Position numbers and translations under genes: made by a program
The notes under the pieces: generated by a model
Databases searched by the model: none
Seen by the model: the letters and a program-made list of their open reading frames with translations, nothing else
Told to the model about the DNA's origin: nothing
In this document: piece by piece, positions 1 to 64,000 of the stretch
Numbering within the stretch: position 1 is the stretch's first letter
Layout: each line of letters starts with the position of its first letter
From: Aliarcobacter cibarius
GTDB taxonomy: Bacteria; Campylobacterota; Campylobacteria; Campylobacterales; Arcobacteraceae
Length of the DNA: 64,000 nucleotides
NCBI RefSeq assembly: GCF_013372265.1
Contig: NZ_CP054051.1
Span: 1,686,587 to 1,750,586 of the forward strand
Reading direction: 5' to 3'

Positions 1-551
1 ATGAACTTTTAATAGCAATTATTTTATCAGCACAATGCACAGATAAAAGAGTAAACATAATAACTCCGGCTCTTTTTGAAAAATATCCAAGTGTAAAAGA
101 GCTAAGTATTGCAAATCTTGAGGATGTAAAGAAGCTTATAAATTCTTGCTCTTTTTTCAATAACAAAGCACAAAATATAATAAAAATGGCACAAAGTGTT
201 ATGAAAAACTATGAAGGTCAAATTCCACATGATCAAAAAGAGTTAATGAAACTAGCAGGAGTTGGAAATAAAACAGCAAATGTTTTTATGATTGAATACA
301 AACAAGAAAATCTTATGGCTGTTGATACACATGTTTTTAGAGTATCTCATAGACTTGGTCTTAGCTATGAAAAAACTGTTGAAAAAACAGAAGCTGAACT
401 GGTAAAAAAACTAAAAGGTGATGATTTACATATTTTTCATCAAGCGATGGTTTTATTTGGAAGATATATTTGCAAAGCAGTAAAACCAGAATGTGATAAG
501 TGTTACTTTCCACATGTTTGTAAAACTAAGCAGAGTTTTAAACCTGCTTAA
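1..551 (+). CDS. nth: Endonuclease III, DNA glycosylase/AP lyase (5' end cut off by window)
   Basis: Base-excision repair enzyme that removes oxidised pyrimidines and nicks the abasic site. The reading frame is open from base 3, so the true start lies before the window; about 182 codons are visible of a family length near 210. The helix-hairpin-helix LAGVGNKTANV carries the catalytic lysine, and VDTHVFRV carries the catalytic aspartate. The C-terminal C-x6-C-x2-C-x5-C pattern (CKAVKPEC, then DKC, then YFPHVC) is the [4Fe-4S] site. The gene converges on uvrB with one base between the two stop codons, and a hairpin covers its last codons. The two repair genes are neighbours but are transcribed towards each other. 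Confidence 0.95.
   Translation, partial: ELLIAIILSAQCTDKRVNIITPALFEKYPSVKELSIANLEDVKKLINSCSFFNNKAQNIIKMAQSVMKNYEGQIPHDQKELMKLAGVGNKTANVFMIEYKQENLMAVDTHVFRVSHRLGLSYEKTVEKTEAELVKKLKGDDLHIFHQAMVLFGRYICKAVKPECDKCYFPHVCKTKQSFKPA
527..550. terminator. Hairpin at the nth/uvrB convergence
   Basis: The 7-base arms TAAGCAG and CTGCTTA are perfectly complementary around an AT-rich centre. The right arm contains most of the nth stop codon. It lies where nth (+) and uvrB (-) meet, so it could stop transcription both ways. There is no strong T-run. Confidence 0.4.
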
Positions 552-552
552 T

Positions 553-2526
553 TTACATATCTTTATATTTTGCTATCTCATCTCGAAGTCTAATAGCCTC
601 TTCAAAATTTAAATCAGCTGCAGCTTTTTTCATCTGTTTATTTAATTCTATTAATATTTTCTTTCTTTCAGCTGCTGGCATTTTTTCTAATCTTTGTTTT
701 TTAAGCGCAACTGAATCATACTCTTCAACTTTTAAATTTTGGTCAAGTTTTCTTGTAGTTGATTTTGGTGTAATATTATGTTCTTTATTAAACTCTTCTT
801 GAAGTTTTCTTCTTCTATTTGTTTCATCAATAGCAAATTGCATTGAAGCTGTAATTTTTTTGGCAAATAAAATTACCCTTCCTTCTTCATTTCTTGCAGC
901 TCTTCCTATTGTTTGAATTAAAGATGTTTTACTTCTTAAAAATCCCTCTTTATCTGCATCAAGTATTGCAACAAGAGAAGTTTCTGGAATATCTAGTCCT
1001 TCTCTTAAAAGATTAATTCCTATTAAAACATCAAAAGTACCAAGTCTTAACTCTCTTATGATTTGATTTCTTTCTATTGCATCAATCTCAGAGTGCATAT
1101 ATTTTACTTTTATTCCTAAATCAGCATAATAGCTTGCCAACTCTTCTGCCATTTTTTTAGTTAAAACTGTAACCAATACCCTTTGATTTTTTGCAATTAC
1201 TTTTTTTATCTCATCATGAAGTTTTTCTACTTGGAACTCACTATCAACAATATCTATAACAGGATCAAGTAAACCTGTTGGTCTTATTATTTGTTCTGCC
1301 ACAACTGAGCTTAACTCTAATTCAAGCTCATTTGGAGTTGCACTTACAAAAATATAATTTGGAGCTTTATTTATAAATTCATCAAATTTCAAAGGTCTAT
1401 TATCAAGAGCACTTGGAAGCCTAAATCCATACTCTACTAAAACTTCTTTTCTACTTCTATCAGCTACATGCATTCCTCTAAATTGAGATAAAGATACATG
1501 TGACTCATCAACAACAAGTAAAAAATCTTTATCCATTTGAGCAAAATAATCAAGTAAAGAGTAAGGTGTCTCACCTGGTTTTAAGCCTGTTAGATGCCTC
1601 GCATAGTTTTCAATTCCTTTACACATTCCAGTTGCTTCAATCATCTCCAAATCAAACTCAACTCTTTGTTTTAATCTTTGATACTCTACAAGTTTATTTT
1701 CACTTTGAAAATAGTTTAATCTATCTTCAAGTTCTTCTTCAATTTCTTTAACTGCTCTTGCTAAATTATCTTGAGTAACAACAAAAGGATTAACCGAATA
1801 AATTATTATCTCTTTTAAATCTTTTACTTTTGTATTTGTAAGATATTCATGTTTTGTGATACTTTCTACCTCATCACCAAAAAACTCAACTCTAATAAAT
1901 TCATCTTCATAGTATGCTGGAAAAATATCTATCACATCTCCATTTACTCTAAAATCTGCTCTATCAAAAAATTTATCATTTCTTTTGTAACCCATTTCTA
2001 TTAACTTTAATAAAAATGATTTTTGACTATATTCAAATCCAACTTCAATTCTTTGTACCATAGCTTTATACTCAGTTGGATTTCCTAAACCATAGTTTGC
2101 AGAAACAGATGCTATAACAATAACATCATCAAATGATAAAAGAGAAGCTGTTGCACTAAGTCTTAATCTTTCCAATTCATCATTTATAGAACTATCTTTT
2201 TCTATAAACAAATCACTTCTTGGAATATAAGCTTCTGGTTGATAATAATCATAGTATGAAATGAAATATTCGACATGATTGTTAGGAAAAAACTGTTTAA
2301 ATTCACTATAAAGCTGAGCTGCTAACGTTTTGTTATGAGTCATAATAAGAGTTGGTTTTTGAACTTTTTCTATAACTTTTGCAATAGTATAAGTTTTTCC
2401 ACTTCCTGTAACTCCCAAAAGTGTGTTGTACTGATTTCCTGCTTCAATACTTTTTGTCAAAGCTTCAATAGCTTTTGGTTGATCTCCACTTGGAGAATAT
2501 TCACTTACTACTTCAAATTTTGCCAA
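553..2526 (-). CDS. uvrB: UvrABC system protein B
   Basis: Damage-verification helicase of nucleotide excision repair; it receives lesions from UvrA and recruits UvrC. At 657 aa it has the usual family length. Walker A GVTGSGKT is at residues 38-45, followed by the beta-hairpin motif [11 protein letters not shown], the DEAD-box variant VVDESH, SATP, and helicase motifs V and VI ([18 protein letters not shown]). The C-terminus ([18 protein letters not shown]) is the UVR domain that binds UvrC. An ATG start with an AAAGGAA-type ribosome site fits. The downstream neighbour is nth, convergent; the upstream gene on the same strand is a phosphoesterase 20 bases away, so the two may be cotranscribed. 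Confidence 0.98.
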
Positions 2527-2546
2527 ATTCTTTCCTTTTATTTCGC

Positions 2547-3245
2547 CTATAATTTTTCATTTAAAAAAATTTTATTCTTGAATCTTGTAAAACTTTTTTG
2601 ACAACAAAGAGATGGTATATTTATATAAGTTTTATTATCTAAGTTATAAGTTTTTGCCTGATGATAATGGCCTTCAATAATAATATCTTCACTATAATTT
2701 CTTACTCTTTTTTTTACTAAATTTTCAAAATAATTCAGATTGTGACAAATATTTTTATTTTGTAAAGTAATTTCTATTTTTTTTGATAAAAAGAATCCAA
2801 TATCTAAAATATTTAGAAATTTCAAAAAATAGCTATTTCTTATTATTTTACAATATAAATTATAATGCCAATTTATAAAATTGTCTCCGTGTGAAAGTGC
2901 AATTTTTTTATCATTTAAAGTTAAAATTAAAGGCTGTTTATCTCTTTTTATCACCCTTATTTTAGGAAATAATTTTGAAAGATTATAATCGTGATTTCCT
3001 TCTAAATAATATATTTCAAAACTATCTGACAGACTATTTAAAAGCTTTACAATATCTGAATTTTCTTTTTTAAAATAAGTTATTTCATGGCATAAAAAAT
3101 CAAAATTATCACCCATTAAAAATATTTGAGAAACAACTATCTCTTTACTTTCTATTTTTTCTAAAATATATTTAAACTCTTGATTTTTTTTATTGTAATG
3201 AGAGTCTGCTATAAAAATAGCATTCTCTTTTAAAGTAAGATTCAA
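2547..3245 (-). CDS. Calcineurin-like metallophosphoesterase, probable UDP-2,3-diacylglucosamine hydrolase (LpxH-like)
   Basis: Shows the metallophosphoesterase ligand series in order: ADSH near the N-terminus, MGDNFD, EGNHD, LSHGD and EGHYH. The family cleaves phosphoesters or pyrophosphates with two metal ions. LpxH, which makes lipid X from UDP-diacylglucosamine in lipid A synthesis, has this pattern and a similar length (about 240 aa; here 232). Assignment to LpxH is inference from length and motif spacing. The gene is two bases from the greA stop and 20 bases from uvrB, all on minus, suggesting one transcript. It ends with a short basic tail. Alternative: a general phosphodiesterase of unknown substrate. 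Confidence 0.65.
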
Positions 3246-3246
3246 T

Positions 3247-3732
3247 TTATAGCTCTATCTCTTTGTAGTATACTTTTAAAACTTCAAAAGTTTTAACTCC
3301 ACCAGGAAGTGTTGCATTAAATTCATCACCTTCAATTTTTCCCATAAGCTGTTTTGCCAATGGTGAGTTAAAAGAGATAAATCCTTTTTCAACATTTGAC
3401 TCAACTCCACCAACTATTGTATATGTGAACTCTTCTTCACTATCAACATCAAGTAAATCAATAGTCGAGCCAAAACTAACTCTATCATGCGGTAAAGTAG
3501 ATGGATCAACAATAACTGCTTTTGAAATTATATTACTTAGTTCAGCTACTTGAACATCTATTAATTTTAATTTCTCTTTTGCAGAGTGATATTCAGCATT
3601 CTCTTTTAAATCTCCAAGTTGTCTTGCTTCATCAAGAGCAACTACTGTTCTTGGTCTTTCAACACTTTTTAAAAAGTCCAAGTCACCAGTTACTTTATTA
3701 TAACCAGAAAGAGTCATTGGTTCTTTATCCAT
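3247..3732 (-). CDS. greA: Transcription elongation factor GreA
   Basis: Rescues backtracked RNA polymerase by stimulating transcript cleavage through the secondary channel. The N-terminal coiled coil carries the acidic tip (LGDLKENAEYHSAKEK), and the C-terminal FKBP-like domain includes VGGVESN and SPLAKQLMGK. I start it at the ATG at 3732, giving 161 aa, because GGAG sits eight bases upstream. A longer frame reaching 3840 adds 36 residues unlike GreA and would overlap the divergent tcdA start. It shares a short promoter region with tcdA. Confidence 0.96.
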   Translation of the reverse strand: MDKEPMTLSGYNKVTGDLDFLKSVERPRTVVALDEARQLGDLKENAEYHSAKEKLKLIDVQVAELSNIISKAVIVDPSTLPHDRVSFGSTIDLLDVDSEEEFTYTIVGGVESNVEKGFISFNSPLAKQLMGKIEGDEFNATLPGGVKTFEVLKVYYKEIEL

Positions 3733-3758
3733 AACATCTCCAATAAATATTTTTGTGT

Positions 3759-3764
3759 TATAAT
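3759..3764 (+). promoter_or_regulatory. Extended -10 element for tcdA
   Basis: TATAAT preceded by TGT, an extended -10 form, in the 61-base gap between greA and tcdA. The tcdA ATG follows 29 bases downstream. No -35 box is evident, which is usual in this phylum. Confidence 0.5.
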
Positions 3765-3793
3765 AGCCAAAAATTAGTAAAGAAGATTTAAAT

Positions 3794-4444
3794 ATGCAAT
3801 ATAATAGAACAAAAATGCTTTTTGGAGAAGAAGCTTTCAAAAAATTCCAAGAAACAAAGATAATTATTTTTGGTGTTGGTGGAATAGGAAGCTTTGCACT
3901 TGATGCTTTATATAATACTGGAATTACAAATATTACTATAGTTGATTTTGATACTTATGAACCTTCAAATCAAAATAGACAATTAGGAAGTCATGGGAAT
4001 ATAGGTAGAGTAAAAGTCGAAGTTTTAAAAGAAAGATATCCTAATTTAACACCTATTTGTGTAAAAGTTACTCCTGAATGGATAGATAATTTTGATTTTT
4101 CTTCTTACGATTATATTCTAGATGCAATCGATGATGTTACACCAAAGGTTCATCTAATAAAAAAACACTTCACAAAAGTTATTAGTACTGGCGGGGGAGC
4201 AAAAAGAATAGATCCAACAAAAATTGAATATAAATCAATTTGGGAAACATACAACGATAAATTTATAAAAAAAGTAAGAGAAGAGTTAAAAAAACAAGGC
4301 TTTAAAAAGAAGTTTAAAGTAATTTTTTCAACTGAAGTTCCACTATGTGTTGACAAAGGTAGTTTTGAAGGAGTTACAGCCTCTTTTGGATTAATGATGG
4401 CGTCTGTAACTATTCAAAAAATTGTTAAGAAACTGAAAAAATAA
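3794..4444 (+). CDS. tcdA: tRNA threonylcarbamoyladenosine dehydratase (TcdA/CsdL family)
   Basis: E1-like enzyme that uses ATP to cyclise t6A37 of ANN-decoding tRNAs to ct6A. The nucleotide-binding glycine motif GVGGIGS is near residue 27, then VDFD and NRQLGS, the family's ATP-contact elements. DAIDDVTPK, STGGGAKRIDPTKI and FSTEVP match E. coli TcdA closely as I recall it and separate it from MoeB and ThiF, which have a zinc Cys pair here. At 216 aa it is a little shorter than E. coli TcdA (268 aa), lacking part of the C-terminal tail. It stands alone, divergent from greA; no sulfur-carrier gene is adjacent, which also argues against a MoeB or ThiF role. Confidence 0.88.
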   Translation: MQYNRTKMLFGEEAFKKFQETKIIIFGVGGIGSFALDALYNTGITNITIVDFDTYEPSNQNRQLGSHGNIGRVKVEVLKERYPNLTPICVKVTPEWIDNFDFSSYDYILDAIDDVTPKVHLIKKHFTKVISTGGGAKRIDPTKIEYKSIWETYNDKFIKKVREELKKQGFKKKFKVIFSTEVPLCVDKGSFEGVTASFGLMMASVTIQKIVKKLKK

Positions 4445-4472
4445 CTTAAAGTTACTCAAAGTTTAAAACTTA

Positions 4473-4478
4473 TATAAT
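4473..4478 (+). promoter_or_regulatory. -10 element for cheV
   Basis: A TATAAT hexamer lies 29 bases before the cheV ATG, preceded by the T/A-rich stretch GTTTAAAACT that is typical upstream of -10 boxes in this phylum. Confidence 0.45.
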
Positions 4479-4507
4479 AATTGACTTATACTTTAAAAAG
4501 GATTTAC

Positions 4508-5416
4508 ATGAGCGGTATTAGTGGTAGTGTTGAGCAAATGACACAGGGACATTTAAGAAATGTTCAACAATTAGCAGTATTTTACACTGGTCATAATAAC
4601 ATTTACGCAATAAACATAGCAAAAGTTAAAGCTTTTATAATAACTGAAGAAGTTGCAATAAATGACACTCCAAGAGATACAGACGTTATTGCAGGAATTG
4701 CTACAATTAGAGGGGAGCCTGTTACTTTAATAAATTTAGATGCTTGGCTTGGGCAAACACCTTTAGAAATAAAAGACTATAAACTTATAATTTTCTGTGA
4801 ATTTAATCATAAAAAAATTGGTTTTTTAATCAAAGATATGCTTGATATAGTAGAAAAAACAACTCAAGATTTAAGACATACAGAAGAGACAAATTCAAAA
4901 ATAACTTATACAACTTATGTGAAAGTAAACAACAAAGATGAACTTTGTACTGTATTTAATGCTGAACAACTTCTAAGAGACATCAAATGGACTGATGATG
5001 GTGAAGATGATGTTAGAAAATATGTTGAAGGAAGAATTGAATCTTCAAAAATTGTTCTAGCAGCTGAAGATTCAGGGGTTGCAAGAGAAGTATTAACAAA
5101 GTTTTTTAAACAAACTGGAGTAAAATATGAGATCTATGCAAATGGAACTTTACTTCTACAAAGAGTTGAAGAATTAAATCCAGAACAAATAGGTATGATT
5201 TTAACAGATATTGAAATGCCGGGAACAGACGGTTATCAAGTGGCATCTTTCATAAAAAATAATAAAAAATTTGAACATATTCCTGTTATTGTAAACTCAT
5301 CAATGACAACAGATGCTGTAAGAGGGAAAATGAATCAAATTGGAGTTGAAGGTTTTGTTGGTAAAACAGATATTAACTCTTTATATGATTTAACAAAAAA
5401 ATTCTTAATAAAATAA
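4508..5416 (+). CDS. cheV: Chemotaxis coupling protein CheV (CheW domain plus receiver)
   Basis: Couples chemoreceptors to CheA and adds a phosphorylatable receiver thought to tune adaptation. The CheW-like domain spans roughly residues 20-165. The receiver begins near residue 181 (KIVLAAEDSG) with the phospho-acceptor Asp at about 234 in LTDIEMPG, followed by the conserved NSS and the lysine of VGKTD. The ATG at 4508 (302 aa) has AAGGA five bases upstream; an upstream TTG at 4481 would add nine residues but lacks a site. It is a single gene with its own promoter, and no cheA or cheW is in the window. It probably works with the receptors at 18-21 kb. Confidence 0.93.
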   Translation: MSGISGSVEQMTQGHLRNVQQLAVFYTGHNNIYAINIAKVKAFIITEEVAINDTPRDTDVIAGIATIRGEPVTLINLDAWLGQTPLEIKDYKLIIFCEFNHKKIGFLIKDMLDIVEKTTQDLRHTEETNSKITYTTYVKVNNKDELCTVFNAEQLLRDIKWTDDGEDDVRKYVEGRIESSKIVLAAEDSGVAREVLTKFFKQTGVKYEIYANGTLLLQRVEELNPEQIGMILTDIEMPGTDGYQVASFIKNNKKFEHIPVIVNSSMTTDAVRGKMNQIGVEGFVGKTDINSLYDLTKKFLIK

Positions 5417-5428
5417 TATTCAAAACAT

Positions 5429-5457
5429 AAAAGTTAAGGAATTAATCCTTAACTTTT
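5429..5457. terminator. Bidirectional terminator, cheV / argH
   Basis: Perfect 12-base arms (AAAAGTTAAGGA and its complement) around a 5-base loop, flanked by A-run and T-run, between the convergent cheV and argH. It overlaps the first two bases of the argH stop codon. Confidence 0.85.
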
Positions 5458-6850
5458 ACTTTTCACTTTTTAACCAATTTTTAAAACCTTCAACTTGCTT
5501 TTCAGTCTCTAAAGTAGATGTACCACCAAAAGAGTTTCTACTATTCATTGAATTTTTTAAACTTAAATATGAAACTATCTCTTCATCTATATTTGCTAAC
5601 TCATTAGACGATGTTCTAATCTCATTTATATTTAATTCACTAATATCTTTATTTAAGCTATTTGCTTTTTCTACAACCTCTTTTGTAAGATAGTAAGCTT
5701 CTCTAAAAGGCATATTTTGTTTTTGAACTAAATAATCAGCCAAATCAGTAGCTGTTAAGTGCCCTATTTTACATGCATTTGCCATATTTCCTACATTTAC
5801 AATCATAGTTTTAATTACTTCATTTAAAATTGAAAGTGAAATTTCAATAGTTTCAACAGAATCAAAAACTCCCTCTTTATCCTCTTGAGTATCCTTATTA
5901 TAAGCTAGTGGTAAAGATTTCATCACTGTTAAAAGTGAAATTAAATTTCCATACACACGTCCTGTTTTTCCTCTTAGAAGTTCAGGTACATCTGGATTTT
6001 TCTTTTGTGGCATGATTGAGCTTGTTGTTGCATACATATCACTCATTCTTACAAATCTAAACTCGTAAGACGACCATAAAATAAGCTCTTCAGAAATTCT
6101 ACTTATATGCATCATTGTAGTACTTATATTGAATAAAAGTTCTAATGCAAAATCTCTATTTGAAACGCTATCCATAGCATTTTGAGTTGGACCATAAAAT
6201 CCTAAAAGCTCTGCTGTTTTAAATCTATCAATATTATGAGGTGTTCCAGCAAGTGCAGCACTTCCTAAAGGCGAATAGTTATTTCTTTCAAAAGAAGAGC
6301 CAAATCTTTCAAAATCTCTTTTAAACATATTTGCATAAGCCATCATATGATATCCAAAATTAATAGGCTGAGCGTGTTGTAAATGTGTCATTCCAGGCAT
6401 TAATGTAGTTGTATGTTTTGAAGCAAGATCAACAAAAGTAGAAATCAACTCTTTTATTTGAGACTGAATAGATTTTGTTTTTTCTTGAACATATAAAGTA
6501 AAATCTGTACAAACTTGATCGTTTCTACTTCTTGCAGTATGTAATCTCTTTCCTGCATCACCAATAATTTCTGTAAGTCTATTCTCTACAGCCATATGAA
6601 TATCTTCATATTCCAAAGAGAATTTAAATTCACCACTTTCAATTTCATTTAAAACTTGTAAAAGACCTTTTTCTATTTGATTTTGTTCTTCTACAGTTAT
6701 AATATTTTGTAAAGCTAACATTTTAGAATGAGCGATTGAACCTCTAATATCTTGAGAATAAAGTTTTTTATCAAACATAATCGAAGCATTAAATAAATCT
6801 AATAATTCTGCATTTGTGTTTTTTAAAATTTGGTTATTTTTTTTTGACAT
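5456..6850 (-). CDS. argH: Argininosuccinate lyase
   Basis: Last step of arginine synthesis: argininosuccinate to arginine and fumarate. At 464 aa it is full length. It belongs to the fumarase/aspartase superfamily; the signature [11 protein letters not shown] with the catalytic serine loop lies around residue 280, and TARSRNDQ and [10 protein letters not shown], carrying conserved substrate and base residues, are near residues 110 and 160. The start has AGGAATT upstream and a TATAAT on minus in the 86-base gap shared with the divergent GGDEF gene. No other arg gene is nearby. Confidence 0.97.
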
Positions 6851-6900
6851 ATTTTAATTCCTATTGAATTTTATTAAGGTTTTATTATATCATAAATGGT

Positions 6901-6906
6901 TATAAT
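6901..6906 (+). promoter_or_regulatory. -10 element for the diguanylate cyclase gene
   Basis: TATAAT lies 30 bases before the TTG start of the GGDEF gene, in the gap shared with divergent argH. Confidence 0.45.
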
Positions 6907-6936
6907 CTATAACTTTTAAAACTTTAAGGCTTTAGC

Positions 6937-8184
6937 TTGAAAAATATTAAAGATATAACAAAAAATACATTAGCAAGTTTATCTAAAAACAATATTGCTA
7001 CAACTCCAGAAAATTATTTTATTGAATTCAACGAGCAAGCCAAAAAATTTGATTCAAATTTTGAAGAATTAGATTTATTTGAAGTTCTAAAAAACTCTAT
7101 ATCTGAAGTAGAGAAAGAAGAATTAGAACCAAAATCTTATAACGACTTAGCCAAAATACTTCAAAAAAGAGTATCTGCAGAAGAATTAAAAAAATTGGTA
7201 GTAGCACTAAATGATATTTTAAAACCTTCTGTGAACTTTGATATGCTTGAAGAAATAGAAAAGTTTATTACAAAACTTTTAGAAAGACCAAAAGATTTAA
7301 CTTCAAGTGATTCTATAAAAACTCTTAAAAAACTATCTAAACAAAGAGTTACAAATGATAGACAAGTACTAAAAGAAAAAACTGATGATATCATGAAACT
7401 AACATCTTTAATGAGTAGATATTTTGATAAAACATTAACTGATGGAGTTAATTCAAATGAAGAAATTATCAAAATAAAAGATGAATTAGTAGCACTTGAC
7501 ATATCAAAATTTTCACATAGAGAATTAAGAATTGTTCAAAAAAAATTGATTGATACAATTTTCAAAATTGAAACTGCATTAAGTGAAAATAAAAAAATAT
7601 TATCTAATAACAAAGAGAGATTTGATTATTTAAATAGACAAATAGAAGAACTTCAAAAGGAGTTATCTTTAGTAAAAGAAGAGCATCAAATTGATTATTT
7701 AACATCTTTACTAAATAGAAGAGCTTATGATTATGAAGTTGAAAAAATGGAACGAAAATATCAAGTTTTTAACTCTAATTTCGCAATAGTATTTTATGAT
7801 ATTGACCACTTTAAAGATATAAATGATAAATATGGTCATGCTTGTGGTGATGCTGTATTAAAAAGTTTTGCAAGAATTTTAAAAGATCTTACTAGAAAAG
7901 AAGATGTTATTGCAAGATATGGAGGAGAAGAATTTGTTGCATTAGTTCATTATCAAGATGAAATTGAAGTTTCAAGATATATAAAAAGAGTTAAAAATAC
8001 TATAAGAGATACTGACTTTATATATAGCAATAATAAAATAAAAATTACTTTCTCTGCTGGTATTAGCTTTAGAAATAAATATGAGAGTTTTTTTGAAGCA
8101 AAAAAACATGCAGATGATCTACTATATAAAGCGAAGAATCAAGGAAGAGATATTATCTTTTTAGATAACAGTCAAGAGTTATAA
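6937..8184 (+). CDS. Diguanylate cyclase (GGDEF domain), cytoplasmic
   Basis: Makes c-di-GMP from two GTP. The GGDEF domain covers about residues 250-412, with the metal-binding DIDHFKDIND, the active-site loop GGEEF at 329-333, and an intact product-inhibition I-site (R320 to D323, five residues before GGEEF). Residues 1-240 have no membrane segment. They are largely helical, with a coiled coil near 195-248 that would allow dimerisation; I do not recognise the N-terminal fold. The start is TTG with TAAGG upstream; no in-frame ATG better fits. It converges on the CBS gene with an 8-base gap. It is the only protein in the window that looks able to make c-di-GMP. Confidence 0.9.
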   Translation: MKNIKDITKNTLASLSKNNIATTPENYFIEFNEQAKKFDSNFEELDLFEVLKNSISEVEKEELEPKSYNDLAKILQKRVSAEELKKLVVALNDILKPSVNFDMLEEIEKFITKLLERPKDLTSSDSIKTLKKLSKQRVTNDRQVLKEKTDDIMKLTSLMSRYFDKTLTDGVNSNEEIIKIKDELVALDISKFSHRELRIVQKKLIDTIFKIETALSENKKILSNNKERFDYLNRQIEELQKELSLVKEEHQIDYLTSLLNRRAYDYEVEKMERKYQVFNSNFAIVFYDIDHFKDINDKYGHACGDAVLKSFARILKDLTRKEDVIARYGGEEFVALVHYQDEIEVSRYIKRVKNTIRDTDFIYSNNKIKITFSAGISFRNKYESFFEAKKHADDLLYKAKNQGRDIIFLDNSQEL

Positions 8185-8192
8185 AAAATAGT

Positions 8193-8828
8193 TTAACTCC
8201 AAATCTCTAGCTGAGGGATACATGACATTGCTTTAAAAATATAACTTTTTGAAATTATCCCTTTTAAAGTTCCCTCTTCATTAACTACAGGCATTACTCC
8301 AACCTCAAAATCAAACATTATTTTTACAACATCTCGTAACTCAGCATCAGGAGTTGTTGCAATAATTTCAGGAAAATTAATTTCTCTTAATCTTCTATTT
8401 AAAAGTATATTAGGCTCATCTAAATTTTGAATCAATAAAGATAAAATAAACTTTGCATCTATTATTCCAACTATTTTCTTATCCAAAGTTGTAACTGGAA
8501 TTTGTCCAGTTTTTTTATCTTTTAAAAGCTCATAAGCTTCTCTTACTGTATGACTATTATCAATGTATAATACATCTTGAACCATAATATCTCTTACATA
8601 AAAAAAATTATTTGATTGATTAATTTGTGAAATTTTTTTGTAAGAGGATAAAAACTGCTCTTCTTTTTTTTTATTACTATTACTATCTTGTTCTTTTTTA
8701 AAATCTTTTATAGAACCTTCTTCAGGATTAAATGTAAATTTTGTACTTTCATTAACATTCTTTACATTATATAAATTCTCAGTTGAGCCTTTATAATCTA
8801 CAATTCCATTGTTATATATTGTAAACAT
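8193..8828 (-). CDS. Two-CBS-domain protein
   Basis: Residues about 78-130 (RDIMVQDVLYID to KKIVGIID) and 145-205 (LREINFP to GIISKSYIF) form a CBS pair, a module that binds adenosyl ligands and regulates attached or partner proteins. The first 70 residues are polar and rich in K, E, N and S, probably disordered. There is no catalytic domain and no membrane segment, so this is a sensor or regulator with unknown partner. It converges on the diguanylate cyclase; the next gene on its strand is the NifU-like gene 73 bases upstream, so its transcription could extend from there. Confidence 0.8.
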   Translation of the reverse strand: MFTIYNNGIVDYKGSTENLYNVKNVNESTKFTFNPEEGSIKDFKKEQDSNSNKKKEEQFLSSYKKISQINQSNNFFYVRDIMVQDVLYIDNSHTVREAYELLKDKKTGQIPVTTLDKKIVGIIDAKFILSLLIQNLDEPNILLNRRLREINFPEIIATTPDAELRDVVKIMFDFEVGVMPVVNEEGTLKGIISKSYIFKAMSCIPQLEIWS

Positions 8829-8901
8829 ATTAATCCTTTCAGTAAAGTAGTTAATAATAGTAAAAAATAGCTTTTTATACTATTAATTATATAACATCAA
8901 T

Positions 8902-9843
8902 TTATATAGGTAGAACTCTTATATTTTCATCAATTTTTCTTTGTAAAATTGATTCAATTGCATATAAAGTTCCCATACTTCCAGCACTACAACCACTACA
9001 AGCACCTAGATATCTTATATATAAATCATAATGTGGAGCAGATTCTACTATATCCAATATTTCCATATTACCACCGTCCATAATTAACATTGGTCTTATA
9101 TCTTCATCTAAAACATCTTCAATAAGCTCAATTTTTTGCTCTTTTATCATATTTGAAAATGTGGAATTAATGTAACTTGGTTCCTCTTTATTAGCTTCTT
9201 TAATTTCTTCAAGAGTTTGTTCTAAAATATCTACTAGGTATATCTCTTTTGGTTCTAAACCACCCTCTTTTATACATGATTTACAAAATATTCCAGCTTT
9301 TGTTATATTTCCTATCTCTTCAACTGTTGTTATTGAAAATTCTTTTATAGCGTCTTTTACATTTTTTAATGTAACTCTTGCACATTCACAAACAATATAA
9401 TCATCTTCAAAATCATTCATATCTCTTTTTTCAGAGTTTAACGCCGCTTTTTTTAAAACAACAAAATTTGTAAATTTTTCATGTAGTTCTGTTATTCCAA
9501 GTGCTGGAATTTGTGGTTCATCTCTTAATGCAAATTCAACATCTGTCTTAAACAAATTTGCAACTTTCTCTACGCTTTTAAATATACAAAGTTCTGTCAT
9601 CATATCATTTAATGCCAATAACAAACCACCAGTAAATGATTTAAATTTTGCTCTTACAATAATATTATCTTTGTTTACGGCCCAATACATTCTTATTGTA
9701 TCAGCACCATTTGTTTCAAAATCAGCGACAACCAATCGACAACCTAAATCTCTCGCCTCACTTCTTGAAATTTCACCAATATTTTTTGGATCGTTTATTC
9801 TATCTTCTATTTTTTTTGAGTAATTCACTTCTTTTTGTTCCAT
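8902..9843 (-). CDS. NifU-like Fe-S protein with degenerate scaffold domain
   Basis: Three-domain NifU layout: IscU-like domain (about 8-135), BFD-like [2Fe-2S] domain (C152, C154, C187, C190) and Nfu domain with CSGC at 282-285. The last two keep all ligands. In the first domain the three scaffold cysteines expected from NifU/IscU are replaced: G46 in the NGADTIRMYW segment, G72 in FKSFTGG, and E122 in LHEKF, while the neighbouring Asp (D48) remains. Assembly on that domain is therefore unlikely, and a carrier or electron-transfer role through the other domains is inferred. It is divergent from the suf operon, with an operator-like site at each promoter. At 313 aa it is close to the length of Helicobacter NifU. 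Confidence 0.88.
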   Translation of the reverse strand: MEQKEVNYSKKIEDRINDPKNIGEISRSEARDLGCRLVVADFETNGADTIRMYWAVNKDNIIVRAKFKSFTGGLLLALNDMMTELCIFKSVEKVANLFKTDVEFALRDEPQIPALGITELHEKFTNFVVLKKAALNSEKRDMNDFEDDYIVCECARVTLKNVKDAIKEFSITTVEEIGNITKAGIFCKSCIKEGGLEPKEIYLVDILEQTLEEIKEANKEEPSYINSTFSNMIKEQKIELIEDVLDEDIRPMLIMDGGNMEILDIVESAPHYDLYIRYLGACSGCSAGSMGTLYAIESILQRKIDENIRVLPI

Positions 9844-9888
9844 TATAGAATTTCCATTATTTATTTAATATTTTTGATATTTTATAAA

Positions 9889-9913
9889 ATATAGGATAAA
9901 TTTTGTCTTAATT
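9889..9913. promoter_or_regulatory. Second operator-like site, at the NifU-like gene promoter
   Basis: Bases 9891-9913 match 18 of 23 positions of the palindrome before sufB (10019-10041), including a full right half GTCTTAATT. It overlaps the predicted start region of the minus-strand NifU-like gene. Its left half is degenerate, so binding would be weaker. Confidence 0.4.
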
Positions 9914-9916
9914 ATA
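9911..9916 (-). promoter_or_regulatory. -10 element for the NifU-like gene
   Basis: TATAAT on minus, 67 bases before the ATG at 9843, directly abutting the operator-like site 9889-9913. Confidence 0.4.
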
Positions 9917-10004
9917 AAATACCATAAATTGGTACTTTTTTAAGATAAAATTAAATATTTTTACTATTTATCAGTTTTTATGTCTTTACATTATATACTT
10001 ATTT

Positions 10005-10013
10005 TGATATTAT
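10005..10013 (+). promoter_or_regulatory. Extended -10 element for the suf operon
   Basis: TGA followed by TATTAT, an extended -10 form. Start would fall near 10020, inside the palindrome 10017-10041, about 50 bases before sufB. Confidence 0.5.
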
Positions 10014-10016
10014 TCG

Positions 10017-10041
10017 AATTAGGACAATATTAGTCTTAATT
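10017..10041. promoter_or_regulatory. Palindromic operator-like site before sufB (IscR type-1-like core)
   Basis: AATTAGGAC, seven bases, then GTCTTAATT: 9-base arms with one mismatch. The central 13 bases GACAATATTAGTC fit the core GAC-N7-GTC of the E. coli IscR type-1 consensus as I remember it (12 of 13 core positions); the outer flanks do not. Its position over the start site suits a repressor. Confidence 0.5.
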
Positions 10042-10069
10042 AAAATCAAATAAATTTTACGGAGAAGTC

Positions 10070-11506
10070 ATGAGTGAAAACCAACAAATACATGACATTA
10101 TAAACACTGATTATAAACTTGGCTTTGAAACTTTAGTACAAAGTGATACTTTTGCAAAAGGTTTAAATGAAGATGTTATAAGAGCTATTAGTGCAAAAAA
10201 AGAAGAGCCTGAGTTTTTACTTGAGTTTAGACTTAAAGCTTATGAAAAATGGCTTAAAATGGAAGAGCCTACTTGGACAAATTTAGAATATCCAAAAATA
10301 GATTATCAAGATTACGCATACTATTCAGCACCTAAAAAACCTCTTGGTTCTTTAGAAGAAGTTGATCCTGAAATTTTAAAAACTTATGAAAAACTAGGAA
10401 TTCCACTTGAAGAGCAAAAAATGCTTGCTGGTGTTGCAGTTGATGCTGTGTTCGATTCTGTTTCTATAAAAACTACTTACCAAGAAGAGCTTGAAAAATT
10501 AGGAATTATATTTTGCTCTATTAGTGAAGCATCTCATAGATTTCCAGAACTTGTAAAAACATACTTAGCAAGTGTCGTTCCTGTAACAGATAATTATTTT
10601 GCTTGTTTAAATAGTGCAGTTTTTACAGATGGAAGTTTTGTATATATTCCAAAAAATACAAGATGTCCTATGGAACTTTCAACTTATTTTAGAATAAATG
10701 CTTTAAATACAGGGCAATTTGAAAGAACTCTAATTATTTGTGATGAGGGAAGTTATGTTTCATACAATGAAGGATGTTCTGCTCCAAGTAGAGATGATAG
10801 ACAACTTCATGCTGCTGTTGTTGAATTAGTTGCACTTAAAAATGGTCATATAAAATATTCAACTATTCAAAACTGGTATCCCGGAGATGATGAAGGTAAA
10901 GGTGGAATCTTAAACTTTGTTACAAAAAGAGCTTTATGCAAAGGTGATAATTCAAAAGTATCTTGGACACAAGTTGAAACTGGTTCAAGTATTACATGGA
11001 AATATCCTTCATGTGTTCTTCAAGGTGACAATAGTGTAGGAGAATTTTACTCTGTTGCTGTTACTTCAAGAGCTCAACAAGCAGATACTGGCACAAAAAT
11101 GATTCATTTAGGTAAAAATACTAAGTCTACAATCATTTCAAAAGGTATTTCTGCTATGAAGGGTATAAATGCTTACAGAGGACAAGTAAGAGTTGGAAAA
11201 AATGCTCACAATGCTAGAAACATATCAGAGTGTGACTCTTTACTAATTGGTCACAAATCTCAAGCGCATACATATCCTTATCATGAGATTAGAAATAGTA
11301 GTGCAAATATTGAGCATGAAGCAACTACATCTAAAATATCAGATGAACAACTATTTTATTTAAATCAACGAGGAATAGATGAAGAAGATGCTATTGCTAT
11401 GATTGTAAATGGTTTTTGTAAAGAAGTTTTAAAAGAGTTACCAATGGAGTTTGCTGCTGAAGCAAAAGAGTTATTAAGTATTTCATTAGAAGGAAGTGTG
11501 GGTTAA
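10070..11506 (+). CDS. sufB: Fe-S cluster scaffold subunit SufB
   Basis: Core scaffold of the SUF machine, forming SufBC2D where clusters are assembled. At 478 aa it has the usual length. The C-terminal beta-helix and helical region show [12 protein letters not shown], with the conserved cysteine that accepts sulfur or binds the cluster, and [27 protein letters not shown], typical of SufB. ATG with GGAGAA eight bases upstream. It is the first gene of a six-gene operon; the gap to sufC is two bases. Regulation by an Rrf2-type or other Fe-S/iron sensor is suggested by the palindrome at the start site. Confidence 0.98.
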
Positions 11507-11508
11507 TT

Positions 11509-12279
11509 ATGAGTAAAGAAGTATTATTAAAAATTGAAGATTTAAAAGTAAATATAAACAATAATGAGATTTTAAAAGGATTAAATTTAGAGATAAAACC
11601 AGGTGAAATTCACGCACTTATGGGAGTAAATGGAGCTGGTAAATCTACTTTAGTTAAAACTTTAGCAGCTCATTACGACTGTGAAGTTACTGGTGGTAAA
11701 GTTACATTTAAAAACAAAGATTTATTAGAAATGGATGTTTCAACAAGAGCAAATGAGGGAATTTTTATGAGTTTTCAAAGTCCTGTTGAAGTTCCTGGAG
11801 TTAATAATAGCTATTTTTTAAGAACAGCGATGAATGCAAAAAGAGCTTATGAAGGAAAAGAAGAGCTTGATGCAATGCAATTTCTTAAACTTGTAAAAGA
11901 AGAAACTAATAAATTTGATATTGATAGAAAACTATTACAAAGAGATTTAAATGATGGATTTAGTGGTGGAGAGAAAAAAAGAAATGAACTTGTTCAACTT
12001 TTAATGCTAAACCCTGATTTGATCATGCTAGATGAAATTGATAGTGGACTTGATGTTGATGCTATTAAAATAGTTGCAAATGTTATAAACTCTATGCTTG
12101 ATGGTAAAAAATCTATTCTTATGATTACTCACTATGATAGACTTTTAGAACTTATAAAACCAGATTTTGTTCATATTTTAAGTGATGGAAAAATAGCTAA
12201 AACTGGAGATTATAGTTTAGCTTTAGAACTAGATGAGAAAGGTTTTGAAGCATTAGGAATAAACAATGCAAATAGCTAA
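11509..12279 (+). CDS. sufC: SUF ATPase SufC
   Basis: ABC-type ATPase that drives conformational change of SufB-SufD. Walker A GVNGAGKST is near residue 44, Q-loop SFQSP, the signature FSGGEKKRNE, and Walker B LIMLDEIDSGLD with the D-loop. There are no membrane segments; 256 aa is standard. Its 3' end overlaps the start of sufD by 14 bases, which would couple translation of the two partner subunits. Confidence 0.98.
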   Translation: MSKEVLLKIEDLKVNINNNEILKGLNLEIKPGEIHALMGVNGAGKSTLVKTLAAHYDCEVTGGKVTFKNKDLLEMDVSTRANEGIFMSFQSPVEVPGVNNSYFLRTAMNAKRAYEGKEELDAMQFLKLVKEETNKFDIDRKLLQRDLNDGFSGGEKKRNELVQLLMLNPDLIMLDEIDSGLDVDAIKIVANVINSMLDGKKSILMITHYDRLLELIKPDFVHILSDGKIAKTGDYSLALELDEKGFEALGINNANS

Positions 12280-13297
12280 TATAAAAGATTTAAATCTACC
12301 TTCAAAAAAAGAAGAAGAGTTTTTAAAGATAGATTTTGCATCTTTATTTGACTTTGATTTTAAAGCTCATAAAGTTTTATCTTTTGATTTAGATTTAAAT
12401 TCTGTAAATGATACAGAAGATTATGAATCAAAGCTTTTTTCTATTGCAAATAGCTTTGACAATAACAAAAAAGTTTTAACTATAAAAGAAAATTTACAAG
12501 AGCCTTTAGTAATTGTAAATAATTTAAAAGTAGATTCAACTGTTTTTACAAACAACCTTTTAATAGAAATTAAAAGTGGAATAAAAGCAAGCATTATTGA
12601 AGTTTTTGTTTCAAATTCAAAAGATGCTTCACTTTTTGCAAATAGAACAATAAAATTAGAGAAAGATGCTTCTTTGGAATATGCAAAAATTCAAGATATT
12701 AATCTTTCTAATTCTCTTGTTTTTTGTTGTAAATCAGTTCAAGATGACAAGTCAAATTTAGAGATTTCAAACTTTGAATTAGCAGATGGATTTGTTGTAA
12801 ATAGTTTTGAAAATAAAATTAATTCTGTTGAAGTAAATTATGAGTTAAATGGTTTAAATAAATTAAGAAACAGTGCAAACTGCTCAACATTAGTAAAAAC
12901 AACTCATAATAATCAAAGTTCAAGAAGTAATATAAATTACAAAAATTCTTTACTAGATTCAAGTAGAGCTGTAGTTAAAATCAAATCTATTGTTACACAA
13001 AAAGGTCTTTACTCAAAAGCTTTCCAAAACTGTAATTCAATTCTATTAAGTGATGATGCTGTTATTTTTGCTCAACCATTTTTAGAGATTTTTATAGATG
13101 AGTTAGAAGCTAGTCATGGAACAACAACTGGAACATTAAACAAAGACCAACTTTTATATCTTCAAAGTAGAGGAATTAGTAAAGAGCAATCTTATGAAAT
13201 ACTTTTAGAAGCATTTGAAAACTCTATAAAAGATAATATTAAAGATGAAAAAATTAAACAATTTATAGAAGAGTATAAAAAAGAAAACTATGTATAA
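12266..13297 (+). CDS. sufD: SUF scaffold partner SufD
   Basis: Paralogue of SufB that completes the SufBC2D scaffold. At 343 aa it is shorter than E. coli SufD (423 aa), with a reduced N-terminal region. The C-terminus has EASHGTTTGTLNKDQLLYLQSRGI; the histidine of ASHG corresponds to the conserved SufD histidine implicated in cluster assembly. The ATG at 12266 lies inside the sufC end, and the stop overlaps sufS by 8 bases. Confidence 0.93.
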   Translation: MQIANIKDLNLPSKKEEEFLKIDFASLFDFDFKAHKVLSFDLDLNSVNDTEDYESKLFSIANSFDNNKKVLTIKENLQEPLVIVNNLKVDSTVFTNNLLIEIKSGIKASIIEVFVSNSKDASLFANRTIKLEKDASLEYAKIQDINLSNSLVFCCKSVQDDKSNLEISNFELADGFVVNSFENKINSVEVNYELNGLNKLRNSANCSTLVKTTHNNQSSRSNINYKNSLLDSSRAVVKIKSIVTQKGLYSKAFQNCNSILLSDDAVIFAQPFLEIFIDELEASHGTTTGTLNKDQLLYLQSRGISKEQSYEILLEAFENSIKDNIKDEKIKQFIEEYKKENYV

Positions 13298-14477
13298 AAA
13301 AGATTTTCCATATTTTAGTAACTCAAATAGTGTTTATTTAGACAATGGGGCAACGACTCAAAAGCCTCAAGCTGTAATTGGTGCAACAGTCGATTACTAC
13401 TCAAAATATTGTTCAAATACACACAGAAGTAGTTTTGGAGATGCAAATAAATCTACAACAGAGTTTGAAAACACAAGAGAAGTTTTAAGAAGATTTATAA
13501 ATGCAAATAAAAAAGAAGAAATAATTTTTACAAAAGGGGTAACTGAAAGTATAAATTTCATAGCCTCTTCTTTTGCAAGAAGATTTAAAACAATCATCAT
13601 CTCAAGTCTTGAGCACCACGCAAATATTGTGCCTTGGCATATGCAAAATAGAACTTTAGGAAATGGTCTTGAAGTTGTAAATTGTAATGAAAATTTAGAT
13701 TTTGATTTTACTCATTTTGAAGAACTTTTAAAATCAAATCCAAACTCTTTTGTAAGTATTGCTCACGTAACAAATGCTTTTGGAAAAGTTCATGATATAA
13801 AAAGAATTATCTCTTTAGCTCACTCTTACAACTGCCCTATTTTAATAGATGGTGCTCAAAGTTTAAGTAGTTTTAAAATAGATGTTCAAGAACTTGACTG
13901 TGATTTTTTTGCCATTTCAGGACACAAAACTTTTGGACCAACTGGAGTTGGAGCTATTTATATAAAAGAAAAATTTCATGATTTAGTAGAACCTTATCAA
14001 ACAGGTGGAGCTGTAATAAATATTGTTGATTTAGAAAAAGGGAGTACTTTTTTACCAAGTCCATATAAATTTGAAGCTGGAACTCAAAATATTGCAGGAG
14101 TTATTGCATTTTCTAAAGCTTTAGAATATGTAGAAAATATTGGATATGAAACAATACAAAAAAGAAAAAAAGAACTTTTAGAATACCTTGATAGTGAACT
14201 TAGAAAACTTCCCGATATAATATTTTATAATGATTTAAAAGATTGTAGTGGAACTAGAAGTTTCAACTTTAAAGGTATCATGCATGATGATATTTCAATA
14301 TTACTTGACAAACTAAAAGTTGCAGTTAGAGTTGGTCATCATTGTGCCCAACCAATTATGAAAAAACTTGGAGTAAAAGGGACTATAAGAGTTAGCCTTG
14401 CTTTTTATAATGATTTTGAAGATATTGATAAACTTATGGTTGCTCTTAAAAAAGCACTTTCTATGTTAAAGGATTAA
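13290..14477 (+). CDS. sufS: Cysteine desulfurase SufS (group II)
   Basis: PLP enzyme that takes sulfur from cysteine to an enzyme persulfide and passes it to SufE. The Schiff-base lysine is K213 in SGHKTFGPTG, and the persulfide cysteine is C352 in RVGHHCAQP, followed by GTIRVSLAFYND. DGAQS supplies the PLP aspartate. 395 aa is typical. It overlaps sufD by 8 bases and is followed six bases later by sufE, its sulfur acceptor. Confidence 0.97.
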   Translation: MYKKDFPYFSNSNSVYLDNGATTQKPQAVIGATVDYYSKYCSNTHRSSFGDANKSTTEFENTREVLRRFINANKKEEIIFTKGVTESINFIASSFARRFKTIIISSLEHHANIVPWHMQNRTLGNGLEVVNCNENLDFDFTHFEELLKSNPNSFVSIAHVTNAFGKVHDIKRIISLAHSYNCPILIDGAQSLSSFKIDVQELDCDFFAISGHKTFGPTGVGAIYIKEKFHDLVEPYQTGGAVINIVDLEKGSTFLPSPYKFEAGTQNIAGVIAFSKALEYVENIGYETIQKRKKELLEYLDSELRKLPDIIFYNDLKDCSGTRSFNFKGIMHDDISILLDKLKVAVRVGHHCAQPIMKKLGVKGTIRVSLAFYNDFEDIDKLMVALKKALSMLKD

Positions 14478-14483
14478 AAAATT

Positions 14484-14891
14484 ATGAGTATAAAACAAAG
14501 AATTGAAAATATAAAAGAAGATTTAGAATTTTTCGATGAAGAGTTAGCAAAATATGAATATATTATAGATTTAGGTAAAAAACTTCCTTCATTTGATGAA
14601 AAGAATCAAATTCCTGAAAACTTAGTTCATGGATGCACTTCGCAAGTTTGGTTAATTTGTGAAAAAAAAGATGACAAACTGTTTTTTTATGGAACAAGTG
14701 ACGCAATAATAGTAAAAGGTTTAGTTTATATTATTTTAGAAATTTTCTCAAACTCTACAATACAGGAGTTAAAAGAAGTTGACATGGATATTATAAGAGA
14801 ATTAAATTTAAGTGAAGTTATTACTCCAAATAGACAAAGTGGAGTTATTGGAATGATTAAAAAAATAAAAGAATATGCTTTAAAATATTAA
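14484..14891 (+). CDS. sufE: Sulfur acceptor SufE
   Basis: Accepts persulfide sulfur from SufS and delivers it to SufBCD. The acceptor cysteine is C51 in VHGCTSQVWL, the family signature. 135 aa is standard. The zinc-binding SufU alternative lacks this motif, so this operon uses the SufE route. Six bases follow sufS and nine precede the DUF59 gene. Confidence 0.95.
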   Translation: MSIKQRIENIKEDLEFFDEELAKYEYIIDLGKKLPSFDEKNQIPENLVHGCTSQVWLICEKKDDKLFFYGTSDAIIVKGLVYIILEIFSNSTIQELKEVDMDIIRELNLSEVITPNRQSGVIGMIKKIKEYALKY

Positions 14892-14900
14892 GGAAAAATA

Positions 14901-15251
14901 ATGAACGGAATTTTCAATAAAGAAGAGATAAAAGAAAAAATTATAGAGAATTTAAAAAAAGTTTATGACCCAGAAATACCTGTAGACATTTATAATTTAG
15001 GGTTAATTTATAATATAGAACTTGAAGAAAGAGAAAATTATCTATTTTGTGAAATAGAAATGACTCTTACAAGTCCGGCTTGTCCTGTAGCTGACAGCTT
15101 ACTAGAACAAGTAAGATACGTAGCAATGGCAGTTGATGAAGTAGATGAAGCAAAAGTTAATCTAGTATTTGAACCTGTTTGGGAACCTCACATGATGAGT
15201 GAAGATGCAAAAGAGATTATGGGAGCAAGTGGAGCTGCTATCTCTTGGTAA
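14901..15251 (+). CDS. SUF-associated DUF59/MIP18-family protein (SufT-like)
   Basis: Small acidic DUF59 protein. DPEIPVDIYNLGLIYNIE and MTLTSPACPVADSLLEQVR are the family hallmarks, the second with the conserved cysteine of TSPAC. Related proteins (SufT, PaaD, yeast Cia2) act in maturation of Fe-S proteins rather than basic cluster assembly. Here it is the last gene of the suf operon with a good GGA site. The C-terminal WEPHMMSEDAKEIMG is common in SUF-linked members. The exact client is unknown. Confidence 0.88.
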   Translation: MNGIFNKEEIKEKIIENLKKVYDPEIPVDIYNLGLIYNIELEERENYLFCEIEMTLTSPACPVADSLLEQVRYVAMAVDEVDEAKVNLVFEPVWEPHMMSEDAKEIMGASGAAISW

Positions 15252-15276
15252 AAACATAATATCAAAAAATAAAATT

Positions 15277-15298
15277 ATTAGCCCTAAATTGGGCTAAT
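15277..15298 (+). terminator. Terminator of the suf operon
   Basis: Perfect 8-base arms ATTAGCCC / GGGCTAAT with a 6-base loop, 25 bases after the last suf-cluster stop. It is followed by TT and AT-rich sequence rather than a long T-run. The rest of the 280-base gap to 15531 is AT-rich and I see no gene in it. Confidence 0.65.
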
Positions 15299-15531
15299 TT
15301 ATACATAAAAATCTTCAAATAAAATCAAATATTTCTCCTTAAAAAACCATATAAAATAAAACTAAATTTAGATAAAAAATTTAATCTTTTAAACATAGGG
15401 AAATAAAAGGTTTAGATAAATAAAAAACTACATATTTAGCAATATCCAACTATAAAATTAACAAAAAATAAGAAGAATAAAAGAGAAAAATACCCTAAAA
15501 TTTCGATAATATTTTTTTAAAAGGTGAGTAT

Positions 15532-16983
15532 ATGAAAAAAATCAAAAAAGTACTTATTGCTAATAGAGGAGAGATTGCACTAAGAATCATAAGAGCTTGT
15601 AAAGAGCTTGAGATTAAAAGTGTTGCTGTATTCTCTGAAGTTGATGTAGAGGGTATTTGGGTAAGAAAAGCTGATGAATGTTACCCTATTTTAGGAGATG
15701 TTGTTCAAGCATACTTAGATTATGAAAAAATCATTTCAATTGCAAAAAAATCTGATTGTGATGCAATTCACCCTGGATATGGATTTTTAAGTGAAAATGC
15801 TGATTTTGCAAGAGCTTGTGAAGAAAATGGAATTATTTTTATTGGTCCAAAACCTGAACATATCGAACTATTTGGTGATAAAATGGCATCAAAAGTAGCT
15901 ATGAAAAAAGTTGGAGTTCCTGTTCTTGAAGGTACTGATGAGCCAATTATTGATATTGAAGAAGGTGCAAAAATTGCAAAACAAATTGGATTCCCAGTTA
16001 TAATTAAAGCTGCATTTGGTGGTGGTGGAAGAGGAATGAGAATAGTAAGAGAAGAGAAAGACTTCAAAGAACTATTTGAAAGTGCCTCAAATGAAGCAAA
16101 AAAATATTTCGGTAGAGGTGAAGCATTTATTGAAAAATATGTTGAGAATCCAAGACATATTGAAATTCAAGTTATTGCTGATAAATATGGAAATGTTTTA
16201 CACCTTGGAGAAAGAGATTGTTCTATTCAAAGAAGACATCAAAAAGTTATTGAAATTGCTCCAAGTCCAAGATTAAATAATGAAGCAAGAAAAGAGTTAT
16301 ATAGAATTGCTACAAAAGCTATGTTCAAACTAGGATACGAAAGTGTTGGAACAGTTGAATTCTTACTTGATCCAGATGACAATATCTACTTTATTGAAAT
16401 GAATACAAGAGTTCAAGTTGAGCACCCTGTAACTGAAACTATTACTGGAGTTGATATTATTCAAAGAATGATTCAAATTGCTGAAGGTAGTAGAATGATT
16501 TTCTTACAAGAAGAAATAAACTTTAGAGGATACTCTATTGAGTTCAGAATAAATGCTGAAAATCCATTAAAAGGATTTATGCCTTCTGTTGGAACTGTTG
16601 AGAGATATTTAACACCAGGTGGTCCTGGAGTAAGACTTGACTCTGCACTTTACACAGGATATAAAGTTCCACCAAACTATGATTCAATGGTTGGAAAATT
16701 AATCGTATGGGCACTTGACTGGGAAGGTTGTGTGAAAAAAGCAACTAGAGCGTTAGATGAGTTCTATATAGAAGGATTCCCTACAAATATTCCTCTTCAT
16801 AGAGAAATTGTAAGAGACCAAGATTTCAAAGATGGTATATTTACAACAAATTATCTTGATAAAAAAATGGATATTTTCACATTACATAGTAAAGATAATA
16901 TTGAAGAAGAAGAGTCTAAAGTAGAAAATGTTAAAAAATTAATAGCTACAATTAACTCAAAAAATATCACAACAAGACATTAA
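15532..16983 (+). CDS. Biotin carboxylase subunit (AccC / PycA / CfiB type)
   Basis: ATP-grasp enzyme that carboxylates biotin on a carrier protein. IANRGEIALRIIRA starts the N-domain, HPGYGFLSEN follows, AAFGGGGRGMR is the glycine-rich ATP loop, and ERDCSIQRRHQKVIEIAPSP, EMNTRVQVEHPVTE and FRINAENP are the core signatures. At 483 aa it is longer than E. coli AccC (449); the last ~30 residues are a charged extension. The partner is not in the window: no accB, accA/D or carboxyltransferase-biotinyl subunit is adjacent. It could therefore serve acetyl-CoA, pyruvate or 2-oxoglutarate carboxylation. Single-gene transcription unit with GGTGAG upstream and a terminator at its stop. Confidence 0.85.
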   Translation: MKKIKKVLIANRGEIALRIIRACKELEIKSVAVFSEVDVEGIWVRKADECYPILGDVVQAYLDYEKIISIAKKSDCDAIHPGYGFLSENADFARACEENGIIFIGPKPEHIELFGDKMASKVAMKKVGVPVLEGTDEPIIDIEEGAKIAKQIGFPVIIKAAFGGGGRGMRIVREEKDFKELFESASNEAKKYFGRGEAFIEKYVENPRHIEIQVIADKYGNVLHLGERDCSIQRRHQKVIEIAPSPRLNNEARKELYRIATKAMFKLGYESVGTVEFLLDPDDNIYFIEMNTRVQVEHPVTETITGVDIIQRMIQIAEGSRMIFLQEEINFRGYSIEFRINAENPLKGFMPSVGTVERYLTPGGPGVRLDSALYTGYKVPPNYDSMVGKLIVWALDWEGCVKKATRALDEFYIEGFPTNIPLHREIVRDQDFKDGIFTTNYLDKKMDIFTLHSKDNIEEEESKVENVKKLIATINSKNITTRH

Positions 16984-17005
16984 TAACCTCTTTTAGAGGT
17001 TATTA
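16981..17005. terminator. Bidirectional terminator, biotin carboxylase / DMT gene
   Basis: Perfect 11-base arms (TAATAACCTCT and complement) around TTT. The left arm begins with the TAA stop codon of the biotin carboxylase gene. Confidence 0.8.
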
Positions 17006-17030
17006 AATCTTCACAAAAAATAAATTTCAA

Positions 17031-17903
17031 CTACAAACTTTTTCTTTTTAAAGCTAAAAATATACCAAAGATAATTATAAAAGAAGAAACTATAAGTTCA
17101 AAAGTTATAGCCTCCTTCAAAAAAATAGTACTTAAAAATATTGCAATTATAGGAACTAACAATTGAATTACACTAGCAGTCATAATCTCTATTTTTGGTA
17201 AAACTATGTACCAAATAAATACTCCAAATGCTGTTGTAATACCACCTGAAATTATTGCTAAAAAAGAAGTGAAAAAGTCGATTTTTAAATCATTATTAAA
17301 AACTAAAATATAAAAAATTGCAAATATAATTGCAATTATAAAAGCTTTTAGAAAGCTATCTGCTGCATTTACAATTGCATTTTGTGACTTTTTACCAAGT
17401 ACACTAAAAACTGCCCAACCAATTCCTGATAAAAACATCAAAAGTGTATGAAAATATGAAATTTCAAAATCATATTTTGGATAAAGTAAATATACTAATC
17501 CCAAAAAAGCTATCAATATCCCAATTATCTTATTAAACGTCAATTTCTCATTAAAAAATAAAGCTAAGATTATCATTGTAAGTTGTACAACAGCGAATAG
17601 AATTAATGTCCCTATACCTGCTAACATATTAGTATATGAAAATGAAAAGCAAATTGCATATAAAAAAAACATAAATCCACTAAGATAATTTGATTTTAAA
17701 TCAATTTTTAAACTTTTATTTTTATAAAAACACAAACATAATAATATAAACATAGCTGAAATAATTCTCAATAAAGTAAAGCTAAAAGCATCAATATTTT
17801 GAGTTGAAATAGCCATTCTAGCTAAAATTGAATTTAAAGCAAAAAATAATAAAACTAGAAAAATCAAAAATATAATTTTCAAACTAAATAATGAATTTTT
17901 CAT
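17031..17903 (-). CDS. EamA-family (DMT superfamily) transporter
   Basis: About ten hydrophobic helices in two repeated halves: LIFLVLLFFALNSILARMAI begins the first EamA repeat and LSGIGWAVFSVLGKK the second. 290 aa is standard for drug/metabolite exporters, which export amino acids, metabolites or toxic compounds from the inner membrane. The substrate cannot be told from sequence. The short basic C-terminal tail (KRKSL) faces the cytoplasm. It follows the MCP gene on the same strand by 29 bases and may be cotranscribed with it, although no functional link is evident. Confidence 0.85.
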   Translation of the reverse strand: MKNSLFSLKIIFLIFLVLLFFALNSILARMAISTQNIDAFSFTLLRIISAMFILLCLCFYKNKSLKIDLKSNYLSGFMFFLYAICFSFSYTNMLAGIGTLILFAVVQLTMIILALFFNEKLTFNKIIGILIAFLGLVYLLYPKYDFEISYFHTLLMFLSGIGWAVFSVLGKKSQNAIVNAADSFLKAFIIAIIFAIFYILVFNNDLKIDFFTSFLAIISGGITTAFGVFIWYIVLPKIEIMTASVIQLLVPIIAIFLSTIFLKEAITFELIVSSFIIIFGIFLALKRKSL

Positions 17904-17932
17904 ATTGTAAAATAATTTTCTGCTATTATTTG

Positions 17933-19198
17933 TTAGTATTCACTACTTCTTATTTTTTTTGCCTTGGCACTATCTTTTCCTTCAAACTCTTTTGCATTTG
18001 CATTTTTCACAATTAACGTAGATATTGTATCTGTTGTAACTGCTACATCATGTGATTGTGAAGCTACATTAGCATTTTCTTGTGTTTGTGAATCTATAGT
18101 TGCTATTGCACTATTTATCTGTTCAACAGCGTCTAACTGTTCTTGGCTTGAATTTTGAACATCATCTATTAAAATTATTGCTTCATTTAGACTTGAATAC
18201 AACTCTTTATATCCATCTATCATATGGCTTGAAATTTCATTTCCTTCATTCGCTTTTTTTGTAGCACTTTGTACAATATTTTTTATTTCTTTTGCAGCTT
18301 CTGCACTTCTACTTGCTAAACTTCTAACCTCTCCTGCTACAACGGCAAATCCTTTTCCAGCTTCACCTGCTGTTGCTGCTTCAACTGCTGCATTTAAAGA
18401 TAATATATTTGTTTGAAATGCAATTTGATCAATCACACTTATTGCTTCATTGACTAAATTTACTTCTCTTGCTATATCTTGCATTGAAGCTGAAGTTTTT
18501 GAAGCTAAATTTTCTCCTTTATGAGCTTGTTCTATTATACTCTGAGATAGCCTTGCAACTTTTAAAACATTTTGTGTATTGTTTCTTATATTTGTTGTAA
18601 CTTCATCCAAAGCGGCTGATGTCTCTTCTAAACTAGCAGCTGCTTTTGATGATGAGATATTTAAACTATCAACATTTTTCAAAAGTACTTTCGAACTATT
18701 TTGTAATGTTAATCCATTTGATTTATTTTCAATCAACATTTCAGTAATAGTTTTTCTAAGAGTGTTTATTTCTTCAAATAAAACTCTAAAATCATTTTTC
18801 ACTAAACTCTCATCCAATTTTTCTCTATAATCATATTTCCCATATAAAAGAAGGGTTTGCTTAATTAAAGAGATACTTTTTTCTAAATCATTTGCAAGAT
18901 TATTAATAGTTTTTGCAATATAATTTAGTTTAAAATTTGAACTATTTGTAAAATTTATTCGATCACTTACTATACCACTTGCAAGTTTTTCTGAAACTAA
19001 CATAATTTCACCAAAAATTTGCAACTCTTCATCATTTTTTTTATTTAAAATTCTACAAATATTATCTAATTTTTTCGATACTTCATCATTATCTTTCACA
19101 GAATTCATATCAATATAATTTATTTCACTATTTAAGTATTTTTCTATTTGAGTTAAAGTTTCTAACATATCTTTATTTGATTTTTTTCTAAAAAACAT
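17933..19198 (-). CDS. Soluble methyl-accepting chemotaxis protein, partner of the adjacent PAS protein
   Basis: Residues about 190-400 form the MCP signalling domain; the hairpin tip ([40 protein letters not shown] region, about 258-297) is nearly invariant and contacts CheA/CheW. Residues about 70-110 look HAMP-like. I see no transmembrane segment: the N-terminus is charged ([11 protein letters not shown]). The upstream gene is a PAS-only protein, three bases away. The pair recalls CetB (PAS) and CetA (MCP) for energy taxis in Campylobacter, but CetA is membrane-bound. A cytoplasmic or PAS-tethered receptor is inferred. Confidence 0.9.
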
Positions 19199-19201
19199 AT
19201 T

Positions 19202-19582
19202 TCATCCTAACTTATACAAATTTCTTGCATTTTGTATCTCTTGTTCTGTTGGTTTAACTCTAACAGATACATATCTTGTTGTCCCATCAGGATTTTTTGA
19301 TTTAAAAGCTGTCGCATTCACCCAATAATATCCACCATCTTTTGTTCTATTCTTTACTATACCTTTCCAAATCTTTCCCGCTTTTATTGTTTTCCAAAGA
19401 TCTTCAAATGCCCATGCTGGCATATCTTTATGTCTAACTATATTATGTTGATTCCCGACTAGTTCTTCCAATGTATATCCTGCAATTTTACAAAAATCAA
19501 AATTTGCAAATGTTATAACTCCATCTTCATTTGTTTGTGAAACTATTATAGTTCCCTTGTCTAAAAAAATCTCATTATTCAA
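19202..19582 (-). CDS. PAS-domain sensor, Aer/CetB-like
   Basis: A single PAS domain fills the protein (126 aa): ITFANFDFCKIAGYTLEELVGNQHNIVRHKDMPAWAF and KNRTKDGGYYWVNATAF are close to Aer and CetB, in which PAS binds FAD and senses redox state. It ends soon after the PAS core, without HAMP or signalling domain, so it must act through a partner; the MCP three bases downstream is the obvious one. FAD binding is inferred from family, not visible with certainty. Confidence 0.85.
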   Translation of the reverse strand: MNNEIFLDKGTIIVSQTNEDGVITFANFDFCKIAGYTLEELVGNQHNIVRHKDMPAWAFEDLWKTIKAGKIWKGIVKNRTKDGGYYWVNATAFKSKNPDGTTRYVSVRVKPTEQEIQNARNLYKLG

Positions 19583-19738
19583 TAAATTTCCCCTAATATA
19601 TTAAATTTTGCTACAATAACTTATATTAACTTAAACTAAATTTTAAATATAAGAAATAATAATTCGAGAGTCATTATTTTTTAAAGGTAAATGAAATTTT
19701 ACTTTTAATATAATCATCCTCTAAATAAAGGAGTTTCT

Positions 19739-21277
19739 ATGTTTTTTAAAACAAATAAAGAGGATGGACTTTTAAAAAAAGCTATAGATGACAACTATGC
19801 AATAATATACTTTAATCCCGATGGTAACATAATTAAAGCAAATAATAATTTCTTAAAAGCAATGGGCTATACTTTAGATGAAATTGTTACTAAACACCAC
19901 AGTATGTTTTGTGATGAGAAATTTAGTAATACAAAAGAGTATAAAGAAAGCTGGAAAAGATTAAGAGCTGGTGAAACTATAACAGCAGAGTTTCAAAGAG
20001 TAAAAAAAGATGGTGATTACATCTTTCTAAGAGCTTCTTATATGCCTATTTTCGAAAATGGTAAAGTTATTGAAATAATTAAACTTGCTCAAGATATTAC
20101 AAAAAATAGATTAAGAAATCTGCATTACATTGGACAAGTAAAAGCAATAAATAAATCAAATGCAGTTATTGAGTTTGATATGGAAGGAAAGATTTTAAAT
20201 GTAAATGATAACTTCTTAAGTTCCGTTGGCTATATGAAAGATGAAGTTATAGGGAAACATCACTCAATTTTTTGTGAAGAATCTTATAAAAACTCAAATG
20301 AATATAAAGAGTTTTGGAAAAAATTAAATCGTGGTGAATTTGATAGTGGAGAATACCTAAGAGTTGGTAAAAATGGTAAAAAAGTTTGGATACAAGCTAC
20401 TTATAACCCTATTTTAGATTTAGATGGTGATCCTTTTAGAGTAGTAAAATATGCTATAGATATAACTGATAAAAAAAACACTATGATTGAAATTGAAAAA
20501 GATATAAATGAGTTTAGCTCTTCTTTAAATAATCTTTCAATTGCCTCAACAAAGATGCTTGAAGAATCAAAATCTTCTATGCAAAATTCTCTTAGTGTTA
20601 CAAATTCAACTGAAGATTTAAATAATGTGATTCTAGATTTAAGTAAAAAAATTGATGATATGCTTCAATCTATTACATCTATTTCTCAAAATGCAGCAAA
20701 TAGCGAGAAAATTGCCTCAATAGCTAAAGAGCAATCAAAAGAGAGTGCAAAAGCAATGATTAAATTAAATGAAGAATCAACAAAAATTAGTGATACAATT
20801 AGTATTATTTCTCAAATTGCATTTCAAACAAATATATTATCTTTAAATGCAGCAGTTGAAGCAGCAACAGCTGGAGAAGCTGGAAAAGGATTTGCTGTTG
20901 TTGCACAAGAAGTAAGAAATTTAGCAACAAGATCAAATGAAGCAGCAAAAAATATAACTTCGGTAATTGAACTTATTCAATCCTTAGTAAAAGAATCTCT
21001 TAATTCTATTCATGGGATTGATGATACTATTGAAAAAATAAATAGTATGTCAAAGGATATTTCACAATCTATGGTTGAACAAAAAAACACTTCTTTTGAA
21101 CTTTCAAACAGTGCAAAACAAAGCTCTTATAATTTAAATGAAGTATCAAAAACAATGCAGAAAGTATCACTTTCAGCACAGGAAACGGAAAAAGAAGCAG
21201 AAATTACGAAAAACAGTTCAAATGAACTAATAAAAGTATCAAATAAATTAATAACTACTCTAAAAAATTTAAAATAA
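19739..21277 (+). CDS. Double-PAS methyl-accepting chemotaxis protein (BdlA-like)
   Basis: Two PAS domains in tandem, about residues 14-121 and 137-243, clearly duplicated: each has a GY..DE...KHHS motif with HHSMFC (53-58) and HHSIFC (174-179), then an xGEx linker and a late NPI/MPI strand. An MCP signalling domain follows (about 300-512), tip [35 protein letters not shown] region. No transmembrane segment. The layout matches BdlA of Pseudomonas aeruginosa, a soluble biofilm-dispersal sensor, and Aer2-type receptors. Role in taxis or dispersal is inferred. Good GGAG ribosome site; divergent from the PAS/MCP pair. Confidence 0.9.
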
Positions 21278-21290
21278 CATAATAAAAGAA

Positions 21291-21307
21291 TGTAGCAAAA
21301 TGCTACA
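21291..21307. terminator. Hairpin between the double-PAS MCP gene and cobA
   Basis: Perfect 7-base arms TGTAGCA / TGCTACA around AAA at the convergence of two genes; the cobA stop codon (TAG on minus) lies within the right arm. Confidence 0.6.
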
Positions 21308-22043
21308 CTTCTTCAAACCATTTCAAATCTTCTCTTAATTTAACAACTTCTCCAACAACAATCATTGCAGGAGTTGGTATACCATTTGATTTCTCTGTTA
21401 TATTTTCTAAAGTCCCAACAACAACTTTTTGCTCTTTTGTTGTACCTCTTGAGATAATTGCACAAGGTGTAGTAGATAATTTTCCTACTTCTATTAATTT
21501 ATCTGTAATTAATTTAATATTATGAATACTCATCAGAAAAACTATTGTTTCATCTGTAACAAAACTTTGCCAATTTATTTGAGAATCTTTTTTATTAGGA
21601 TCTTCATGTCCAGTTACAACTCTAAAAGACGTAGTATACCCTCTATTTGTAACAGGTATTCCAGCATATGCTGGAACGCTAATACTTGAAGTAATACCAG
21701 GAATTATTTCAAATTTTATTCCTTTTTCTTTTAGATATAAAGCTTCTTCTCCACCTCTACCAAAAACAAAAGGATCTCCACCTTTTAATCTTACAATAAC
21801 CTCATATTTCAAAGCAGCTTGATAAATTATCTCATTTATCTCTTCTTGTGGCATTAGATGTTTTGCATACTCTTTTCCTACAAAAATAAACTCACACCCT
21901 TCTTTTGCCATTTTAAGTATTTCTGGATTTACTAATTTATCGTAAATTATTACATCAGCCTCTTTTACAACTCTAGCTGATTTCAAAGTCATAAGCTCAA
22001 TATCACCTGGGCCTGCACCTGCTAAATACACTTTTTTTGTCAT
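21303..22043 (-). CDS. cobA: Uroporphyrinogen-III C-methyltransferase (SUMT)
   Basis: Methylates uroporphyrinogen III twice with SAM to give precorrin-2, the branch point to siroheme and cobalamin. Signatures: VYLAGAGPGDIELMTLKSARV at the N-terminus, RLKGGDPFVFGRGGEE, and VPAYAGIPVTNRG. 246 aa is the length of a stand-alone SUMT, without the CysG dehydrogenase part; that activity is encoded separately at 38706-39281. It is last in a bamD-lon-rhomboid-cobA series on minus, one base after the rhomboid gene, so it is probably expressed with protein-quality-control genes. Confidence 0.95.
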   Translation of the reverse strand: MTKKVYLAGAGPGDIELMTLKSARVVKEADVIIYDKLVNPEILKMAKEGCEFIFVGKEYAKHLMPQEEINEIIYQAALKYEVIVRLKGGDPFVFGRGGEEALYLKEKGIKFEIIPGITSSISVPAYAGIPVTNRGYTTSFRVVTGHEDPNKKDSQINWQSFVTDETIVFLMSIHNIKLITDKLIEVGKLSTTPCAIISRGTTKEQKVVVGTLENITEKSNGIPTPAMIVVGEVVKLREDLKWFEEV

Positions 22044-22044
22044 T

Positions 22045-22608
22045 TTATCTTTTTAATCTACTTTGTAAAATCTGTTTATGAATTATTGCATAAATAAATC
22101 CAACAAAAAGACCTATAAAATGCGCATACCAAGCTATTGGAAGTCCAATTAGAAGTGGAGCAACTGATATAAGTAAAATCCAAGTGATGATTCCACTTCT
22201 TTGAGATTTATCAAAATAAGCAACATAACCCAAAATTGCAGAAATTGCTCCACTTGCACCTACTAAATTTACTCTAACATCAACATAAAAAATATATAAG
22301 AAGGATAACAAAGAAGTTAAAATTCCAGTTACTAAATACAAAATTACAAAACTTTTAGCACCTCTTGCTTTTTCGATTAAGTTCCCAAATTGCCATAAAA
22401 CAAACATATTCATACCAAGATGAGCAATTCCTCCATGAGAAAAAATAGTAGTTATTGGTTGCCAAAAAAATCCACCAACCAAAAAATATAAATTTAATCC
22501 CATAAAAAGTGATCCCTGCTCAATGTTTATTTGAACAATATAAGCTATTACTGTAATAAATATTATAATATTTGTAGCAGTAAAATCACTTTTTGAGAAT
22601 TTAAGCAT
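22045..22608 (-). CDS. Rhomboid-family intramembrane serine protease
   Basis: Six hydrophobic helices in 187 aa, the minimal GlpG core. Catalytic serine S119 is in GASGA, catalytic histidine H163 in WYAHFIG, and the HxxxN element (H63, N67) in AHLGMNMF. The family cleaves membrane-protein substrates within the bilayer; substrates here are unknown. Its ATG shares one base with the lon stop codon (TAATG), implying coupled translation with Lon. Confidence 0.93.
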   Translation of the reverse strand: MLKFSKSDFTATNIIIFITVIAYIVQINIEQGSLFMGLNLYFLVGGFFWQPITTIFSHGGIAHLGMNMFVLWQFGNLIEKARGAKSFVILYLVTGILTSLLSFLYIFYVDVRVNLVGASGAISAILGYVAYFDKSQRSGIITWILLISVAPLLIGLPIAWYAHFIGLFVGFIYAIIHKQILQSRLKR

Positions 22609-25025
22609 TAGATTAATGCCTCATTTAATACATCGTCTATCGTATCTACAGCTTTTATTGTAAGAGCATCTTTTACCTCTTGAGGTACATCATATAAATC
22701 TCTTTCAAAATTCTTTCTTGGAATTAAAACTTTTGTCATTTTTGCTTTAAATGCAGCTATTAATTTTTCTTTTAATCCTCCAATAGGAAGAACTTTTCCA
22801 CTTAAAGTAAGCTCACCTGTCATAGCAATATCTGCTTTAATCTTTCTATTGCTTAGTACTGAAGCTATCGCTAACGCCATAGTAATTCCTGCACTTGGTC
22901 CATCTTTTGGAGTTGCACCAGCTGGAACATGAAGATGAATATCATATCTTTTATATATTTCACTAATATCAAGTTTTGTATTTTCTTCTTGTTCTTTAAA
23001 AGTTTTAGGAATTAATTTCTCATCAATTTTTAATGAACATTCATCTATTAAAAGTTTTACAACAGAATAAGAGATACTTGATGACTCTTTCATAACATCA
23101 CCTAAGCTTCCTGTTACTTTTAAATCACCTTTTCCTTTTAATTTAATAGCTTCAATTTTTAATATATCTCCACCAACAGATGTCCAAGCAAGACCGTTTG
23201 AAATCCCTACAAAATTCTCTTTATCTGCAGGATCAATTTCAAAAATAGGATTATCAAGATAAGTTTTTAAATCTTTAACTCCTATTGATACTTTTGTAAC
23301 ATTTTCATCTGATAAAATTTGTTTAACAACTTTTCTAAATAATTTTGAGAAAACTCTTCTTAAATTTCTAACTCCTGCTTCTCTTGTATATTTAGAAATT
23401 ATTGTTTCAATTGTTGCTTTATTTATGCTAACTTCATTTTTTGAAAGACCATGTTTTTCCAATTCTTGAGGGATTAAGTAGTCTTTTGCAATATGATATT
23501 TTTCATTTGGTGTATAAGAGCTTATCTCTATAAATTCCATTCTATCTCTTAAAGGAGCTGGAATATTTCTTATATCATTTGCTGTTGATACAAAAATTAC
23601 TTGTGACAAATCAATAGGAAAATTTAAATATAAATCTCTAAATTCATGATTTTGCTCAGGATCTAAAACTTCAAGCATAACAGCAGTAGGGTCACCTCTA
23701 TGACTAGTTCCTAGTTTATCAATCTCATCTAAAACCATAACTGGATTCATTTTTTTTGCATCAATAAGACCTTTAACCAATCTTCCAGGCATTGCTCCCA
23801 CATAAGTTCTTCTATGCCCTCTAAGCTCATTTACATCTTCCATTCCACCAAGAGCAATTCTAACAAGTGGTCTTTTTAAAGCTTCAGAAATAGAGTTTGC
23901 TAAAGAAGTTTTACCAACACCTGGAGGTCCTACAAAACATAAAACTGTACCTTTCGATTTTAAATCTTCAATTTTTCTTTGTTCTAATAACTGTTTTACT
24001 GCAAAATATTCAGCAATTCTCTCTTTAGCTTTTTCTAGAGAATAGTGATCTTTATTTAACTGTTTTTCAACGCTTGAAACTGAAATCTTCTCATTTGAAT
24101 ATTCGCCAAAAGGTATATCTAAAACCAATTCAACATAAGTTTGTAAAAGTGAAGCATCTGGAGAATCTGGATTCATACGACTTAATTTTTCAATTTGTCT
24201 TTTTGTCTCTTTATAAGCATCTTTTCCCATAAAAGTTTTTTTTGCTTTTAATTTTTTCTTATAAGATTTTATCTCTTCTTCTTTTTGATTATCAACACCT
24301 AGCTCTTTTTGTAAAGCTTTGATTTGTTCTTTTAAGAAATAATCTTTATGAGTTTTTTCTATTTTTGAATTAACTTTTTGAGTTATCTCTTTTTGAATTT
24401 TATAAGATTCAATCTCTTTATTAATAACTTCAATAATATCTAAAAGTCTTTGTTCTAAATTTGTTTGTGAAAATAACTTAAATGCTTCATCTTTTTTAAG
24501 ATTTAAAACTGAAGAAATTAAATCTGCAACTCTTGAAGCATCATCGTTTTCTTCAAGAGTTTTTATTAAATCAACTGGAAATTTACTATTTAATCTTGAT
24601 AATTTTTTAACACTTTCAATTACAACTTCAACTAATGATTTAATAGCTTCATTTGAGAATGGTTCATTTTCTATTTTTTCAACTGCAGCAAAAAGTGGTC
24701 TTGATTCATTAAAATCAATAATTTTCCCTTTTGCCAATCCTTGAAAAAGTACTTTTATTTTACCATCAGGTAAAGATACTTTTCTCATAATATTTCCAAT
24801 AACTCCAATATCGTAAAAAGAATCTTTTTCTCTATTTTTTTCATTTGCAGTTTTTGAAACTGAAACAATTACAAGTTTATTAAACTCTATTGCATTTTCA
24901 ACTGCTTTAATATTTTGCTCATCGCTTAAAAAAATTGGAGCTATCATAAAAGGATATAGAAATAATTCATCTTCTATAATTAATGGTATTGTTTGTGGAA
25001 AATCTTCATAATTTTCTAATTGCAT
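22608..25025 (-). CDS. lon: ATP-dependent protease La (Lon)
   Basis: Cytoplasmic AAA+ protease that degrades damaged and regulatory proteins. N-terminal substrate domain (about 10-200), coiled coil to about 290, AAA+ module with Walker A GPPGVGKT at 366-373 and Walker B VMVLDEIDK, and protease domain with catalytic serine S711 (KDGPSAG) and lysine K754 (GGLKEK). 805 aa is standard for this phylum. Between bamD (55 bases upstream) and the rhomboid gene (1-base overlap). Confidence 0.98.
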   Translation of the reverse strand: MQLENYEDFPQTIPLIIEDELFLYPFMIAPIFLSDEQNIKAVENAIEFNKLVIVSVSKTANEKNREKDSFYDIGVIGNIMRKVSLPDGKIKVLFQGLAKGKIIDFNESRPLFAAVEKIENEPFSNEAIKSLVEVVIESVKKLSRLNSKFPVDLIKTLEENDDASRVADLISSVLNLKKDEAFKLFSQTNLEQRLLDIIEVINKEIESYKIQKEITQKVNSKIEKTHKDYFLKEQIKALQKELGVDNQKEEEIKSYKKKLKAKKTFMGKDAYKETKRQIEKLSRMNPDSPDASLLQTYVELVLDIPFGEYSNEKISVSSVEKQLNKDHYSLEKAKERIAEYFAVKQLLEQRKIEDLKSKGTVLCFVGPPGVGKTSLANSISEALKRPLVRIALGGMEDVNELRGHRRTYVGAMPGRLVKGLIDAKKMNPVMVLDEIDKLGTSHRGDPTAVMLEVLDPEQNHEFRDLYLNFPIDLSQVIFVSTANDIRNIPAPLRDRMEFIEISSYTPNEKYHIAKDYLIPQELEKHGLSKNEVSINKATIETIISKYTREAGVRNLRRVFSKLFRKVVKQILSDENVTKVSIGVKDLKTYLDNPIFEIDPADKENFVGISNGLAWTSVGGDILKIEAIKLKGKGDLKVTGSLGDVMKESSSISYSVVKLLIDECSLKIDEKLIPKTFKEQEENTKLDISEIYKRYDIHLHVPAGATPKDGPSAGITMALAIASVLSNRKIKADIAMTGELTLSGKVLPIGGLKEKLIAAFKAKMTKVLIPRKNFERDLYDVPQEVKDALTIKAVDTIDDVLNEALI

Positions 25026-25080
25026 ATTTTATTAACTCCTAAAAAGTATTCATATTTCTTAAATTAAAATGTATAAATTT

Positions 25081-25734
25081 TTATTCAAATAATGATCTAT
25101 AAAATGGTACATCTACCATTTGTATTTCTTTTTCATCAACCCAAGATTCTTCTACTTTTTGTTGATAAACTTTTGCTGCTTCTGGTTTTCCTCTTCTATC
25201 ATAAAGCTGTGAAATTTCTTTATCAATTGAAGCTTTTGCCATATAAATTCTTGCATTAATTGTATCTACTAAAGGCATGTATGGTGAATTTTTATATTTG
25301 TTTTTAAATTCTTCAATTTGAACAATAGTATCATCTAAAAGTTGTTGATTTCTATGTTGATTTTTGAATCCCATAAAATTTGCTTTTATTTTTAGATATC
25401 TTACATAATCAATGTCTTTACTCAAACTAAATCTTTTAATATACTCATCTAAGTAGAAATTTGCTAAAGCATACTCTTCTTCATCCATGTGTGCATTTAC
25501 TAAAATTAAAAGTGCTGTTGGAATATATGGTGAGTTTCTATGCTCACTTTCAAGTGATGTATAGGTATCATCTGCCTCATCTAAATCATTCATTCCAATT
25601 TGTTGCATCATTTTATTATACCAATATAGTGCCGGTTTATTGTACTCTTGTTCACTCTTTGAAGAACAAGCACTAAATACAAATATTGCACAAACTGCCA
25701 ATAATAAATTTTTAAACTTAAGATTTCTTACCAT
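25081..25734 (-). CDS. bamD: Outer-membrane assembly lipoprotein BamD
   Basis: Lipoprotein of the BAM complex that inserts beta-barrels into the outer membrane. Signal peptide with lipobox FSAC, acylated cysteine C23. The mature part is helical with TPR-like repeats: YNKMMQQIGMNDLDEAD, then SPYIPTALLILVNAHMDEEEYALANFYLDEYIKRF and later FKNKYKNSPYMPLVDTI. 217 aa is within the family range. It heads the lon operon on minus. Confidence 0.92.
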   Translation of the reverse strand: MVRNLKFKNLLLAVCAIFVFSACSSKSEQEYNKPALYWYNKMMQQIGMNDLDEADDTYTSLESEHRNSPYIPTALLILVNAHMDEEEYALANFYLDEYIKRFSLSKDIDYVRYLKIKANFMGFKNQHRNQQLLDDTIVQIEEFKNKYKNSPYMPLVDTINARIYMAKASIDKEISQLYDRRGKPEAAKVYQQKVEESWVDEKEIQMVDVPFYRSLFE

Positions 25735-25812
25735 TATTTCATCCTTATTTTGTATAAAAGCATTATATTATCGAAAAATTACTTTATCGAAAGATTATTC
25801 TATAATTTTTGA

Positions 25813-25818
25813 TATAAT
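25813..25818 (+). promoter_or_regulatory. -10 element for the proC-pseudopilin operon
   Basis: TATAAT preceded by GA, 25 bases before the proC ATG, with a second TATAAT at 25801-25806. GAGG provides the ribosome site. Confidence 0.45.
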
Positions 25819-25843
25819 TAAAAAAATTTAACTGAGGTATATT

Positions 25844-26608
25844 ATGAAACTAACAATTATTGGAAATGGTGTTATGGCACAATCTTTAGCCATGGGATTA
25901 ATAAAAAGCTATGAAGTAGAAATGATAGGAAGGGACATAAATAAATTAAAAGCCATAAAAGAAAAGATGCCTCAAATTGAGATAAAACAACTAGAAGATA
26001 AAGAGGATATAAATGGGAAAAACATAATTTTTTGTGTAAAACCTTTTGCTCTTGAAAGCGTATCTGTTAGACTTGTTGGAACTGCAAATATTTTGATATC
26101 TATACTAGCTGGAACTAGATTGGATTATTTAAGAAAACAAGTAAAAGCAAAAAATTATGTAAGGGCTATGCCAAATATTGCTGCTAGTGTACTACAATCT
26201 ATGACAACAGTTACAGGAGATTTAGAATCAAAAGATATCGCTATGAAAATATTTGCAACAATTGGACAATCTGTTTGGGTTCATACAGAATATCAACTAG
26301 ATATAGCTACAGCTGTTGCTGGAAGCGGGCCTGCTTTTTTAGCTTTAGTTGCTGAAGCTTTAGCTGATGGTGCGGTTAAAGCTGGATTAGATAGACATTT
26401 AAGTACTCAATTAGTTCAGGGATTATTTGTAGGAACTGCTTCATTACTAAAACACTCTCATCCATCATTTATAAAAGATTCTGTTATGAGTCCAGGTGGA
26501 ACAACAGCTTCTGGCTATTCTAAACTTGAAGAGTGTGGTGTTAGAAATGCTATGATATCAGCTGTTAATGAAGCTTATAACAAAGCTTGTGAACTTGCAA
26601 AAAAATAG
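25844..26608 (+). CDS. proC: Pyrroline-5-carboxylate reductase
   Basis: NAD(P)H-dependent last step of proline synthesis. N-terminal Rossmann motif GNGVMAQSLAMGL, mid-domain VRAMPNIAAS, and the C-terminal signature SPGGTTASGYSKLEECGVRNAM. 254 aa is at the short end of the family. Its end overlaps the first pseudopilin gene, so proline synthesis and the pseudopilins share a transcript; ProB, the first proline enzyme, is at 58.9 kb. Confidence 0.96.
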   Translation: MKLTIIGNGVMAQSLAMGLIKSYEVEMIGRDINKLKAIKEKMPQIEIKQLEDKEDINGKNIIFCVKPFALESVSVRLVGTANILISILAGTRLDYLRKQVKAKNYVRAMPNIAASVLQSMTTVTGDLESKDIAMKIFATIGQSVWVHTEYQLDIATAVAGSGPAFLALVAEALADGAVKAGLDRHLSTQLVQGLFVGTASLLKHSHPSFIKDSVMSPGGTTASGYSKLEECGVRNAMISAVNEAYNKACELAKK

Positions 26609-26882
26609 TTTTACTTTAATTGAAACATTAATTAGCATAACTATTTTATCAGTTGTCGTGACTATATTTAATAAAATTAGTCACGATAATTTACGTGAAG
26701 ATATATCCTATAATCTACTAAATGATTTGGAAAATATATTTGCTACAAAGAGTTACTCAAATTTACAAAAATCTTCTAAAACTATAAATATAATAAAAAA
26801 TGAGACTTTAACAGAAAATTTAAATGTAAATGTTTACTCTTACAAAGATGAAAATATTTTTATTTTTAAATATGAAAAATAG
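26595..26882 (+). CDS. Small pseudopilin-like protein 1 (type II secretion / transformation type)
   Basis: Short protein with a prepilin-type N-terminus: positive leader, then FTLIETLISITILSVVV, the hydrophobic helix with the conserved glutamate at +5. The residue before the phenylalanine is serine, not the usual glycine. I prefer the TTG at 26595 (leader MQKNS), inside the proC end; upstream ATG 26568 or GTG 26589 would give a longer leader. The rest (about 75 residues) is polar and unrecognised. In C. jejuni I recall that the gene after proC is ctsT, a transformation protein with pseudopilin features, so a DNA-uptake role is the best inference. Confidence 0.7.
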   Translation: MQKNSFTLIETLISITILSVVVTIFNKISHDNLREDISYNLLNDLENIFATKSYSNLQKSSKTINIIKNETLTENLNVNVYSYKDENIFIFKYEK

Positions 26883-27213
26883 TTTTTCCTTATTTGAATT
26901 ACTTTTAACTTTAATTATTTCATCAACTATTATTATATTTTCAAGTAAATATCTAAAAGAGATTTATTTAGAAAATCAAAATATTCAAAATATAGAAATA
27001 TCAAAAATCGATTTAAGAAGTACAAAAATATTTCTTGAAAAAAATATAAAAGATTTAGATAAGTTAACATTCACAAACAATAACTTATACTTTAAGAATT
27101 ATATTTTGTTAGAAAAAGTAAATGAATTTAAATTAATAAAAAACTCTGATCATATTGAGATATTTATAAACTATGATAATAAAATAACTCAAATATGGAA
27201 AATCGTTTTATGA
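26872..27213 (+). CDS. Small pseudopilin-like protein 2
   Basis: Starts MKNSFSLFELLLTLIISSTIII, again a short basic leader ending in serine, then a hydrophobic helix with glutamate at +5. The ATG at 26872 lies inside the previous gene (11-base overlap). A longer frame from 26830 would add 14 residues without pilin character. The remainder (about 90 residues) is rich in K, N, I and D and resembles no family I know; it may be a minor pseudopilin. Confidence 0.7.
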   Translation: MKNSFSLFELLLTLIISSTIIIFSSKYLKEIYLENQNIQNIEISKIDLRSTKIFLEKNIKDLDKLTFTNNNLYFKNYILLEKVNEFKLIKNSDHIEIFINYDNKITQIWKIVL

Positions 27214-27530
27214 AAAAAGCATATACACTTCTTCTTACTATTTTGCTACTTACAATTTTTAGTTTTCTTTCTATTCAAATTTTACAAACAAAAGCAATAA
27301 AAAGTGAAAATATAAAAAATCAATTTTTGTATATTCAAGCAAAAAACCATCTAATTTTTCTAGAAGAATATGTTAAAAGTATAGATTTAAAAGATATTGA
27401 ATCAATAAAAATAGAAGATAATTTGTTTGATATAAAAGCTATTAAATCAAAAGATTTAAAGCATATAAATTTATATGTAAAATCTTTTGATTACAATGTT
27501 AGAGTTACTAAAATTATTAATATAGAATAG
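27210..27530 (+). CDS. Small pseudopilin-like protein 3
   Basis: Begins MKKAYTLLLTILLLTIFSFLSIQIL: basic residues, then a long hydrophobic helix starting with an aromatic residue after alanine. There is no glutamate at +5, as in GspK/PilX-like minor pseudopilins. Its ATG overlaps the previous stop as ATGA, so translation is coupled. The 75-residue tail is charged and unrecognised. It ends two bases before the convergent rdgB. Confidence 0.6.
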   Translation: MKKAYTLLLTILLLTIFSFLSIQILQTKAIKSENIKNQFLYIQAKNHLIFLEEYVKSIDLKDIESIKIEDNLFDIKAIKSKDLKHINLYVKSFDYNVRVTKIINIE

Positions 27531-27532
27531 AT

Positions 27533-28132
27533 TTATAAAATAACGTCTAAAACTTTTTTTGCTAATTTCAAGGCTCTATTTCTGTGAGAAAACTCTTGTT
27601 TAACTTCAAAATCAAGTTCTCCTAAAGTTTTAGAAAATCCTTTTGGAATAAACATAGGATCATACCCAAAACCATTTGTTCCCAACTCTTTATTTATAAC
27701 ATCTCCATACATAAAACCATGTACACTATAAACTTCATTTTTATAAACAATAGCTATACATGCTGTGTAAAAAGCTGGTGTAATTTCTAAATTCAATCTA
27801 TTTAGTTCTTGAATTAATTTTTGATTATTATCTTTATCCGTAGCATTTATTCCCGCATATCTAGCAGAATAAACTCCTGGTTCATTATTTAGAACTGGAA
27901 CACTAATTCCAGAATCATCAGAAATTACAACACAATCTTTTATTCCTTTTTTTTCTAATTCATCAAAAATTGTTTGCGCCTTTTTTATTGCATTACCTTT
28001 AAAACTATCTTTATCCTCTTCAATTTCTAATTTTCCTAAAATTTCACTAAAAGCAACTACCTCATCGTTTGGTAAAAGTTTTTTAAATTCTTTGATTTTT
28101 CCTTGATTTGCACTAGCTATTACTATCTTCAA
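27533..28132 (-). CDS. rdgB: dITP/XTP pyrophosphatase (RdgB/HAM1)
   Basis: Removes deaminated purine triphosphates from the nucleotide pool. N-terminal SANQGKIKEFKKLL, central ISDDSGISVPVLNNEPGVYSARYAG and C-terminal SHRNRALK are the HAM1 signatures. 199 aa is standard. Single gene; divergent from the MFS gene across a gap containing two TATAAT elements on plus. Confidence 0.95.
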   Translation of the reverse strand: MKIVIASANQGKIKEFKKLLPNDEVVAFSEILGKLEIEEDKDSFKGNAIKKAQTIFDELEKKGIKDCVVISDDSGISVPVLNNEPGVYSARYAGINATDKDNNQKLIQELNRLNLEITPAFYTACIAIVYKNEVYSVHGFMYGDVINKELGTNGFGYDPMFIPKGFSKTLGELDFEVKQEFSHRNRALKLAKKVLDVIL

Positions 28133-28207
28133 ATTTTGCCTTTATATTAATGTTATTGATTTTCCTATATAATCCTTATAAAAATTATAATATATTTAGG
28201 ATTATGT

Positions 28208-29518
28208 ATGATTAAATCAGTTATGCCTTTGAGTTTTATTATTGCTCTTAGGTTTTTTGGACTTTTTATTGTTTTACCAGTTATTTCAGTTTATGCGTTA
28301 AGTCTTGAAGGATCAAATGCAACTTTAGTTGGAATTGTTGTTGGTGGGTATGCCTTAACTCAAGTTATTTTTCAAGTTCCTTTTGGAGTGATGAGTGATA
28401 AATTAGGAAGAAAAGGAACTATTATTATGGGTCTTTTTCTATTTGCTATTGGTTCTCTTATATGTGCTGTTGCAACAGATATCTATACTTTAATGCTTGG
28501 TCGTCTTTTACAAGGAGCTGGGGCTATTGGTGCTGTTGTAACTGCAATGATTAGTGATATTGTAAAAGAACATGAAAGACCAAAAGCTATGGCTTTAATG
28601 GGAATGTTTATTGGTCTTGCTTTTGCAATTGCTATGATAGCAGGTCCTCTTATTGGTGGATTTATTGGTGTTCCAGTTCTATTTTATATCACTATGATTT
28701 TAGCACTTGCATCTATTTATATACTTGTAAAAAAAGTTCCTAATCCTCCAAAAATAACTCACACTTACAATGAAAAACTGAGTTTTAAAGATGTTTTAGG
28801 AAATGCAAATATCAACAGAATGCACATAACAAACTTTTTACAAAAAGGTTTAATGACTTTTGCATTTTTAGTTATTCCAATAATTTTAACAAGAGATTAT
28901 TCTTGGGAAAAAAGTGAACTTTGGTATGTATATTTACCATCTATGATTTTTGGTATTTTATCAATGGGACCTGCTGCAATTATTGCTGAAAAAAAAGGAA
29001 AATTTAGAGAAATATTAGCTCTTGGAATAGTATTCTTTATTCTATCTTATTTAATAATTGGATTTAGTGCTAGTGCTTTAGTATTTTCTATTGGAGTTGT
29101 TGTATTCTTTGTTGGATTTAATATGCATGAACCAATTATGCAATCATTAACTTCAAAATTTGCAAAAGTTCATCAAAGAGGAAGTGTTCTTGGAGTATTT
29201 AACTCTTTTGGTTATTTAGGAACATTTATTGGTGGAGTTTTAGGTGGAATTATGCTTGATAGTATTGATTTAAAAACATTTTCTATAATCATTGCTGTTG
29301 TTTGTATTTTATGGTTATTTTTAATTATATCTATGCCAAATCCTTCAAAAACAAAAACTTTATATCTAGATTTAAATGATTACAAGTTAAATACCACTGT
29401 TTTAAATGATAATACAAAAGTTGAAGAATGGTATATTAACAACAGTGAAAATGTTGTTGCTGTTAAATTTAATGAAAGTAATATTAGTGAAGATGAAATA
29501 AAATCACTTTTAAAATAA
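28208..29518 (+). CDS. MFS transporter with C-terminal soluble domain (YajR-like)
   Basis: Twelve hydrophobic helices with MFS motif A GVMSDKLGRKGTI between helices 2 and 3. After the last helix (around 375) comes a soluble domain of about 60 residues (KTLYLDLNDYKLNTTVLND to SEDEIKSLLK). E. coli YajR has a similarly placed ferredoxin-like YAM domain, so I compare it to that family; the drug or metabolite exported is unknown. 436 aa. The lapG-like gene follows after 32 bases and may be read through. Confidence 0.8.
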   Translation: MIKSVMPLSFIIALRFFGLFIVLPVISVYALSLEGSNATLVGIVVGGYALTQVIFQVPFGVMSDKLGRKGTIIMGLFLFAIGSLICAVATDIYTLMLGRLLQGAGAIGAVVTAMISDIVKEHERPKAMALMGMFIGLAFAIAMIAGPLIGGFIGVPVLFYITMILALASIYILVKKVPNPPKITHTYNEKLSFKDVLGNANINRMHITNFLQKGLMTFAFLVIPIILTRDYSWEKSELWYVYLPSMIFGILSMGPAAIIAEKKGKFREILALGIVFFILSYLIIGFSASALVFSIGVVVFFVGFNMHEPIMQSLTSKFAKVHQRGSVLGVFNSFGYLGTFIGGVLGGIMLDSIDLKTFSIIIAVVCILWLFLIISMPNPSKTKTLYLDLNDYKLNTTVLNDNTKVEEWYINNSENVVAVKFNESNISEDEIKSLLK

Positions 29519-29550
29519 ATTTTAAATAAATACTATAAAGGAGGAGAAGA

Positions 29551-30192
29551 GTGAAAAAGTTTTTTGTTATACAAGCAACTCTTTTTCTACTTTTTTCTCT
29601 ATATTTAGATGCTCAAAAGAGTTTTAATGTCACTACTTCAGACTTAAATAGAATTGAGCAAAAATATGGTTCTTCTGCAAGAAAAAAACTTGAAGATTGG
29701 GATAATATGATTGAAAATGCAAAAAATGAATCATTAATAAATCAACTTCAAATGGTAAATGATTTTTTTAACAAAATTCCATATAAAACAGATATGTCAC
29801 ATTGGAAGAAAAAAGATTATTGGGCAACTCCTATTGAGTTTATGGGAACAAATGGTGGAGACTGTGAAGATTACGCAATTGCAAAATATTTCTCACTTAT
29901 AAAACTAGGTATTCCTGATAGCAAACTCAGAATTACCTATGTATCTTATTCAAAAGCAAATAGCAATTATGACCAAGCTCATATGGTTCTATCTTACTAC
30001 CACAAAGCTGGAGGAGAACCTGTAATTTTGGATAATATTAATAAAACTTTACAACCTGCCTCTAAAAGAAATGACTTAAAACCTGTTTATAGCTTTAATG
30101 CAAGTGGGTTATGGCAAGCTCAGACAAAAGGTGAAACTAGAGCTGGTGACAATAATCTTAAATCTTGGAAAGATTTAATGACTAGATTTTAA
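29551..30192 (+). CDS. LapG-like periplasmic cysteine protease (BTLCP family)
   Basis: Transglutaminase-like protease that, in Pseudomonas, cuts the large adhesin LapA off the cell surface. Signal peptide about residues 1-21. Catalytic triad C105 (GGDCEDYAIAKY), H144 (QAHMVL) and D161 (VILDNI). 213 aa matches the family. GTG start with a strong GGAGGAG site. The next gene, 13 bases on, is its LapD-like controller. No large adhesin or type I secretion gene is in the window. Confidence 0.9.
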   Translation: MKKFFVIQATLFLLFSLYLDAQKSFNVTTSDLNRIEQKYGSSARKKLEDWDNMIENAKNESLINQLQMVNDFFNKIPYKTDMSHWKKKDYWATPIEFMGTNGGDCEDYAIAKYFSLIKLGIPDSKLRITYVSYSKANSNYDQAHMVLSYYHKAGGEPVILDNINKTLQPASKRNDLKPVYSFNASGLWQAQTKGETRAGDNNLKSWKDLMTRF

Positions 30193-30205
30193 TTAGGAGA
30201 AAAAA

Positions 30206-32422
30206 ATGTCTTTATCAAAACAACTTTATCTAATAATATCATTGATATTTTTTATGATTTTTACAGGTAATTTTATAATTAGTATCAAAAATACAAAAGA
30301 GTATTTAGAAACTGAATCCATTTCAAAAGCACAAGATACGGCTACAACACTTGGTTTTAATCTAAAAACTTTAATAAATGATAAAAATAACCCCGAAATA
30401 GAAACAACAATAAATGCTGTTTCAAACAGTGGTTTTTATAAAGAAATTAGACTTGAAGATTCTCTTTTTACAATAAAAGAGAGTGACCTAGTAAAAGCTT
30501 CAAAAGATCTAGATAAGGGAATTTGGGAAGTATCAAATATTGTAATTGATTCAAATATTGGAATTTTAGAAACTTTAACTCAAAGTGATGATTTTATGCA
30601 AGAGCTAATTACTCTAAATGGTTCTGTACCAAATGAAGAAAATAAAAATATTGTTCCTAGTGAAGATGTTTATACTTTCATTCCTAATTTAAAAAACAAA
30701 GGTAAAACTTCTTTAGATATAAAATTTACAGCAACAAATCTAGAAAATAAAATAATAGAAACTAATGCTACTTTAGAACTGAATAAAGTTTTGGTTCAAG
30801 TAAATAGAGATATAAAATTTGATTCAGTACCTCAATGGTTTATAAATTTAATTCCTATTGATTTAGGAGAACAATATACAGAAATAAGTGATGGTTGGAG
30901 AACTAGTGCAGTTTTATTTGTGAGTGCAAATCCAGGAGAAGCTTACAATAAATTATATGCTCAAGCAAAAAGTTCAATTTTCTACTCAATTATTTCATTT
31001 ATAATTTCTATTGTAATTTTATATCTATTTGTACAATATCTTTTAAAACCTCTAAAGATTTTAGAAAATTCTGCTTTGTCTATTGCTGAAGGAAAGTTTG
31101 TAAAAGTAAAAGCAACATCAAATACGACAGAATTAATAACTTTATCAAATGCATTTAATGATATGTCAAATAAAATTGAAGCAACAATTACTAGACTAAA
31201 TACAAATATAGAAAATATGTCTAAAAAATTATCAACGGATGAGTTAACAGGGTTAGCGATAAGACAAACTTTTGAAACAGATATGAAGCAACTATTTATT
31301 GAAAAAGCAAAAGGTTATATTTTAACAATAAGAATTACTGATTTAGGTGGTTTTGCTAAATCACATACTTCAAATGAAGTAAATAATTTTATAAAAGAGT
31401 TTGCAAATATATTAGAAACAACAAAATTAAGCGATGATAAAAAAATATTTGCTTATAGATTTTTTGGTTCAGAATTTGCCATTATTGCAAAAGATTTTTC
31501 AAATGAAGATATAGTGAAGTTCGCAAATATTTTAAAAGATAAATTTGAAAAACTAGGAGATAAATTTGAGAAAAAAGATGTTGCACACATTGGAGCTGCT
31601 ATTTTTAATCCATTTAGTACAACTTCTCAAATATTACAAAGTGCAAATCAAGCATATGAAAAAGCAACAATTATCGGACAAAATGAAATTTTCATAAGTC
31701 AAGAAAATGAACTTGTAAAAGATATGGAAAGTTGGAGAGATTTTGTAACTGAAACTATTGATAATGCAAGCTTTACTGTTAAATTCATAGGGAATTTCAC
31801 AAGATGTAATAGTGATGAAATAATTATGCAAGAAGCATTTACTTCAATAAAAGATAAAGAAAACAATGATATTCCAATAGGAACTTTTGTATCTATTGCA
31901 GAAAAATATGAGAAAATTGTTGACTTCGATAAAAAAGTTATACAAAAAGTAATAAATTATATTTTAATAAATGATGTAAAATATGATATTGCAATAAACT
32001 TATCTTTAGAATCTATAAATAATACAGCGTTTATAGCTTGGCTAGAACAAAAACTTTCAGAAAATAAAAATATTGTTTCAAGATTAGTTTTCTCAGTTAC
32101 AGCTTATGCTGTTGCAAAAGATATTAATAAATTTAAATTCTTTATTTCTCAAATGAAATCTTTAGGTGCAAAAGTTATTATAAAAAGATATGAGACAAGA
32201 TTTATTTCATTAAATGATATTAAAGATCTAAATTTAGATTATTTAAGATTGGCAAGAGAATATACAAATGATGTTTGTATAGATTTCTCTAAACAAAGTT
32301 TTATAGAATCAATAGCTGAGATTTCAAATCTTTTAAATATTAAAGTTTTAGCAGAAAATGTTCAAAAAGACGAAGATTTCAAATATATAAAAAGTTTAAA
32401 TCTTTTTGCTGCAAGTAGGTAA
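30206..32422 (+). CDS. LapD-like c-di-GMP receptor (HAMP, degenerate GGDEF and EAL)
   Basis: Inner-membrane receptor that holds LapG when c-di-GMP is high. Membrane helices about 6-26 and 258-280 enclose a LapD_MoxY-type periplasmic domain containing VPQWFINLIPI and ISDGWR, then HAMP (about 280-332), GGDEF-like domain (342-500) and EAL-like domain (510-738). The GGDEF loop reads FGSEF (420-424), and the EAL domain lacks the EAL motif and most metal ligands, keeping NLSLES and AENV; so neither activity is expected and a binding role is inferred. At 738 aa it is longer than P. fluorescens LapD, with extra sequence at about 120-200. Confidence 0.88.
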   Translation: MSLSKQLYLIISLIFFMIFTGNFIISIKNTKEYLETESISKAQDTATTLGFNLKTLINDKNNPEIETTINAVSNSGFYKEIRLEDSLFTIKESDLVKASKDLDKGIWEVSNIVIDSNIGILETLTQSDDFMQELITLNGSVPNEENKNIVPSEDVYTFIPNLKNKGKTSLDIKFTATNLENKIIETNATLELNKVLVQVNRDIKFDSVPQWFINLIPIDLGEQYTEISDGWRTSAVLFVSANPGEAYNKLYAQAKSSIFYSIISFIISIVILYLFVQYLLKPLKILENSALSIAEGKFVKVKATSNTTELITLSNAFNDMSNKIEATITRLNTNIENMSKKLSTDELTGLAIRQTFETDMKQLFIEKAKGYILTIRITDLGGFAKSHTSNEVNNFIKEFANILETTKLSDDKKIFAYRFFGSEFAIIAKDFSNEDIVKFANILKDKFEKLGDKFEKKDVAHIGAAIFNPFSTTSQILQSANQAYEKATIIGQNEIFISQENELVKDMESWRDFVTETIDNASFTVKFIGNFTRCNSDEIIMQEAFTSIKDKENNDIPIGTFVSIAEKYEKIVDFDKKVIQKVINYILINDVKYDIAINLSLESINNTAFIAWLEQKLSENKNIVSRLVFSVTAYAVAKDINKFKFFISQMKSLGAKVIIKRYETRFISLNDIKDLNLDYLRLAREYTNDVCIDFSKQSFIESIAEISNLLNIKVLAENVQKDEDFKYIKSLNLFAASR

Positions 32423-32444
32423 ATCAAGTCTTTTGACTTGATTT
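32421..32444 (+). terminator. Terminator after the lapD-like gene
   Basis: Perfect 10-base arms AAATCAAGTC / GACTTGATTT around TTTT; the first arm includes the last two bases of the stop codon. It is followed by AAATTA only, so termination may be partial. Confidence 0.65.
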
Positions 32445-32452
32445 AAATTATC

Positions 32453-33208
32453 ATGTTTGTTCTAAAAAAAATTATCTCAGCTTTCTTTTTACCTATTCCT
32501 ATTGGAATCTTTTTATTAGTTTTGGCTTTTATATTTCTAATAAAAGATTCTTATAAAAAAGCTAAAATAACATTTCTTATAGCTATTATATGGTTTGTTG
32601 CTTTATCAAATCAAACTGTTTCAAACGCTATTTTATCTCCACTTGAAAATGCCTATCCAGCTCTTATAGAAACTCCGAATGTAAATTATATATTAGTTTT
32701 AGGAAATGCACATAAAAGTGATGAAAATCTTAGTATAACTTCTCAAGTAAAATCAACAGCAATTAATAGACTTGTTGAAGGAGTAAGACATTATAACAGT
32801 TTAAAAAATAACTCAAATAATGTAAAACTAATAGTTTCAGGACATAGTTTTGATGATTTAAATTCTCATGCAAAAATGCAAAAAGAGTTAGCTATAAGCC
32901 TAGGAGTAAGTAAAGAAGATATAATTGAACTTCATACTCCAAAAGATACAAATGAAGAGGCAATTGAAACAAAAAATATAGTACAGAATGAAAAAATCAT
33001 TTTAGTTACAAGTGCTAGTCATATGAAAAGAGCTGTAAAACTTTTTGAAAAACAAGAAGTAAATGTTATAGCAAGTCCAACTGAACATAAGGTATATAAT
33101 ACTACTTATCCTAGTTCTTATTTTAATTCAAATAATTTAAAAAAAGTTGAACTTGCATTTCATGAATATTTAGGGATGATATATTCAAAAATCAAAGGTG
33201 AAATTTAA
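32453..33208 (+). CDS. ElyC/SanA/YdcF-family protein (DUF218)
   Basis: Two N-terminal hydrophobic helices (about 8-28 and 37-55) anchor a DUF218 domain: YILVLGNAHKSDENLS, LIVSGHSFDD, and IILVTSASHMKRAVKLFEKQ are the family's three conserved blocks. E. coli ElyC has this layout and affects peptidoglycan and envelope integrity; the enzymatic activity is unknown. 251 aa is standard. There is no clear ribosome site before the ATG, which lies nine bases after the lapD terminator hairpin. Confidence 0.82.
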   Translation: MFVLKKIISAFFLPIPIGIFLLVLAFIFLIKDSYKKAKITFLIAIIWFVALSNQTVSNAILSPLENAYPALIETPNVNYILVLGNAHKSDENLSITSQVKSTAINRLVEGVRHYNSLKNNSNNVKLIVSGHSFDDLNSHAKMQKELAISLGVSKEDIIELHTPKDTNEEAIETKNIVQNEKIILVTSASHMKRAVKLFEKQEVNVIASPTEHKVYNTTYPSSYFNSNNLKKVELAFHEYLGMIYSKIKGEI

Positions 33209-33217
33209 TTTTTGAAA

Positions 33218-34135
33218 TCAATTTTCTTCATAAAATTCTAACTCTCTAAAAGCATCAAAAACATTTCTACTATTTAATTCATCAAACATATCAATATGTT
33301 TAAAATCATCCATAGTAACTGTTTTTGTAATATCATCAGCTGTTACACCACTTTCAATTGCATCCAATACTCTAGTTTTTAATAATGAAAAGTAATTTTT
33401 TGTATGATCAAGTGCTGTTTTTCCAGTATTTGTTCCATGTCCAGCAATCAAAGTATCCCAATCATATGAATTTATTACTTCAAGAGATTTTAATGTACCA
33501 ATTACAGAACCATCTCTATTTGATGTAATTCTTCCATTCATTACTATATCTCCAGAAAACATAACTTTTTGGTTTGGTAAATATATAATTAAATCATTAC
33601 TTGTATGAGCTTTTTCTTGCATAGGAATAATTTTAAAATTTTTATTTCCAACTTTAATTTCTGTTTCACTATCTACGACTACATCAGCTTTTATAATTTT
33701 TGTATTTTTCATCTCTTTTTCATCTAAAATCTCAAAAATTCTTGGTTTAGACTCAGAAGTATAATTCTGATTTATAGATTTTGGAGCATATATTTTTGCA
33801 TTGAATTTATCTTTATAAAAACTATTCCCCATCCAATGATCATCATGTTCATGAGTTATTATAACTGTACTAACTTTTAAATTATTAATTTTCTTCATAG
33901 CATCATAAGCTTGTGAAGCAAATTGATAATTTGTTCCAGAATCTATTAGTACATAACTATTGTCAGCTTTTATGTAACAACTATTTGACATAAATCCCCC
34001 ATTTTCTTTTGAAGGAACTTCAGTTTTTCCAAAAAAACACCAAATATCTTCACTTACTTTTTGTGGTTTTAAGTTATAATCAAATCCAAAAGCGTAGATA
34101 GATAAAATTAATGTTAATGAAATTTTTTTAAACAT
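33218..34135 (-). CDS. Periplasmic metallo-beta-lactamase-fold hydrolase
   Basis: Signal peptide about residues 1-17. Zinc ligands are visible in order: THEHDDH (first site HxHxDH), KAHTSND (histidine), FSGDIV (bridging aspartate) and AGHG (last histidine). The aspartate at the bridging position is typical of glyoxalase II-type or SoxH-type hydrolases rather than antibiotic-degrading B1 enzymes, which have cysteine. 305 aa. Substrate unknown. Convergent with the ElyC-like gene; divergent from the HD-GYP-like gene. Confidence 0.85.
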   Translation of the reverse strand: MFKKISLTLILSIYAFGFDYNLKPQKVSEDIWCFFGKTEVPSKENGGFMSNSCYIKADNSYVLIDSGTNYQFASQAYDAMKKINNLKVSTVIITHEHDDHWMGNSFYKDKFNAKIYAPKSINQNYTSESKPRIFEILDEKEMKNTKIIKADVVVDSETEIKVGNKNFKIIPMQEKAHTSNDLIIYLPNQKVMFSGDIVMNGRITSNRDGSVIGTLKSLEVINSYDWDTLIAGHGTNTGKTALDHTKNYFSLLKTRVLDAIESGVTADDITKTVTMDDFKHIDMFDELNSRNVFDAFRELEFYEEN

Positions 34136-34224
34136 TTTGTATTCTCCTATTTTTTATATTATAATTTAAAATTATATATAAATATCGCTTTTATATAAGT
34201 AATTTTAAGAAAATAAGGAATTTT

Positions 34225-35226
34225 ATGGATAAAAAAAAAGAGATGGTATTTAATCTAAATAATTTTTTACTAGCTTTTAGTGAACTTTTAAATACTAAAA
34301 GAAGTACTTATATTTCAGTAAGTATAGCTTTAAAATTAAAATTCACACCAGAAAAAATATCAGATATCTGTTCATACTCTTTAGCCTTTTTATTAGGAAA
34401 AGATGCTTTAAATAATTTTGATTTTTTAGATAAAAACAATTTAAATGATAAAGAATTTTTAAATATATGTGAGTTTTCACAAAAGTTAATTAACAATTTT
34501 GATTTTTCAAAAAATAGTTTAAATCAAAAACAAAAATGTATAGAATTTGTAAGAAATGAAAATTTTGATGAAAATATAAAAAATACTTTTTTAGAAATAT
34601 CAAATAAATTATCTTTTTGGCTTGATTTAGAAAATGAAAATGAAATAGTACTTTTTATCTACTCAAATTTAAATGATTTTACAAAAGTCTTAACTTTTGA
34701 AGAGATTTTAAAAATGTCAAGTCAATTTCATTATTACCAAAATCCACAATCAGAAATACTAAAAAGAGCTTCTTTAATTGCTGATTTTTTTGAATTTGAA
34801 CACAAAGATAAACAGATATTTTTAATAGCATCTAGCTTACAAAATATTGGAAAACTAAATATTTCAAAAACTATTTTAGAAAAAAAAGAAGCTTTAAACG
34901 AAGAAGAAAAAGAGATTTTAAAATCATATTCTTATCATACAAAAAGAGTTTTAAACTCTATTATGGGGTTTTCAGATATTTGTAATCTTAGTTTAAAAGT
35001 TCAAGAGAGATTAGATGGCAGCGGAAGTTTTAGTTTAGATGCAAAAGATTTAAGTTTTAAAGATAGATTACTAATTTGCCTAGTAATTTATAGTGCTTTA
35101 AGAGAAAAAAAAGCTTATAGAAACTCTTTTTCACATTCTAAAGCAATAGAAATTATGAAAAATGAATCAAAAAATAATAAAATTGATAAAAGTATCGTAG
35201 AAATATTTGATAAGCTTTTTAATTAA
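34225..35226 (+). CDS. Degenerate HD-GYP-domain protein
   Basis: Residues about 172-315 follow the HD-GYP layout: helix SEILKRASLIADFF, then SSLQNIGKLNISKTILEKKEALNEEEKEI, SYHTKRVL, QERLDGSGSF, and LICLVIYSALREKKAYRN. The HD pair is replaced by Q206-N207, the later HH by other residues, and GYP by GSF (267-269). These are metal ligands in active c-di-GMP phosphodiesterases, so catalysis is unlikely and a binding or signalling role is inferred. Residues 15-60 look like a second, more eroded HD segment. No membrane segment. Own AAGGA site. Confidence 0.75.
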   Translation: MDKKKEMVFNLNNFLLAFSELLNTKRSTYISVSIALKLKFTPEKISDICSYSLAFLLGKDALNNFDFLDKNNLNDKEFLNICEFSQKLINNFDFSKNSLNQKQKCIEFVRNENFDENIKNTFLEISNKLSFWLDLENENEIVLFIYSNLNDFTKVLTFEEILKMSSQFHYYQNPQSEILKRASLIADFFEFEHKDKQIFLIASSLQNIGKLNISKTILEKKEALNEEEKEILKSYSYHTKRVLNSIMGFSDICNLSLKVQERLDGSGSFSLDAKDLSFKDRLLICLVIYSALREKKAYRNSFSHSKAIEIMKNESKNNKIDKSIVEIFDKLFN

Positions 35227-35231
35227 CAATT

Positions 35232-35263
35232 AAAATGTAAGCTGAAAATTCAGCCTACATTTT
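35232..35263. terminator. Bidirectional terminator, HD-GYP-like gene / rhodanese
   Basis: 15-base arms with a single mismatch (a G-U wobble on minus) around a 2-base loop, followed by T-run on plus and on minus. Located between convergent genes. Confidence 0.85.
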
Positions 35264-35267
35264 TTTA

Positions 35268-35933
35268 TTATGGTTTAACAGTAGTCAATCCTACACTAAG
35301 CCATGATTGCATTCCACCTCTATACCATTTCATTTTTTCTTGAGGATAACCAATAGCAATCAACTCTTTCATAGCTTCTGGTGATTGTCCACACCAAATA
35401 CCATTACAAAACATTAATAAAGTTTTTGCATTTGTAAAATCATATTTTCCATCTTTAGCTTCAACTCCAAAAATTTCTAAAGCCTCTTGAAACTCATCTG
35501 GATATTGAGATTTTTTTGTATATACATATGGAACATTTATTGCTGTAGCAATAGTTTCATGGTTATACCAATTCTCTGTTCTACTATCAATTAAAAGTAA
35601 GTTTTTGTCAGTTTTTGATTTTTCAATAAACTCTAAAACTTCAACCTCTCCATAAGTTTCAATATTTTCTGCTGCTTTAATTGGTGAAATTTTTCCAAAA
35701 TATGTTACAAAACTTCTTTTACAATTTTCATTTACACTAGGTGCTGCTTCATGAACACCACCAAAAACATCTTTTGGATCAAAAGCTACACTTTCGCACT
35801 CTTTTGGTTTAGCTTCTCTTTTTACAGTAGCTTTCTTACCGTTATCTAAAATTACTTCAACACCAGTTGTTTGTAAATCTGCTGCAAAAATAGAACTTGC
35901 TACAACTACACTCCCTAAAAATATTTTAAACAT
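35268..35933 (-). CDS. Periplasmic rhodanese-domain protein
   Basis: Signal peptide about residues 1-17 (cleavage after SSIFA). A rhodanese fold covers about 95-220: LLLIDSRTENWYNHETIATAINVPY, then the active loop FCNGIWCGQS with likely catalytic C176 and a second cysteine C181, and GYPQEKMKWYRGGMQSW. Rhodaneses carry sulfane sulfur; the physiological donor and acceptor here are unknown. 221 aa. The N-terminal 80 residues hold two more cysteines (C46, C71) and no known domain. Confidence 0.88.
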   Translation of the reverse strand: MFKIFLGSVVVASSIFAADLQTTGVEVILDNGKKATVKREAKPKECESVAFDPKDVFGGVHEAAPSVNENCKRSFVTYFGKISPIKAAENIETYGEVEVLEFIEKSKTDKNLLLIDSRTENWYNHETIATAINVPYVYTKKSQYPDEFQEALEIFGVEAKDGKYDFTNAKTLLMFCNGIWCGQSPEAMKELIAIGYPQEKMKWYRGGMQSWLSVGLTTVKP

Positions 35934-36065
35934 TTTCTCTCCTTGATTTTAAAATATATTGTAAATTAATTCTAACAAAAAGATATTAAAAGAGCAAGTT
36001 ATAAGCTACTAAGTAAAATTTAGTTAAAATCTACCCTATTTTAGTAACATAATTAGGATTATTTA

Positions 36066-38681
36066 ATGAGCGACAAATATGAACCATCAAAAGTAGAAGA
36101 TAGTTTTTATAAAATTTGGGAAAGTAGAGGTTATTTTGAAATTGATGGAAATAAATCAATTCAAGAGCCAAACAAGAACTTTGCTATTATGATGCCACCA
36201 CCAAATGTAACAGGAAGTTTACATATTGGTCACGCACTTACTTTTACACTACAAGACATAATCACAAGATATAAAAGAATGGACGGTTTCAAAACTCTTT
36301 GGCAACCAGGAACTGACCATGCTGGAATTGCAACTCAAAATGTTGTAGAAAAACAACTTTTAAAAGAAGGTACTACAAAAGAAGAATTAGGAAGAGAAAA
36401 ATTCTTAGAAAGAGTTTGGAAATGGAAAGAGTTTAGTGGTGGAACTATAGTTCACCAAATGAGAAAACTAGGAGTTAGCCCTGCTTGGTCAAGAGAGCGA
36501 TTCACTATGGATGAAGGTTTAAAAGAAGCTGTAAAAGAAGCTTTTGTAAAACTTTATGATGAGGGAATGATTACTCAAAATAACTACATGGTAAACTGGT
36601 GTACTCATGATGGTGCACTAAGTGATATTGAAGTTGAACATGAAGAAGTAAATGGTAAATTTTATCATATGAACTATCACTTTGCAGATGGAAGTGGATT
36701 TGTAACAGTTGCTACAACAAGACCAGAAACATACTTTGGAGATACTGCTATCATGGTTCATCCAGATGATGAAAGATATGTAAGTATCGTAGGAAAAGAA
36801 GTAATTTTACCACTAACAAACCGAAAAATTAAAGTTATTACAGATTCTCATGTTGATATGGAATTCGGAACAGGTGTTGTAAAAGTAACACCCGCTCATG
36901 ATACAAATGACTATGAAGTTGGAAAAAGACATAATCTAGAGTTTATAAAATGCTTTGATGAAAAAGGTATTTTAAATGATTACTGTGGAGAATTTGCTGG
37001 AATTGAAAGATTAGAAGCAAGACCTATAATAGTTAAAAAACTTCAAGATGAAGGTTTTATCATAAAAATTGAAGACCATAATCATCAAGTTGGACATTGT
37101 TATAGATGTAAAAACATAGTTGAACCTTACATTTCAAAACAATGGTTTGTAAAAAAAGAAGTTGCTGCTGAATCTATTAGAAAAACTTACGAAGGTGAAG
37201 CTAAATTTCATCCAAGTCATTGGTTAAATTCATATAGAGCTTGGATGGATGAGTTAAGAGATTGGTGTATTTCTAGACAACTTTGGTGGGGACATAGAAT
37301 CCCAGTATTTTATTGTGATGATTGTAATCATCAATGGGCAACAAAAGAAGATGAACCAAAAGCTTGTCCAAAATGTGGAAAATCACATATTCATCAAGAC
37401 CCAGATGTTCTTGATACTTGGTTTAGTAGTGCTTTATGGGCATTTTCACCTCTTGGATGGGGTAATAATGGTCAAATGGAAAAAACATTTGGTACAAATG
37501 ATTTAAAAGATTTCTATCCAAATTCTCTTTTAATTACTGGATTTGATATTATGTTCTTCTGGGTTGCTAGAATGATGATGATGGGTGAGCACTTTATGGG
37601 AAGTTTACCATTTAAAGATATCTATATGCATGCTCTTGTACGTGATGAACATGGTGCAAAAATGTCTAAATCAAAAGGAAATGTTATTGATCCTCTTGAT
37701 ATGGTTGAAACACATAGTGCGGATATCATAAGATTTACATTAGCATATCTTGCAGTTCAGGGAAGAGATATTAAGCTAGGAGAAAAAAATTTAGAGCAGT
37801 TCAGAAATTTTACAAATAAACTTTACAATGCAAGTAATTTCTTAAGCTTAAATGTTGAAACTTTCCCTGATTTAAAAGATATAACTATTAATACACCATT
37901 AGGTCTATATATGCAAAGTAAACTTAGTCATGCAGTTAATGAAGTAAGAGATTCTCTAGATAGCTATAAGTTTAATGAAGCAGCAAGCACTCTTTATAGA
38001 TTTGTTTGGATGGAATTCTGCGATTGGGGAATTGAGTACTCAAAAGCTTCTAAAGATTCTATTGTAGAACTTGGAGCTATTTTTAAAGAAACATTAAAAA
38101 TGGTTAGTCCATTTATGCCATTTATTGCAGACTTTTTATATCATAAATTGTCAGGAACTACACTTGAAAATGCTGATTCTTTAATGATTATGAATTTCCC
38201 AAAAAACATCAAAAAAGATGAAAATATTGAAAATATGTTTGCCATTATTGAAGAAGCGATTATTGCTATTAGAAGAGCAAAAGTAATTATTGACATGGGT
38301 AATTCAAAAATTGCAAAAGCATATATAAAACTTGACTGTAAAATAGATGAAAATGTTGCAAAACCATTTATTGAAAAACTTGCTAAAGTTGAAGACATAG
38401 AATTCGTATCTTCTAAAGTTGAGAATAGTATTACAGATGTTTCAAATAACTTAGAAGTTTATCTTCCAACTAGTGAAATTGATATGAAACCAATCATTGA
38501 TAAACTTACAAAACAACAAGAAAAAACACAAAAAGAGTTTGATAAATTAAATGGTATGTTATCAAATGAAAGATTTGTTGCAAATGCTCCTGCAAATGTA
38601 ATAGAAGAAAATAAAAAAGCTTTAGAAGATGCTAGAGCAAAATTAGAAAAAATTGAAGCTGAATTAAAAAGTTTAAAATAG
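36066..38681 (+). CDS. valS: Valyl-tRNA synthetase
   Basis: Charges tRNA-Val. Class I signatures HIGH (SLHIGHALT, about residue 56) and KMSKS (AKMSKSKGN, about 535); editing domain between with TTRPETYFGDTA. A zinc-ribbon-like pair of CxxC motifs is near residues 415-440, also seen in other bacterial ValRS. The C-terminal coiled coil (about 800-871) is present. 871 aa. Single gene with a terminator at the stop. Confidence 0.98.
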   Translation: MSDKYEPSKVEDSFYKIWESRGYFEIDGNKSIQEPNKNFAIMMPPPNVTGSLHIGHALTFTLQDIITRYKRMDGFKTLWQPGTDHAGIATQNVVEKQLLKEGTTKEELGREKFLERVWKWKEFSGGTIVHQMRKLGVSPAWSRERFTMDEGLKEAVKEAFVKLYDEGMITQNNYMVNWCTHDGALSDIEVEHEEVNGKFYHMNYHFADGSGFVTVATTRPETYFGDTAIMVHPDDERYVSIVGKEVILPLTNRKIKVITDSHVDMEFGTGVVKVTPAHDTNDYEVGKRHNLEFIKCFDEKGILNDYCGEFAGIERLEARPIIVKKLQDEGFIIKIEDHNHQVGHCYRCKNIVEPYISKQWFVKKEVAAESIRKTYEGEAKFHPSHWLNSYRAWMDELRDWCISRQLWWGHRIPVFYCDDCNHQWATKEDEPKACPKCGKSHIHQDPDVLDTWFSSALWAFSPLGWGNNGQMEKTFGTNDLKDFYPNSLLITGFDIMFFWVARMMMMGEHFMGSLPFKDIYMHALVRDEHGAKMSKSKGNVIDPLDMVETHSADIIRFTLAYLAVQGRDIKLGEKNLEQFRNFTNKLYNASNFLSLNVETFPDLKDITINTPLGLYMQSKLSHAVNEVRDSLDSYKFNEAASTLYRFVWMEFCDWGIEYSKASKDSIVELGAIFKETLKMVSPFMPFIADFLYHKLSGTTLENADSLMIMNFPKNIKKDENIENMFAIIEEAIIAIRRAKVIIDMGNSKIAKAYIKLDCKIDENVAKPFIEKLAKVEDIEFVSSKVENSITDVSNNLEVYLPTSEIDMKPIIDKLTKQQEKTQKEFDKLNGMLSNERFVANAPANVIEENKKALEDARAKLEKIEAELKSLK

Positions 38682-38705
38682 AATCTTCCAATTAGGAAGA
38701 TTCTA
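38679..38705. terminator. Bidirectional terminator, valS / siroheme gene
   Basis: Perfect 11-base arms TAGAATCTTCC and complement, loop AATTA. The left arm starts with the valS stop codon TAG, and the right arm ends where the minus-strand gene's stop begins. Confidence 0.8.
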
Positions 38706-39281
38706 TCAAGAATCTTTACTCCATGATTTTATATAATCTTTAGCTTTTTTATCTAAAAACTCCATCCTTTCTCGTCCTTTTGGCATTGTAGTTCTTAAAG
38801 CTTTTACCTCTTTTAAAAAATCTTCAACACTGCTTGGAATTAAATTTTTTAGATACTCTTTAAAATTTTTAGCAAATGCAGGTGAACTTCCACTTGTAGA
38901 TATAGCAACTGTTAAATCACCTTTTTTTATATATGCAGGAAATATAAAATCACAATATTTTTGTAAATCTACACAATTACAAAGAGTATTATTATAATCT
39001 CTTGTTTCAAAATAAATACTCTCTTGTAATGAAAAATCATCAATTGCAGCGATAACTATATCAAACCCTTTTGCATCACCAATTTGATAATCTTTTTTAA
39101 AATACGTTAAAGAGTTCTCATCTATTAAAGCTTTAACTTTATCACTAAAATCTCTAGCAATTAAAGTGATATTTGAAGAAAAGTTCAAGAGATGTTCTAG
39201 CTTTTCTAAAGCGACATACCCTCCACCAACAATTAAGATACTTTTATCATCAAATTTTAAAAAAGCTGGAAAATATGCCAT
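38706..39281 (-). CDS. Precorrin-2 dehydrogenase / sirohydrochlorin ferrochelatase (Met8/CysG N-domain type)
   Basis: Oxidises precorrin-2 and may insert iron to make siroheme. NAD-binding motif SILIVGGGYVALEKLEHLL, then AAIDDFSLQESI, CDFIFPAYIKKGDLTVAISTSGSSPAFAK, the CysG/Met8 signature. I start at ATG 39281 (191 aa), which has AAAGGG five bases upstream; a frame open to 39356 adds 25 non-homologous residues. The other half of CysG, SUMT, is separately encoded at 21303. The PsiE-like gene lies upstream on the same strand. Confidence 0.9.
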   Translation of the reverse strand: MAYFPAFLKFDDKSILIVGGGYVALEKLEHLLNFSSNITLIARDFSDKVKALIDENSLTYFKKDYQIGDAKGFDIVIAAIDDFSLQESIYFETRDYNNTLCNCVDLQKYCDFIFPAYIKKGDLTVAISTSGSSPAFAKNFKEYLKNLIPSSVEDFLKEVKALRTTMPKGRERMEFLDKKAKDYIKSWSKDS

Positions 39282-39318
39282 AGAAACCCTTTTCACTTGA
39301 ACTTTGAACAAATTTTGA

Positions 39319-39840
39319 TTAAAAACCACCACCACTATTGTTTTTATTTTGTTCATTTTCTTTTAACCATTTTCTTTTTAAATTATGAATATAAATTATC
39401 AATATAAAGAAAATAGATGAAGTTATACCCAATGCAATTAACAAATCAGTTTCACTTGGTATAGTTTCAAGTAAAATCAATTTTCTTATAATTACAACAA
39501 ATGCTATTTCTAAAAATGTTAAAGAGTAATCAAATCCATTTTTTATAAAAAGAGTTTTTACTATTGCAATTACAATTAAAGTGAATAAACCATCAGTTAA
39601 AATAGTTTTAATAGATGTAAAATTTAAAGCACCCTGCTCTAAAGTAAAAGTTATAATTTTATGCCCTAAACTCAACAAACAAATTGCTAAATAAACAATC
39701 ATTATAATTATGAAAAAATATTTAAGCATATTAATAAATCTTAAAAGTATTGTATCTACTCTACTTTCTAAAACTTTATCAATATTATTTACTTTTATAA
39801 ATAATCTTTCAATAAAGCTCTTCTTTTCTGCCTCTTTCAT
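39319..39840 (-). CDS. PsiE-family-like inner-membrane protein
   Basis: Four hydrophobic helices: about 35-57, 75-100, 112-125 and 138-155. FTLIVIAIVKTLFIKNG and SLTFLEIAFVVIIRKLILLE resemble the phosphate-starvation-inducible PsiE family, whose function is unknown. The first 30 residues are charged and cytoplasmic; the C-terminus is basic then glycine-rich. 173 aa. It precedes the siroheme gene by 37 bases on the same strand. Family assignment is from pattern only. Confidence 0.6.
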   Translation of the reverse strand: MKEAEKKSFIERLFIKVNNIDKVLESRVDTILLRFINMLKYFFIIIMIVYLAICLLSLGHKIITFTLEQGALNFTSIKTILTDGLFTLIVIAIVKTLFIKNGFDYSLTFLEIAFVVIIRKLILLETIPSETDLLIALGITSSIFFILIIYIHNLKRKWLKENEQNKNNSGGGF

Positions 39841-39908
39841 TTTTAAAAATTCCTACTTTTTATTTTTGCGAATAGTATCACAAAAAAACATAAAAAGCAT
39901 GATATTTT

Positions 39909-40409
39909 TCAACAGTTAAGAAATTTTCCTAACAGTTTATTTTTTACAATATTTTTATAATTTTTAACACTTCCATGCATAGAAATATAAATATCATTTT
40001 GAATATTTGCATTTAAAAATCCAATTGCCATAGAAAAATTTAATGTTGCCTCAACTTTATTTATTGACATAGGCAGCATAGCTCCTACTAAAATAACTTT
40101 TTTATTTTTTATATGTTCATCTAAAAATAAAGCTGTTACATCCATAGTATCTGTTCCATGAATTACAATTATATTTTCACTTTCTGAATTATTTATAGTA
40201 TCTAATATAATTTTTCTATCATTTTCTGTCATATCTAGACTATCTTTTGAAATAATATTTTTAATCTCAAAATCAATGTTGTAACAAAAACTAATAACTT
40301 CTTCCAATGCTTTTGAATCTTTTGAAACTTCTAATTCTCCAGAAATAGGATTATATACTTTATTAAAAGTTCCTCCAGTATTTATAACTGTAATTTTAGA
40401 TTTTGTCAT
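39909..40409 (-). CDS. Asparaginase-domain protein, N-terminal domain only
   Basis: Keeps the catalytic residues of bacterial asparaginases: first threonine in NTGGTFNK, the HGTDTM pair, and a lysine before VILVGAM. But it stops after about 166 residues, where asparaginases continue with a C-terminal domain of about 120. No remnant of that domain is seen downstream (39841-39908 is 68 bases). The ATG at 40409 is preferred over 40445 because homology starts at MTKSKITVINTGGTF; it overlaps the aspA end by 14 bases. The coupling to aspA suggests a role with asparagine or aspartate. Confidence 0.8.
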   Translation of the reverse strand: MTKSKITVINTGGTFNKVYNPISGELEVSKDSKALEEVISFCYNIDFEIKNIISKDSLDMTENDRKIILDTINNSESENIIVIHGTDTMDVTALFLDEHIKNKKVILVGAMLPMSINKVEATLNFSMAIGFLNANIQNDIYISMHGSVKNYKNIVKNKLLGKFLNC

Positions 40410-41802
40410 AATTTTGCACCATATTTTTTGGTTGAAGCAATTCATCTAATTCTTCTTTTGAAAAAAGATTTTGTTCAAGTAAAATATCATAAACTCTTTT
40501 TCCAGATTTTAAAGCCTCTTTTGCAACTGCTGAACTTTTTTCATATCCTAAAATTGGATTTAATGAAGTTACTAATGTTGCAGAATTTAAAACATTATTC
40601 ATACAAATTTCAGGATTTGCTGTAATTCCTTTTATACATTTATCAGCTAAACTTTCAAAAGCTCTTCTCATCATATTTATAGAAATAAATAATTTATAAG
40701 CAATTATTGGTTCAAATACATTTAATTGAAGCTGTCCATGCTCACTTGCAATACTTATTGTTGTATCAGCACCAATTACTTCAAATGCAACTTGATTTAC
40801 AACCTCAGGCATAACAGGATTTACTTTTCCAGGCATGATTGAACTTCCTGGTTGCATTGGTGGAAGATTTATCTCATTTAATCCAGCACGAGGTCCAGAA
40901 CTTAAAAGTCTTAAATCATTACAAATTTTAGAAATTTTAATAGCTATAGATTTTAACATTGCAGAAATTTGAACAAAAGAACCAGTATCTTGAGTAGCTT
41001 CTATCATATCATTTGCTTTATAATAATCTGTACCCGTAACACATCTTAAATTCTTTATAACTCTCTCTTGATATTGGGGTTTTGTATTAATACCTGTTCC
41101 AATCGCTGTAGCTCCTAAATTTACCTCTTTTAATAAGTTTTGAGCTGTTGTAAGCCTAAAAATATCATCATCAATCATTGTTGCAAAAGTTTTGAACTCT
41201 TGACCTAATGTCATAGGAACAGCATCTTGAAGTTGCGTTCTTCCCATTTTTAAAATATCTTTAAATTCAAATGCTTTATTTTTGAAAGCATCTCTTAAAA
41301 TCTTAAGGCTATCTTGAAGTTTAAAAATCAATTCATAAAGTGTTATTTTAATAGCAGTTGGATAAGCATCGTTTGTTGATTGACTCATATTTACATGATT
41401 ATTTGGATGAATTATATTATATGAACCTTTTTTCTTACCTAAAATCTCTAAAGCAATATTTGCTATTACTTCATTAGCATTCATATTTGTAGAAGTTCCT
41501 GCTCCCCCTTGAATTGGATCAACTATAAACTGATCGTGATATTTTCCATCAATTATCATATCACAAGCTTCTACAATTGCATTTTTTTGAACTTCAGTTA
41601 AATCACCTAATTCAAAATTTGTTAAAGCACAAGCTTTTTTTACTTTTGCTAATGAGATTATAAAATTTGGGAATATTGAAATTTCAATTGTAGTAATATT
41701 GAAATTTTCTTTTGCTCTTAGTGTTTGTATACCATAATATTTATCATTTTCGATCTCTTTTTCACCTAAGAAATCTTTTTCAATTCTGTGTAAATTATCC
41801 AT
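40396..41802 (-). CDS. aspA: Aspartate ammonia-lyase (aspartase)
   Basis: Deaminates aspartate to fumarate, feeding fumarate respiration. Superfamily signature GSSIMPGKVNPVMPEV lies around residue 320; GAGTSTNMNANEVIANIALE and NHVNMSQSTNDAYPTA are the substrate-binding blocks. 468 aa is full length. It is upstream in an aspA-asparaginase pair. This organism group commonly uses amino acids as carbon source, which fits. Confidence 0.96.
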   Translation of the reverse strand: MDNLHRIEKDFLGEKEIENDKYYGIQTLRAKENFNITTIEISIFPNFIISLAKVKKACALTNFELGDLTEVQKNAIVEACDMIIDGKYHDQFIVDPIQGGAGTSTNMNANEVIANIALEILGKKKGSYNIIHPNNHVNMSQSTNDAYPTAIKITLYELIFKLQDSLKILRDAFKNKAFEFKDILKMGRTQLQDAVPMTLGQEFKTFATMIDDDIFRLTTAQNLLKEVNLGATAIGTGINTKPQYQERVIKNLRCVTGTDYYKANDMIEATQDTGSFVQISAMLKSIAIKISKICNDLRLLSSGPRAGLNEINLPPMQPGSSIMPGKVNPVMPEVVNQVAFEVIGADTTISIASEHGQLQLNVFEPIIAYKLFISINMMRRAFESLADKCIKGITANPEICMNNVLNSATLVTSLNPILGYEKSSAVAKEALKSGKRVYDILLEQNLFSKEELDELLQPKNMVQNYDKI

Positions 41803-41859
41803 ATAAATCCTTTAAAAATAATTTAAAGAAAGTATAGGACAATCCTACACAAAGAAAGC

Positions 41860-42561
41860 TTATCTATTTTTTATTAATTCATCAACAATTTTAATCAAAT
41901 AATTACTAGATATTTTTGCACTACTTTGTAAAAATTCATCAAAATCAAATCCTGCATCCATATTTGCACTATCACTAATTGCTCTTAAAATAAAAAATGG
42001 AATATTCAAAGCATCACAAACAACAGCAACACTTGCACCTTCCATTTCTAAAGCATCTGCCTTGAAAGTTTTTTCAATAAACTCTTTAGTAGTGTTTGAA
42101 TGAATAAACTGATCACCAGTAGCTATAGTTCCTTCAATTACTTTAAGATTTTCTTTCTCTGCAACTTTTTTAGCTAAAGCTAAAAGTTCTTTAGAACTCT
42201 CTACAAATACTTTTCCACCTGGAACAAAACCATAAGGATGTCCAAAAGCAGTAATATCTAAATCATGTTGACAAAGTTTAGTTGCAACAATTAAATCTCC
42301 AATATTCAGTGCTGGATTAATTGCGCCAGCAACACCAGAAAAAAGTAGAGTATCACAAGAAAATTTTTGAATAAGTGTACTAGCAGTTAAACTTGCAAAA
42401 ACTTTACCAATTTTTGAATGAGCTATTACAATATCTAAACCATTATATGTTAATTCATAATAGTTATTATCTGCATAATTTATAACTTTATAATCTTTGA
42501 AAAACTCTAAAAGAGGATCTATCTCTTCTTGCATAGCTCCCATGATTGCTAATTTAGTCAT
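41860..42561 (-). CDS. mtnN: MTA/SAH nucleosidase, probably also aminodeoxyfutalosine nucleosidase
   Basis: Cleaves adenine from methylthioadenosine and S-adenosylhomocysteine. GAMQEEIDPL, LFSGVAGAINPALNIGDL, ALEMEGASVA (catalytic/ribose Glu) and ISDSAN (catalytic Asp) are diagnostic. 233 aa. In Helicobacter and Campylobacter the same enzyme acts on 6-amino-6-deoxyfutalosine in menaquinone synthesis; that role is likely here but not visible in this window, which holds no other mqn gene. Overlaps fabD by 8 bases. Confidence 0.95.
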   Translation of the reverse strand: MTKLAIMGAMQEEIDPLLEFFKDYKVINYADNNYYELTYNGLDIVIAHSKIGKVFASLTASTLIQKFSCDTLLFSGVAGAINPALNIGDLIVATKLCQHDLDITAFGHPYGFVPGGKVFVESSKELLALAKKVAEKENLKVIEGTIATGDQFIHSNTTKEFIEKTFKADALEMEGASVAVVCDALNIPFFILRAISDSANMDAGFDFDEFLQSSAKISSNYLIKIVDELIKNR

Positions 42562-43483
42562 TTAATGCCTCTAATGTTTCATTTAATGTTTTGATATCAG
42601 ATACATTTAATGTTGGTTTATCAGTAATCTTTTTATTTAAACCTTTTAATACCGCACCTTGACCAAATTCAATAAACAAATCAACTTTATCTTCAAATGC
42701 TTTTATTGATTGCTTATATTTTACAGGTTTAACTAATTGAGATGCAAGAAGTTCAACAGCTTCATCTTTAGTAGAATAATTACTCGCACTAACATTTGAA
42801 ATAACATTAGAAAACTCTTCATTTAAAAATTCAATTAAATATGGTTTTAAATTTTCTACAGCACTTTCAAGTAATTCACAATGAGAAGCTACACTCATAT
42901 CAAGTACTAAAGCTCTTTTTGCACCGGCTGTTTTAAAAGTATCAACAAGAGACTCTAAATCTGCTTTAAGACCTGCAAGTACAAGTTGTCCATCCATATT
43001 ATAATTAGCTGGCCAAACTTTTAAACCTTTCTCTCTTTGTTCTTTACAAATAGTTTCAACTTTTTCATCATCTATTCCTACTAAAGCCATCATTCCAGCA
43101 CCAGCTCCACTACAAGCTTCTTGCATAAAAGTTCCTCTTTTATTTACAAGTTCTATTGCATCTAGATAATCAATTGCTCCAGCAGCTATTAAAGCTGAAA
43201 ATTCACCTAATGAGTGACCTAAAACAAATTCTGGTTGAATACTACATTTTTCTTTAAAAATTGCAAGTGCAATTGAACTAACAAGTAATATTGCAGGTTG
43301 AGTAAACTCTGTTTTTCCTAAATTTTCATTTTCATCAAATAAAAGCTTTTCAAAATTTATATTTAATCTTTCACTAGCTTTTTTAATCATTCCTTTAGCA
43401 ATATCACTATTCTCAAAAAAATCTCTTCCCATACCAACTGCTTGGCTTCCTTGACCTGGAAAAATAAAAGCAACTTTTTTCAT
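42554..43483 (-). CDS. fabD: Malonyl-CoA:ACP transacylase
   Basis: Loads malonyl groups on acyl carrier protein for fatty-acid synthesis. N-terminal FPGQGSQAVGMG, active serine S91 in GHSLGEFSAL, and the catalytic histidine in VASHC. 309 aa. First of a two-gene unit with mtnN; a hairpin separates it from slyD upstream. Confidence 0.96.
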   Translation of the reverse strand: MKKVAFIFPGQGSQAVGMGRDFFENSDIAKGMIKKASERLNINFEKLLFDENENLGKTEFTQPAILLVSSIALAIFKEKCSIQPEFVLGHSLGEFSALIAAGAIDYLDAIELVNKRGTFMQEACSGAGAGMMALVGIDDEKVETICKEQREKGLKVWPANYNMDGQLVLAGLKADLESLVDTFKTAGAKRALVLDMSVASHCELLESAVENLKPYLIEFLNEEFSNVISNVSASNYSTKDEAVELLASQLVKPVKYKQSIKAFEDKVDLFIEFGQGAVLKGLNKKITDKPTLNVSDIKTLNETLEALND

Positions 43484-43511
43484 AATATATAACCTCTTTA
43501 TTTAAAATTAA

Positions 43512-43543
43512 ATTGCCCAAATGTATCACTACACTCGGGCAAT
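43512..43543 (-). terminator. Terminator after slyD
   Basis: 7-base arms ATTGCCC / GGGCAAT enclose an inner 4-base pair stem (TGTA/TACA); on minus it is followed by TTTAATTTT. It lies between slyD and fabD. Confidence 0.7.
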
Positions 43544-43572
43544 ATTCATAGTTTTTTAAAATTAGTAACTAA

Positions 43573-44181
43573 TTAGTGGCAACCACATCCACCTGTTCCA
43601 CATCCTCCACCGTGAGAATGTCCATGGTCATGATCATCATGATCACTTCCACATCCACCTGTTCCACATCCTCCACCATGAGAGTGGCTTCCTCCACCAC
43701 AACATCCACCACCCATAGCAGCAAATCCACCTACAACACCTGTTTGTGCTTCTTCTTCAGTTGCATCTCTTAAACTAAGGATAGAAACTGTAAACATTAA
43801 AGTTCTACCTGCCATTGGATGATTGTAATCAATTGTAACTTCTTTATCATCAAAAGATTTAACAACTACTTGAATTGTTTCTCCATGTTCACCCGAACCA
43901 TAAAGAGACATACCTTCAACCAATTCAATACCTGCAAATTGTTCTTTTGGTAAAGTTTGAACTGCTTCAACATTATACTCACCATATGCATCTTTTGGCT
44001 CAACTAAAACATCTGCTTCTTCATTTGCTGACATTTCAACTAATTTATCCTCAAGACCTTTAATGATTTGTCCTTTACCCGAAACAAATTCTAAAGGTGC
44101 TTGTCCAACATTAGTATCAAGTTGTTCACCAGTTTTAGCATCTTTTAATGTATATTCTATTCCAATTACTTTGTTTGACAT
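43573..44181 (-). CDS. slyD: FKBP-type peptidyl-prolyl isomerase SlyD with His/Cys-rich metal-binding tail
   Basis: Prolyl isomerase and chaperone, also a nickel carrier for hydrogenase/urease maturation in other bacteria. FKBP core about 1-148 with an inserted chaperone flap (LVEPKDAYGEY to VEGMSLYGS). Residues 151-202 are nearly all Gly, His, Cys and Asp, with two copies of SHGGGCGTGGCG separated by a DHDDHDHGH run. At DNA level the copies are 36/38 identical, indicating a recent duplication. Single gene downstream of ybgF. Confidence 0.95.
   Translation of the reverse strand: MSNKVIGIEYTLKDAKTGEQLDTNVGQAPLEFVSGKGQIIKGLEDKLVEMSANEEADVLVEPKDAYGEYNVEAVQTLPKEQFAGIELVEGMSLYGSGEHGETIQVVVKSFDDKEVTIDYNHPMAGRTLMFTVSILSLRDATEEEAQTGVVGGFAAMGGGCCGGGSHSHGGGCGTGGCGSDHDDHDHGHSHGGGCGTGGCGCH
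43583..43686. repeat. Direct repeat within slyD tail
   Basis: Bases 43583-43620 and 43649-43686 (38 bases each) differ at only two positions. They encode the duplicated Cys/His/Gly module of SlyD. Confidence 0.9.
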
Positions 44182-44203
44182 TTTAATTCCTTAATTATAA
44201 TAT

Positions 44204-45178
44204 TTATTTTATTTTAGATAATCTATTTTTTGCGTCTTTCGCTTCAGAACTATTAGGATAAAGATCTATCAAAGTTCCATAGAAATTTTTTGCATTATCT
44301 TTGTCTTTTATGTTCTCAAATGAAATACCACTGTGCAATAATAATTTTGGCATATAAGCTGCTTTATCATTCAACATAGCAGATTTTTTAAAATGATTTA
44401 TTGCAACATCATATTTTTTTCTCATATACCAAACTTCAGCTAAATAAAAATTATTCTCAGCTGGTTTATAATTTATATCAACAAGTTTTTGATATTTTTT
44501 AAGTGAAGCATCATAATTCTTTGAATCAAAATCTTTTTTAGCATCCGTCATCAATTTAGCTTTATCTTCAGCAGTTTTAGGATTTATATCAATTGAAGAA
44601 TCAGTTTCAACTTCAACTTTTGTATCTTTTTTATCACTAGATTTTGTAGGAGTTACTGCTTGCGTTTTAACGCCTAATGACTTTTTTAAAGCTTCAAACT
44701 CCTCTCTTGTAATAAATTGATTCATATTTTTCTCTAATTCTGTAGATGAAACATATTCTGAATTAATTTTATTTACAAGTGCAGTAAGTTTTGTAACTGA
44801 AGCTTTCAAGTTATTTACAGTTGCAGCTAAATCAGCATCACCCGATTGATTTGATGAAGTTCCTGAATCCATATCTAAAGATGAAGAATTAACTCTACTT
44901 ATTAAATCATCAACTTTTTTACTTGTTGCATTTAATCTTTTAGAATCACCCTCAGATGTAGATTCTAAACCTTCTAATCTGTTATTTATAGAGTCAACAA
45001 GACTTTTTAAATCACCAACTTTAGAAGATAAATCACTTATATTTGATTGATTTTTCATTATATGTTTTTCAGTAGAACTAAGTCCATATGATGAAGAATT
45101 AGAATTTCCGTAAACTGAAACTTCTTCAGCTACGGAAATAGAAGATACTACTAATAATGATAGAAAGTATTTTGTCAT
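44204..45178 (-). CDS. ybgF: Tol-Pal-associated periplasmic TPR protein (YbgF/CpoB)
   Basis: Coordinates outer-membrane constriction with peptidoglycan synthesis at division in E. coli. Signal peptide about 1-17, a coiled coil from about 35-125 (ISDLSSKVGDLKSLVDSINNRLE), a linker rich in T, S and K, and TPR repeats from about 205 (AKKDFDSKNYDASLKKYQKL; AEVWYMRKKYDVAINHFKK; GISFENIKDKDNAKNFYGTLIDLYPNS). 324 aa. Three bases after pal, last of the tol-pal cluster. Confidence 0.88.
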   Translation of the reverse strand: MTKYFLSLLVVSSISVAEEVSVYGNSNSSSYGLSSTEKHIMKNQSNISDLSSKVGDLKSLVDSINNRLEGLESTSEGDSKRLNATSKKVDDLISRVNSSSLDMDSGTSSNQSGDADLAATVNNLKASVTKLTALVNKINSEYVSSTELEKNMNQFITREEFEALKKSLGVKTQAVTPTKSSDKKDTKVEVETDSSIDINPKTAEDKAKLMTDAKKDFDSKNYDASLKKYQKLVDINYKPAENNFYLAEVWYMRKKYDVAINHFKKSAMLNDKAAYMPKLLLHSGISFENIKDKDNAKNFYGTLIDLYPNSSEAKDAKNRLSKIK

Positions 45179-45181
45179 AAA

Positions 45182-45718
45182 TTATTTACTTAATTCGTGC
45201 TCAACTCTTCTGTTTTTTGACCAACAATCTTTTGTTTTTTCAGTACAAACTGGATTGCTTTCACCTAAAGAAACTAAAGAAATGTTAGCAGAAACACCAT
45301 TTGATACTAAAACATCTTTAACAGCGTTAGCTCTTTTTAATCCTAATGCGTAGTTATACTCATCACTTCCCCACTCATCTGTGTTACCGAATACTTTTAC
45401 AGTAGTATCAGCTTTTAATGGAGATAATTTAGAAGCATTGTTAGTTGCTTTTTCTTTATTTTCATCAGTTAAGTTATATTTGTCAAATCCAAAGTAGATG
45501 TGCTCAATTAAAACTTTTTGACCGTTAATCATATAATAGTTACCATTTCCAACTTTTTCTAAAGCTGAAAAGCTTCCATCTTCTATACCTCTATCAGCAA
45601 CAGTGTTATCTGCTGCAACAACAGAGTTATCAGTTTCTAACTCAGCATTTTTTTCGCTACATCCTGTAGTAAATAATAAAGCTGAAACTAAAACAGAGTA
45701 AAGACCTAATTTTTTCAT
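45182..45718 (-). CDS. pal: Peptidoglycan-associated lipoprotein Pal
   Basis: Lipoprotein linking outer membrane to peptidoglycan. Lipobox FTTGC, acylated C20. OmpA-like domain about 70-178: IYFGFDKYNLT, GNTDEWGSDEYNYALGLKRANAVKDVL, the peptidoglycan-binding signature with its conserved Asp and Arg. 178 aa. A 166-base gap with a hairpin separates it from tolB, so it may have its own promoter. Confidence 0.97.
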   Translation of the reverse strand: MKKLGLYSVLVSALLFTTGCSEKNAELETDNSVVAADNTVADRGIEDGSFSALEKVGNGNYYMINGQKVLIEHIYFGFDKYNLTDENKEKATNNASKLSPLKADTTVKVFGNTDEWGSDEYNYALGLKRANAVKDVLVSNGVSANISLVSLGESNPVCTEKTKDCWSKNRRVEHELSK

Positions 45719-45848
45719 ATTTTTTCCTTGAAAGTTAATATTTGTGAAATATTATTAAATTAAAGCTTAATTATTGTTTATATTTTTTTATTTGAGGAGT
45801 ATTTTTTTATTAATTTACAATTGTTTGTTTGTTTTTTTTTATTGAGAG

Positions 45849-45878
45849 AAATAAAGACTAAAAAAATAGTCTTTATTT
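45849..45878 (-). terminator. Hairpin between tolB and pal
   Basis: Perfect 11-base arms (AAATAAAGACT and complement) with an 8-base loop, just after the tolB stop. On minus it is not followed by a clean T-run, so it may attenuate rather than end transcription. The rest of the gap has long T-runs on plus and no gene. Confidence 0.5.
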
Positions 45879-45884
45879 ATTATT

Positions 45885-47159
45885 TTACCAATCTATAGAT
45901 TGAATTCTTTCACCTTTAAGAGGGAATAAGAATGATTTATTGAATTCTAATCTTATTATTCCTAGTGAACTTACACCTGCATAATTTTTAATAAAAAGAA
46001 GTGTTTCCCCATCTGGTGAAAATTTTGGAAATTGATTTACTCCATTAGTAGTTAATCTAGTCATATTATCTGTTTTGCTATTAATTAAATAAAGGTTAAA
46101 ACTTTTACCACCTAATTCATTTGAAGAATCTTTACTACTAAAAACTATATTATTTTTATTTGATGTAACTGATGAATTATTATTACTATGGTAAACCATT
46201 CTTTCAACTGCTGTTGAACCTATATTTTGAGAAAATATATTTGGATTACCTAGTCTATCAGAAACAAAAACTATTTTTGAATCATTTTCTACGAATTGTC
46301 CACCAACATCAATTCCACCATATTTTGTAATTTGAGTTTTGTTTTTACTTCTAGTATCATATACAAAGATATCTGGTTGACCTGTTGGAGAAGCTGTAAC
46401 TAAAATTTTACTTCCATCTGCATTTACATCTGAACATGCAAGCATCCCATCAGAATCCATAATAATATCTTTACTTCTATTATAAATATTTAGTTTAACT
46501 AAAGTTGGCTTTTTATAATTATATGATGTATAGTAAATACTTTTTTGTTCTTTATCTGCCCATTTAGGGAAAATATTTAACCCTCCACTAACAACTGTTT
46601 GTTTATATGTTAATGTATAATCTCCAATCATTATATCTGCATTACCAGCATTTCTATAAACTGCAAAAACTACAAATTTTTCCATCCAAGCTATACTTGG
46701 TGCTTTAAAGAAATCATTTATTGAAATCGCTGCCTTATGTGCTAAAAAGACAGATCTATCTAATTGAGATGTTGTAAAGTTTTTTTCTAAAACTAAAGCT
46801 CTTTGATTTACATCAAATAGCTTAACTCTTAATGTATATCCTCCATTTGACTCTTTTTGTGAAGCCAAATTAACAAATAAAGAAACTCCTTGATTTGATA
46901 GCGCTAACATATCAGGAGTACTATCATAAGAAGATGATGGAACATTAACATTTGACAAATCAAAGTGTCCACTCACATTCAAATCATCTTCTAAACTTTT
47001 CTTTAATCTACTTAAAGTAAAATCACTACTCGAATCACTTGCAACTGATACTGCAATTTTTGGAATTGAGTTAGATTTTTTTACAATATCAATGTGTCCA
47101 TCAACATTAGCAAAAATAGAGCTAAACATTAATGAAATAAATAAAACTATTTTAAACAT
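45885..47159 (-). CDS. tolB: Tol-Pal system protein TolB
   Basis: Periplasmic beta-propeller that binds Pal and TolA. Signal peptide about 1-17 (MFKIVLFISLMFSSIFA), N-terminal domain to about 150, then repeats such as VNADGSKILVTASPTGQPDIFVYD, FVENDSKIVFVSDRLGNPNIF and FPKFSPDGETLLFIKN. 424 aa is normal. Six bases after the tolA stop. Confidence 0.96.
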   Translation of the reverse strand: MFKIVLFISLMFSSIFANVDGHIDIVKKSNSIPKIAVSVASDSSSDFTLSRLKKSLEDDLNVSGHFDLSNVNVPSSSYDSTPDMLALSNQGVSLFVNLASQKESNGGYTLRVKLFDVNQRALVLEKNFTTSQLDRSVFLAHKAAISINDFFKAPSIAWMEKFVVFAVYRNAGNADIMIGDYTLTYKQTVVSGGLNIFPKWADKEQKSIYYTSYNYKKPTLVKLNIYNRSKDIIMDSDGMLACSDVNADGSKILVTASPTGQPDIFVYDTRSKNKTQITKYGGIDVGGQFVENDSKIVFVSDRLGNPNIFSQNIGSTAVERMVYHSNNNSSVTSNKNNIVFSSKDSSNELGGKSFNLYLINSKTDNMTRLTTNGVNQFPKFSPDGETLLFIKNYAGVSSLGIIRLEFNKSFLFPLKGERIQSIDW

Positions 47160-47165
47160 AATTTC

Positions 47166-47897
47166 CTACCCTTCAAATTTAAAATCAACTGTATATTTAA
47201 CTACTTTTCCACTTGGTGGTGGTGGATAAGCAATATCCTTTTGCTCGTCAAGATATAGTCTTATAGCCGTATTATATGCTTCACTACTAGATCTTTTTAC
47301 AAATTTATAATCAAAGGCACCGTCTGGAGAAATTGAAACCATTACTGTTATAACTAAACTTCTATCTTCACTAACAGGTGCTCTTGAATATAACATTTCG
47401 TATATTTTACTACCATAATCATCATTCTTATCACCTTTTGATGAACTTTTAGTTTTAGTATTTGTAGCAGTTTTTTCATCTTCAAGTAACTTGTCTATTT
47501 TAACATTATTTGATTTTTTTTCTTTTTCAAATTTAGATTTAAATCTCTTTGGATCAATAGATTTTTCAACATTATTAACTTCTTCTTTTACAACTTTATT
47601 TGATGTTTCTTTAACATTTGCAAAAAGAGATTTTAAGTCAGGTCTTTTTTCATTTGAATTTGATGTCGCTTTTTCAACTGGCTGCTTCTCTTCAACAATT
47701 TTTTCAACTTTTTTTTCAACCATTTTTTTATCTGCTATTTCTTCTATCATATCTAGTTCTATAGCAGTAGTAGTTGGTGTTATATTTATTGCCTCATTTA
47801 TTGGTGAATATATATATAAAAGTATCAAAAAACAAAAAGAAAAATATATAGAAAATGCAACAATACCTGAAATTAGAAATGAAGTACTATTTTGCAT
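47166..47897 (-). CDS. tolA: TolA-type energy transducer
   Basis: Spans the periplasm to transmit force from TolQR. One membrane helix about 8-30, then a long charged stretch (30-165) rich in K, E and V, and a small C-terminal domain (about 170-243) ending in YPPPPSGKVVKYTVDFKF, which resembles TonB/TolA C-domains. 243 aa is short against E. coli TolA (421). Position between tolR and tolB identifies it as TolA rather than TonB. Overlaps neither neighbour. Confidence 0.88.
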   Translation of the reverse strand: MQNSTSFLISGIVAFSIYFSFCFLILLYIYSPINEAINITPTTTAIELDMIEEIADKKMVEKKVEKIVEEKQPVEKATSNSNEKRPDLKSLFANVKETSNKVVKEEVNNVEKSIDPKRFKSKFEKEKKSNNVKIDKLLEDEKTATNTKTKSSSKGDKNDDYGSKIYEMLYSRAPVSEDRSLVITVMVSISPDGAFDYKFVKRSSSEAYNTAIRLYLDEQKDIAYPPPPSGKVVKYTVDFKFEG

Positions 47898-47899
47898 CT

Positions 47900-48289
47900 T
47901 TACCCATCTGTAACCAAAGCAACTTTAAAGAAGCCAGCTTCTTTTACTGATTTTAAAACAAATACAATATCATCATATTTTAAATCTTTATCAGCTCTTA
48001 TGTAAATTGGTGTATTTTGATCTTTACCTTTTGAAAACAGTAAAAAATTATCTGCAAAATTTGATATTTCAACTTTATTTTTATTTAATGTAACTACTCT
48101 ATCTTTTGTAATAATAATATCTATTTTAGCAACGTCTTGTGCTTGTTGTGATTTACTCCCAGTTGGAAGATTCAATGTCTCTTCAAACTCTATTACAGGA
48201 GCTGTAACCATTAGAATTGCTAGTAATACTAGCATAATATCAACTAAAGGGGTAATATTTAATTCTGGTTTTTCATTAAGATCGTACAC
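47900..48289 (-). CDS. tolR: TolR (ExbD/TolR family)
   Basis: Proton-channel partner of TolQ. One membrane helix about 14-32 with the essential aspartate D17 in PLVDIMLVLL, then a periplasmic domain (IDIIITKDRVVTLNK; IYIRADKDLKYDDIVFVLKSVKEAGFFKVALVT). 129 aa. Sits between tolQ and tolA. Confidence 0.96.
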   Translation of the reverse strand: MYDLNEKPELNITPLVDIMLVLLAILMVTAPVIEFEETLNLPTGSKSQQAQDVAKIDIIITKDRVVTLNKNKVEISNFADNFLLFSKGKDQNTPIYIRADKDLKYDDIVFVLKSVKEAGFFKVALVTDG

Positions 48290-48294
48290 TTTAT

Positions 48295-48858
48295 TTACCC
48301 TTTAGCTGCTATAATAATTTCTGATTGAGCTTTTAAGAAAATACTTAATTCGTAAAGTTTTCTTGTTAATATTTGATGGAATGTATAAGCGAATATTGCC
48401 ACTAAAATACCTGCTGCAGTAGCTACTAGTGCTTCACTAATTGCTGGTGCTATAATTGAAAATGCCACTTTTGATTGGTTTGCAAATTTTGCAAATGACT
48501 CAAGAATTCCTACAACGGTTCCAAATAATCCAATAAATGGTGATGTTGAAGATATAATTGCTAGCCATGAAATTCCAACACTTGCATCTTTAATTATATT
48601 TATCTCACAAGCATGTAATAACTCTTTTGAAGTTGAATTATTTGAACACTTATTTAATGCAGATAAAGGTGAGAATATCGTTTCTCTTGATGTTAAAGAT
48701 TCTAAAGATTTTTTTTCATTATTAATTAATGCTTTTATTGCACTATTTCTATAAAGAAAAATCCAGAAAGTAACTATTAGATAAGTTGACAATAGCGCTA
48801 AAACTATATAAGTTATAGCGCTACTATTTGCCAAATAATTTAGTAATGTAGTTATCAT
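48295..48858 (-). CDS. tolQ: TolQ (MotA/TolQ/ExbB proton channel)
   Basis: Three membrane helices: about 15-35, 90-115 and 135-160. The last two contain GISWLAIISSTSPFIGLFGTVVGILESF and APAISEALVATAAGILVAIFAYTFHQIL, the family signature. 187 aa. It starts six bases after atpC, so the tol cluster may be transcribed with the atp operon. Confidence 0.95.
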   Translation of the reverse strand: MITTLLNYLANSSAITYIVLALLSTYLIVTFWIFLYRNSAIKALINNEKKSLESLTSRETIFSPLSALNKCSNNSTSKELLHACEINIIKDASVGISWLAIISSTSPFIGLFGTVVGILESFAKFANQSKVAFSIIAPAISEALVATAAGILVAIFAYTFHQILTRKLYELSIFLKAQSEIIIAAKG

Positions 48859-48864
48859 GTGCTT

Positions 48865-49242
48865 TTATGCAAATGAGTTGATTTTTGCTTCAACTGCTGC
48901 CATAGAGATATTAGAATCTTTTACAGAATTTACTAACTCTTTTGCAGCTTCAATATTCTTAGCTATTTCTGAATCTTTTCCAGAAGTTAATGCAATAGCT
49001 CCATCTGCTAAAACATCAACTGTTTTTTCATCTACTTTTACATGTCCCCAGTTAATAGCAACTGCTTCAGTAGAATTTTCTTTTTCAATAATAATAACAC
49101 CAACTGTTAAAGTTGATACTAATGATGAGTGTCCTGGAAGAACACCGAACTCTCCCTCTTTTCCAGGAAGAGTTACAGTTTTTACGTCACCATTAAATAT
49201 CGTACCGTTTGGTGTAACTATTGATAATTTAATTGTATCCAT
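48865..49242 (-). CDS. atpC: ATP synthase epsilon subunit
   Basis: Central-stalk subunit that regulates ATP hydrolysis. N-terminal beta-sandwich: MDTIKLSIVTPNGTIFNGDVKTVTLPGKEGEFGVLPGHSSLVS, the usual signature. The C-terminal helical part is about 35 residues. 125 aa. Last of the atp genes here. Confidence 0.97.
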   Translation of the reverse strand: MDTIKLSIVTPNGTIFNGDVKTVTLPGKEGEFGVLPGHSSLVSTLTVGVIIIEKENSTEAVAINWGHVKVDEKTVDVLADGAIALTSGKDSEIAKNIEAAKELVNSVKDSNISMAAVEAKINSFA

Positions 49243-49262
49243 ATTAAGCCTTAATTGGTTTA

Positions 49263-50678
<1,416 letters not shown>

Positions 50679-51566
50679 TTATTTTAATGCTTCAACACCA
50701 CTGATAATTTCTATCAGCTCTGTTGTAATTGCAGCTTGTCTTGCTTTATTGTATTCAACTGTTAAACTATCAACTTTTTCTTTTGCATTCTTTGTAGCAG
50801 CTTCCATAGCTTGCATTCTAGCACTGTGTTCAGCTGCTAATGAATCTATAAGTGCATAATACATATTAAAATCAATATATTTATCAGTTAATTCTTTTAA
50901 AACTTCATCATCATCATCTTCTGGTTCAATATTTAACATAGAAGAATTTTCACTAATTTCAACTTTTTCCAAACTAATTGGTAAAAGTTCTCTTATTCTA
51001 ATTTCTTGTGTTAACATATTTAAAAAACCATTATAAACAACAATAACTTTATCAGTAAGCTCATTTTTAAAATCTTCAACCGCACTATGAATAAAACTTG
51101 AAGCTCTTTCATAATCAGGTGCTGATGATAAATCACTTACTCTTTGTTCTAAAGTTTTACCCTGAAAACTAAAGAAATCTACACCTTTTCTTCCAGCAGC
51201 TCTAAGTCTAACCTTAGTACCTTTTAATTCATAATCAGCAATCAGCTTACTAACCGTTTTAATTGTTGACATATTAAAACCACCGCAAAGTCCCTTATCA
51301 GCAGTAACAAAAACAATATCAACTGTTTTTGGATTATCATTTTGAATAAATGCTCTACCAATATTTCCTTCGTCTTGAACTTTGCTAACTCTAGCAGCAA
51401 TATCAGAAAGAACTTCATTTATCTTAGTTGCATAACTTCTAGCTTGCTCAGACAATTGTCTAGTTCTAGTTAGTTTTGCAGAAGATACAAGCTTCATAGC
51501 TTTTGTAGTTTTCTGAGTATTCTTAACACTACCTATTTTTAATTTTATCTCTTTTAAGTTAGCCAT
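50679..51566 (-). CDS. atpG: ATP synthase gamma subunit
   Basis: Rotor shaft of F1. N-terminal helix MANLKEIKLKIGSVKNTQKTTKAMKLVS and C-terminal YNKARQAAITTELIEIISGVEAL are the two halves of the coiled coil. 295 aa. Ten bases after atpA. Confidence 0.98.
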   Translation of the reverse strand: MANLKEIKLKIGSVKNTQKTTKAMKLVSSAKLTRTRQLSEQARSYATKINEVLSDIAARVSKVQDEGNIGRAFIQNDNPKTVDIVFVTADKGLCGGFNMSTIKTVSKLIADYELKGTKVRLRAAGRKGVDFFSFQGKTLEQRVSDLSSAPDYERASSFIHSAVEDFKNELTDKVIVVYNGFLNMLTQEIRIRELLPISLEKVEISENSSMLNIEPEDDDDEVLKELTDKYIDFNMYYALIDSLAAEHSARMQAMEAATKNAKEKVDSLTVEYNKARQAAITTELIEIISGVEALK

Positions 51567-51576
51567 TTGCTAATCC

Positions 51577-53094
51577 TTATTTTGCATTAAATACAGTTTT
51601 AAACTCTTCTAATGCAGCTTTTAGTGAAGCCTCTGTATTGTCATCAATTTTTTGACTTGATTTAATTGCATCTAAAATATTTGAGTATTTTTGCTCAATA
51701 AATGCATGTAACTCATTTTCAAATCTTACAACATCTTTAACTGCAATATCATTTAAATACCCTTTAGTACCCGCATAAATAATTACAATTTGTTTCTCAA
51801 TAACAAGTGGTTTATTAACACCTTGTTTTAAAACTTCAACCATTCTTTGACCAAGTTCAAGTTCTCTTCTTGTAGCTTCATCAAGGTCAGAAGCAAATTG
51901 AGCAAACGCTTCAAGTTCTCTATATTGAGCAAGTGAAAGTTTTAATGTTCCTGCAACTTGTTTTGTAGCTTTAATTTGAGCAGCTCCACCAACTCTTGAA
52001 ACTGATAAACCAACATTAATTGCAGGTCTAATACCTGAGTTAAATAGGTTAGTTTCTAAGAATATTTGTCCATCTGTAATAGAAATTACGTTTGTTGGAA
52101 TATATGCAGCAACGTCTCCAGCTTGAGTTTCAATAATAGGTAACGCAGTCATAGAACCAGCACCTTTTTCATCACTCATTTTAGCAGCTCTCTCAAGTAA
52201 TCTTGAGTGTAGGTAGAATACATCTCCTGGATATGCTTCTCTTCCTGGAGGTCTTCTTAAAATAAGAGACATTTCTCTATATGCAACAGCGTGTTTAGAT
52301 AAATCATCATAGATAATTAAAGCATGTTTACCATTATCTCTAAAGTATTCACCCATTGTAACACCTGTATATGGTGCTAAGAATTGTAATGTTGATGAAT
52401 CTGCAGCAGAAGCATTTACAACAATTGTATAATCCATAGCTCCAGACTCTTGAAGTGTTCTTACAACAGAAGCTACTGAAGATGATTTTTGTCCAATTGC
52501 AACATAAATACAAATAACATTTTCACCTTTTTGGTTTAATATTGTATCAATAGCAACTGTTGTTTTACCAGTTTGTCTATCTCCAATAATAAGCTCTCTT
52601 TGACCTCTTCCAATCGGAACAAGTGCATCAATAGCTTTAATACCTGTTTGTAATGGTTCATGAACAGATTTTCTTGACATGATTCCAGGAGCTTTTTCTT
52701 CAACATATCTAGTTTCAGTAGCATTAATTGCACCTTTACCATCAATTGGCTCACCTAAAGCATTAACAACTCTTCCTACAAGAGCTTCTCCAACTGGAAC
52801 TTCAAGAAGTTTTCCAAGTCTTTTACAAGAAGTTCCCTCTCTTAATCCTTCTCCTTTTCCAAGAACAACGATACCAACAGAAGATTCTTCTAAGTTAGAA
52901 GCTAAACCTTTTTCACCATTTTCAAACTCTACTAGTTCACCAGCCATAACATTTTTAAGACCATAAACTTGAGCAATACCATCAGCATAAGATACTATCT
53001 TACCTGTTTCATTTACATCTACATTTAATTCAAAGTTATCAATTCTTTCTTTAATAATTGAACTGATTTCATCTGCTTGAATTTTTGCACCCAT
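51577..53094 (-). CDS. atpA: ATP synthase alpha subunit
   Basis: Non-catalytic nucleotide-binding subunit of F1. Walker A GDRQTGKT at 171-178, and the signature [17 protein letters not shown] near 362. 505 aa. Confidence 0.99.
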
Positions 53095-53115
53095 TCAATT
53101 TCTCCTTTATAAGTT

Positions 53116-53646
53116 CTAAACTGCTTTTAAAATATGATCGATTAACTGAGTTTTTAATCTATCTTTAGAAAAAGATATTTCAACACCTAGTCCATCTATA
53201 TCTACTTTAATTCCATCATAATCACCAACATTTTGTGATAATGATAATTTAACATCAAATTTTTTACTAAATTGTTGTTCTATTGAAGTTACAAAATCAG
53301 AAGATAATTGTTCATTCGTATATACAACACCAACATAACTATTATTCATTTTTGCAATTTCGATAGTTAAATCTTTTGCAATAAATGGTAATAACTCAAA
53401 TCTTCTTTTTTCACCAAGAAGATTAATAAAACTTTTCAATGTACTATCAATATTATCTGCTAATGAAACTATTAACTCAACTTTTTTACTATTACTAACT
53501 TCATTTGAAGCAATAATAGATTTGAATTTTTCACTAGAAAATGCTGAAGCAATTTGGTTTAATTTACTACTAATAGAAGTAATCTCATCTTTATTTCTAC
53601 CAGCAATTAAAGCTTTTACGTATCGTTTTGCTACTAAATCTTTCAT
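53116..53646 (-). CDS. atpH: ATP synthase delta subunit
   Basis: Connects F1 to the peripheral stalk. N-terminal helical domain (AKRYVKALIAGRNKDEI) and C-terminal VDIDGLGVEISFSKDRLKTQLIDHI. 176 aa. Its ATG shares one base with the atpF stop (TAATG). Confidence 0.93.
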   Translation of the reverse strand: MKDLVAKRYVKALIAGRNKDEITSISSKLNQIASAFSSEKFKSIIASNEVSNSKKVELIVSLADNIDSTLKSFINLLGEKRRFELLPFIAKDLTIEIAKMNNSYVGVVYTNEQLSSDFVTSIEQQFSKKFDVKLSLSQNVGDYDGIKVDIDGLGVEISFSKDRLKTQLIDHILKAV

Positions 53647-54161
53647 TATGCTACCTTTTTAAGAATAATATTAACTAACTCGTTTTGAGAAAGTTTAATA
53701 TTTTCTGAACTTAATAGCTCATTAAGAACTTCACCAACAACTTGTTTTTTAGCTTTTGAAATCTCAACTTTATTTGATTCTTCTAAATTTTTGTTTAAAT
53801 TTGCAATATCAGCATCTACTGCACTCAAAACTTTTTGTTTAATAGAATCAACATCTGCTTTCGCACCATCAATAATTTCACTAGCTAATCTTTTAGCATC
53901 TACAAGTTTTTTTTGTGCGTCAGCAACTTTATCTTGAGAAGCTTTTAAAGTATCTTGAACTTTATCAAGCTCAGCTTGAATTCCTAAAGTTCTACTAGCA
54001 AAAAATGCTTTAATTTTATCAGCAAGTAAATACCATAAAATTGCAGCAAATATTATAAAGTTAACGGTTCTTTGAACTATATCATAGTTTGTTTCCGCAC
54101 CTTCACTTGCAAACATTGCAACAGGGGCTAGCGCCAACCCAAGTAATAAAACTCTTTTCAT
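53646..54161 (-). CDS. atpF: ATP synthase b subunit, with signal-like N-terminus
   Basis: Peripheral-stalk subunit. Residues 1-20 (MKRVLLLGLALAPVAMFASE) look like a signal peptide; the true membrane helix follows at about 28-45 (TVNFIIFAAILWYLLADK) and then a long coiled coil. Such an extra N-terminal hydrophobic stretch is known from related species. ATG 54161 (171 aa) has AAAGGG at a better distance than the ATG nine bases upstream (54170). Confidence 0.9.
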   Translation of the reverse strand: MKRVLLLGLALAPVAMFASEGAETNYDIVQRTVNFIIFAAILWYLLADKIKAFFASRTLGIQAELDKVQDTLKASQDKVADAQKKLVDAKRLASEIIDGAKADVDSIKQKVLSAVDADIANLNKNLEESNKVEISKAKKQVVGEVLNELLSSENIKLSQNELVNIILKKVA

Positions 54162-54176
54162 ATTCACCATTCCCTT

Positions 54177-54599
54177 TTAAATTGAGCTAAGCTTATTTTT
54201 TAAGCTCTCATTAAATTGAGGCATTGATGATAATAAAGAATCCCTTAATGCCTGAGTTTCTTCTTGTAAGTTTTTAGCAAATTCAGCAGATTTTGCTTCT
54301 AAATTTAATTTAGCACTTGCAAGTTTAACATCAGCACTATCTTTAGCTTCTTTGTAGGCTTGCTCTCTAATAACAGCTGCCTCTTTTTTAGCTTTAGCAA
54401 TAATATCATTTGCTTCAGCTAAAAGCCCATCAACATCAGAACTATTTGATTTTGCATCTTCCATATCTTTTTTGATAGATGCAGATCTTTCATCCATATG
54501 CTTTAATATAGGCTTGAATAGACAACTGTTTAGTCTAGCAACTACTAAAAGAAAGATGATACCAGAGCTAAGCAATAGTACAGGACTTATGTCTAACAT
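54177..54599 (-). CDS. ATP synthase b' subunit (second b-type)
   Basis: Second peripheral-stalk b-type subunit, giving a b/b' heterodimer stalk. Single membrane helix about 5-25 (SPVLLLSSGIIFLLVVARL), then a coiled coil of about 110 residues. 140 aa. First gene of the atp operon; GGAGG four bases before the start. Confidence 0.93.
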   Translation of the reverse strand: MLDISPVLLLSSGIIFLLVVARLNSCLFKPILKHMDERSASIKKDMEDAKSNSSDVDGLLAEANDIIAKAKKEAAVIREQAYKEAKDSADVKLASAKLNLEAKSAEFAKNLQEETQALRDSLLSSMPQFNESLKNKLSSI

Positions 54600-54644
54600 T
54601 CATTCCTCCATATTTTTACAGTTTAGTTTAACTAAAACGCTAAT

Positions 54645-54653
54645 ATTCTAGCA
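54645..54653 (-). promoter_or_regulatory. Extended -10 element for the atp operon
   Basis: TGC followed by TAGAAT on minus, 45 bases before the b' subunit ATG in the 119-base gap after parB. A near-perfect palindrome (54622-54636, TTTAGTT/AACTAAA) lies in the leader. Confidence 0.45.
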
Positions 54654-54718
54654 AAACTATCTATAAATTTTTATTAAATGATATTGTTAAAATCTTAAAT
54701 TTTTATTTTTTTATATTA

Positions 54719-55570
54719 TTATAGATTAAAGTAGCTAGATATTTTATCAATATCCTCTTGAGAATTAAATTCGATTTTAAAATAGTTTTTTTCTAATTTA
54801 ACTTTTAGATTATTTTCTTTTAGTTGTCCAACTAATCCACTTAATGAAGCAAAATTGAGATTAGTTGTGTTTTTTTCTTTTTTAGGTTTTTTAACATCTT
54901 TTTCTTTTAATTCCTTAACTAATTTTTCAGTTTCTCTTACAGATAGTTTTTGACCAATTATAGAATCACAAACCATTTTTTGTTCATCTACTGATAAACC
55001 CAACATAATTTTTGCATGACCTGCAGTTATTTTATCTGAAGCTAATGCTTGTTGAACGTAAGGAGATAGTTGTAAAAGTCTTAAAGTATTTGTAATAGAT
55101 GTTCTACTTTTGAAAACTTTTTTTGACAATTCTTCATGAGTTATATTATGCTCATTTAAAAGTTGCGCATAACAAAAAGCTAATTCAATAATATTTAAAT
55201 CATCTCTTTGAATATTTTCAATTAAAGCTAATTCTCTTAATTTTAATTCATCTTCATCAACTACTATAGCTTTAATTTGCTCTAAATTAGCAAGTTTGTG
55301 AGCTCTTAATCTTCTTTCACCTGCAATTAAAGTAAATGTACCATCTGTATTTTCAATAACAACAATAGGTTGAAGTAATCCATGTTCTTTAATTGATTCA
55401 CTTAATTCATGAAGTTTTTCTTCATCAAATATTTTTCTAGGCTGATTTGGATTTGGTTTTACTAAAGAGACATCAATTTTTCTAATTCCTTGATTAACCC
55501 CTGAAGTTGAATTTTCATAAGCAATCTCAACTTCACCTAAAAGTTCACCTAATCCTCTTCCTAATGCCAT
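54719..55570 (-). CDS. parB: Chromosome partitioning protein ParB
   Basis: CTPase that loads at parS sites and works with ParA in chromosome segregation. N-terminal box NPNQPRKIFDEEKL, the GERRLRAHKLA CTP-binding block, helix-turn-helix about 130-165 (THEELSKKVFKSRTSITNTLRLL), and the C-terminal dimerisation part. 283 aa. No parS-like palindrome was recognised near it. Confidence 0.96.
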   Translation of the reverse strand: MALGRGLGELLGEVEIAYENSTSGVNQGIRKIDVSLVKPNPNQPRKIFDEEKLHELSESIKEHGLLQPIVVIENTDGTFTLIAGERRLRAHKLANLEQIKAIVVDEDELKLRELALIENIQRDDLNIIELAFCYAQLLNEHNITHEELSKKVFKSRTSITNTLRLLQLSPYVQQALASDKITAGHAKIMLGLSVDEQKMVCDSIIGQKLSVRETEKLVKELKEKDVKKPKKEKNTTNLNFASLSGLVGQLKENNLKVKLEKNYFKIEFNSQEDIDKISSYFNL

Positions 55571-55592
55571 ATTTTTTCCTAAGTGTTAAAAT

Positions 55593-56369
55593 TTATCCAG
55601 CAATTGCTCTTGCTAAATTTGTGTAAGCTTTAGTTCCAACTGAATTTGTATCATAAAGCATAATTGGTTTACCAAAACTAGGACTTTCTGCTAGTTTTAT
55701 ATTTCTCGGAATTACTACGTATGATTCATCATCTATTTTAAATAACTTATTTTCAAAATGTTGTGCTAAGTCTGCAAAAACTTGTTTTGATAAGTTATTT
55801 TGAGAACTATACATTGTTGGTAAAAAACCTCTAATTTGAAGACTTTGATTAATTGTTTGCTTAACCAACTTTATTGTATTTAACAATTGAGCTAATCCTT
55901 CTAAAGCAAAAAACTCACATTGAATTGGAATCAAAACTGATGTTGAGGCACTTAACGTATTTATTGTGATTGGTCCTAGTGCAGGTGGTGAATCAATTAT
56001 TATATAATCATAATCAGCTTTAACCGTATCAATTTTTCTTTTTAATACAAGTTCCCTTTCTTTAGTATTTTTATAGAATTCTTTTTCTATTCCTACTAAA
56101 CCTATATTTGAAGGTGCTACTTTTAGATTTTCTATTTCTGAATCTAATATAATTTCACTTAATTCTTTTGTTCCAAGCATTACATGATAAATATTATATT
56201 CGTATGTATCTCTATGAAATCCTAATGAAGTAGTTGCATTTGCCTGAGGATCTGCATCTATTAAAAGCACTCTTTTCCCCTCTAATGCAAGTGCGGCACT
56301 AAGATTCACAGCAGTAGTAGTCTTACCTACACCACCTTTTTGGTTTGCTATTGAAATAATCTCTGTCAT
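55593..56369 (-). CDS. parA: Chromosome partitioning ATPase ParA (Soj type)
   Basis: Deviant Walker A ATPase that positions ParB-bound DNA. Deviant Walker A KGGVGKTTTAVNLSAALA at the N-terminus, LLIDADPQANAT, and IIDSPPALGPITINTL. 258 aa, without an N-terminal DNA-binding domain, as in chromosomal Soj proteins. It overlaps the birA end by 4 bases. Confidence 0.97.
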   Translation of the reverse strand: MTEIISIANQKGGVGKTTTAVNLSAALALEGKRVLLIDADPQANATTSLGFHRDTYEYNIYHVMLGTKELSEIILDSEIENLKVAPSNIGLVGIEKEFYKNTKERELVLKRKIDTVKADYDYIIIDSPPALGPITINTLSASTSVLIPIQCEFFALEGLAQLLNTIKLVKQTINQSLQIRGFLPTMYSSQNNLSKQVFADLAQHFENKLFKIDDESYVVIPRNIKLAESPSFGKPIMLYDTNSVGTKAYTNLARAIAG

Positions 56370-57001
56370 CTTAAACTAAATACCTTTTTGTTTTCTATAT
56401 GTATTGAACCATCATCGTTTAATATTGCATTTTCTAGCGATATTTTTTGACCATCTACTGTTGTTTTGTAGTTTCTGCTTTTTTGAAATTCTATCTTAAA
56501 TAGACTAAAAATCTGCTTCCATGAGATAATTTTTTCGACTTCTTTAAAATACTCAAACAATATAAAATCTTGGTCAATTTTTATATCTAAAACCCCGTAA
56601 TTTTCGGATACTTCTACTAAGTTTATCCCTATTCCACAATAAAGTAAATCTTTAGATAAAGTAGTAATAGTCCCACCAATTTTTACATTCCCAATATAAA
56701 AATCATTCGGCCATTTTATCCAAACATTTGAACCATTTTTTTGTAAAATATTTTTTAAAATATAGGTAAAATATATTGAAGCACTTTGAATCGGTAAATC
56801 TTTTGGAAGTAAATCTTTACTTAGAACAAAAGAGAAAAAGAGGTTTCCTTTATTACCTATCCAAGAGTTACCCCTACTTCCAATTCCAGCTTTTTGTAAA
56901 TCAGTAACAACACATATAGGAGTTTTATATCCAAACTCTAAAATATAATTTTTTAAAAAAATCTGTGTTGAATCAACTTCATTTAATCTTATTATTTCCA
57001 T
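56366..57001 (-). CDS. birA: Biotin-[acetyl-CoA carboxylase] ligase
   Basis: Attaches biotin to the carrier domain of biotin carboxylases. AGIGSRGNSWIG is the biotinyl-AMP loop (GRGxxG type), FFSFVLS and WIKWPNDFYI the biotin-binding core with the lysine of KWPND. 211 aa, without the N-terminal DNA-binding domain of E. coli BirA, so it cannot be a repressor. Start could be 57001 or 57016; a minus-strand TATAAT lies exactly seven bases before 57001. Confidence 0.92.
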   Translation of the reverse strand: MEIIRLNEVDSTQIFLKNYILEFGYKTPICVVTDLQKAGIGSRGNSWIGNKGNLFFSFVLSKDLLPKDLPIQSASIYFTYILKNILQKNGSNVWIKWPNDFYIGNVKIGGTITTLSKDLLYCGIGINLVEVSENYGVLDIKIDQDFILFEYFKEVEKIISWKQIFSLFKIEFQKSRNYKTTVDGQKISLENAILNDDGSIHIENKKVFSLR

Positions 57002-57007
57002 GCACCG

Positions 57008-57013
57008 ATTATA
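57008..57013 (-). promoter_or_regulatory. -10 element at birA, compatible with a leaderless transcript
   Basis: TATAAT on minus whose expected start position falls on the A of the ATG at 57001. No ribosome site is visible before that ATG. Confidence 0.35.
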
Positions 57014-57041
57014 CATAATAAAAATAGAAGATAATATTAAT

Positions 57042-57047
57042 TATAAT
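57042..57047 (+). promoter_or_regulatory. -10 element for the AEC transporter gene
   Basis: TATAAT on plus, 26 bases before the ATG at 57074, followed by TAAGGAA as ribosome site. Confidence 0.45.
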
Positions 57048-57073
57048 CGAGATTCTATTAATTAAGGAATGAA

Positions 57074-57967
57074 ATGCTTGATCCAATTTTACCAATAGCA
57101 ATTTACCTAATATTAGGATACTTATATAAAATATTATTTCAAGATAATTCAAAACAACTGGTTGATTTTGTGATTTATTTTTCTCTACCAGCTATTGTAT
57201 TTTCAAAAATTTATCCGTTAACATTAGATTCAAGAGTTGTTGGTCTAATTTTTATGTTTATTGGAGTAATTTTATTTAATCTTTTTTTATCCTATATAAT
57301 AGGTAAACTTTTAAGATTAAATAAACTTTATCTTGCAACTTTTATGATTATGGCAACTTTTGGAAATACTTCGTTTATTGGTTTTTCTTATATTGATGCT
57401 TTTTATGGCCAAGATTTCATAGTTTATGGTTTGATATATGATATTTTTGGTTCATTTTTATTATTAGTTTCTGTTGGTATGTTTATAATAACTTGGGGAA
57501 GTGGTAAAAAAAATAGTATGGTTGGTATTTCAAAATCAATATTTTTATTTCCACCAATGATTATGTTTTTCTTAACAATAGTTGCAAAAAATTTTGAAAT
57601 ACCAGAATTCCTAATTTTCACAAGTCAAAATTTGGGTTCAACTTTAGTACCAATTGCTATGATTGCGATAGGGATGAAGTTAGAATTAAAACATATATTT
57701 TCAAGAATTCATATAGTTTCTATTGCTGTTGTTTTAAAAATGTTTATTGTTCCAATAATCGTTCTTTTTACATTTAAATATATTTATGGAATAGATCAAA
57801 CTTGGGTTAAAGTTACAATTATTGAAGTAGCAATGCCACCAATGACAATGGCAGCTGTCTTAGCTATAAAAGGTGGTTTAGATGAAAAAATTGCTATAAA
57901 TTCTTTAGTTTTAGGAGTAATTGCAAGCTTATTTACAATTACTCTCTTCGTTCAATATTTAGCTTAA
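57074..57967 (+). CDS. AEC-family transporter (auxin efflux carrier type)
   Basis: About ten hydrophobic helices in 297 aa, in two halves of five. VDFVIYFSLPAIVFSKI, FGNTSFIGFSYIDAFYG and PPMTMAAVLAIKGGLDEKIA match the mem_trans family, including the conserved asparagine of GNTSF. Members carry malonate, malate or other organic acids. The substrate is unknown. It is on the opposite strand to its neighbours, between fmt and birA, a site that has no such gene in the C. jejuni order I recall. Confidence 0.85.
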   Translation: MLDPILPIAIYLILGYLYKILFQDNSKQLVDFVIYFSLPAIVFSKIYPLTLDSRVVGLIFMFIGVILFNLFLSYIIGKLLRLNKLYLATFMIMATFGNTSFIGFSYIDAFYGQDFIVYGLIYDIFGSFLLLVSVGMFIITWGSGKKNSMVGISKSIFLFPPMIMFFLTIVAKNFEIPEFLIFTSQNLGSTLVPIAMIAIGMKLELKHIFSRIHIVSIAVVLKMFIVPIIVLFTFKYIYGIDQTWVKVTIIEVAMPPMTMAAVLAIKGGLDEKIAINSLVLGVIASLFTITLFVQYLA

Positions 57968-57983
57968 AATTCTTTAAGCTAAA
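57958..57983. terminator. Bidirectional hairpin, AEC gene / fmt
   Basis: Perfect 11-base arms (TTTAGCTTAAA and complement), loop ATTC. It contains both the AEC stop codon and the fmt stop codon. Confidence 0.7.
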
Positions 57984-58894
57984 ATGTTACCTACTTCTAA
58001 CCTTTGTCCTCTTAAATAGTCAACTGCACTTATTGCATTTTTTGAAGGGGCTTGTATAGTTTTTATTTTCAAGCTACCTTTTTGACAACCGACAATAATA
58101 TAATCTTTTTCAATTGCCAAAATTTGACCTGATTTATTTTCTGAAATATTTTCTAAAAGTTCAATGTCTTTTATTTTCAATTCTGATTCTAAAAATATAC
58201 CAGGCCAAAATGAGTAAGCCTTATATTTTAAAAATAGTTTTTTTGCACTTTTAAAATCTATTTTACCATCTTCTTTTTTTATTTTTTTACAAAAACTGGC
58301 TACACTATTATTTTGTTTTAATGGTTTAATATTCTCAAAATTATCTAAAGTTATAATTGTGAGTTTAGCTGCAATATCAGATAATTTAGAAAAAGCACTA
58401 TCAACTAGTAAATCTTTCTCATTTTTTAAATATGAAAATCCTAATATATCTCCACAATCTAGTCCTTCTTCCATAAACATAGAAGTAACTCCTAAATAAT
58501 TATCATCATTTAAAAGTCCTTCTTGAATAGGACTTGCGCCTCTATAATTTGGTAAAATTGAAGCATGAAGATTTATACAAGGTGCAATACTTAGTATCTC
58601 TTTTGGTAGAATTTGTCCATATGCTGCAACAATTATAAAATCTGGTTCCAACTCTTTTACTGTAATATAAGCCACAAGATTATCTTTTAACTTTTTTGGT
58701 TGAAAAATAGGAATATCTATTTTATTATCAATACAATATTGCTTTATATGAGGAGGAGTTAAAATCTGTTTTCTTCCAACAGGTTTATCTTCTTGAGTAA
58801 AAATTCCTACAACTTCATACGAGCTAGCTAATAACTCTTTAAAAATTTCTGTAGCATAAGATGGTGTTCCCATAAATAATACTTTTTTACTCAA
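57974..58894 (-). CDS. fmt: Methionyl-tRNA formyltransferase
   Basis: Formylates initiator Met-tRNA. Formyl-transfer signature CINLHASILPNYRGASPIQEGLL and the aspartate of GLDCGDILG; C-terminal OB-like domain from about 205. 306 aa. It follows proB by nine bases. Confidence 0.97.
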   Translation of the reverse strand: MSKKVLFMGTPSYATEIFKELLASSYEVVGIFTQEDKPVGRKQILTPPHIKQYCIDNKIDIPIFQPKKLKDNLVAYITVKELEPDFIIVAAYGQILPKEILSIAPCINLHASILPNYRGASPIQEGLLNDDNYLGVTSMFMEEGLDCGDILGFSYLKNEKDLLVDSAFSKLSDIAAKLTIITLDNFENIKPLKQNNSVASFCKKIKKEDGKIDFKSAKKLFLKYKAYSFWPGIFLESELKIKDIELLENISENKSGQILAIEKDYIIVGCQKGSLKIKTIQAPSKNAISAVDYLRGQRLEVGNILA

Positions 58895-58903
58895 AACTTC
58901 TCC

Positions 58904-59665
58904 TTATTTCTTAAAAATCGTTCCACTAATATGAATATTATCTACTAAAAATTCATAAGCATTTTTTAAATCAAAACCACTTGTTAAATACATTGGGATA
59001 TTTTTTTGCATTAAAAAATCTGCTGCTTTTAATTTTGTAACAATTCCACCAGTTGCAAATTTTGAATTTGCTGTTGGTTTTTTGTTTAGTTCTTCTTCTG
59101 AAATTTCATTTACTACTTTCAATATTTTAGCATCATTAAACTCTCTTGGATTTTTATTATAGTATCCATCAATATCTGTTAATATTGAAAGCATATCTGC
59201 TTTAAAATAATGTGTTACATATGCTGCTAATTGGTCATTATCACCTATTAACTCCTCTGTTGAAATTACATCATTTTCATTTATAATAGGAAGAACTTTA
59301 TTTTTTAGTAATATTTCCATAACATTTTTTGCATTTTTTGATCTTTTTCTTGAATCAAAATCATCAGCAATAAATAACATTTGAGCAACAGTTATTCCAA
59401 ACTCTTCAAACATCTCTTGATAAGTTTTCATAAGCTTTGGTTGACCAATTGCAGCTAAAGTTTGTTTATTTGCTAAAACTGATTTATCTAACTTCAAAGA
59501 TGTATATCCAGCACCAACAGCACCTGAACTAACCAAAATTACATCAATATTTTTTTCATTTTTTAGTGTAGCAATCAGCTTAACTAAATTTTGCATTCTT
59601 TCATATGCTAATTCTCCATCTTGAGTTAAAACAGCAGTACCTACTTTAATAACCAATCTTTTCAT
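58904..59665 (-). CDS. proB: Glutamate 5-kinase without PUA domain
   Basis: First step of proline synthesis. Amino-acid kinase fold: KVGTAVLT, SSGAVGAGY, NENDVIS, DIDGYYNKNPRE, and TGGIVTKLKAADFLM. At 253 aa it ends after the kinase domain; E. coli ProB (367 aa) has a PUA domain as well. The short form is usual in this phylum. Two bases after obgE. Confidence 0.96.
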   Translation of the reverse strand: MKRLVIKVGTAVLTQDGELAYERMQNLVKLIATLKNEKNIDVILVSSGAVGAGYTSLKLDKSVLANKQTLAAIGQPKLMKTYQEMFEEFGITVAQMLFIADDFDSRKRSKNAKNVMEILLKNKVLPIINENDVISTEELIGDNDQLAAYVTHYFKADMLSILTDIDGYYNKNPREFNDAKILKVVNEISEEELNKKPTANSKFATGGIVTKLKAADFLMQKNIPMYLTSGFDLKNAYEFLVDNIHISGTIFKK

Positions 59666-59667
59666 AT

Positions 59668-60753
59668 CTATTTTCCTAACATAGTATAAAGAGCATATTT
59701 AAGTGGTGTTATATTTGTTTTATTCAATGATGATATAGGTAATACAAAATATGGTTTACTACTATCTTTTTTTGAGAAAATTAAATCTTGAATAAAATAT
59801 GGTAAATTTTCATCTATTTTATACTCATTCGATTTAGAAGACTCAAGATTTAAAGCTTTTAAAAATTCTTCTATATCTTTTTGTAAATCTTCTCCATAGT
59901 AAGCATCAATCTTTGTTAAAACTATTGCATAATCTCTTTTTGATAATTCTAATGAAAACTTTTCTAATTCTTCTTTTAAAACATTATATTGATCAATCAT
60001 AGTTCTATGGTTTGCAACATCAATAGTAAATAACAGAGTTTTTGTTCTTTCTATATGTTTTAAAAATTCAAGACCTAGTCCTCTTCCATCACTTGCACCA
60101 TCAATAATTCCAGGAATATCTGCCATAACAAAAGAGTTATATTCTCCAACATTAACAACCCCTAGTTTTGGAGTAAGTGTTGTAAATTCATAATTAGCAA
60201 TTTCTGGAGTTGCATTTGATGTAACTGAAATTAAAGTAGATTTACCTACATTTGGATATCCAACTAAACCAACATCTGCTATTAATTTTAATTCTAATCT
60301 AATATTTTTTGTAACACCTGGTAATCCTGGTTGGAAATAAGTAGGTCTTTGATTCCTAGAATTTTTAAAATGAACATTACCAAGTCCACCTTTTCCACCT
60401 TCAAGGAACAAAAATCTTTCACCGTCTTCTAAAAGATCATATAAAATTTCATTTGTATCATCATCTATAATTTGTGTTCCTGGAGGAACTATTAAAACTA
60501 GATGTTCACCAGATTTTCCAGTTTTTTGTCTACCCATTCCTGGTTGACCTTTATCAGCTTTAAATAATCTTTTACCTTTGTAAAAAGATAATGTATCTGT
60601 ATTACTGTCAACTAAAAAATAAACATCTCCACCTTTTCCACCATCTCCACCATCAGGACCACCCTGAACAACAAATTTTTCTCTTCTAAAAGATGCACAT
60701 CCTTGTCCACCTTTTCCAGAGCTTACACTAAATCTTGCACTATCAATAAACAT
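59668..60753 (-). CDS. obgE: GTPase ObgE/CgtA
   Basis: Ribosome-associated GTPase for 50S assembly and growth control. Glycine-rich Obg fold at 1-158, P-loop GYPNVGKS at 165-172, switch [16 protein letters not shown], and LTKID as the NKxD-type base motif (here TKID). 361 aa. First of obgE-proB-fmt; a strong terminator separates it from rpmA. Confidence 0.97.
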
Positions 60754-60824
60754 AATTTTTCCTATACAATAGATATTTAAAAATCAAAACTTTTTAACTT
60801 TAAAATATGTACTTAAAATAAAAA

Positions 60825-60852
60825 AAGGGTGATGCAAAAAGCATACACCCTT
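60825..60852 (-). terminator. Terminator after rplU-rpmA
   Basis: Stem AAGGGTG/CACCCTT continued by ATGC/GCAT with one bulged base and a 5-base loop; on minus the hairpin ends in a run of T. A classical intrinsic terminator for the ribosomal-protein pair. Confidence 0.9.
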
Positions 60853-60878
60853 CAAAAAAAATAAATTAAATCTCTAAC

Positions 60879-61136
60879 TTACGAAGCTGCGTAAACAGAA
60901 ACTTTTTTTCTATTTTTGTCTTTAATTTCAAATTTAACAACACCGTCAATTAAAGAGTAGATTGTATGATCTTTACCCATACCAACATTATTTCCTAAGT
61001 GAACTTTTGTTCCTCTTTGTCTAATAATGATATTTCCAGCAGTTACAACTTCACCACCATATTTTTTTACACCAAGTCTTCTACCAGCTGAATCTCTATT
61101 ATTCTGAGTACTACCCTGACCTTTTTTGTGAGCCAT
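60879..61136 (-). CDS. rpmA: 50S ribosomal protein L27
   Basis: Ribosomal protein near the peptidyl-transferase centre. [29 protein letters not shown] is the usual N-terminus, with no cleavable leader before the AHKKG. 85 aa. Follows rplU by 29 bases. Confidence 0.99.
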
Positions 61137-61165
61137 TTTATTTCTCCTTAAATTTGATTTTTTGC

Positions 61166-61483
61166 TTAAGCAGCAATTTTTGTAATTCTAACTTTAGTGA
61201 AGCTTTTTCTGAAACCTCTTTTTAATTTAGAATCTTTTCTTCTTCTTTTTTTGTAAATTACAACTTTTCTAGCTCTGTTTACACCTGTTCCATCTAAAAC
61301 AACAACTGCTTCAACTTTTGCATTTGCAACAGCAGCCCCAGTTTTTAATTCACCATTATTAACTGCTAGAACATCAGTAATTTCTAAAGTTTCTTTAGCA
61401 GCTTTACCAGTGTAATCAATATCTATAATATCACCTTCTGATACTTTATATTGTTTACCACCACATTTGATAATTGCGTACAT
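61166..61483 (-). CDS. rplU: 50S ribosomal protein L21
   Basis: Ribosomal protein binding 23S r[22 protein letters not shown] and HPYKKRRRK-like [19 protein letters not shown] are typical. I start at ATG 61483 (105 aa), with AGAGGA upstream; a frame open to 61543 adds 20 residues absent from L21. Confidence 0.98.
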
Positions 61484-61590
61484 CTTTTCATCCTCTTCTT
61501 GTTTATAAGCATAACTAGGGTTAGTTTTTATACTAATTTGCATTTTTCGAACGGGAATAATATCTAAAATTTTATTAAACTTTCTTTAAG

Positions 61591-63225
61591 TCATAAATTA
61601 AAGTTTACAAGTTTTCCCTGCTTTAACTGAGATAAATTATCTTTTATTATTTTTATCTGCATAATTTTTTGATTAAAATTTAACTCTTTATTATACGTTA
61701 ATGAGATTAATTTATTAGAATAAAATTTATGCAAAAGAATAAGTAACTCTTTATTTAATCTTTCATCATTGTAACTTTCAAGTTTATCATTTAAAGCTAT
61801 TTGATTTAATTTTGTGTTATTTATGTCTGTTAAAAGAAGTAAAAATTCATCTTTATGATATTCAAACATTGATGCATCAACAATATCTAAAACCATATCT
61901 AATCTTTTTGGATTTTCTAAAATTGATTTTATAATACAAAGTTCAGCTATATCTATTTTAATACTACTTTTTTCATTTAGCCTTTGTTTTGTATTAACTG
62001 TTTGTATTAAATTTTCTCTAATATTTAGCTTTTGGGCAATATATCTTTTATATTCATCTTGATTTAATAAAGATAAACTTTTTAAATATTCATTTGCTTC
62101 ATTTAAAGCTTTTTGTTTTTGTATAGGTTCACTTATATCATATTTTGAAACTATATAATCTATTGTAAATGGTATAAAAGGTACTGGTTCAATAAACATA
62201 CTATGTAACTCTTCTAACCTTTTATCTTTTACCATATCAGCAGGATCAAGCCCATCTTTAAAAATAACAACTCCACCATCAAATTCACTTTGACTAAGCA
62301 TAACAGATGCTTTAAAAGCAGCATTAAGTCCTGCTTTATCACCATCATAAGCTAAAATTACTTTAGGTTCTCCTCGTCTTAAAAGTGGTAAATGTTCTTT
62401 TGTTAGTGCTGTTCCTAATGTTGCAACAGCTGTGTTAAATCTTGCTTGATGAAGCATAATAACATCTAAATACCCTTCACAAACTATTATTTGCTTAGTT
62501 TTATATATTTGTTCTTTCGCTAAATGGTATCCATAAAGAAGTTTTGATTTATTAAAAATAGGTGTTTGAGGAGAATTTATATATTTTGCATTGTGGTTAG
62601 TAGTTGTTCTTCCTCCAAAACCAACTAACTTACCTGTTATTGAATAAATAGGAAATATTATTCTATCTATAAATCTTGAATATAGACCATTTTCACCATT
62701 ATCTATTAATCCAAATTCAATTGCATCATTTATATTGTAATGGTTTGACTTTATAAAATTAATAGTATCACTAGAACTACCTGCATACCCTATCTCAAAT
62801 TTTTCAGCTGAAAAATCTGAAATTCCTCTATTTTTTATATATTCTTTCATAGAATTATTAGAAACAAAACTATTTTGAAAAAATTTTTTTACAGAATCTA
62901 AAACTCTTGTATCTCTTTTTTTCTCATTTGAACTATCATAATCTAAAGTAAAATTATACATACTTGCTAATTTTTCAATTGTCTCAGGATACGAAAGTTT
63001 TTCGTATTCCATTAGAAACTTAATACTGTCACCACCTGCACCACATCCAAAGCAATGATATATCTGCTTAGTTGGGCTTACAACAAATGATGGTGTTTCC
63101 TCTCCGTGAAAAGGACAACAAGCTTTAAAATTTGCTCCAGCTTTTTTTAAATCCAAAAATTGGGAAATAACATCTACAACATCTAAATAGTTTTTTAAAT
63201 TTTCAATTGATTCTTTTTTTATCAT
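61591..63225 (-). CDS. dnaG: DNA primase
   Basis: Makes RNA primers for replication. CHC2 zinc finger with ligands C37, H40, C58 and C61, then the RNA-polymerase domain with TOPRIM (VCEGYLDVIMLHQ; ILAYDGDKAG) about 250-340, and a C-terminal helicase-binding part. 544 aa. A minus-strand TATAAT sits seven bases before the ATG, with no ribosome site. Upstream of rplU by 107 bases; divergent from the TPR gene. Confidence 0.97.
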   Translation of the reverse strand: MIKKESIENLKNYLDVVDVISQFLDLKKAGANFKACCPFHGEETPSFVVSPTKQIYHCFGCGAGGDSIKFLMEYEKLSYPETIEKLASMYNFTLDYDSSNEKKRDTRVLDSVKKFFQNSFVSNNSMKEYIKNRGISDFSAEKFEIGYAGSSSDTINFIKSNHYNINDAIEFGLIDNGENGLYSRFIDRIIFPIYSITGKLVGFGGRTTTNHNAKYINSPQTPIFNKSKLLYGYHLAKEQIYKTKQIIVCEGYLDVIMLHQARFNTAVATLGTALTKEHLPLLRRGEPKVILAYDGDKAGLNAAFKASVMLSQSEFDGGVVIFKDGLDPADMVKDKRLEELHSMFIEPVPFIPFTIDYIVSKYDISEPIQKQKALNEANEYLKSLSLLNQDEYKRYIAQKLNIRENLIQTVNTKQRLNEKSSIKIDIAELCIIKSILENPKRLDMVLDIVDASMFEYHKDEFLLLLTDINNTKLNQIALNDKLESYNDERLNKELLILLHKFYSNKLISLTYNKELNFNQKIMQIKIIKDNLSQLKQGKLVNFNL

Positions 63226-63232
63226 GGTTTTA

Positions 63233-63238
63233 ATTATA
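63233..63238 (-). promoter_or_regulatory. -10 element at dnaG, compatible with a near-leaderless transcript
   Basis: TATAAT on minus, followed by seven bases and then the dnaG ATG. Start would be one base before the ATG. Confidence 0.35.
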
Positions 63239-63304
63239 CTATTTTATTATTTTATATGAACTTTTATGTTAGCATAATGTTTTATCAAATCAAAAAGGCT
63301 ATTC

Positions 63305-64000
63305 TTGGATAATTTGGTTTTAGAATATAGAGATCCTCTCTTAGGTGTTATCTTAGTTGTTGCACTCATTTTTTTTATATCATTTATTACTTATTCATAT
63401 GGTTTATATAAAGAAAGAACTGCAAGAAAAGATTACAGAAAATTATCTTTGAGATTTGAACTTGGTAAATTAAAAGAAAATGACTACGTAAATTTATATA
63501 AAACTTATAATCTTCCTTTTGATTCAATTTTACTTTTAGCTTCTACTTTTTTACATAAAGGAGATTACAATAAAGCTATTAATGTATATTTATCTCTTCT
63601 TGAAGTTGTTCAGGATAGAGTAAAAAAAGAAGAACTTTTAGAACTTCTTGGTAACACATATTTTAAAGGTGGCTTTTTACAAAGATCTAAAGATGTTTTT
63701 TTAAGAATATTAAAATTCTCACCTAGAAATAAAAGCGCTTTAAAAAGTTTAATGCTTGTTTGTGAAAAATTAAAAGATTACAAAAAAGCAAAAGAGATTA
63801 CAGAAGCTTTAGAAGAATTAAATGTTGATATAAAAGTAGATAGAGTATATTTTGAAACTCTTTTAATTTTAAATGACCCTATTTTATCATATGAAAAAAG
63901 AACCGAACTTTTATATGAAATATTTAAAGAAAACCAAATAATTCAAAGGCTTTTTGCAACTTTTTTAATTCAATTTAATAGAGAATTCTTCTTTAATAAT
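63305..64000 (+). CDS. Membrane-anchored TPR protein (3' end cut off by window)
   Basis: Open from TTG at 63305 to the window end (232 codons, no stop), with AAAAGG six bases before the start. One hydrophobic helix near residues 11-30 (PLLGVILVVALIFFISFI), then TPR-like repeats: ILLLASTFLHKGDYNKAINVYLSLLE, LLGNTYFKGGFLQRSKDVFLRIL, and SALKSLMLVCEKLKDYKKAKEI. The layout resembles LapB/YciM, which anchors a TPR domain to the inner membrane, but the repeat match is from pattern only. In C. jejuni I recall a TPR gene beside dnaG. Divergent from dnaG. Confidence 0.75.
   Translation, partial: MDNLVLEYRDPLLGVILVVALIFFISFITYSYGLYKERTARKDYRKLSLRFELGKLKENDYVNLYKTYNLPFDSILLLASTFLHKGDYNKAINVYLSLLEVVQDRVKKEELLELLGNTYFKGGFLQRSKDVFLRILKFSPRNKSALKSLMLVCEKLKDYKKAKEITEALEELNVDIKVDRVYFETLLILNDPILSYEKRTELLYEIFKENQIIQRLFATFLIQFNREFFFNN

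Follow-up and report, generated by a model that had tools for sequence, protein, structure and literature searches.

SufU, the IscU-fold protein of Gram-positive SUF systems, keeps its cysteines as a Zn site and moves sulfur. The usual task of NifU is to assemble iron-sulfur clusters together with the enzyme NifS. The NifU of Helicobacter pylori is a hub in contact with 29 Fe-S proteins (PMC8144621). NfuA is directed to apo-proteins by an A-type domain that is degenerate and Cys-less, and this domain is required in vivo (PMC8593673). A named member of the genus considered here, Arcobacter butzleri, has been listed as having ‘SufBD, IscU’ (PMC8896826). Our literature search, mostly without subscription papers, found no published description of a NifU that lacks its scaffold cysteines. 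Such a protein is encoded in the window analysed here, a stretch of 64,000 nucleotides from the 2.34 Mb genome of Aliarcobacter cibarius, and its sequence suggests that it is probably a former NIF scaffold turned dedicated Fe-S carrier behind SUF.

Ligand sites and surroundings of the Cys-less NifU

The product of this nifU (Table 1) carries NifU_N, Fer2_BFD and Nfu domains in the order typical of NIF-type NifU, as judged from Pfam and fold models; the plus-strand reading of 8902–9843 is stop-ridden. All 81 intact Arcobacteraceae NifU sequences used as reference carry AESCGD, FGCGT and MHCS without variation. Aligned with these sequences, the protein has G72 (9628–9630) in place of the FGCGT cysteine and E122 (9478–9480) in place of the MHCS cysteine, as an earlier note on this DNA had claimed; the first cysteine, for which the note had named G46 as the replacement, falls in a one-residue deletion beside G46 (9706–9708). 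None of the three conserved cysteines of a NIF scaffold is therefore present, which confirms the note's observation. The note was right that the fold residues D48, FKSF (67–70) and KKAA (131–134) are kept, and that the [2Fe-2S] ligands C152, C154, C187 and C190 are intact, as is CSGC (282–285), the CxxC motif that marks an Nfu-type carrier. Neither of the two cysteines that it had considered as occupants of the scaffold site holds up in the alignment and model: C86 aligns with a non-ligand cysteine of the intact proteins (threonine in two), and C35, with which strand 36–43 opens, is away from the loop and missing in G013 and G030. Nor is the loss due to misalignment or a frameshift, since the reading frames of 14 orthologues are uninterrupted.

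When the whole protein is modelled (mean pLDDT 80.2), the N-domain takes an IscU fold (Z 16.2). Because its alignment contained intact sequences, the N-domain was modelled again from 13 Cys-less sequences only; in this model (pLDDT 66.6, residues 100–139 poor) the closest structure is still ISCU/IscU (Z 10.9). Pfam found no A-type domain in the protein and the top structural matches were IscU/ISCU chains, which sets it outside the NfuA class. The domain passes the Pfam NifU_N cut-off, and matches to this family should thus not be counted as scaffolds. Against NCBIfam TIGR02000 the protein scores below the cut-off (104.6 against 273.3 bits), which is weak evidence since an intact genus mate (222.6) fails too.

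Table 1. Features of the nifU–suf region, with positions in the window.
Feature	Position	Strand	Basis
nifU (NifU-like protein of 313 aa that lacks the scaffold cysteines in its IscU-type domain)	8902..9843	minus	ORF, Pfam, alignment
Nfu domain, residues 241–310	8914..9123	minus	Pfam, alignment, fold
Fer2_BFD [2Fe-2S] domain, residues 150–192	9268..9396	minus	Pfam, alignment, fold
NifU_N (IscU-fold) domain, residues 8–133	9445..9822	minus	Pfam, alignment, fold models
Divergent nifU–sufB intergenic region, 226 bp	9844..10069		genome comparison
Operator-like inverted repeat TTAAGACAAAATTTATCCTA, upstream of nifU	9892..9911	minus	comparison with intact species
Second, variant copy of the TTAAGACAAAATTTATCCTA element, at sufB promoter	10020..10039	minus	comparison
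sufB	10070..11506	plus	Pfam; TIGR01980 over cut-off
sufC, ABC ATPase	11509..12279	plus	Walker A GVNGAGKST and SGGEKKR read in sequence, motifs only
sufD	12266..13297	plus	Pfam
sufS, cysteine desulfurase	13290..14477	plus	Pfam class-V aminotransferase
sufE	14484..14891	plus	Pfam
sufT-like (DUF59 / FeS_assembly_P)	14901..15251	plus	Pfam

The genes adjoining nifU include sufB, sufC, sufD, sufS and sufE together, the set that defines a SUF system and the full operon that the note had read there (SufC from motifs only). A whole-genome search with PF01592 returned this nifU as its single match, so that there is no separate IscU or SufU elsewhere in the source genome and no intact iscU or nifU of the kind that the note had said would count against it. 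In the same genome no TIGR03403 (NifS) match exceeded the cut-off (best 129.7 of 587.7 bits), and the A-type carrier family PF01521 had no match in any of 31 genus genomes, with control matches in E. coli and others. Since NifS, a further NifU_N protein and an A-type carrier are all absent, SUF is the only recognisable Fe-S builder in the source genome.

In intact genus mates, nifS lies between nifU and the sufB intergenic region; it is absent from the source genome. The operator-like element found here upstream of nifU precedes nifS in those intact species, and nifU therefore stands behind the old nif control site, near a related suf site. Conservation of this element over 19 genomes is better evidence than the count of pattern matches, which is descriptive only, the pattern having been derived from these very sites.

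Distribution of the loss and selection on the protein

Our sample comprised 31 genomes of the genus Arcobacter within 104 genomes of the family Arcobacteraceae, with nifS called where TIGR03403 scored over its cut-off. In the genus, 16 genomes have an intact NifU, 14 have a NifU without any of the three cysteines, and one (G023) yielded no NifU because its contig ends at sufB. The Cys-less genomes, among them A. vandammei, A. cryaerophilus and A. vitoriensis, form one clade with a support of 100 in both the RpoB tree and the nine-gene set tree, and in both the intact pair G003 and G012 are its nearest relatives. All three cysteines are missing in 14/14 members of this clade, which is not chance, and all three are kept in the other 81 of 81 family NifU proteins.

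In the genus, nifS is present in exactly the 16 genomes with an intact NifU, directly upstream of nifU, and across the 104 family genomes it is present exactly where the cysteines are kept, among those with a readable full-length NifU (the nifS-free G023, G060, G098, G100 and G103 yielded none and stand outside this comparison). The 14 Cys-less genomes lack nifS, and no other genome with a readable NifU does. Since the Cys-less genomes form one clade, this perfect match is to be read as one event in Arcobacteraceae: the 14 genomes are not 14 tests. In the nifS-free genus g31 (two of four genomes checked) SUF is present and NifU absent, and a short Nfu-domain protein is kept, at L265 525–854 (G115) and L266 582–926 (G137). 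The nifS-free G241 has frameshifts only.

The earlier note had named a clade-wide loss that tracks the presence of suf as support for its switch. The loss is clade-wide, with SUF the only recognisable assembly system left, but it tracks the absence of nifS: sufB is found in each of the 31 genus genomes, the 16 with an intact nifS–nifU among them, and in 77 of the 104 family members. Gain of SUF as the trigger of the loss was thus rejected, and the event was a deletion of nifS together with loss of the scaffold against a background of existing SUF. Of the NIF-to-SUF switch proposed in the note, the loss of the scaffold and the retention of the protein under selection stand; suf as its driver does not, since SUF was already there. 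The note had not noticed the loss of nifS. SUF preceded the change, and the change consisted of the loss of NifS and of the scaffold ligands.

No domain of NifU is better conserved among intact genus mates than NifU_N (95.6% identity); across the split between intact and Cys-less proteins its identity is 43.4%, the second lowest, with the linker alone lower. Across the same split the Nfu domain retains 76.5%, and the neighbouring SufB of the source genome shares 86–90% with the intact mates. The stem of the Cys-less clade carries about 0.57 changes per site in the N-domain, and pairwise dN/dS of this domain within the clade is 0.04–0.15, near the values of the intact group. The Cys-less domain thus underwent a sharp change on the stem and then returned to purifying selection. 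The role of the N-domain has changed, yet it is still selected and is not decaying.

It is unlikely that the N-domain is a relic, retained only for the folding or dimerisation of the rest of the protein and without a docking role. Intact NifU has 80 conserved sites in this domain, of which 30 are unchanged and 50 have moved (36 relaxed, 14 switched). These shifts count for the relic reading, as does the degenerate copy in g60 (described below), which dropped its Fdx domain and retained the rest; against it, the 14 switched sites have settled on new near-fixed residues, the domain is deleted in none of the 14 Cys-less genomes, and purifying selection followed the switch. Newly fixed residues on the surface of the domain are E43, N45, E119 and N126. 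We regard as very improbable a residual metal site, in which D48, H121 and residue 122 (E/N/D) would bind iron or a labile cluster and make the protein a weak scaffold or iron donor. Although D48 is invariant in 14/14 Cys-less proteins and H121 is found in 11/14, residue 121 varies between H, Y and E and residue 122 between E, N, D and V, a second lineage has lost the equivalent Asp too, and there is no NifS to feed such a site.

The G024 version of NifU may have an independent origin. This NifU and its CBS-domain neighbour are divergent although nine other genes put G024 next to A. vandammei, so that gene replacement by recombination is likely in this genome. At that locus (L181, about 11880–13500) the genes around the pair show much less divergence than nifU and the CBS-domain gene themselves, a recombination-like replacement pattern. 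In the window, the CBS-domain gene adjoining nifU (8193–8828) is unusually fast-evolving, with 36–46% identity to most clade members and 81–82% to the nearest two.

A degenerate pair in a second lineage

In Campylobacterales family f4, seven SUF-bearing genomes of two genera (G106, G158, G228, G329, G417, G196 and G301) have adjoining nifS and nifU genes that have both lost their active sites; other f4 genera have an intact NifS–NifU. In the f4 NifS the PLP lysine is gone (HKFHGPKG to ETLHAP(A/V)G or similar), as is the cysteine loop. The f4 NifU has lost the three scaffold cysteines and the Asp equivalent to D48 and has kept the Nfu CxxC in 7/7 genomes; five of these genomes retain the [2Fe-2S] ligands as well, and G196 and G301 have lost them. 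The loci with this pseudo-desulfurase and Cys-less NifU are L257 653–2820 (G158), L256, L258, L259, L260, L225 and L261; both genes remain under purifying selection, with dN/dS of 0.08–0.20 for the measurable pairs. An extra degenerate nifS–nifU pair, whose NifU is without the [2Fe-2S] domain, was seen in g60 at L262 638–2414 (G273) and L264 (G408); G273 carries an intact pair beside the degenerate one, and in G408 part of a NifU lies on a different contig.

Species placement, the retained pseudo-desulfurase and the different replacements point to a loss in f4 independent of that in Arcobacter, whereas the NifU gene tree, with its long branches, is also compatible with a single origin (AU p 0.34). 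We put at about even the prospect that NIF was disarmed more than once in SUF-bearing Campylobacterota, by deletion of nifS and stripping of the NifU cysteines in Arcobacter and by conversion into a conserved pseudo-desulfurase/pseudo-scaffold pair in f4, with the Nfu domain surviving both. If true, scaffolds would have turned into carriers by a route taken repeatedly, and the resulting class of Fe-S proteins is one to which databases still give the scaffold label. As a separate observation, many Campylobacterota have a second small IscU-like protein of about 150–185 aa (L211–L215, L219–L222 and L224), in which the first scaffold cysteine seems to fall in a gap and which has a conserved ORF of about 280 aa as neighbour.

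Proposed role and known systems

Because the cysteines and NifS are lost, the protein is still strongly preserved and SUF is adjacent, we read the Cys-less NifU as a SUF delivery protein. Most likely it would act behind SufBCD as a carrier of Fe-S clusters, similar to NfuA, whose docking domain has degenerated. In such a scheme SufBCD would build clusters with sulfur from SufS–SufE; the Cys-less NifU would take these onto its Nfu CxxC, bridging a dimer, and hand them to apo-proteins. The Fdx-type [2Fe-2S] domain possibly gives electrons for cluster conversion, and the IscU-fold domain, without a cluster, may serve in docking to clients or in dimerisation, like the A-type domain of NfuA. The loss of three ligands, its coupling to nifS loss in the presence of SUF, purifying selection, the lack of an A-type carrier and of a second NifU_N protein and the intact Nfu and [2Fe-2S] motifs count for a carrier, as do the position behind the former nifS control site, the Nfu CxxC kept in f4 and the precedents of NfuA and H. 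pylori NifU; other carriers, present or possible, count against one, namely a short Nfu (G000:C1:879930–880145), SufT and perhaps ApbC/Mrp.

The protein might instead be a redox partner that supplies SufBCD with electrons through its Fdx-type domain, with the Nfu and N-domains secondary. The Arcobacter clade has lost none of the four [2Fe-2S] ligands and the electron donor of SufBC2D is reported as unknown (PMC8593673), but we find this rather unlikely: within the clade Nfu is the best-conserved domain and constraint on the Fdx domain is looser, with pairwise dN/dS reaching 0.3 and, in one pair, 0.75, and G196 and G301 gave up the [2Fe-2S] ligands and retained the Nfu CxxC. The Nfu CxxC, present in every degenerate NifU, is their common feature, and for these reasons the carrier role is favoured. 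The Cys-less NifU would represent a natural split of the two jobs of NifU, building and delivering clusters, and since a single genus has intact and disarmed orthologues at one and the same locus, the non-building role of the IscU-type domain is directly testable.

Compared with known systems, the protein resembles NIF-type NifU (Azotobacter vinelandii, H. pylori) in its three-domain order, IscU fold, [2Fe-2S] ligands and Nfu CxxC, and its locus is that of the intact nifS–nifU in genus mates; it differs in lacking the three scaffold cysteines, in a genome without NifS and with SUF. With SufU it shares the IscU fold and a SUF operon as neighbour; unlike SufU it is without cysteines at those positions, and its genome encodes SufE. 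The f4 pair matches it in the lost scaffold cysteines, the kept Nfu CxxC and the presence of SUF, and differs in retaining a pseudo-desulfurase NifS alongside. In NfuA of E. coli and A. vinelandii, as here, a degenerate, Cys-less Fe-S domain is joined to a working Nfu domain (PMC8593673), although in NfuA that domain is A-type rather than IscU-type and there is no [2Fe-2S] domain.
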